Shown here: in pieces, positions 1 to 20,456 of the stretch
Position numbering within the stretch: the first letter of the stretch is position 1
Layout: each line of letters begins with the position of its first letter
DNA from: a virus
Length of the DNA: 20,456 nucleotides
IMG/VR virus record: IMGVR_UViG_3300025138_000494
Coordinates: 1-20,456 of that record
Direction: 5' to 3' (one strand)
Notes under the pieces: model-generated
Database searches by the model: none
The model's input: only the letters and a program-made list of their open reading frames with translations
What the model was told of the DNA's origin: nothing
Made by a program: the position numbers and the translations under genes

Positions 1-2
1 CC

Positions 3-86
3 AACCACCAAAAACACCACCTTAAAAGTAATTATTTACCTGATTTATCTACAAACAAACCTGGTAAATACGGTGTCGATTACTAA
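3..86 (+). CDS. 3' end of an upstream gene (partial, unknown)
   Basis: An open frame enters from the left edge and ends in TAA at 84-86, whose last base is the first base of the next ATG (TAATG). About 27 C-terminal residues are visible, polar and basic, ending KPGKYGVDY. The coupling to the following rightward gene and the absence of an internal stop support a real gene end. Too little is visible to name a function. By position it is probably the last part of the rightward late operon. Confidence 0.5.
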   Translation, partial: NHQKHHLKSNYLPDLSTNKPGKYGVDY

Positions 87-331
87 TGAAACTGACTGTT
101 ACTAATCCTAATATGAAAGGCATGGGTGAACGTGAAAAACTTATGCGTGCTAATCAAGAACTAAGCAAATCTAATGTATCAGCTGCAAGAGCTACAATGT
201 ACAAAGCAAAAGCTTCTACACAATTTCAATTAGGTAATACATCATTAGCTAATCAATACAGTTTTAAATCTAAAGCTGCAGAAAAAAAATCTTTTCAACA
301 AGGATATAGAGCGCACATATACTCTAGCTAA
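86..331 (+). CDS. small basic helical protein, unknown
   Basis: An 81-residue protein rich in Lys, Ser, Ala and Gln, with a long stretch likely to be helical (about residues 14-70) and no Cys. The start is the ATG that overlaps the preceding TAA, so translation is probably coupled to the upstream gene. I recognise no domain, signal peptide or membrane segment. It is the last gene of the rightward operon and its stop region overlaps the stop of the leftward HNH gene by 8 nt, so the two operons meet tail to tail with no room for a terminator between the reading frames. A small virion or packaging accessory protein is possible from position only. Confidence 0.65.
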   Translation: MKLTVTNPNMKGMGEREKLMRANQELSKSNVSAARATMYKAKASTQFQLGNTSLANQYSFKSKAAEKKSFQQGYRAHIYSS

Positions 332-599
332 CACCTGAGTGTCTATCTAAATAACCTTCTAATAATTCTCTATAAGCTACCTTTGTACCCATAGATTGAC
401 GACCATCGTATATGTCATGATGCCATTTGCATAATACAGCTGTATTATCTACATTGTATTTGCGTGCTTTGTTGCCACCCATACCTATATCTTTAAGATG
501 TGCTAGCTCTAACCATTTACCACTGCTACAATTTGCCCACTCACAGACGTTTCCAGCCCGTATAAAGGCTTGTTCTCTTATCTGTGCAATGTCATCCAT
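324..599 (-). CDS. HNH-type endonuclease-like protein
   Basis: A 91-residue protein with a compact HNH/treble-clef layout. A Cys pair (C19 and C24) precedes the LELAHL segment with the first catalytic-type His (H34), followed by an Asn (N52) and a LCKWHH segment (C57, H60, H61). HNH folds bind one metal and cut DNA. Free-standing phage HNH proteins can be homing enzymes or packaging cofactors. The ATG at 599 is preferred over an in-frame TTG at 602 because ATGGATGA overlaps the stop of the SET gene. It is the last gene of the leftward operon. Its distance from terL in this linear view does not settle whether it helps terminase. Confidence 0.8.
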   Translation of the reverse strand: MDDIAQIREQAFIRAGNVCEWANCSSGKWLELAHLKDIGMGGNKARKYNVDNTAVLCKWHHDIYDGRQSMGTKVAYRELLEGYLDRHSGVS

Positions 600-909
600 C
601 AACAGAGTACATAGTATATTTGAGTGTAATTTCTTCTCCTGCTTTTATAGGTTTAATAGGAAACAAATGACTAACTATTGTTCCATCAAATCTTTTAACT
701 TCGCAGTTAGGTGTTTCACTATGATTAATAAAACCTCCTAAAGGTGTACGAAATACACTGCCTACTTCTTCGTACCATACATGTGTAACACCTAAAGAAG
801 TTTCTAAATCTTTAATAGCTTTTAATGTAAACAAACCTAAGCCCTCTATCTTGCTGGGTTGTATAGTCATATTGTTAGGTAAAGGTCTATATGTATCTTC
901 TTTATCCAT
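592..909 (-). CDS. SET-domain protein (putative lysine methyltransferase-like)
   Basis: A 105-residue protein carrying the diagnostic SET order: GLGLF (residues 23-27), then GGFINHSETPNC (58-69, the NHS..PNC pseudoknot motif that contributes to S-adenosylmethionine and substrate binding), then GEEITLKY (91-98) with the closing Tyr. SET proteins transfer methyl groups from S-adenosylmethionine to lysines, mostly in eukaryotes, though small bacterial and viral versions exist. The protein is shorter than usual, with little beyond the core and no Cys-rich post-SET part. Its start overlaps the stop of the 902-1465 gene (ATGGATAA), and its stop overlaps the HNH start. The substrate cannot be read from sequence. 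Family assignment is strong; activity is inferred. Confidence 0.85.
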   Translation of the reverse strand: MDKEDTYRPLPNNMTIQPSKIEGLGLFTLKAIKDLETSLGVTHVWYEEVGSVFRTPLGGFINHSETPNCEVKRFDGTIVSHLFPIKPIKAGEEITLKYTMYSVDG

Positions 910-1465
910 AAATTGTAAAGTATCTTCCTGATGGTAAGTTCCATGTCTTAGTTATATCGTTCCATCTACAGTCACCTTTATCAATCTCTGTATCACCTTC
1001 ATAAATAGCATTAGATACATACATAAACAACTGTGAACTACATTTACCTTCTACTTTACCTATACCCATATCAACATAATCTATTAGTTTTTGTAAATAA
1101 TCTAATGTATTTTCTGTTATAACTACTGCATGCTTTGATGAACCTGTCATAAGGTCACCTGGTGCAGTTTTATTAAGACCAACAGTTACACGTTTGTGTG
1201 CTAACTTTGATTCATTGTTACGTAGTGAATCTAAATTATGTGTTGTAGATATTTTTAAGTCTAAAGTTTCTTTATCTAATGTGTATGCAATCCATACTTC
1301 ATTACCATTTTTATTAAGTCCTAAGAATCTTTTACCACCAAAGACAGTTTTCTTTTCTGCATTTTCTATCCAAGCATCTAACTTAGCATGCCATTCTATT
1401 TTGTCTTCATAGTTAGTATCTACATAAATTTCTTTAGATTTTGCAAATCTAGTATTCATAGGCAT
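902..1465 (-). CDS. hypothetical protein, 187 aa
   Basis: A soluble-looking protein of mixed charge with no membrane segment and no motif I recognise. The start ATG at 1465 overlaps the stop of the HTH gene as TAATG; a second ATG two codons in (MPM) could also serve. The centre (FGGKRFLGLNKNGNEVWIAY) and the end (WNLPSGRYFTIYG) have alternating aromatic and hydrophobic residues typical of beta strands. It lies between a small HTH protein and the SET protein, all translationally coupled. No function assigned. Confidence 0.75.
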   Translation of the reverse strand: MPMNTRFAKSKEIYVDTNYEDKIEWHAKLDAWIENAEKKTVFGGKRFLGLNKNGNEVWIAYTLDKETLDLKISTTHNLDSLRNNESKLAHKRVTVGLNKTAPGDLMTGSSKHAVVITENTLDYLQKLIDYVDMGIGKVEGKCSSQLFMYVSNAIYEGDTEIDKGDCRWNDITKTWNLPSGRYFTIYG

Positions 1466-1638
1466 TATTCTTCCTCCATTAGTTTTTCTAACTTCATAAG
1501 GGTGTCGTAACTCGGTTTATTTACACCTTGTAAAATACGATATATTGAACCTGCTCGCATTCCTGTTCTAACTGATACTTCGTGTACTCCACCTGTTGTT
1601 TTTACAATTTTTTTAATTTCCTCTAATGTATAAACCAT
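1465..1638 (-). CDS. small helix-turn-helix protein
   Basis: A 57-residue protein (start ATG at 1638, TAATG overlaps at both ends). The core reads as a short Cro/Xre-like HTH: GGVHEVSVRTGMRAGSIYRIL (about 16-36) gives a helix, a turn at TGMRAG and a recognition helix, followed by KPSYDTLMKLEKLM as a closing helix. It is about the minimal size for such a domain and could bind DNA as a dimer. Candidate targets are the phage's own control region or a host promoter, but nothing here identifies the operator. It sits inside a run of coupled small genes. Confidence 0.7.
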   Translation of the reverse strand: MVYTLEEIKKIVKTTGGVHEVSVRTGMRAGSIYRILQGVNKPSYDTLMKLEKLMEEE

Positions 1639-1808
1639 TATTCCTCCTCGTTTATAGGGTCAATTGTTACAGTAAACTTGGGTACTAAACACTTAACTTC
1701 TTCTTTACCTTGTTCGTTCTTAACTACTATTGGCATAAATCCAAAACGTTTTTCTAATTCGTTAATAAGAACTACACCGTCTGCATCTGATACTGATATA
1801 TCACTCAT
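1638..1808 (-). CDS. small hypothetical protein, 56 aa
   Basis: The frame runs from ATG at 1808 to a TAA that overlaps the next start (TAATG). Its own start overlaps the upstream stop as ATGA. The product is acidic at both ends with a central basic segment (VVKNEQGKEEVK) and an EEE tail; its 3' end contains GAGGAGGAA, which probably serves as the ribosome-binding site for the HTH gene. No domain is recognised. The evidence for a gene is the exact coupling on both sides and the same strand and spacing as its neighbours. Confidence 0.55.
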   Translation of the reverse strand: MSDISVSDADGVVLINELEKRFGFMPIVVKNEQGKEEVKCLVPKFTVTIDPINEEE

Positions 1809-2011
1809 TCTTCTTCTCCTAACTCTCCTAATTGATTGTTGTAATCTTTAACAAATTTTTCCATTAACCAACGTAACTTACCTAGGTCAGGTGGAATATT
1901 CATTTCTGTACTACCGCATGCATCAACAAATTGCTTGCCCCATGTCTTCATAAATTGTGGATGGGTAAATATATTTGTATTAATTATGCTAGGTGTTTTA
2001 ATTTTTTTCAT
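1805..2011 (-). CDS. small hypothetical protein, 68 aa
   Basis: A basic N-terminus (MKKIKTPSI) leads into a helical, acidic C-terminus (KLRWLMEKFVKDYNNQLGELGEEE). There is no Cys pair (a single Cys) and no membrane segment. It overlaps the next gene by 4 nt (ATGA), and its start lies inside the end of the upstream zinc-knuckle gene. The AGAGGAA 14-20 nt upstream of the ATG is a plausible but distant ribosome-binding site. Function unknown. Confidence 0.6.
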   Translation of the reverse strand: MKKIKTPSIINTNIFTHPQFMKTWGKQFVDACGSTEMNIPPDLGKLRWLMEKFVKDYNNQLGELGEEE

Positions 2012-2153
2012 ATTTTTTTTGTTCCTCTATGTCTTGTAATATAAATTCAGCACACGAATCGCATACTTTGTTATCTGGATAAATTGTTAAATAACAAGTA
2101 ATGTTACATACAATACATACCATATTGTAAATGTCATCAATCTGTGTTTTCAT
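1998..2153 (-). CDS. small Cys-rich (zinc-knuckle-like) protein
   Basis: A 51-residue frame with CIVC (C13, C16), another Cys at 20, and CDSC (C31, C34), then an acidic/basic helical tail. Two CxxC pairs 14 residues apart are the usual spacing of a one-metal zinc ribbon. The start ATG at 2153 lies inside the end of the transglycosylase gene (17-nt overlap), and the frame overlaps the next gene by 14 nt, which is deeper than most overlaps here. I consider it real because the Cys pairs are unlikely by chance and it fills the only gap between two genes. Role unknown; such small zinc proteins often bind nucleic acid or host enzymes. Confidence 0.55.
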   Translation of the reverse strand: MKTQIDDIYNMVCIVCNITCYLTIYPDNKVCDSCAEFILQDIEEQKKYEKN

Positions 2154-2583
2154 TTAAACTAACTTCCAACAGTTCATTATTGTGTCCTTTCCAACAATGC
2201 TTGCTACTATTCCAATGATGCCAACCATCGTTATAAACTAGCCAAGCAGCTATTTTTGTAGACGTTATAGGGTTCTTTCTATTATTTATTATACCAAGCT
2301 TAGGTTTTAACCAAGCCCAAGTATCGTCATTAAATTGCCAAAGACCTACGTCAGTTGTGCCGTTTGTATTACGACCTACTGCTGTTTCTTTACCCCTGCT
2401 TTCGCAATAAACAATAGTCATTCCTTGTATTACATCTTCTGGTTTAAAGTATGTAGAGATTAAACTGTGCCATTGTTCTACGTACTGAACCTGGTTTTTT
2501 ACTTCTCTGCATTCTTTATACTCTGATAATAAGTCAGGTGTTAGAAACATTGGAAACAAACACCCGACTATTATCTCTAACAT
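2137..2583 (-). CDS. lytic transglycosylase / lysozyme-like cell-wall hydrolase
   Basis: A 148-residue protein with the goose-lysozyme/SLT-type layout: a catalytic-type Glu in IVYCESRG (E61), then DVGLWQFNDDTW (78-89), then IAAWLVYNDGWHHWNSSKHCW (111-131), where the Trp/His/Cys-rich end resembles Gram-positive phage transglycosylase domains. These enzymes cleave the glycan strand of peptidoglycan. The first 14 residues are hydrophobic (LEIIVGCLFPMFL) without a clear basic start, so a signal-arrest-release segment or weak signal peptide is possible. C60, next to the Glu, and C130 may form a disulfide if exported. No holin is visible next to it. It lies in the leftward block, not among the rightward structural genes. 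Confidence 0.8.
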   Translation of the reverse strand: MLEIIVGCLFPMFLTPDLLSEYKECREVKNQVQYVEQWHSLISTYFKPEDVIQGMTIVYCESRGKETAVGRNTNGTTDVGLWQFNDDTWAWLKPKLGIINNRKNPITSTKIAAWLVYNDGWHHWNSSKHCWKGHNNELLEVSLNENTD

Positions 2584-2858
2584 TAGCTAACTGTTGTCTT
2601 TGAAGGTATTTTTGTACAATAGTATGTACTATGACCTTTCTTAGGTCCTTTTACTGTTACTATATTGTATCCTTCTTTACGAAGGTTATGTATTACTCCT
2701 CCGAATCTATGACTGTTTAGCTCTACTACCATTTCCCAATTACTTATTGGTTCAAATTCATCTTCTGTTAATGTCATTGACAATGCCCATGCTATTAACT
2801 GTGTTTTGTTACGTACATAATCTGGTACTAACTTACCTCTAAAATAATCTGGTATCAT
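2583..2858 (-). CDS. winged-helix-like DNA-binding protein
   Basis: A 91-residue protein. After a basic N-terminus it has a likely helix (TQLIAWALSM), then WEMVVELNSHRFGGVIHNLRKEGYNIVTVKGP (42-73), which fits a helix-turn-helix followed by a wing: small turn residues, a recognition helix with Arg/Asn, then a beta pair ending in ITVKG-like sequence. Similar short phage proteins are annotated as helix-turn-helix domains that read DNA before a later modifying step. Start ATG at 2858 has GAAAGGAT upstream, inside the end of the MNRAQRRA gene. It is coupled to the lytic enzyme by a TAATG overlap. Medium confidence in the fold, none in the target. Confidence 0.55.
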   Translation of the reverse strand: MIPDYFRGKLVPDYVRNKTQLIAWALSMTLTEDEFEPISNWEMVVELNSHRFGGVIHNLRKEGYNIVTVKGPKKGHSTYYCTKIPSKTTVS

Positions 2859-2860
2859 AT

Positions 2861-2944
2861 CTATCCTTTCTTATTAGTTTTTCTAAGACCACGATACTGG
2901 CCTCCTTTTTTAGACTTAGCAGCCCTGCGCTGCGCTCTATTCAT
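2861..2944 (-). CDS. very small basic protein, MNRAQRRA type
   Basis: A 27-residue frame from ATG at 2944 to TAG. It begins MNRAQRRAAKSKK and ends KTNKKG, with a strong positive charge and no acidic residue. Its N-terminus matches that of the adjacent upstream frame (MNRAERRASKSNK), so the two are tandem paralogues. The start overlaps the upstream stop (ATGA) and its tail supplies the GAAAGGA ribosome-binding site for the next gene. Very short proteins with this opening occur in actinobacterial phages. A nucleic-acid or ribosome-binding role is plausible from charge alone. Confidence 0.6.
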   Translation of the reverse strand: MNRAQRRAAKSKKGGQYRGLRKTNKKG

Positions 2945-3042
2945 TTGTCTTGGCTTCCTAAATTATTTTTTCTACGCCAAGTATTTTTAAGATGTAGTTT
3001 ACTTTTATTAGATTTAGAAGCTCTACGCTCTGCTCTATTCAT
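2941..3042 (-). CDS. very small basic protein, MNRAERRA type
   Basis: A 33-residue frame starting at the ATG that overlaps the previous TAA (TAATG at 3040-3044) and ending in the TGA that overlaps the next ATG. It begins MNRAERRASKSNK and continues with mostly Lys, Arg and Asn (TWRRKNN). It is the paralogue of the frame at 2861-2944. The paired N-termini, the exact coupling on both sides and the lack of any other frame here make chance unlikely. Function unknown. Confidence 0.6.
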   Translation of the reverse strand: MNRAERRASKSNKSKLHLKNTWRRKNNLGSQDK

Positions 3043-3638
3043 TAGAACGGTGACAAGTCTTCACCAGCATTGTTTGGTGCTGGTTTGACTTCTCCATCTA
3101 AGTTCCATTCTGCAGGTACATCTGAGTTATCTACCCACCATGACTTACGCCATTTACCACTGTGTCCACCACAGGTAACAGGGTCATTAGTACTACATAC
3201 AAAGTCTGGACTTTTGTCTGACTTCTTATTGTTTCTATTGTCATATACCATTTGTTGACAGAAAGGACACTTAAGGTCATCTCTGTATTTATTTTGTTGT
3301 TCCATTTTACTAACTATGCCTCCCAACATATCTCCAGCAGGCTGCACTTTATCAGTTGGTTCTTGTACTTCTAAACCTACAGCGTTTAACTTTTCTTCTA
3401 TTGACATTTTATCAAAAGAATCTTGAGTTACTACTGTTGGCATATCTACTAGCTTTTCTATGTAAGCAAAATACAAATCAAGTTGGTCATCTGTCCATCT
3501 TGTTTTATCTGTATCAAACTTCTTTAACTGTGCGTATTGATTTGCAGAACCTAAAATTTTATGTAATGTTTCTTGTGATTCTACGTTCGTACAAATACCT
3601 TGCACTGTTTCAGCTATAAATTGTACATCCTGACTCAT
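3042..3638 (-). CDS. zinc-ribbon protein with SSB-like C-terminal tip, partner of the annealing protein
   Basis: A 198-residue protein. Residues 1-120 are mostly helical and acidic. Residues 124-156 form a zinc ribbon: CPFC (124-127) and then C148 and C156, followed by a basic aromatic patch (KWRKSWW, 162-168). It ends EDLSPF; an acidic tail finishing in Pro-Phe is the signature of single-strand binding proteins, whose tip docks many repair enzymes. The gene overlaps the Rad52-like gene by 4 nt (ATGA), so the two are co-translated. I infer a DNA-recombination partner, possibly a single-strand binding or loading factor. I do not see a classical OB fold, so it is not called SSB outright. Confidence 0.6.
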   Translation of the reverse strand: MSQDVQFIAETVQGICTNVESQETLHKILGSANQYAQLKKFDTDKTRWTDDQLDLYFAYIEKLVDMPTVVTQDSFDKMSIEEKLNAVGLEVQEPTDKVQPAGDMLGGIVSKMEQQNKYRDDLKCPFCQQMVYDNRNNKKSDKSPDFVCSTNDPVTCGGHSGKWRKSWWVDNSDVPAEWNLDGEVKPAPNNAGEDLSPF

Positions 3639-4207
3639 AACTCAGTACCTAAGATACTGTCCATGATGGCTGCTTGTGCTGCTTTATCCTCAGCGGATAT
3701 TTTATTTTCTTTCTTACGCATATCAACCTTAGTTACTTCTACCTTGGCATCTTTCTCAGCATCTTCAGCTGTATAAGGCTTAGGTATGTAACTGTTATCA
3801 GTCGTATTAGCTGCAGAATGTTCTTCTTCTGTCTGTTTACTACCAGACCATAGCTCTACACCTAACCCGAACCTCATACATGCACGCTTAAATGCATCAG
3901 ATTCTGCGTCTTTAAGGTTGTTACCGTCATTAAACTTAGCATTGCCAAGCTTAAAGGTATCAACATCACCGAAACCATCATAACTACCCATACCTTCTAT
4001 GGTTATAGTACCTTTAGCTCCGACTATTCGTTTCTCTCCGTTGTATGTACCATATACAGGTTCACACGACCAAGAGTATATTACCTCACTATCACGTAGT
4101 CTTTCTACATAATTAGCGTGTGGTACGTAGTCTCCAAATTTCCCAGCAGGTGCTTTTTTTACAAGTTCCTGTGGAAATGGGGACAACAGTTTGTTGTTAT
4201 TAGTCAT
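3635..4207 (-). CDS. Rad52/Rad22-like single-strand annealing protein
   Basis: A 190-residue protein. It opens with FPQELVKKAPAGKFGDYVPH (11-30) and a HANYVERLRD helix. Then come a beta-rich section (YSWSCEPVYG, GTITIEGMGSYDGFGDV) and the conserved LKDAESDAFKRACMRFGLGVELW (98-120), which is the hallmark helix of the Rad52/22 fold. The remaining 70 residues are charged and likely flexible. These proteins anneal complementary single strands during phage recombination and replication. The start has AGAAAGGAAT upstream, with a 17-bp stem-loop (4224-4265) between that site and the preceding stop. It is coupled to the zinc-ribbon gene downstream. Confidence 0.85.
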   Translation of the reverse strand: MTNNNKLLSPFPQELVKKAPAGKFGDYVPHANYVERLRDSEVIYSWSCEPVYGTYNGEKRIVGAKGTITIEGMGSYDGFGDVDTFKLGNAKFNDGNNLKDAESDAFKRACMRFGLGVELWSGSKQTEEEHSAANTTDNSYIPKPYTAEDAEKDAKVEVTKVDMRKKENKISAEDKAAQAAIMDSILGTEL

Positions 4208-4223
4208 AACATTCCTTTCTTTG

Positions 4224-4265
4224 TTTATTTATTATGCCGTTCCGAAAAAACGGCTAATAAATAAA
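4224..4265 (-). promoter_or_regulatory. stem-loop directly 5' of the annealing-protein ribosome-binding site
   Basis: TTTATTTATTA-t-GCCGTT (4224-4241) pairs with AACGGC-TAATAAATAAA (4249-4265): 17 base pairs, one bulged T, 7-nt loop. It fills the space between the stop of the 4267-4422 gene and the AGAAAGGAAT ribosome-binding site. No U-run follows on the minus strand, so it is not a standard intrinsic terminator. Confidence 0.7.
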
Positions 4266-4266
4266 G

Positions 4267-4422
4267 TTATTTATTTACTATATCTGTAAGTCTAGTTACT
4301 CCATGTTCTATTGGAATAAATTTAATACCATTATCTGTATTAACTACAAAATATGGTTGTGAACCATACCCTGCATACTCAATAGAGACTCTCTTAACAG
4401 ACTCATTTACTGTATTTGACAT
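4267..4422 (-). CDS. small hypothetical protein, 51 aa
   Basis: A frame from ATG at 4422 to TAA, which abuts the stem-loop at 4224-4265. The sequence alternates polar and hydrophobic residues (SIEYAGYGSQPYFVVNTDNGIKFIPIE), suggesting a small beta-rich protein, with no Cys. It begins 17 nt after the metallophosphoesterase stop, and I see no strong ribosome-binding site there. It fills an otherwise empty space in the operon on the same strand. Function unknown. Confidence 0.5.
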   Translation of the reverse strand: MSNTVNESVKRVSIEYAGYGSQPYFVVNTDNGIKFIPIEHGVTRLTDIVNK

Positions 4423-4438
4423 ACTATATGTAGTATAC

Positions 4439-5500
4439 CTATACTTTATCCAGTTTTACAAGGTATTCAGCAGTTACACCATGTCCTGGTTTACAGAATA
4501 ATAGCCATTGACATGGTCTACCCATGCTTGCTAGCTGCTCCATAGCATAACTATTGTAGCTTTCTGTACTACCATTTACCCATAAACGTACATCATTTAC
4601 GTACATTGTTGTAGGTGTATGGAAGTGTCCAGCTATTGCATAGTCAAAGTCTGGCATTAAATCTCTTGATGCCAATGCTTTCCAACCTAATAGTTTCTTT
4701 CCGAAACCATACCAAGGAAAACCGCTATGTCCTCGTACATTATCTCCGTGCCATACAAAGAATCTACAGTCTTTACCAAGGTCTGCTATACCAAACCAAT
4801 GGTCTTCTGTTGTACTGTCTGGTACATGAAAAGAAATTCTTTTATCTTTATCATATATCATTGACATTATCTTTCCTAGCATACGGTCACTGTTGCTGTC
4901 TGGGTGATAATCTTTTCTGGCTCTACCGCCAAGGCTTCCGTGATTACCTATTACCCAAGTAACTTCTACTTCTTTAAAGTTAGCTAACAGTACATCAAAG
5001 AACTGTGTCAATATTCTAGGGCCATCTATTGTTACCTGACTATAAAGACTTGCGTCTATCAAGTGTGATTGTCCTGGGAATATAAGCTCTCCTTCTACAA
5101 TGTCACCTGCAACTAGCACTGCACACTTATTTACGGGGTGTGCATTTCTTTGTAGATTTGCTAGTTCCACTATTTTATGAGCATATGCAACAACTCTTTT
5201 CTCTGCTATTGCTGTGTCATAATCTGGTGTTGTTTTAGCTAACTGTATATCTGATAGTATTGCTACTGCAATTTCTTCGTTCTTGTTAGCTTTACTTAAT
5301 GTAGGTTTAGGTACATTAGGTTTAGCCCATGTAGATACATTCATTCGTACAGCATCATACATAGCTTCAATTAAATCAGCTTTTTTATTTTTAGCTCTGT
5401 CTAATTGTTTAAGTAACTTAAGATTATCTGCTTTCAGTTCTTGAATCTTAGATGATTCAGCTTCGGCAATTAATTTATCTACTTCTTTATTTTTACTCAT
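4439..5500 (-). CDS. calcineurin-like metallophosphoesterase
   Basis: A 353-residue protein. Residues 8-50 are likely a coiled coil. The catalytic domain follows with the metal-binding motifs in order: SDIQ (83-86), AGDIVEGE (131-138), VIGNHG (183-188), WHGDN (250-254) and AGHFH (290-294). The family hydrolyses phosphate esters or nucleic-acid ends using two metals. The first motif normally has Asp-x-His; here it is Asp-x-Gln, so one metal ligand may be altered. Phage members are often found beside DNA-processing genes, and here it sits between a small HTH protein (ATGA overlap) and the annealing protein, which fits a role in DNA ends or regulation. Substrate unknown. Confidence 0.85.
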   Translation of the reverse strand: MSKNKEVDKLIAEAESSKIQELKADNLKLLKQLDRAKNKKADLIEAMYDAVRMNVSTWAKPNVPKPTLSKANKNEEIAVAILSDIQLAKTTPDYDTAIAEKRVVAYAHKIVELANLQRNAHPVNKCAVLVAGDIVEGELIFPGQSHLIDASLYSQVTIDGPRILTQFFDVLLANFKEVEVTWVIGNHGSLGGRARKDYHPDSNSDRMLGKIMSMIYDKDKRISFHVPDSTTEDHWFGIADLGKDCRFFVWHGDNVRGHSGFPWYGFGKKLLGWKALASRDLMPDFDYAIAGHFHTPTTMYVNDVRLWVNGSTESYNSYAMEQLASMGRPCQWLLFCKPGHGVTAEYLVKLDKV

Positions 5501-5736
5501 GCGCTTGTCACTTTCATAAAATGATTACGTATAGCTGATTCTGATATTTTCACACCAAATTCTTCACGCAACAATCTATGTACAACATATGGTTTTATGT
5601 TATGTCCAGATTCTAAACGTTCTATACATCCTTGCCAAAATGGCATTGCTTCATCTGTAATTCTGTCAAAGACAGAGTTATTCTTACCTTGTTCTGCTTC
5701 TTGCAGCAGTGCATTTATATCTTTCATACTTGTCAT
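5497..5736 (-). CDS. small helix-turn-helix-like protein upstream of the phosphoesterase
   Basis: A 79-residue protein. The C-terminal half (YVVHRLLREEFGVKISESAIRNHFMKV) reads as a helix-turn-helix: a first helix ending at EEF, a turn at GVKIS and a recognition helix ESAIRNHF. The N-terminus is acidic and helical. The ATG at 5736 lacks a good ribosome-binding site, unlike most leftward genes; the gene follows a 280-nt structured intergenic region that may control it. It is coupled to the phosphoesterase by ATGA. Small phage proteins of this kind are common before phosphoesterases, but the partner relation is inferred. Confidence 0.65.
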   Translation of the reverse strand: MTSMKDINALLQEAEQGKNNSVFDRITDEAMPFWQGCIERLESGHNIKPYVVHRLLREEFGVKISESAIRNHFMKVTSA

Positions 5737-6016
5737 TATATGTTCATTTATTAAAAATACAAGGATTTAATCTATTTATGCAGGATAGGCTAAACGGAAA
5801 TACGAGTGTCCACTAGGACACGAAGTATTGAGGTAAAGCCTGAGAGCATAAATAATTAGAGTAGTGTTCACTATAGGTCACTGTTGACATGATGAATAAA
5901 ATACCTTGTTGCAAGTTCTCTTTGCACTCTATTCTACTCTAATTATATACTGTAATGTTTAAGCAAAGGAAAGGAACCTTGCCACGCTTTGCAGCGTTAC
6001 ATTACATACTACTCTA
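5737..6016. other. 280-nt gene-free region with three consecutive structured elements
   Basis: No protein frame of useful length is seen on either strand. Element 1 (5773-5854): TATTTATGC/GCATAAATA outer stem, AGGCT/AGCCT, AATAC/GTATT, and a GTGTCC-acta-GGACAC hairpin. Element 2 (5854-5944): AATTAGAGTAG/CTACTCTAATT enclosing GTCA-ctgt-TGAC and TGCAA/TTGCA hairpins. Element 3 (5951-6006): TGTAATGT/ACATTACA enclosing GCAAAG/CTTTGC. On the minus strand these would be the 3' end of the VWA-gene message and the 5' leader of the HTH/phosphoesterase genes. Confidence 0.6.
5942..5947 (-). promoter_or_regulatory. possible -10 box on the minus strand
   Basis: Minus-strand TATAAT inside ATATAATTAG, a 10-mer that also occurs on the plus strand at the proposed late promoter (11564-11569). 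No convincing -35 box is present at 16-18 bp. If used, it would start a message whose leader carries elements 2 and 1 before the HTH gene at 5736. Confidence 0.3.
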
Positions 6017-7426
6017 TCACATGTTCAATTTAAGTCCATGTTCCTTTACTTCTTCTATATTTTTAAGATTTATAATGTTATATTTCTTAATAGACTTACT
6101 TACATCAGACATTAGATTAATACCAGATATATCACCTGTAGCACCAAACACATGCATGTCTGATACCCAGATTCTTTTAGCTGATTGTGTACCTAGCCAT
6201 TCTAAAGCTGGGCCATCTACAACATTGCCATAACCAGAATGTCTATTTAAGTAATCATCTGCTACTCGTTTACCATTCTTAGCAATAATACGTAATGTAC
6301 CTGTAGTACCACGTCCGTTATACATAGCAATAGTAACTGCAGGTAACAGTTGCATAATTTCTAAAATATCTTCACCACAAAATTGCATTGAACCTGAAGC
6401 ATCAATAAGTATTGTGCCACCAAGTGTTGTTATTTTCTGTTTGAATATCTTTCTATCTATACAATATCTATTAATATATTTTGGATTATAACCAAAGTCT
6501 GCAGGTCTATAGTTTCTGCCACCTTTAATTCGTCCTTGTAAATTAATAGTTAATGGGGGTTTTTCTATAGTCATAGCACCCCACATACCTATACCAGTAG
6601 TACTTCTATATAACATTTTTGCTATATCTTCTTTAGTACGTTGTTCTAAAGAACCACCACCTAACTCATTAGATTCTTCACCTCCACCTTCTTCCATACC
6701 AGGTGCGGTATGTTTTGGTGTAGGTTTATATACTTCTTCAGGCTCAGGTTTATCTCTGAACATATCAAGTAACAAACTTAATGGTTCTGCATATTTTTGT
6801 ACTTTACGATAACTAATAGTTCTACCATAACTATGACTAGTAATGCTATTAAAGTATTGTTGTATAATACTTTGTGCATATCTTATTTGTTCTTTACGAT
6901 AATCAGTGACAGTAATGTCATCTTGAATCATATGAAAACAGTCTCTCATAACTAAGTACTCGTCATTTACCATGGATGCATTGTATTTATTTCCTTCATC
7001 AACTACATTCCATTTACTAGCTAGACCCATAAGTATTATTTCTGCAATACCTGATTCATAAACTAGTTTCATAGTTTCTTGTTTTATTTTATCTAAACAT
7101 TTTGTTGGCTCAGATAAAGACAAGTTGTTTTCATGAAGTAAATGATTAATTCTTACTTCTTCTAGTACTTCTACTGCTTCTGCACGTACACCTGGCTTTA
7201 ACTTACCCATAGTCTTTGGACTCCACTTGGCATGACCAAGCTCATGTCTACGTATCATACGACTATGATTAATACCACATTCCGAACACTCTCTATCAAG
7301 TGGAACTGTCATTTGTCTGTTGAGATTATCTGTAGAACCTGCAGGACTGTTGTTAACAGTACCTACAACTTCCCAGTCTTCACCAGTAACAATTTCTGGA
7401 TATGGATAAGCTTTGCTATGAAGCAT
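6017..7426 (-). CDS. VWA-domain protein with HExxH metallopeptidase-like N-terminal domain (MoxR partner)
   Basis: A 469-residue protein. The N-terminal region has a CSEC pair (C47, C50) and a zinc-peptidase-type RRHELGHAKW (H61, E62, H65), followed by the acidic helix AEAVEVLEEVRINHLL (83-98), which could supply the third ligand. A low-complexity acidic linker (about 226-262, PEPEEVY...GMEEGGGEE) leads to a C-terminal von Willebrand A domain with the MIDAS motif DASGS (342-346) and a later VSDMHV (421-426). This order matches predicted metallopeptidase plus VWA proteins (DUF2201/VMAP-like). It overlaps the AAA+ gene by 11 nt, the usual pairing of MoxR ATPases with VWA proteins. Such pairs remodel or load metals into client complexes; the phage client is unknown. 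Confidence 0.8.
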   Translation of the reverse strand: MLHSKAYPYPEIVTGEDWEVVGTVNNSPAGSTDNLNRQMTVPLDRECSECGINHSRMIRRHELGHAKWSPKTMGKLKPGVRAEAVEVLEEVRINHLLHENNLSLSEPTKCLDKIKQETMKLVYESGIAEIILMGLASKWNVVDEGNKYNASMVNDEYLVMRDCFHMIQDDITVTDYRKEQIRYAQSIIQQYFNSITSHSYGRTISYRKVQKYAEPLSLLLDMFRDKPEPEEVYKPTPKHTAPGMEEGGGEESNELGGGSLEQRTKEDIAKMLYRSTTGIGMWGAMTIEKPPLTINLQGRIKGGRNYRPADFGYNPKYINRYCIDRKIFKQKITTLGGTILIDASGSMQFCGEDILEIMQLLPAVTIAMYNGRGTTGTLRIIAKNGKRVADDYLNRHSGYGNVVDGPALEWLGTQSAKRIWVSDMHVFGATGDISGINLMSDVSKSIKKYNIINLKNIEEVKEHGLKLNM

Positions 7427-8147
7427 TAGCTAGTGTTACTGCATCTATGAGTTCTTCTGCTTTGTCTGCAAATACTAACTGTGCAGCATCTGATTCTGTA
7501 AAACCAGATTCATTTTGCAATCTAAAGAATTCTGCCCAAGTACGTATAGAAATACGTTCCTCAGCATCTTCTATCAATGAAGTGTCATTAATAACTCCAT
7601 GCCACTTATCATCGAATGCTTCCATTGCTTTAGGGTGTATTGTGTTAACATGTATTTTGACAGGAAACCTATCTTTTAATGCTAATGGCAACGACTCAGG
7701 TGGACTGTTAGTTGTAGCTACGACTTGAAAGCCTTCAGCTGGTCTAACTGTCTCCTTGTTGTCATTGTTTAGTGTCAACATTGCTATTTCTTGGTCATCC
7801 AATATAGCATGTAGGAATGTCATCGCATCTGGTGATGCATGGTCTATCTCATTAATTATAAGACGACCACCATTCTTCCATGATTGTATTGCAATACCAT
7901 CATGCCATTCAAAAGTACCTGTGCTAGATGGTTTGTAAAAACCTTCTAAGTTTGCACTAGCAGTATCTTCTGTCATAGTTATTTGATAGATGTTATCTAT
8001 CTCTTTTCCTGCTGATTTACTATACGCTCTTGGCGTATTAGTTTTAACAGCACTATATGTTTTACCTGTACCAGGTGGGCCATAAAGTAATACTCTACGG
8101 CTATTGCCCAATACAGATTCTACTAATTCCCAGCAATCTTTTGCCAT
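7416..8147 (-). CDS. MoxR/CobS-type AAA+ ATPase
   Basis: A 243-residue single AAA+ module: Walker A GPPGTGKT (23-30), Walker B RLIINEID (95-102), sensor-1 ATTN (144-147) and LKDRF (157-161) carrying a likely arginine finger. The MEGF/LEGFY-like segment (66-71) and HAILDD (113-118) also fit the MoxR/CobS branch. It is shorter than many MoxR proteins at the C-terminus. The start ATG at 8147 has GAAAGGAG upstream. Overlap with the VWA gene indicates a two-subunit complex. In marine phages, related genes are often labelled CobS; there is no direct evidence here for cobalamin synthesis, and I prefer a chaperone-like role. Confidence 0.88.
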   Translation of the reverse strand: MAKDCWELVESVLGNSRRVLLYGPPGTGKTYSAVKTNTPRAYSKSAGKEIDNIYQITMTEDTASANLEGFYKPSSTGTFEWHDGIAIQSWKNGGRLIINEIDHASPDAMTFLHAILDDQEIAMLTLNNDNKETVRPAEGFQVVATTNSPPESLPLALKDRFPVKIHVNTIHPKAMEAFDDKWHGVINDTSLIEDAEERISIRTWAEFFRLQNESGFTESDAAQLVFADKAEELIDAVTLANAS

Positions 8148-8171
8148 GATTAGCTCCTTTCGTATCTGTAT

Positions 8172-8639
8172 TTATTTCTTAGTATCTCTAAGAAAATCTT
8201 CTATATCATCACTCATGTCATTTGTATGCTTAATAACAGCATTTTCTGTGAGTGTATTAAGCTCATCTTCGTCTTCGATTAAACTAGCTTGTATAGCTGT
8301 TGGTTCTATTAACATCCAATCTTGAAACAAACCTTTATCATCTAGAAATTCAGCAAATTTAAGTACTGTTTCTCTATCAAATTCATCTTCATCAGGTAAC
8401 ATACCTGGATATCTAGTCATTGTTTCTGCTTTAATAACAGTATCAACTTTGATAGCTCTAGCAATTGCTTGTTCTAATGAACTAGCTTCTACTTCGTATC
8501 GATTAGCTATACCATTTTCTATATCTAGTTCTTTATCATCATCATCTACGTTATCAAATATTTGATATCTAAAATATGATATCTGTACTTGATATTTTTT
8601 TAACGGCTTGTTTTGAACCTCAATTAAGTGTCCATGCAT
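8172..8639 (-). CDS. acidic hypothetical protein, 155 aa
   Basis: A highly acidic soluble protein (runs such as DNVDDDDKELD, EDEDEL and DMSDDIEDFL) with a beta-like N-terminal part (KKYQVQISYFRYQIF). The ATG at 8639 (MHGHLIEV) is chosen because GAAAGGAAT stands 5-6 nt upstream. An in-frame ATG at 8687 would translate a perfect stem-loop arm and has no equal site nearby. The gene precedes the AAA+/VWA pair by 24 nt, so it may belong to the same functional unit, for example as an adaptor or DNA mimic; this is a guess from charge and position. Confidence 0.65.
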   Translation of the reverse strand: MHGHLIEVQNKPLKKYQVQISYFRYQIFDNVDDDDKELDIENGIANRYEVEASSLEQAIARAIKVDTVIKAETMTRYPGMLPDEDEFDRETVLKFAEFLDDKGLFQDWMLIEPTAIQASLIEDEDELNTLTENAVIKHTNDMSDDIEDFLRDTKK

Positions 8640-8687
8640 AATATTCCTTTCGTTGCTCTGCCACAGAGAGTAACGGAAGGAATGCAT
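8634..8687 (-). promoter_or_regulatory. stem-loop covering the ribosome-binding site of the 8172-8639 gene
   Basis: ATTCCTT-t-CGTT-g-CTCT (8643-8659) pairs with AGAG-t-AACG-g-AAGGAAT (8667-8683): 15 pairs with two symmetric mismatches and a 7-nt loop. The minus-strand AAAGGAAT ribosome-binding site is within the stem. ATGCAT occurs at both outer edges (8634-8639 and 8682-8687), so the start codon can also pair. Confidence 0.7.
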
Positions 8688-8689
8688 AT

Positions 8690-8861
8690 AACACTCCTCC
8701 CATACTCAATGCTATCTTACACAGGGCATTATGTATTTTATAGATAGCTTGTAACAGACAAAGAAAATTGTTGTAAAATTTATCTGCTACAAGCTATGTA
8801 CATTTAATAACCTAGACGCTGGCTATAAAGGGGAACTAAATAGCCAGCTTGGACACATGGT
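8690..8861. other. gene-free region with competing stems
   Basis: No useful reading frame. ATAGCTTGTA-a-CAGA (8744-8758) pairs with TCTG-c-TACAAGCTAT (8783-8797). The same 8742-8748 AGATAGC can instead pair with GCTATCT at 8711-8717. At 8809-8868, AACCTAGAC/GTCTAGGTT continues without a gap into GCTGGCTAT/ATAGCCAGC, giving an 18-bp stem with a 13-nt loop and an 11-nt one-sided bulge (8849-8859). The last stem overlaps the stop codon of the zinc-ribbon gene. Confidence 0.6.
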
Positions 8862-9014
8862 CTAGGTTTTATAAAGTTGTTCCATCCGGGCAGGAATGAC
8901 AACTTTAATATTACATTTTGCACAACAAACACCAATAGATACAGGTTCTGCATTATTGCTGTATTGATTGTGTATAACTTTATTGCATATCCAACATGTA
9001 AATGACTCAGGCAT
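8862..9014 (-). CDS. small zinc-ribbon-like protein, 50 aa
   Basis: A frame beginning MPESF with CWIC (C7, C10) and CCAKC (C30, C31, C34) twenty residues apart, a typical zinc-ribbon arrangement, then a basic/hydrophobic end (KVVIPARM). The ATG at 9014 overlaps the previous gene's stop; an ATG two codons upstream (9020) is also possible. The TAG stop lies in the right arm of the stem at 8809-8868. The Cys pattern makes it credible despite its size. Role unknown. Confidence 0.6.
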   Translation of the reverse strand: MPESFTCWICNKVIHNQYSNNAEPVSIGVCCAKCNIKVVIPARMEQLYKT

Positions 9015-9240
9015 AATCATCTGGTCCAATTACATCTAACATAGACTTACAATATATGCTTGGTCTATGTGATGTAAATTCTATATCACCATCATTAGGT
9101 ATAAGACGAACCATTGCATCTATTTGTGCAACAGCGTCATCTACATCTACGTCATATGCAAAATGAAAATCAACTGTTAAAACATTATCTTGTTGTTTAT
9201 AATCTTGATTTTCAAATACGTACACATCATTTTTAGTCAT
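9007..9240 (-). CDS. small acidic hypothetical protein, 77 aa
   Basis: Strongly acidic (DFHFAYDVDVDDAVAQIDAMV, PNDGDIEFT) with likely beta strands flanking one helix, a possible ferredoxin-like fragment. Start ATG at 9240 overlaps the stop of the coiled-coil gene (ATGA). Its end overlaps the start of the zinc-ribbon gene. No motif is recognised. Confidence 0.65.
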   Translation of the reverse strand: MTKNDVYVFENQDYKQQDNVLTVDFHFAYDVDVDDAVAQIDAMVRLIPNDGDIEFTSHRPSIYCKSMLDVIGPDDYA

Positions 9241-9407
9241 GATATGTCGCTATCGTATACATTGTTTATAGTTGTATCTAAATCCATAAGCTTACTTACA
9301 ATAACTTTATCAAGTTCACTCATGTTTTGCATTGTTCTTCTAATGCTACTTAGTATTGAAACTATTTGTTCTAATTTAATTTCTAACTCGTCTAATTTAC
9401 TAGTCAT
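9237..9407 (-). CDS. small coiled-coil protein, 56 aa
   Basis: A 56-residue frame with heptad-like hydrophobic spacing (KLDELEIKLEQIVSILSSIRRTM, then ELDKVIVSKLMDLDTTINNV), predicted to be a single long helix or helical hairpin. Start ATG at 9407 overlaps the previous TAA (TAATG), with GAAAGGAA just upstream; the end overlaps the next start (ATGA). It may oligomerise or bind a neighbour. No family recognised. Confidence 0.6.
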   Translation of the reverse strand: MTSKLDELEIKLEQIVSILSSIRRTMQNMSELDKVIVSKLMDLDTTINNVYDSDIS

Positions 9408-9610
9408 TATATTCCTTTCTTATCAACAGCTTTGCTTATTTGATAACTTACTGCTTCATGAAGCATTGCACAATGATTGCCTATATGAGTTTTAACGCGC
9501 TCATTGTTACTCCAAGCTTGTAAGTCATTAAGTGTCCACTGAATAACTTGTTTTAGTTCTTCTACATCAAGTGTATCTAACTTATCATCTAATGATAATT
9601 TAATATTCAT
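9407..9610 (-). CDS. small helical hypothetical protein, 67 aa
   Basis: Mostly helical and acidic at the N-terminus (DDKLDTLDVEELKQVIQWTLNDLQAW), with one Cys and a HCAMLHEAV segment. Start ATG at 9610 follows GAAAGGAAATT, and a perfect 15-bp stem-loop sits directly upstream of that site. Its last codons (KKGI) double as the ribosome-binding site of the next gene. Function unknown. Confidence 0.65.
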   Translation of the reverse strand: MNIKLSLDDKLDTLDVEELKQVIQWTLNDLQAWSNNERVKTHIGNHCAMLHEAVSYQISKAVDKKGI

Positions 9611-9623
9611 AATTTCCTTTCAC

Positions 9624-9667
9624 TTTATATATATTACGTTCTCCCATAGAAGAACGTAATATATAAA
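9624..9667 (-). promoter_or_regulatory. perfect 15-bp stem-loop 5' of a ribosome-binding site
   Basis: TATATATTACGTTCT (9628-9642) pairs with AGAACGTAATATATA (9651-9665), with an 8-nt loop. It lies between the stop of the 9676-10008 gene and the GAAAGGAAATT site of the 9407-9610 gene. No U-run follows on the minus strand. Confidence 0.7.
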
Positions 9668-9675
9668 TATTAACA

Positions 9676-10008
9676 CTAATCTATAGTGTTATATTCTGCA
9701 TCATCCAATTCATCATTGTATGAATCTGCATCAACAGTACTAGCCATAGCTAATTGTTTTTCTACATCCTCTTTACCTTTAAGAGATGTAGGACTTTCAT
9801 CATGCATTTCCCACAGTTTAGACTGTGCATCTGCAATGATACGTAGTTGCTCTGCAACATCGTCATCAGTTTTATCAAGGTGTAAAAAGTAGGGTCTACT
9901 TTTACCTTGAGTTGCTGAATAAGCATGAGTGACAGCCATTTGACTCCACTCAGTCAGTTGTGCGCCTGTTTGCGCACAGATTACCTCGTAAGGTACGTTA
10001 CTTGCCAT
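9676..10008 (-). CDS. hypothetical protein with an AQxKLWxMH motif, 110 aa
   Basis: Soluble protein with a central helix LRIIADAQSKLWEMHDESPTSL (55-76) and an acidic tail (DADSYNDELDDAEYNTID). The central helix resembles that of the 55-residue protein encoded just upstream (QIKQAQKKLWNMHNQSPSVL), so the two are probably paralogues; here the motif is embedded in a longer protein with an N-terminal VICAQTGAQLTEW segment. Its GAAAGGATAT ribosome-binding site is inside the outer stem of the 111-nt hairpin at 10014-10124. No domain name can be given. Confidence 0.7.
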   Translation of the reverse strand: MASNVPYEVICAQTGAQLTEWSQMAVTHAYSATQGKSRPYFLHLDKTDDDVAEQLRIIADAQSKLWEMHDESPTSLKGKEDVEKQLAMASTVDADSYNDELDDAEYNTID

Positions 10009-10013
10009 AATAT

Positions 10014-10124
10014 ATATCCTTTCTATTATGTATCATCTATGTCTTTCATAGATAAATTTTTCTTTCACACCACGCTCTGAAAGAAAATATTTAGCTAAAG
10101 ACATAGTTATACGAGAAAGGATAT
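10014..10124 (-). promoter_or_regulatory. 111-nt compound hairpin that buries a ribosome-binding site, with a competing fold
   Basis: Three nested perfect stems: ATATCCTTTCT/AGAAAGGATAT (10014-10024 with 10114-10124), CTATGTCTTT/AAAGACATAG (10037-10046 with 10097-10106) and TTTTCTTTCA/TGAAAGAAAA (10058-10067 with 10078-10087). ATCTATG at 10035-10041 can alternatively pair with CATAGAT at 10047-10053, breaking the middle stem. On the minus strand the ribosome-binding site of the 9676-10008 gene is in the outer stem. A 32-codon frame from 10131 crosses the element but looks incidental. Confidence 0.75.
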
Positions 10125-10291
10125 TATTCATGTTTCTTTAATTGTGCTAATACTGATGGACTTTGATTGTGCATATTCCATAATTTCTTTTGCGCTTGTT
10201 TTATTTGATTAACAAGCTTTACATGTTCTGGATTAGACATATCAATTTCTATATTTAAGTTATGTATAGAATCTCCTATAGGTATTTTCAT
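10124..10291 (-). CDS. small hypothetical protein, 55 aa, paralogue of its downstream neighbour
   Basis: A frame from ATG at 10291 (TAATG overlap with the previous gene, GAAAGGAT upstream) to TAA. The C-terminal helix LVNQIKQAQKKLWNMHNQSPSVLAQL matches the centre of the 9676-10008 product: shared AQ-KLW-MH-SP in the same order. Its stop lies at the edge of the 10014-10124 hairpin. This suggests a small duplicated gene family in which one copy gained extra domains. No function known. Confidence 0.65.
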   Translation of the reverse strand: MKIPIGDSIHNLNIEIDMSNPEHVKLVNQIKQAQKKLWNMHNQSPSVLAQLKKHE

Positions 10292-10500
10292 TATTTATCC
10301 TTTCTATATTTACCAATATTTATATCATTAATTAGAAATAATTCACTATAATTACTATATAAATCTTTCAAATTTAAATAAAATGGACATAACCAATAAT
10401 CTACTAACATTATTACATATTCTATTTTATTTAAAGGCGGCAAATCTTCGATTTGGCCTATGCCATTTCTATAATGCAAGCTATTTATATATTTTCTCAT
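10291..10500 (-). CDS. small hypothetical protein, 69 aa, with a hydrophobic centre
   Basis: Tyr/Asn/Leu-rich with a hydrophobic middle (IEYVIMLVDYWLCPFYL, about 26-42) that might be one membrane-associated helix, and a basic end (GKYRKDK). Start ATG at 10500 is preceded by GAAAGGAAT and by the stem-loop at 10514-10547. A small membrane protein is possible, but Asp in the middle of the segment makes a buried soluble helix equally likely. Confidence 0.55.
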   Translation of the reverse strand: MRKYINSLHYRNGIGQIEDLPPLNKIEYVIMLVDYWLCPFYLNLKDLYSNYSELFLINDINIGKYRKDK

Positions 10501-10513
10501 ATATTCCTTTCAT

Positions 10514-10547
10514 GAAGGATAGTAAGGGATTAACCCTCACTACCTTC
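10514..10547 (-). promoter_or_regulatory. stem-loop with the upstream stop codon in its loop
   Basis: GAAGG-a-TAGTAAGGG (10514-10528) pairs with CCCTCACTACCTTC (10534-10547): 14 pairs on the minus-strand RNA counting one G-U, one bulge, 5-nt loop. The loop holds the TAA of the 10530-10835 gene, and GAAAGGAAT for the next gene follows at once. Confidence 0.65.
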
Positions 10548-10835
10548 AAATAATGATAATTGCTTAATATTATCAACTTGTTTAATTAATTTAGGCAACT
10601 CTTTTAATTTACGTGCAATATAGGTTTTAGATTCCTTATGCAGTTCAATTAAGTTCCGCTTGCCTCCAGCTGTCGGTTGTGCAACACAGTCGCCGTGTAG
10701 GTACGACTTCCATGTTACCCAGCCCTTCTGTGGTCCGAAGTAGCTTTTTATAGGGTGTCTTTCGTCTGGAAATACTTCTTTATGACATATGCCACAATCG
10801 ATAGTATTTACCCATTTAGTATATTTAATATCCAT
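10530..10835 (-). CDS. zinc-finger-like protein with a sliding-clamp-binding motif
   Basis: A 101-residue protein. CGIC (C14, C17) and HGDC (H48, C50) can form a zinc site around a Trp-rich segment (GPQKGWVTWKSYLHGDC). Residues 65-90 form a basic helix. Near the end is QLSLF (92-96), which fits the bacterial beta-clamp consensus QL(S/D)LF, followed by EGSEG. It is the first gene of the leftward operon, where phages often place host take-over genes. I infer that it docks on the host sliding clamp. Its ribosome-binding site GAAAGGAC is buried in the 84-nt hairpin at 10835-10918. Confidence 0.65.
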   Translation of the reverse strand: MDIKYTKWVNTIDCGICHKEVFPDERHPIKSYFGPQKGWVTWKSYLHGDCVAQPTAGGKRNLIELHKESKTYIARKLKELPKLIKQVDNIKQLSLFEGSEG

Positions 10836-10918
10836 ATTTTCTTGTCCTTTCTATGAATTTTCTGTCTTACATACCTGACAAGACGGAAAATACTTAAATA
10901 GAAAGGACTTAGAAAATA
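10835..10918 (-). promoter_or_regulatory. long hairpin burying the ribosome-binding site of the first leftward gene
   Basis: TATTTTC/GAAAATA (10835-10841 with 10912-10918), GTCCTTTCTAT/ATAGAAAGGAC (10844-10854 with 10898-10908), ATTTTC/GAAAAT (10857-10862 with 10886-10891) and GTCTT/AAGAC (10864-10868 with 10880-10884) stack in one hairpin: 29 pairs, 11-nt loop, small internal loops. The minus-strand site AGAAAGGAC is fully paired and the hairpin reaches the first base of the start codon. Confidence 0.75.
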
Positions 10919-11016
10919 GGATACGAGAATATCTATGGGTAATACTAGATTGGCATTGACATACAAGTATGACAGACTAAGACGCACTCAAAAGCCTCGG
11001 CGACAAAGGTCTGTAA

Positions 11017-11074
11017 CATTAAGTTATCCTCACTGTACTGTTAGCACAATACAGTAGAGGCAAGTAACTTAATG
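11017..11074. repeat. nested inverted repeat
   Basis: CATTAAGTTA (11017-11026) pairs with TAACTTAATG (11065-11074). Inside, CCTC-ACTGTA (11028-11036) pairs with TACAGT-a-GAGG (11050-11060). About 20 pairs in 58 nt. GTTATCC (11023-11029) can alternatively pair with GGATAAC at 11101-11107. Confidence 0.7.
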
Positions 11075-11116
11075 AACAGTTGGAATGTAACTCATTGTAC
11101 GGATAACACTGTATTT

Positions 11117-11194
11117 ATATATAGTATCCATATGTATGCATAGTCATATCAATACACTACATATGGTATTAAATCAATACTGGATACTATATAT
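11117..11194. repeat. 13-bp perfect inverted repeat with inner stem
   Basis: ATATATAGTATCC (11117-11129) pairs with GGATACTATATAT (11182-11194). ATATGTA (11130-11136) pairs with TACATAT (11158-11164) directly inside. The outer arms contain two of the four ATATATAGTAT motif copies. Confidence 0.7.
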
Positions 11195-11293
11195 GGTAGG
11201 TCACTTTACCGTAAGGTAAAGACACTCAGTACATACATACAATATATAGTATGACTACTGTAGAACTTTAGTACTGAGTGTTGTTTGACCACC
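11195..11293 (+). ncRNA. putative three-way-junction RNA element
   Basis: GGT-a-GGTCA (11195-11203) pairs with TGACC-ACC (11286-11293). The first branch CTTTACC-gtaa-GGTAAAG (11204-11221) and second branch ACACTCAGTAC/GTACTGAGTGT (11222-11232 with 11271-11281) follow with no unpaired base between the stems; only TGTT (11282-11285) is free. Inside the second branch CATAC/GTATG (11236-11240 with 11249-11253) pairs. Strand is inferred from the plus-strand terminator downstream. Confidence 0.5.
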
Positions 11294-11361
11294 CAGTGTT
11301 AACCTTGATGCTCTATATATAGTATGTAAGGTTAAAAATATATGCTGGTAATTTCTGTAAT

Positions 11362-11385
11362 ACTGTAGGTGGCTACAGTCTTTTT
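11362..11385 (+). terminator. intrinsic terminator on the plus strand
   Basis: ACTGTAG (11362-11368), loop GTGG, CTACAGT (11373-11379), then CTTTTT. A 7-bp stem with a tetraloop and U-run. There is no U-run on the minus strand, so it acts rightwards. No protein gene ends before it, so it implies a short non-coding rightward transcript or a block before terL that must be overcome. Confidence 0.6.
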
Positions 11386-11540
11386 AGGCACTAGCGGGCA
11401 TTAGTAATGTGTGCCTAATCAAACGCTTTCGTAAGTCCTTGGGTACTGCCTTTGTCTTTCTAGTGTACTGTCTCGCCAGTCAGCAGCTTTCTACATCCCG
11501 ATTGCAACTTCACCTGTAACAAATTACTTGTGTTTGATGT

Positions 11541-11569
11541 TTGTATTTGAGAGTATAGTACCATATAAT
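11541..11569 (+). promoter_or_regulatory. candidate late promoter for terL
   Basis: TTGTAT (11541-11546) and TATAAT (11564-11569) are separated by 17 bp. The -10 box is perfect and the -35 box weak. It lies between the arms of an 8-bp inverted repeat, GATGTTTG (11536-11543) and CAAACATC (11580-11587), which might be an operator or leader stem. The site is 36 nt before the terL ATG. Confidence 0.45.
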
Positions 11570-11604
11570 TAGCACTACGCAAACATCTACAGAAAGTTAG
11601 TTAA

Positions 11605-13515
11605 ATGAGTCAAAATGTTGTATGTATAGCTCAAAGCTGTAGGAAGCGATTAAGTGGAAAACAAAGGAAATTTTGTTCACCCACCTGTCAGAAGCGACAG
11701 TTCGCAGCCGACAAACGACATAATGATAAAGTTGATAAACCTATCAACAGGAAACTAAAATCTGACGATGGCGACTACGCTAGTGTTAGACGAGGCCAGT
11801 ATTACCGAGCTTTCGTAAGTGAAGGATACGCTGAGTTACTAGCTAATGGAGACATTAGTGTAGCTGAGGTATCTTTACTCCTTGAGACTAGCTCGGCTAC
11901 CGTCTCTAGAATGGCAGCTGCCTACAAAATTGACACCAGGAACTCCGTCGCTGCTCTTGATTGGGAAATATCAGAAGAAGCACAAAAGAGTTTAGAGAAT
12001 TTTTCTAGCTTCCGCGACAAATATTTTCGTACGGAGCTGGGTAAGAGGTATGAAACAGCAACCTTCCATAAGAACTGGATAAACAATATTATAGATTCTA
12101 TAGAGAATGGTAAAGAATTACTTATCTTAAGCCCCCCAAGACATGGAAAGACAGAACTGTTAATACATTTTGCTGTGTACCAGATATGCAAGAATCCAAA
12201 CCTACGTATTATGTGGGTAGGTGGAAACGAAGATATAGCTAAGAATGCCCTTAGCGCAGTCCTAGACGTACTTGACACGAACGAAGAACTCAGAGAGGCA
12301 TACTGTCCTCCAGGTACATCTTTTAAACCAGACAACCGTTCTGGTAAGAACTGGTCACAGAATCAATTTACTGTAGGTACAAGAACTGTAGCTGGTATTA
12401 AATCACCAACTATGGTTGCTGTAGGTAAAGGTGGAAAGATATTATCTCGTGACTGTGACTTAATAATTGCTGATGACATTGAAGACCACCAAACTACTAT
12501 GCAAGCAGGTGCAAGAGAATCTACAAGACAATGGTGGACAACAACACTATCTAGTCGTAAAGAAGAACATACAGCTGTTGTTGTAATAGGTTCAAGACAA
12601 CATCCTGATGATTTATATAATCATCTTTTAGAGTCAGATAACTTTACTTCTATAGTTGAGTCAGCACATAAATTAGAATGTGAATTACCAGAACATACAA
12701 GTGAAGTACATAATGATTGTATGCTATGGTCTTCTAAACGTTCACACAAATGGTTAATGTCTAGATTACATTCTGCTGAGTCAACAGGTGGTAGGCAGAT
12801 ATTCGAAATGGTTTATTACAATCAAACATACATTGAAGGTACACAAATATTTACTATGAACATAGTTGACCAATGCATGCGACCAGATTTAGTTATGGGA
12901 CAACACTATAGAAATTTACATTTAGTAGCTGGACTTGACCCTGCCTCAGCAGGATTCCAAGCATCTGTACTTTGGGGTATAGATGCATATAGAGGAGAAT
13001 TATTTTTAGTAGATTTAGAAAATAGACAAGGGGGCGGAGTAAGGGCTGCACTTGACCAAATGGCAGACTGGCTACACAAGTATGATTGTCGTCAATGGAT
13101 AGTAGAAGAAAACGGTTTCCAAACTGCTATACGTCAAGATGATAAGATAAAAGAATTTACACTACGTAGTGGTATTCAACTACAAGGACATTTAACAGGT
13201 AAAAATAAACATGACCCTTTGTATGGTGTAGGTGCAATGGCAGATTTGTTTGAAAATAGAAAAATACATTTACCTACAGGTGATGCAGAAAGTAGTGCTA
13301 AAATACAAAAATATAGACAACAGTTGTTATACTTCGATGGTAAACCTGTTTCAAAGCGAAACAAGGAAAAAACTGATATAGTTATGGCAAGCTGGTTTCC
13401 AATGAAAGTATTTAGACGTATGCAAAAAGAACGCTTAGCTGACGTAGGAACAGATTACGAACCAAGTTATGGAGATTTTAAATTAACTAATATGAATGAT
13501 GCACCATGGGGATAG
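11605..13515 (+). CDS. terL: terminase large subunit with N-terminal zinc-finger/HTH extension
   Basis: A 636-residue DNA-packaging motor. ATPase: Walker A SPPRHGKTE (176-184), Walker B LIIADDIED (286-294). RNase H-like nuclease: GLDPASAG (443-450), VEENG (500-504) and KTDIVMA (589-595) provide the acidic residues D445, E501 and D591. The first 130 residues are unusual: C7, C12, C24 and C28 fit a zinc finger (FCSPTC), followed by a likely HTH, ISVAEVSLLLETSSATVSRM (84-103). No separate small terminase gene lies upstream, so this part may do the DNA-recognition job. Only a weak AGAAAG precedes the ATG. The 5' third is clearly richer in GC than the rest. It overlaps the portal gene by 10 nt. 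Confidence 0.92.
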   Translation: MSQNVVCIAQSCRKRLSGKQRKFCSPTCQKRQFAADKRHNDKVDKPINRKLKSDDGDYASVRRGQYYRAFVSEGYAELLANGDISVAEVSLLLETSSATVSRMAAAYKIDTRNSVAALDWEISEEAQKSLENFSSFRDKYFRTELGKRYETATFHKNWINNIIDSIENGKELLILSPPRHGKTELLIHFAVYQICKNPNLRIMWVGGNEDIAKNALSAVLDVLDTNEELREAYCPPGTSFKPDNRSGKNWSQNQFTVGTRTVAGIKSPTMVAVGKGGKILSRDCDLIIADDIEDHQTTMQAGARESTRQWWTTTLSSRKEEHTAVVVIGSRQHPDDLYNHLLESDNFTSIVESAHKLECELPEHTSEVHNDCMLWSSKRSHKWLMSRLHSAESTGGRQIFEMVYYNQTYIEGTQIFTMNIVDQCMRPDLVMGQHYRNLHLVAGLDPASAGFQASVLWGIDAYRGELFLVDLENRQGGGVRAALDQMADWLHKYDCRQWIVEENGFQTAIRQDDKIKEFTLRSGIQLQGHLTGKNKHDPLYGVGAMADLFENRKIHLPTGDAESSAKIQKYRQQLLYFDGKPVSKRNKEKTDIVMASWFPMKVFRRMQKERLADVGTDYEPSYGDFKLTNMNDAPWG

Positions 13516-15293
13516 AAAACTTAGACCTTAAAACATACAATGAAATTATTGAAAGCGCTTCTGAGTTAGTCGGTGGACAAGCAGTTCAAGAACGACAAGT
13601 AAGTAAAGGTCGTATTAAAGCTATTTTAAATGGTGGTAGTGAAGGCATGAGGTCTTTACTAGGTAATTCAATGGAAGCAGAAGATGCAGATTTATTACCA
13701 GCACCTAACTTATTACAATCAGGTATTGATAGATTAGCTCAAAAAATATCTGGTGTACCACAAGTACGTGTAGATATACTTAATGGTAATGAATCAGAGA
13801 GAGCTAAATTTCAAGCAGAAAAACTAGAACGAATAGTAACATCTTATGATGCAACACAGAATCTAACAGGACAGTTAGCACAAGCATCTAGATGGTTACC
13901 AGGTTATGGTTATTGTGCTTGGGTTATATCAACTAAAGTAGATAGCAATGGATTTGTATATCCAAGTGCTGAACTACGTGACCCTTATGATACATTTCCA
14001 GGAAACTTTGGACCTGACCAACAACCAAGAGAACTAGCAGTTCTTAGACGTGTGCCAAGATATAAACTTGCACAAATTTATCCAGAGTTTAAAGATGAAA
14101 TTATGCGTCAAGATGACGATGAAACAGGAGATGATTACACACCAGTTGCTACAGAGTTTATGAGTTACAATACAAACAACTCACAGGACTGGGAAGATAA
14201 TACACGAGCTGGATTAAGAATAATAGAATACTATGACCAAGGTGGTACATACATAGTATTTCCTGAACGTAAATTAATTTTAGATTTTATACCAAACGTT
14301 CTTTCTACTCCACCGTTTGTATTTATGAAACGTATTTCTTTCGACCAACTTAAAGGACAATATGACCATGTCATAGGTCTAATGGGAATGATGGCAAAAA
14401 TAAACATTATGTCTGCTATCGCTATGGAAGATGCAGTATTTACAGAAACAAACATTTCTGGTGAACTAGAGTCTGGACAATATAGAAAAGGTAGATTTGC
14501 CGTTAACTATTTGTCACCAGGTACACAGGTCAGCAAACCACAAAATAACATGCCATATCAATTGTTCCAACAAGTGGATAGATTAGAAAGACAATTGAGG
14601 CTTGTAGGTGGTTATCCTGTTACAGATGACGCACAGTCACCAAACTCGTTTGTAACAGGTGCTGGTTTACAAGAACTTAATGGCGCTATGTCATTAATGA
14701 TTAACGAGTACAGAGAAATTATTAAAAACGCAATTGTTGAAATGGATGCTAAAAGATTAGAAATGGACGTAGTCCTAGCATACACAACAGGTGTGACAAA
14801 AAAACCTATGATAGGTTACATTAATGGTTCTGCTTTTTCTGAAAACTATCAACCATTAAAAGATATTGGTGGAGATTTAAGAACTAGACGTATCTATGGA
14901 GTTATGGCTGGATTTGATGAGCCACAAAAAATAGTTACTGGACTGCAATTATTACAAGCTGGTGTTATAGACACAGAAACATTGCAAGATAACATCGATG
15001 GTTTAGAAAATATACAAAAAGTACAAGAACGTATTAGAAAAAATAAAGCAGAAAGTGTTTTGTTTGATTCAATATTATCTAGGTCAGCACAAGGTGACCC
15101 ACAAGCAACAATGGCAGCTATAGCAATCTACGAGCAACCAAATGCTATAACTGATATTATGAAACAATTTTACACTCCTGAAGAACCTGGTATGACACCA
15201 GAGCAGGAAGCAATGATTCAACAACAAATGATGGGTGGTCAGGGCTTGCCACCACAAGCCCCTCCATCCATAGCAGAAGTTCTTGGTGGATAA
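13506..15293 (+). CDS. portal protein
   Basis: A 595-residue protein of typical portal length following terL. Features that fit are an N-terminal region with LLPAPNLLQSGIDRLAQKISG, a WLPGYGYCAWVI strand-rich core, RDPYDTFPGNFGPDQQPRELAVLRRVPR, a long central helical part around residues 290-420 (RISFDQLKGQYDHVIGLMGMM, then VDRLERQLRLVGGYP) and a Gln/Pro/Met-rich tail. The portal forms the dodecameric channel at one capsid vertex, through which terminase pumps DNA. The ATG lies inside the end of terL without its own clear ribosome-binding site, so translation is probably coupled. Identification rests on position, length and general portal-like sequence. Confidence 0.85.
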   Translation: MGIENLDLKTYNEIIESASELVGGQAVQERQVSKGRIKAILNGGSEGMRSLLGNSMEAEDADLLPAPNLLQSGIDRLAQKISGVPQVRVDILNGNESERAKFQAEKLERIVTSYDATQNLTGQLAQASRWLPGYGYCAWVISTKVDSNGFVYPSAELRDPYDTFPGNFGPDQQPRELAVLRRVPRYKLAQIYPEFKDEIMRQDDDETGDDYTPVATEFMSYNTNNSQDWEDNTRAGLRIIEYYDQGGTYIVFPERKLILDFIPNVLSTPPFVFMKRISFDQLKGQYDHVIGLMGMMAKINIMSAIAMEDAVFTETNISGELESGQYRKGRFAVNYLSPGTQVSKPQNNMPYQLFQQVDRLERQLRLVGGYPVTDDAQSPNSFVTGAGLQELNGAMSLMINEYREIIKNAIVEMDAKRLEMDVVLAYTTGVTKKPMIGYINGSAFSENYQPLKDIGGDLRTRRIYGVMAGFDEPQKIVTGLQLLQAGVIDTETLQDNIDGLENIQKVQERIRKNKAESVLFDSILSRSAQGDPQATMAAIAIYEQPNAITDIMKQFYTPEEPGMTPEQEAMIQQQMMGGQGLPPQAPPSIAEVLGG

Positions 15294-15451
15294 TGGAAGA
15301 ATATGTAGAAAACGAGTTTTGGGATATGGTGTACAACGAATATGGTGTAGAAGATGAATTTGATGTACTATCTGAAGATGTACAAAACATTATATATCCA
15401 GCAGAAGGTATTATTATTTTTATAACTAAGGATTTTTATGGCAAAAAGTAG
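15293..15451 (+). CDS. small acidic protein, 52 aa
   Basis: Frame from ATG at 15293 (TAATG overlap with the portal stop, GGTGGA just upstream) to TAG, overlapping the next gene by 14 nt. It is rich in Glu/Asp and aromatic residues (MEEYVENEFWDMVYNEYGVEDEFD) and ends with a hydrophobic EGIIIFIT segment. The coupling on the left and the absence of any other frame in the gap make it likely. Function unknown. Confidence 0.6.
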   Translation: MEEYVENEFWDMVYNEYGVEDEFDVLSEDVQNIIYPAEGIIIFITKDFYGKK

Positions 15452-15860
15452 ACGTGGAGGATATAAGCAACCTACTGCTAATACAAGTAATGCTGTTTCT
15501 GGTCCTGGTGCATTAAGTCAAAGAACAGACGGAAATGCTTCTGCACCTGTTGCTGCTCCTGGTGGAGATTACGGCAGTAGACAAAAAATAGAAAACGAAG
15601 TAGCTGCAACTGGTGGATTGCCTAGAGTTCAAAATTTACCAAATAGACAAATGCCTAATCTAAATGTAGCTAGACCTACTGAAAGAATAAATGAGTCACC
15701 TATTGAAGGTACAGCAATGAATGGTGGTTTAGGTATTACACAAGAAATTAAAACACAAGTAGATATATTACTAGATGTACTAGAACCCAAAAGTTCTAAC
15801 CCTGCGTTAATAGCACAATTAAGAAATACTAGAAATACACAAAAACCTACAGCTTTGTAA
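15438..15860 (+). CDS. disordered virion-associated protein, MAKSRRGGY/SGPGALSQRTDG type
   Basis: A 140-residue protein with a basic start (MAKSRRGGYKQP) and a long Ala/Gly/Pro/Asn-rich low-complexity part containing SGPGALSQRTDG (21-32). One likely helix follows near the end (GLGITQEIKTQVDILLDVLE). No membrane segment or Cys. Proteins of this look often follow the portal in phages of Actinobacteria. They may be head-assembly or scaffold-like, but I know of no assigned function. AAGGAT stands 8 nt before the ATG, and the stop overlaps the next start (TAATG). Confidence 0.7.
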   Translation: MAKSRRGGYKQPTANTSNAVSGPGALSQRTDGNASAPVAAPGGDYGSRQKIENEVAATGGLPRVQNLPNRQMPNLNVARPTERINESPIEGTAMNGGLGITQEIKTQVDILLDVLEPKSSNPALIAQLRNTRNTQKPTAL

Positions 15861-18800
15861 TGAGTAATAATTACTTAGACCAAAAAAATCTAGCAAGATT
15901 AGCTGAGATTAACAAAACTCAAACAAAACAAATGGAACAATTTTTGTCCATGAATCCTAATTTTCAAAATAGATTTGAAGCAATTAATAATATGTACAGT
16001 AATTTACCTTTAGATATTGTTATTGATTTATCTATGTTTAGTGAACAAGAACTGCCAGTTGAATCAGAATCTATTGTTGCATTAAATAATACAATTATAG
16101 AAGAACAAGCAATACAAGCAGCTAATGATTATCAACAGTCCAAAGACGATTATAGAGATAAAGATTACGCAGATAACATGACAATGAATTATTTAGATGT
16201 GTTATCTTTTGGCGCAGTGTCATCATCATTGTATTGGGCGCAAAGAATAAGAACTGGTTTTAATAAGGATAATTATAATACTGAAGGTGGAATTATAGAC
16301 ACTCCTATAGGAGCTATTGATGTAACACCATCAGCACCTAACTTTGGTAAAACACAAACTGTTGTTTTATTAGCTGAAACTTTTAATGCAGCTTCAGAAT
16401 TATTTGTTAAATACTCTCCTAGTTTTAGAAGTTCTATACAAAAACCTACTTTACGTAGAGATGAAGAAGGTAAAGCACGTGGAGAATTTGGTGTTGAAGT
16501 TGTACCTGGAAGTAAAGAATTTGAAGATTTAACTTTTATTGAAAAAAATGCTATGGCAATACCAGGAGTTAATTTATTAGTACCAGGTAACAGAGCATTA
16601 TTTAACGGACGTGTTTTAGCATATGCACAACAAATGAATGCTTTAGACAGATTTATGGAATCTGGTAAAACTAGAGAATTTGCACAACAGTATGTTCCTA
16701 TTGACTTTGCTAAATCTAAAATAAGTGATTTAGGTGTTGAAGGTAATTGGAAAGAAGAAACAAAACAGTGGGTGCGTTATGCAAAAGAAGGTCGTAAAGA
16801 GGGTGGTAGACCAGCTATAGCTCAAATTATGGAAGAAATATATAAGGGAAAACCTGTTAATTACAATAGAGATAATTTAATGGTTGCTGAATCTTTATTT
16901 GCTGAAGATAGTCCTGTAGTACAAGATATGGTAAACAAAGGTTATTCTTTTGAATTTTCTTCTAGAATGTTTTATGAAGATGTAGGTAAACCAATTTATG
17001 GAAACGATGTAGCCGAAATTCCATGGACAGCTATACAAACACCAAATGAAATTGAAGCGTTTGCAGGTAGACAATTTATATATACACCTGAAGCTGCAGA
17101 ACAATACGAACAAACTCGTGTTAGAAATAACAACGAATTGTTTGGAGTAAAAATTCCTTACTCATCAGGAAGATATCAAGCTTCATTACTGTATGATGTT
17201 GGTTCTTCAGAATACAATCAATTATCTGGATATATAGACGGTGCTGAAAGAATAATACCTGAATTAGTATTACAAAAAGGTTTTTCTTTTGCAAGAAAAC
17301 TTAAAAATTTAAGAAGTGATGTTAACGCTTTATCACGTATTGATGACGCTTCTTTATGGAGTCAAGATAAAAAAGTTTCAATGATACAAGATTTTGTTAA
17401 AAAAGAAAAAGTAAATCCTATTACAAACGCTCCTATTGAAAATGTTGATGAATTTTTACAAACATTTGATTACAAAACAAATCTACGAAAATTTACACCA
17501 GAAATAAAAACAGATTTAAAAGATGTTAAAAGACAATCTGCAAAATACTTTAAAGATTATGGATTATTTGGAGGTAGAGCGCCAGGGTTTTTAACAACTA
17601 CTGGACCTAAGATTGTTAACAGATTAAATAAAAATGGAAACTTATCTAAATATGCAGCAGAAACTAGCGAATATAAAATAGCTACTGATGCATTTTTAGG
17701 TAAATTTCCAGAAGCAGTACAAAAAGAAATTGTACGTATTAATAATGTAGACGAAATGTCTAAATTGTTTAACAAGATTTATAGTGACGCTGGTTTAACT
17801 TTACCAAAAATGTCTGACCCATTTAAACAAATGTCTAGTCCAGTAAAAGGTTCTAACTATTTAAGTACAGGAATTAATGCAGTTACAAGTAAAAATGTAA
17901 GTGTTCCTTCTTTTGGTAGTCTTATGGGTAGAACTGCTAACAAAGGTTTACAAATTGCAGATAACGCAGTAAGAAAACCTGGTGCTGTTTATCGTTCTTT
18001 AAGACAACCACAAATAACTATGCAGTTAACAGATATTAATAAAACGTTAGGTAAACAAGAATTTGCTAGATGGACTAAAACAGGACAACAAAGTCTTAGC
18101 AGAAACATGGGATTCTTTCACGAATTTACAGATGGTATGAGTCCATATTGGAAAAAATGGTTTTCTATACAACCTAGTGGTAATTTATCTTATTCTAATA
18201 GAAGTAAAGCATACACAACATTAGTAAGACATTTAGCAAACATTGGTTATGGAGACAAACAAGCTTCAGAAGTTATTAGAGAATTTCATAATATTAAAAA
18301 ATGGAATGTACAAACTGTTAATGCTTTTGCAAGTAAGTTACGTCAACAAGACGTATTATACGTAACAGGTCGTAAAGGTACTGAAAGGTCTAAAATATTA
18401 CAAAGAAGAATTGATGATATGTTTTCTGACGAAGGTCGTGTTAAAAATTATCTTATAGACCCAACAGGACGACAAATAGATACACAATGGTCAGGTAGAA
18501 GTATAAGCGAAGAAGGAATTGTAAACTTTCATCCAACTATATCTAAAATGGCAGAAGCAGCAGATGCAGGTGCATCGTTATTAAACAACCGTGCTATACA
18601 AAGAACCTTAGGTAAATTTTTTACAGATATGCCTGATGCTTTTATAAATAGTCAAGCAGATTTTGTAACCCCAGAAGCATTAGCACAAATGATTAAAAAT
18701 ATAAAAGAACAAGGATTTTTTAAAGGACTCAAAATACCTTCTAGAAAAATTGAAGAAGATGTATTTACTTATATGGCTGATTTTTATACAAATCAATTAT

Positions 18801-20456
18801 TTAAACCTAAAGCTATTTTAAAACCTTCTTTAACACAAAGAGTTTTACTTGAAGAACAACTTGGTTTTTTGGTACATCCTGATTTAGATTCTGTATTTAG
18901 TCATCCAATTGATTTTATGAACTGGATTTATAGTTATGGACAATTACCTAAAAGAGCGCCTTTAAGAAAATTAATGGAACAAATTGTTGAATCGGGTGAA
19001 GATGTTAATGAAATAACTATGGGCGTTTTATATAGAGATGCTTTACAAATAAACTTTGCTAAAAATGGATTTAATACAAGTAATATGATAGATAAAAATA
19101 GTATTAACTATGTTCCAATAAGTGCAGATAATCCTAAAGTTTTAGGAGGATACGTATTTGAACATCTTAAATTAAGAAATACTCCTATGAGTCGTGTCGT
19201 TGCTCGTTTAGGTTGGACTGATGAATTAATGGAATGGGCAGATTCTCCAACAGGGCTTATTACTGTTGATGGTATAGAAGTACAGCTTCCTTCTGCACCA
19301 AAATTAATACAAGAATTTATGGATAATTCAGGAGATACTTACGGAGATTTACGTAATAGAGATAAATTGATGGATTATTTATCACAACTTGAAGCTGAAA
19401 TAAGATTTAGAACTGGTATGCCTACACAAGAAGGTGTACATTATGGTAAATATTTATCTGGTCCAAAAGAAGGAACTGATTGGTTTGATAACTCTTTTGC
19501 ATATACTGGTAATGCTACATTAAGAGAATCTATTTGGACAGGTGTAATTAAATCAGGTGATAAAGAAGTTTCGTTAGCACCTTCTTATGATGATGTTTTT
19601 GCTAATTTTGGTAGTAGAAAACGTAAAAAAATGACTAATGCGTTTAAAGAACAAATTAATCTTGTAGATGAAGCTGGTAATAAATTATACAATTACGGTT
19701 CTGCATTAAGACCAGATACAGATGTAACTTGGAGAAAAGGTGAAGCTTTAGAAAAAATAGATTATATTGTTAATGCACAATTTGAATTTTTATTAACAGA
19801 ACCATTAGCAAGATTGCATAGAGCGCCTATATTTAAACAATACAGATGGTTAAGATTAACAAGTCATTTTGATACATTTACACCTGCAGTACAAGCAGAA
19901 TTTATAAAAGAAGCAGTCACAGCTAAAATACCACAAAAAATTATTAGCCAACTTAAAGGTATTAAAAAAATTAAAAGTGGTGCTAATGATAATTATGAAT
20001 TATGGAGTAAAGAAGCTTCTTCTTATGCCCTAGCAACAATGAAAGAAATTTTGTATGATTCCAGTGAAAGACATAGATTTTCTGAAGTAACAAGAAATAT
20101 ATTCCCATTCCCTGAAATATATTTTGAATTAGGAAAAAGGTGGTCAAAACTTACTATGCAGAATCCATATTTTGTAAGAGAAGCTGGTTTAGTACCAAGA
20201 GTAGCTACATCTATGAATGGTGCATTTATTTATTCTGGTAATGGTGTGTTCCAAAAGAATGAACAAAATGGTGAAACAATGTTTGTTATGCCTGGTAGTA
20301 ACTCATTTAATAATTTTTTATTTGGAGAAGATTCTAACTTTAATTTCGTTATGAAAGGATTTGCTAGTGGTATAAATATGATTGCTAGTCAAGGATTTCC
20401 TAATGTTACTCCTATGGCAGGTATAGGTGCTAAATGGGTATTTAAAAAATTACCAG
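15860..20456 (+). CDS. giant virion-type protein, N-terminal 1,532 residues (runs off the window)
   Basis: An uninterrupted frame of 1,532 codons from the ATG overlapping the previous TAA, still open at the window edge. The start reads MSNNYLDQKNLARLAEI. Near residue 110 is a short hydrophobic stretch (YLDVLSFGAVSSSLYW). Most of the rest is charged, helical and Lys/Asn-rich, with GNAMAIPGVN-like and FPFPEIYFELGKRW (near 1,418-1,431) segments; I noticed no Cys codon. Very large proteins just after the portal in short-tailed-type layouts are commonly internal or ejection proteins that leave the head with the DNA, and some carry enzyme domains. I recognise none here. A tail or capsid-associated role is also possible. 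The true C-terminus is outside the window. Confidence 0.8.
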   Translation, partial: MSNNYLDQKNLARLAEINKTQTKQMEQFLSMNPNFQNRFEAINNMYSNLPLDIVIDLSMFSEQELPVESESIVALNNTIIEEQAIQAANDYQQSKDDYRDKDYADNMTMNYLDVLSFGAVSSSLYWAQRIRTGFNKDNYNTEGGIIDTPIGAIDVTPSAPNFGKTQTVVLLAETFNAASELFVKYSPSFRSSIQKPTLRRDEEGKARGEFGVEVVPGSKEFEDLTFIEKNAMAIPGVNLLVPGNRALFNGRVLAYAQQMNALDRFMESGKTREFAQQYVPIDFAKSKISDLGVEGNWKEETKQWVRYAKEGRKEGGRPAIAQIMEEIYKGKPVNYNRDNLMVAESLFAEDSPVVQDMVNKGYSFEFSSRMFYEDVGKPIYGNDVAEIPWTAIQTPNEIEAFAGRQFIYTPEAAEQYEQTRVRNNNELFGVKIPYSSGRYQASLLYDVGSSEYNQLSGYIDGAERIIPELVLQKGFSFARKLKNLRSDVNALSRIDDASLWSQDKKVSMIQDFVKKEKVNPITNAPIENVDEFLQTFDYKTNLRKFTPEIKTDLKDVKRQSAKYFKDYGLFGGRAPGFLTTTGPKIVNRLNKNGNLSKYAAETSEYKIATDAFLGKFPEAVQKEIVRINNVDEMSKLFNKIYSDAGLTLPKMSDPFKQMSSPVKGSNYLSTGINAVTSKNVSVPSFGSLMGRTANKGLQIADNAVRKPGAVYRSLRQPQITMQLTDINKTLGKQEFARWTKTGQQSLSRNMGFFHEFTDGMSPYWKKWFSIQPSGNLSYSNRSKAYTTLVRHLANIGYGDKQASEVIREFHNIKKWNVQTVNAFASKLRQQDVLYVTGRKGTERSKILQRRIDDMFSDEGRVKNYLIDPTGRQIDTQWSGRSISEEGIVNFHPTISKMAEAADAGASLLNNRAIQRTLGKFFTDMPDAFINSQADFVTPEALAQMIKNIKEQGFFKGLKIPSRKIEEDVFTYMADFYTNQLFKPKAILKPSLTQRVLLEEQLGFLVHPDLDSVFSHPIDFMNWIYSYGQLPKRAPLRKLMEQIVESGEDVNEITMGVLYRDALQINFAKNGFNTSNMIDKNSINYVPISADNPKVLGGYVFEHLKLRNTPMSRVVARLGWTDELMEWADSPTGLITVDGIEVQLPSAPKLIQEFMDNSGDTYGDLRNRDKLMDYLSQLEAEIRFRTGMPTQEGVHYGKYLSGPKEGTDWFDNSFAYTGNATLRESIWTGVIKSGDKEVSLAPSYDDVFANFGSRKRKKMTNAFKEQINLVDEAGNKLYNYGSALRPDTDVTWRKGEALEKIDYIVNAQFEFLLTEPLARLHRAPIFKQYRWLRLTSHFDTFTPAVQAEFIKEAVTAKIPQKIISQLKGIKKIKSGANDNYELWSKEASSYALATMKEILYDSSERHRFSEVTRNIFPFPEIYFELGKRWSKLTMQNPYFVREAGLVPRVATSMNGAFIYSGNGVFQKNEQNGETMFVMPGSNSFNNFLFGEDSNFNFVMKGFASGINMIASQGFPNVTPMAGIGAKWVFKKLP

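Follow-up and report, generated by a model that had tools for sequence, protein, structure and literature searches.

The translational operator of T4 gene 43 is a hairpin that lies 5' of the start of one early gene and is bound by a phage protein (PMC3014915). The hairpins reported here resemble this operator in that they stand upstream of early-gene starts and tend to keep their loop letters, and they lie upstream of or at the Shine–Dalgarno sequence (SD), as in operators of the gene 43 type. Unlike the single-gene T4 case, however, they occur at many leaders per phage, their loop letters differ between phages and the factor that would bind them is only hypothesized. In the T4 e, soc, 49 and I-TevI leaders, the SD lies inside a helix (PMC3014915), an arrangement also predicted here at starts 10008 and 10835, whereas most of our hairpins end before the SD. 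T4 RegA and RegB act on many early genes at the regions where translation begins, which is also where the hairpins here lie; RegA sites lack a clear structure and RegB cuts GGAG/U (PMC3014915), whereas the recurrent feature here is a hairpin. In Cluster K mycobacteriophages, SAS/ESAS elements are inverted repeats just 5' of the starts of genes separated from their neighbor by a gap of over about 50 bp; ESAS arms have a consensus, and the authors report little evidence that the repeats form hairpins in mRNA (PMC3203893, PMC12699233). The present repeats resemble these elements, which belong to phages of an actinobacterium, in standing directly before gapped gene starts but differ from ESAS in having arms that share no consensus yet retain their pairing. 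The window lacks the SAS 13-mer GGGATAGGAGCCC (a single match at 3 mismatches against 0.98 expected). T7 early mRNA carries RNase III sites, which are hairpins between early cistrons. By analogy, the present hairpins may be likened to these sites in their location, but the within-phage loop likeness observed here is not part of the T7 model.

The window is the whole 20,456-nt stretch of IMGVR_UViG_3300025138_000494 (IMG/VR) that was analyzed, with genes called by our own simple ORF caller. The original prediction placed a strong inverted repeat at six leftward starts. When the leaders of the 25 valid leftward starts (without 2942 and 3041) were folded from -80 to +10 against 200 dinucleotide shuffles each, all six folded far below their shuffles (z of -4.1 at 4207, -3.1 at 8639, -6.4 at 9610, -4.7 at 10008, -4.3 at 10500 and -5.5 at 10835), and none of the remaining starts reached z -3, the next being 8147 (-2.6) and 5500 (-2.2). 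The total of ungapped Watson-Crick hairpins in the whole window is only modestly high (15, against 9, 5, 12, 7 and 6 in five shuffles). Nine of the 15 fall within 4224-11166, and eight of these nine are intergenic; the exception, 8872-8907, overlaps ORF 8862-9014 at its end. The predicted division of the six leaders, with the SD in the stem at three and beside it at the other three, is also correct, although the 8639 leader is a contest of two helices and not a simple lock. Computed over -130 to +12, the probability that the SD is unpaired is 0.00 at 10008, 0.00 at 10835 and 0.42 at 8639, and 0.88 at 4207, 0.98 at 9610 and 0.63 at 10500.

All features given below lie on the minus strand. The first gene of the leftward operon (10530-10835) has a locked leader (10829..10923), in which the outer stem of a long hairpin takes in the SD; the inverted repeat is 10829-10854/10898-10923 and an inner hairpin occupies 10857-10891. 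Nested hairpins (10014..10124) precede gene 9676-10008, and their outer arms (10014-10029 and 10109-10124) cover its SD. At both leaders, SD occlusion persists in folds of close relatives despite altered arms: the SD unpaired probability is 0.00 in L002, 0.00 in L003, 0.19 in L007 and 0.02 in L014 for the 10835 leader, and 0.06 in L002 and 0.17 in both L003 and L007 for the 10008 leader. The other three hairpins stand beside the SD. One (10513..10548, coordinates read from the sequence) follows gene 10530-10835, whose end its upstream arm overlaps, and precedes the SD of gene 10291-10500, which has an orthologue in L001 only. Another (9628..9665) ends immediately before the SD of gene 9407-9610 and is present in 25/30 non-redundant relatives. 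The third (4224..4265) separates gene 4267-4422 from the SD of the annealing-protein gene 3635-4207, and it occurs in 24/24 non-redundant relatives, ending before the SD in every one.

In relatives, median folding z was lower in the leader than inside genes for 9610 (-4.1/-0.2), 8639 (-3.1/-0.6), 10008 (-3.4/-1.6) and 10835 (-5.3, n=5, /-2.3), and by plain folding energy the relatives' leaders were no stabler than gene interiors for 4207 (-1.7/-1.6) and 8147 (-1.8/-2.4). Because purine-rich and pyrimidine-rich arms let shuffled sequences fold too, we switched from folding energy to counts of inverted repeats, made with our own scripts (ungapped Watson-Crick stems, score >=8). Among 44 representative loci with <15% common 21-mers, the window piece L081 being left out, a hairpin was found in 91/129 early-operon gaps of 41-120 nt, compared with about 12 in shuffles, and in 0/13 late-operon gaps. 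A hold-out set, first restricted to <20% shared 21-mers (6 loci) and then loosened to <30% (18 loci), gave 23/57 early gaps with a hairpin among the 18 further loci, against 3.9 in shuffles. In this uncultured marine phage group, early genes with upstream room often bear an RNA hairpin directly 5' of the RBS, and the hairpins are concentrated in the early operon. The median stem has 14 ungapped pairs (range 9-27). Of 69 hairpins, 46 start 0-9 nt past the stop codon and 42 finish 13-20 nt ahead of the start codon. Retention varies between leaders: with the ungapped detector, few relatives keep the hairpin at 8147 (4/32), 9240 (3/15) or 10008 (3/11). Streptomyces phage Dagobah has a hairpin in 2/5 gaps of 41-200 nt, too few for use as a laboratory stand-in, for which it was dropped.

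The hairpins are retained as paired structures while their letters change. Pairing of each phage's own arms, compared with arms re-dealt among phages, was 0.98/0.55 at 4207, 0.98/0.45 at 9610 and 0.97/0.47 at 8639, figures that arise partly by construction because the hairpins were chosen for pairing. At 9610 and 4207, own arms are 0.95-0.98 paired and cross-phage arms 0.31-0.44, and every stem position shows three to four pair types. Arms turn over, pairing persists and the stems covary within the window's lineage. A single arm motif was rejected, since RNAalifold gave no pairs on a 16-sequence cross-lineage alignment; arms do not align across lineages, which accounts for this null, whereas they do align within the window's lineage. 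In the stems, G-U outnumbers A-C (20 vs 9; 32 vs 12 in a looser set), as predicted for RNA of the transcribed strand. This excess and the early-operon concentration disfavor DNA-level palindromes, and the hairpins are best explained as sense-strand mRNA elements, mostly located between the stop codon of one gene and the SD of the next. Terminators were likewise rejected, as A-rich sequence and then the SD come after most hairpins; about 9 of 123 listed hairpins precede at least six T, judged by eye, and these may be terminators that are included in our counts.

The original prediction held that placement, and not sequence, is what recurs. This is right for the arms, which are unrelated between genes, and does not extend to the loops, which are non-random. 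In the main set, within-phage loop likeness was 0.317 versus 0.175, a value that 0/2000 permutations reached, and a second method gave p 0.0002. Elsewhere in the hairpin, upper stems were not significantly alike within a phage (p 0.16) and lower stems slightly so (p 0.02). Hold-out tests of loop likeness, in which hairpins resembling earlier ones were retained, were mixed (p 0.028 in one and p 0.077 in the other). The loop pattern C[CU]NN[CU]G, picked after inspection of the hairpin listings, occurs in 8/22 first-gene leaders versus 1.5 in shuffles, a set independent of the choice of pattern; it failed on 14 new tandem leaders (3/14, p 0.27) and likewise on the five leaders of the first, stricter hold-out (1/5). 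Overall, apical loops tend toward likeness across different genes of one phage.

The leader of gene 8172-8639 is more elaborate. Its segment 2 (8668..8684) is predicted to pair either with segment 1 (8692..8707), which leaves the SD free, or with segment 3 (8643..8658), which holds the SD and thereby covers it; coordinates of all three segments were read from the sequence. In the predicted folds these two helices are mutually exclusive, as in a riboswitch or attenuator. The SD-covering helix is found in 16/30 leaders of this type, and the competing helix reaches p <=0.05 in 12 of those 16 (p 0.06 for the window's own competing helix in the ungapped test). Nine such leaders were selected by eye for a comparison of the two folds, and the transcript containing segment 1 favors the SD-free fold in 8/8 evaluated leaders, one being nearly tied. 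Further upstream lie a variant RNA cassette (8741..8800, arms 8741-8762 and 8779-8800), which is one copy of a widespread sense-strand RNA element with interchangeable inserts, and a hairpin with a CCCCTT loop (8818..8848). The inserts were considered as antisense guides, a role that was rejected because exact matches of at least 15 nt outside the element exist for 28/92 inserts versus 22/92 shuffled ones; matches of at least 18 nt number 11 versus 1 shuffled and may be cut or decayed copies. Rfam gave a sole, chance-level match elsewhere in the window up to E 1 and no match at the gathering score for 19 relatives. The AlphaFold model of the 8639 protein is of low confidence (pLDDT 68) and has no PDB match at E 0.001.

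We tentatively propose, at somewhat less than an even chance, that the hairpins are early-operon operators whose loops are read by a candidate lineage-specific factor. This factor, most likely a phage-encoded RNA-binding protein, would read the loop and in this way govern several early cistrons jointly, through their translation or their stability. With no factor bound, the SD beside an adjacent hairpin would stay open and translation would proceed; with the factor bound, the complex next to the SD would keep ribosomes from loading. Some leaders may be built closed or switchable: the predicted ground state locks the SD at 10835 and 10008, and at 8639 two helices compete, of which the SD-free one is predicted to be more stable. 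The proposal rests on the excess of hairpins in early gaps, the pairing of own versus re-dealt arms, the covariation, the G-U excess, the within-phage loop likeness and the loop pattern in first-gene leaders. Against it stand a domain search of the early proteins of the window, which gave no informative domain match, the lack of a fold match for the 8639 protein, the mixed hold-outs, the slight likeness of lower stems, the scarcity of the hairpin at 8147, 9240 and 10008 among relatives and the unremarkable folding energy of the relatives' 4207 leaders.

The main rival is RNase processing, which along with message protection was the second option of the original prediction; in it a double-strand-specific, RNase III-like nuclease would cut the hairpins and so split the early message, as in T7, into cistrons with defined, protected ends. 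A paired stem between cistrons, set between stop codon and SD (46/69 and 42/69, as above), with free stem letters and a restriction to the early operon, is what such processing would use. The stem of an RNase III site comprises about two helical turns, however, for which the median of 14 pairs may be short; cutting of the SD-containing stems would go through the SD, and the loop likeness within a phage is left unexplained. We regard processing as unlikely on this evidence, though a serious contender.

Less probable still, at a low chance, are passive insulators that would absorb upstream sequence, keep the SD single-stranded and let neighbors be translated independently of any trans-acting factor. 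The SD next to a hairpin is indeed unpaired at 0.67 in the native leader versus 0.53 with a shuffled leader (54/69 more open, p 1.6e-7). Leaders that have no hairpin shift in the same direction, to a smaller degree (36/55, p 0.012), so that openness does not require the hairpin; moreover, the loops of insulators would vary freely, yet they are alike within a phage, and the locked leaders are not covered.

The T4 gene e model requires a promoter at the hairpin. Timing of that type, in which long early transcripts conceal the RBS and shorter later ones release it, is very improbable here, because, although leaders 10008 and 10835 have a locked SD and 8/22 first-gene leaders have it within the stem, it is open in most leaders, promoter-like sites in 3600-11600, counted on both strands, show no excess in a scan for the sigma-70 consensus (42 vs 38.9 expected, sd 6.4), and the preference of the segment-1-containing 8639 transcript is the opposite of that in gene e. 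The original interpretation is supported in part. Selection for structure at many early-gene starts stands, as does SD occlusion at the locked leaders, but T4-like hiding of RBSs is not supported as a general rule, the SD next to a hairpin being more open than in shuffled leaders.

Hints about the host are divided. One Actinomycetota MAG has relatives of the terminase at three loci on two of its contigs, and MAGs named Gammaproteobacteria, Rhodobacteraceae and Flavobacteriaceae have them on one contig each.

Returning to the loop-reading operators, a broader form of the proposal, which we consider speculative and rather doubtful, is that a loop-reading factor encoded by the phage, either an RNA-binding protein or an RNase, has control of much of the early operon through several hairpins per phage, whose stems may change freely while the loops co-evolve with it by lineage. 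With a two-state leader beside interchangeable cassettes in the same operon, RNA would then be the main level at which early timing is set. What is known of post-transcriptional control in early phage genes comes chiefly from a handful of model phages. In the large uncultured marine phage group described here, pairing is retained at many starts of early genes with a gap before them, and the loops tend toward phage specificity. The question of what binds each leader, otherwise asked gene by gene, becomes one experiment per phage, namely, to find the loop binder, and the group amounts to a natural library in which stems, loops and spacings vary about a single type of start site.

The six leaders of the leftward, early operon that the original prediction singled out for their inverted repeats (genes starting at 4207, 8639, 9610, 10008, 10500 and 10835) do fold below dinucleotide shuffles, with z values of -3.1 to -6.4, and only those six among the 25 valid leftward leaders reach z < -3. 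Computation establishes the structure and selection of such hairpins and the strand and operon that carry them. In 33 representatives, a hairpin occurs in 76 of the 112 early-strand tandem gaps of 41-120 nt vs 9.2 in shuffles, and in 34/56 gaps of 121-400 nt vs 10.9; the late-strand counts are 0/14 and 3/13 (shuffles 1.5 for the longer gaps). With 44 representatives, hairpins are present in 91/129 early gaps of 41-120 nt (46/63 plus 45/66; shuffles 5.5 and 6.4), in 45/69 of 121-400 nt (shuffles 11.6) and in 0/26 of 21-40 nt, and the late gaps hold 0/13 (41-120 nt) and 4/18 (121-400 nt; shuffles 2.0). Eighteen further loci yield 23/57 (3.9 shuffled), and four more distant loci yield 4/7 (L361; 0.4 shuffled), 6/9 (L362; 1.4 shuffled), 0/1 (L364) and 0/1 (L365). 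Hairpin density is 2.62 per kb outside genes and 0.15 inside. Among 69 hairpins measured, 46 start 0-9 nt past the stop codon of the preceding gene, and for 42 the distance from hairpin end to start codon is 13-20 nt, which places them beside the Shine-Dalgarno site (SD). Hairpins so placed might serve as processing sites, a reading that we regard as doubtful.

Inverted repeats also lie in two other regions of the window. In the 280-nt gap at 5737-6016, between genes 5497-5736 and 6017-7426, a 16-nt arm at 5849-5864 is repeated in inverted form at 5934-5949. The region 11117-11330, ahead of the leftward operon, contains several long inverted repeats with common TATATAGTAT-like letters and is possibly a bidirectional control region.

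The pairing is kept while the letters of the arms change. Non-redundant leaders of relatives carry a hairpin in 24/24 cases at 4207, where none reaches into the SD, in 25/30 at 9610 (24 adjacent), in 21/30 at 8639 (SD within the stem in 11) and in 4/5 at 10835; hairpins are few at 8147 (4/32), 9240 (3/15) and 10008 (3/11). When arms are re-dealt among phages, the fraction of standard pairs falls from 0.98 to 0.55 at 4207, from 0.98 to 0.45 at 9610 and from 0.97 to 0.47 at 8639. Compensatory change, sought in related phages, is found in the five aligned sequences of the window lineage, where 5/16 pairs are altered on both sides yet still paired (2/500 shuffles). In the same five sequences, 92.5% of cells pair and neither this value nor the covariation score is equalled in 500 shuffles; additional pair types are no more numerous than expected (421/500 shuffles). 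In relatives folded at 10008 and 10835, the arms are altered and the SD is still largely paired. Internal stem mismatches are lopsided, a 5'-arm pyrimidine commonly facing C, A or U (CA 11, AC 1), as if a particular mismatch were wanted.

Accessibility of the SD differs among leaders. Its unpaired probability is 0.67 beside adjacent hairpins vs 0.53 in shuffled leaders (54/69, p 1.6e-7), 0.65 vs 0.56 in leaders lacking a hairpin (36/55, p 0.012) and 0.31 vs 0.45 in six in-stem leaders (p 0.22). All 22 first-gene leaders examined have a stem-loop of at least 9 pairs, which encloses the SD in 8. Passive insulation by the hairpins appears improbable to us, and timing of the T4 gene e type very improbable.

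The leader before 8639 can form two mutually exclusive helices from three segments. An ungapped test with 100 shuffles finds an SD-covering helix in 16/30 such leaders (p <= 0.01, SD overlap of at least 4 nt) and a competing helix in 12 of these 16 (p <= 0.05; p 0.06 for the window itself). Gapped folding favours the SD-free state in 8/8 leaders evaluated, a ninth not being found; L072 is nearly tied, and the window gives -40.9 (SD-free) vs -32.7 kcal/mol (SD-covered). By eye, two loop sequences recur in many 8639 leaders: GCCC, often as TGCCCTG, in a hairpin close to the switch, and CCCCTT in another hairpin upstream.

Further upstream lies an RNA cassette whose arms are conserved in sequence and, read as the transcribed strand, include G-U pairs. 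Its form, GTAGG-TAGCTTGTAGCACA-insert-TGTGTTACAAGCTA-TCTATA, is sense-strand RNA widespread in marine phage contigs, with at least 120 stretches in IMG/VR that match an exact pattern; the window holds a variant copy (8741-8800, minus strand), set apart from the 167 distinct exact-arm elements of the loci compared. These carry 92 kinds of insert, and 128 share the strand of both neighbours, 1 is opposite and the others lie in mixed or cut contexts. Inserts are about 34-92 nt long and fold weakly by themselves (z < -2 in 8/60), and two copies sometimes stand in tandem. Among inserts seen more than once, 33/37 have unlike upstream flanks; it is as if inserts were swapped between phages. Of 114 further loci, 19 show no protein relative of the window. 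In 32/44 elements, the 5' arm has a second possible pairing partner, which lies farther upstream (score of at least 7, no shuffled control); the window copy scores 6, as seen in its twin L001.

Among the products of the leftward genes of the window are a SET-domain protein, an AAA ATPase, a calcineurin-like exonuclease and an annealing protein, the last matched by PHROG (single-strand annealing, E 8e-12) and by Pfam Rad52 under cut-off. Rightward genes encode a terminase, a protein without a family match that we take for the portal by position only, and a long ORF reaching past the end of the 20,456-base record. Two neighbouring short ORFs at about 2862-3043 (minus strand), read by eye as starting MNRAQRRAAKSKK and MNRAERRASKSNK, are apparently duplicated small basic proteins. 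Relatives are numerous in IMG/VR. No near relative was found among named phages, and the protein relatives that these do have are distant: the best-listed terminases, from Streptomyces phages, stand at about 26%, and the nuclease of Streptomyces phage Dagobah at 42%.

Within one phage, hairpins before different genes tend to have like loops on unlike stems (for example in loci L111, L139, L043, L118 and L074). This loop likeness (79 pairs, 86 hairpins) exceeds all 2000 permutations, and upper stems do not stand out (p 0.16) and lower stems do so slightly (p 0.02). A folding-based test including first genes gives p 0.0002 (312 pairs). Loop likeness is shown for the main set; the hold-outs bear it out only in part (p 0.028, 18 pairs; p 0.077, 112 pairs). 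The loop pattern C[CU]NN[CU]G, picked after the hairpins had been viewed, occurs in 36/76 loops (shuffled 10.0, largest 16) and in 18/134 hairpins within genes. It was borne out on first-gene leaders (8/22 vs 1.5 shuffled, 0/2000), a set in which three or more loops are present in duplicate, and not on 14 new tandem leaders (3 with the pattern, p 0.27), 4 of which match the narrower [CU]UUA[CU]G (p 0.001).

No description of such early-operon hairpins was found in the open-licence literature, most subscription papers being outside its reach. The nearest precedents seen include, in T4, the operator of gene 43 and the leaders of e/soc/49 (PMC3014915). Another is the ESAS of Cluster K mycobacteriophages, for which the authors found little support for hairpins (PMC3203893). 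We tentatively favour hairpin operators read through their loops over processing, insulation and gene e-type timing, and we infer that the loops would be bound and the early genes repressed and timed.

Follow-up and report, generated by a model that had tools for sequence, protein, structure and literature searches.

Genes and structured elements at the locus

The window analysed here is a virus record of 20,456 bp, the left half of which is a block of minus-strand genes. Within this block, a gene-free gap of 280 nt (5737-6016) lies between a gene encoding a VWA-like protein and a small gene labelled HTH in an earlier note on this DNA, followed by a calcineurin-like phosphoesterase gene (Table 1). 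The HTH-labelled protein has no match in Pfam or PHROG, and ARAGORN detected no tRNA or tmRNA in the window. A 40-nt direct repeat (2906-2945 and 3004-3043; 83% identical, 98 nt apart) is located near gene ends.

Compared with shuffled sequences, the gap folds better on both strands, with z-scores of -3.3 on the plus and -3.7 on the minus strand. The earlier note had described three structured elements in this space, all of which were found at the claimed places, and a structured non-coding region is borne out by both the folding and the covariation in relatives. The loop drawn in element 1, with GA opposite GAA between AATAC/GTATT and GTGTCC/GGACAC, is confirmed on the plus strand, as are the bases common to elements 1 and 2 (5849-5854). 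The suggestion that these two elements compete is unsupported, because the shared bases do not include the conserved P1 stem of element 2 (5934-5942 with 5856-5864) and the functional strands of the two elements are likely opposite. The proposal of a plus-strand RNA antisense to the operon stands in part: element 1 looks better as a plus-strand molecule, while elements 2 and 3 are minus-strand and operon-sense. Neither a lack of covariation nor variability in relatives, both named in the note as evidence against it, is seen for elements 2 and 3; element 1 varies in sequence and orientation, its shape being kept in close lineages.

Table 1 Features of the gap and its neighbouring genes, in operon order
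Feature	Position	Strand	Basis
VWA-like protein with HELGH motif (upstream gene)	6017-7426	minus	PHROG 33218, function unknown
Element 3, branched family-specific 5' domain	5952-6005	minus	stem 5999-6005/5952-5958 enclosing hairpins 5984-5997 and 5963-5982
Element 2, core three-way-junction RNA	5855-5942	minus	covariance model R1 match, 69.3 bits (not independent: the window core and its relatives are among the training rows), E 3.7e-14 (rough, as all such E-values here; short calibration)
Element 2, inverted repeat I9 enclosing the conserved core	5849-5864/5934-5949		inverted-repeat detection
P1 5' strand, TTAGAGTAG	5934-5942	minus	family covariation
J1/2, AAUAGAG, near-invariant unpaired segment	5927-5933	minus	alignment
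P2 hairpin, 6 bp, conserved GAGAR loop at 5916-5920	5910-5926	minus	covariation
J2/3 (AC) and P3 5' strand (AAGGU)	5903-5909	minus	covariation, alignment
P3 3' strand (ACCU) and J3/1 AUAGUGAACA, near-invariant UGAACA	5865-5878	minus	covariation, alignment
P1 3' strand (P1'), CUACUCUAA	5856-5864	minus	family covariation
Element 1, rod hairpin with stacked purine internal loops AA/AA, GGA/GAG, GA/GAA	5774-5857	plus	covariance model R2 match 5764-5858, plus
Small 79-aa protein, "HTH" in the earlier note (downstream gene)	5497-5736	minus	ORF list
Calcineurin-like phosphoesterase / exonuclease-like gene	4439-5500	minus	PF00149, PHROG 284; query for relatives

The three-way junction and its 5' domain in VWA-HTH relatives

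Read along the minus strand, element 2 displays the features that define the RNA class described below, in the order P1, AAUAGAG, a 6-bp P2 hairpin with a GAGAR loop, AC, P3, UGAACA and P1'. The innermost P1 pair, G5934-C5864, is near-invariant (47 of 49 family cores), and P2 is paired in 94.9% of cells, with double changes at all six of its pairs. Folding a single core sequence alone gives a wrong structure, and the fold becomes visible only from the alignment. A T7-type phage promoter string (TTCACTATAGG / CACTATAGG) on the plus strand at 5867-5877 was rejected as a promoter: there is one exact copy, with no excess over shuffles at two mismatches, and the large plus-strand genes start only at 11.6 kb. 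The string is there because this is the conserved J3/1 of the minus-strand RNA.

Relatives were gathered from virus contigs by protein searches, yielding 47 loci with the VWA protein and 80 with the phosphoesterase. All 73 distinct relatives with a VWA-HTH gap keep both the gap, ranging from 186 to 795 nt, and the RNA core. Covariation, a check proposed in the earlier note, is found in an alignment of 39 RNAs, where 21 of 24 predicted pairs show compensatory changes. In the family-specific 5' domain, compensatory pairs occur in both hairpins, and hairpin 5963-5982 carries a conserved UCCUUUCC loop. The stem enclosing this domain, missed by RNAalifold, has 6.46 bp with its own partner strand and 4.34 bp when partners are swapped. 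Most relatives also have a weaker outer stem that encloses the entire RNA (6.18 vs 5.04 after swapping). The core lies 42-650 nt from the HTH start in this family, not 20. In three relatives (L079, L089 and L092; e.g., L079:4616-4722), the spacer holds a near-repeated string, GGACGAAGCGAGGAAC, twice around a hairpin, which may be a third variant of the spacer element.

Spread and strand of the core class

The core belongs to an RNA class, overlooked in the earlier note, that is spread over unrelated phages with a common fold, one strand, an intercistronic placement and a clustered spacing to the next start codon. Pattern and covariance-model searches located it in dozens of unrelated virus contigs, where it is intergenic and sense to the genes. 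A degenerate pattern detected it in a genome lacking all three marker genes (L173), with a G+C-rich closing stem followed by U8; a looser pattern gave at least 119 stretches, many in unrelated phages, and a variant pattern 71 stretches that partly overlap with the looser set. Covariance model R1 matches at 90 places in 84 loci. Pattern matches deep inside long ORFs (L189, L258) were treated as false. Many of the contigs are fragments, and their ORFs were called mechanically. Throughout the class, P1 ends in a near-invariant G-C pair and is followed by AAUAGAG (ACUAGAG in some members), the 6-bp hairpin with its GAGAR loop, AC, a P3 hairpin of variable size, a few free bases, UGAACA or UUAACA, and P1'. 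The patterns impose part of this invariance and bias the conservation counts; nevertheless, the VWA family, whose members were collected through protein searches only, shows the same invariance, as do, more loosely, tandem partners that the pattern fails to match.

Among 49 diverse cores, changes on both sides occur in 17 of 18 pairs, and all four Watson-Crick forms are found at the outer P1 pairs. Pairing amounts to 88.7% of cells, compared with 56% after shuffling and 31-47% when partners are slid; the covariation score reaches 0.895, compared with 0.25. Read on the operon (minus) strand, 65 cells are G-U and 14 are A-C, which identifies the operon strand as the RNA.

An annotated genome, the uncultured Ayaqvirus AP013544.1 (Autographiviridae), was reached via its RNA polymerase and carries the core, whereas Pelagibacter phage HTVC109P, Roseobacter phage CRP-125 and Streptomyces phage Dagobah do not; BLAST of the core against annotated phages returned chance matches only. 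Bacterial genomes were searched with the covariance model (369 Gammaproteobacteria) and the pattern (399 Pseudomonadota), and only the seed MAG was positive, as it was when a stricter pattern was run on all genome contigs, which returned that single MAG contig. Since this match adjoins the same VWA, HTH and phosphoesterase genes, the core is a virus element on present evidence.

Genomic setting and link to the next gene

Most genomes have one core locus. Two cores in tandem, separated by 9-24 nt (in most cases 9-14), are present in L185, L197, L215/L256/L278, L242, L252, L262 and L266, and one copy of a pair is often degenerate at otherwise invariant bases. In four genomes (G028, G030, G035 and G041), core copies lie at distant sites. 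The genes downstream include those for T7-type RNA polymerase, DNA polymerase, terminase, ParB-methyltransferase, RecT, an excisionase-like HTH protein and PD-(D/E)XK, while exonuclease VIII, integrase, helicase, replication initiator and antirestriction proteins are encoded upstream.

Of the 61 non-redundant cores whose flanks were long enough, 35 have a co-oriented ORF of at least 70 aa beginning no more than 40 nt further on, compared with 5 of 61 in the opposite-strand (mirror-image) control. The start lies 15-21 nt past the core in 9 of 18 unrelated downstream protein families, which under an even distribution across 60 nt has p about 7e-5, a value that is approximate as start codons were chosen by rule. 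In AP013544.1, the model match ends 11 nt 5' of the RNA polymerase start codon. A Shine-Dalgarno sequence is missing after many core copies, yet this is not specific evidence because these phage genomes use few anyway, and for the same reason a ribosome-recruiting element replacing the Shine-Dalgarno sequence is not specifically supported. One core copy (L288:6998-7146) directly precedes a phage tRNA-Arg (tct) gene, and a second copy lies 2.7 kb upstream of it. Weaker matches of 47 bits fall inside a 321-aa ORF (L335:1331-1408 and L336:1457-1534), and both of these genomes have another copy.

Element 1, a lineage-specific rod hairpin

Between the core and the HTH gene lies element 1, which is a separate, lineage-specific element. 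On the plus strand, its purine loops GGA/GAG and GA/GAA show conservation, and this strand folds better than the minus strand at this element in L002, L004, L009, L010, L050, L053 and L054; antisense copies are also present in the L020/L021/L029/L032 group. The opposite (sense) orientation is found in L003, L006, L011, L012, L014, L015, L048 and L073. Wherever a lineage has the motif, the strand carrying it folds better than the complement, and according to the phosphoesterase tree the orientation has changed at least two times. The pairs covary, with 94.8% paired against 25-46% with slid partners, and at one pair 11 of 15 sequences have U-G wobbles on the motif strand, which are A-C mismatches on the other. 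From these sequence features, the functional strand in this window is likely the plus strand, as had been suspected. In other relatives, element 1 is absent or replaced, the shortest gaps being too short for it, and a search of unrelated phages did not turn it up.

Proposed role of the core

We regard the core as a member of an uncatalogued phage RNA class and, with modest confidence, as probably a cis-acting 5'-UTR element of the next cistron, a reading drawn from sequence comparison. The three-way junction of 50-70 nt, with its fixed-length 6-bp GAGAR-loop hairpin and near-invariant junction strands AAUAGAG and UGAACA, would be transcribed within the operon mRNA and form part of the 5' untranslated region of the following cistron; in many members, P1' ends ~10 nt ahead of the start codon. 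Its compact tertiary fold may then act in cis on downstream expression, being recognised by a ligand or protein or altering ribosome access. In this phage, the core would be embedded in a larger family-specific RNA with the added 5' domain, and the second, rod-shaped element would be inserted between core and HTH gene. Many carrier phages lack the VWA, HTH or phosphoesterase genes, which speaks for a class of this kind; the tandem pairs and the distant copies within one genome fit a cis role, and the placement beside start codons would also be compatible with a riboswitch. Counting against a cis role, the core-to-HTH distance in the window family (42-650 nt) exceeds 20 nt, the downstream genes share no single pathway, and the tRNA-adjacent and in-ORF copies also suit processing or transcriptional roles. 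Two other ideas were dropped: a Y RNA of Ro60, prompted by the VWA neighbour, as the RNA occurs without a VWA gene, and a type III antitoxin, as there is no constant toxin neighbour.

The main rival reading is that the polycistronic message is cut between cistrons at the core, either by a new class of self-cleaving ribozyme or as the target of a host or phage endonuclease. This is somewhat unlikely on sequence grounds, yet a small three-way junction with near-invariant junction nucleotides, lying between cistrons with changing neighbours, would suit it, as would the tandem copies and the copy directly 5' of the tRNA-Arg gene. Phage T7 has an RNase III site just upstream of its RNA polymerase gene, and the core lies just upstream of T7-type RNA polymerase genes. 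However, simple cleavage does not predict the start-codon spacing, and no Rfam ribozyme is matched. The same spacing links the element to the point where the next cistron begins and therefore speaks for a role in cis rather than for a free small RNA, which makes it improbable that the core is a trans-acting RNA for host takeover or anti-defence, freed or terminated through its own P1 and U run. Such an RNA would account for the run of 6-9 U at or directly after P1' in several unrelated phages (L036, L037, L173, L234, L216 and L274), which resembles an intrinsic terminator, and for the usual single locus per genome; it sits poorly with intercistronic, co-oriented cores tightly spaced to the next start codon and with the distant copies in several genomes, and no shared target is visible. 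The plus-strand RNA proposed in the earlier note, running antisense across all of 5773-6006, is highly improbable: element 1 of this lineage does point to the plus strand, but elements 2 and 3 contradict it, the G-U excess of the core is on the minus strand, and the core is sense to genes in other phages. Very little probability likewise attaches to a DNA-level element, such as a single-stranded DNA hairpin, an origin or a recombination site; element 1 does occur in both orientations at the same site, but the core keeps its G-U asymmetry and a fixed orientation to genes, and several genomes have more than one copy.

Beyond the cis-acting role preferred here, a bolder reading is conceivable, though we hold it tentatively from the sequences. 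The core may represent a new catalytic or ligand-sensing RNA class in unrelated tailed phages of many environments, timing how replication, transcription and packaging genes are expressed during infection, with an invertible rod RNA produced off the opposite strand. Few structured RNA classes are known from phage genomes, and if self-cleavage or translation control proves true, a ribozyme, riboswitch or regulatory-RNA class would be added, one missed so far because almost all members found here sit in uncultivated viruses. A compact RNA with near-invariant bases that recurs across unrelated phages just before RNA polymerase, DNA polymerase and terminase genes is a direct experimental target.

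Comparison with known RNA families

The core class is absent from the public RNA family library. An Rfam search, suggested in the earlier note, gave no match in Rfam 15 (4227 families) at gathering thresholds for the window or for 18 core-bearing loci, and permissive scans returned chance-level matches only; the models of the glutamine riboswitch glnA (RF01739) and of the known self-cleaving ribozyme classes had no match at either setting. No description of the core RNA was found in the open-access literature, and an earlier one may exist elsewhere.

Among known RNAs, the glutamine riboswitch (glnA RNA) occurs in marine phages (PMC9004378). Like the core, it is a small junction RNA, found in phages of streamlined marine bacteria and thought to control the adjacent gene (PMC9004378). 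The core differs in its conserved strands (AAUAGAG, GAGAR loop, AC and UGAACA) and shows no association with glutamine genes. Small self-cleaving ribozymes such as hammerhead, twister, pistol and hatchet, some of which are found in phages, are of similar size and likewise have junctions lined with invariant bases, yet the consensus and topology of the core differ from theirs. The lambda-type boxB/nut RNA has a short stem with a GNRA-like five-base loop and lies in phage operons. The core resembles it in these respects at the level of the hairpin, which here forms one of the arms of a conserved three-way junction. Finally, the manA and wcaG motifs of cyanophages are candidate structured RNAs known mostly from marine metagenome DNA and phages (PMC2864571). 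They constitute separate Rfam families without a match here and are tied to sugar genes, whereas the core changes its neighbours.
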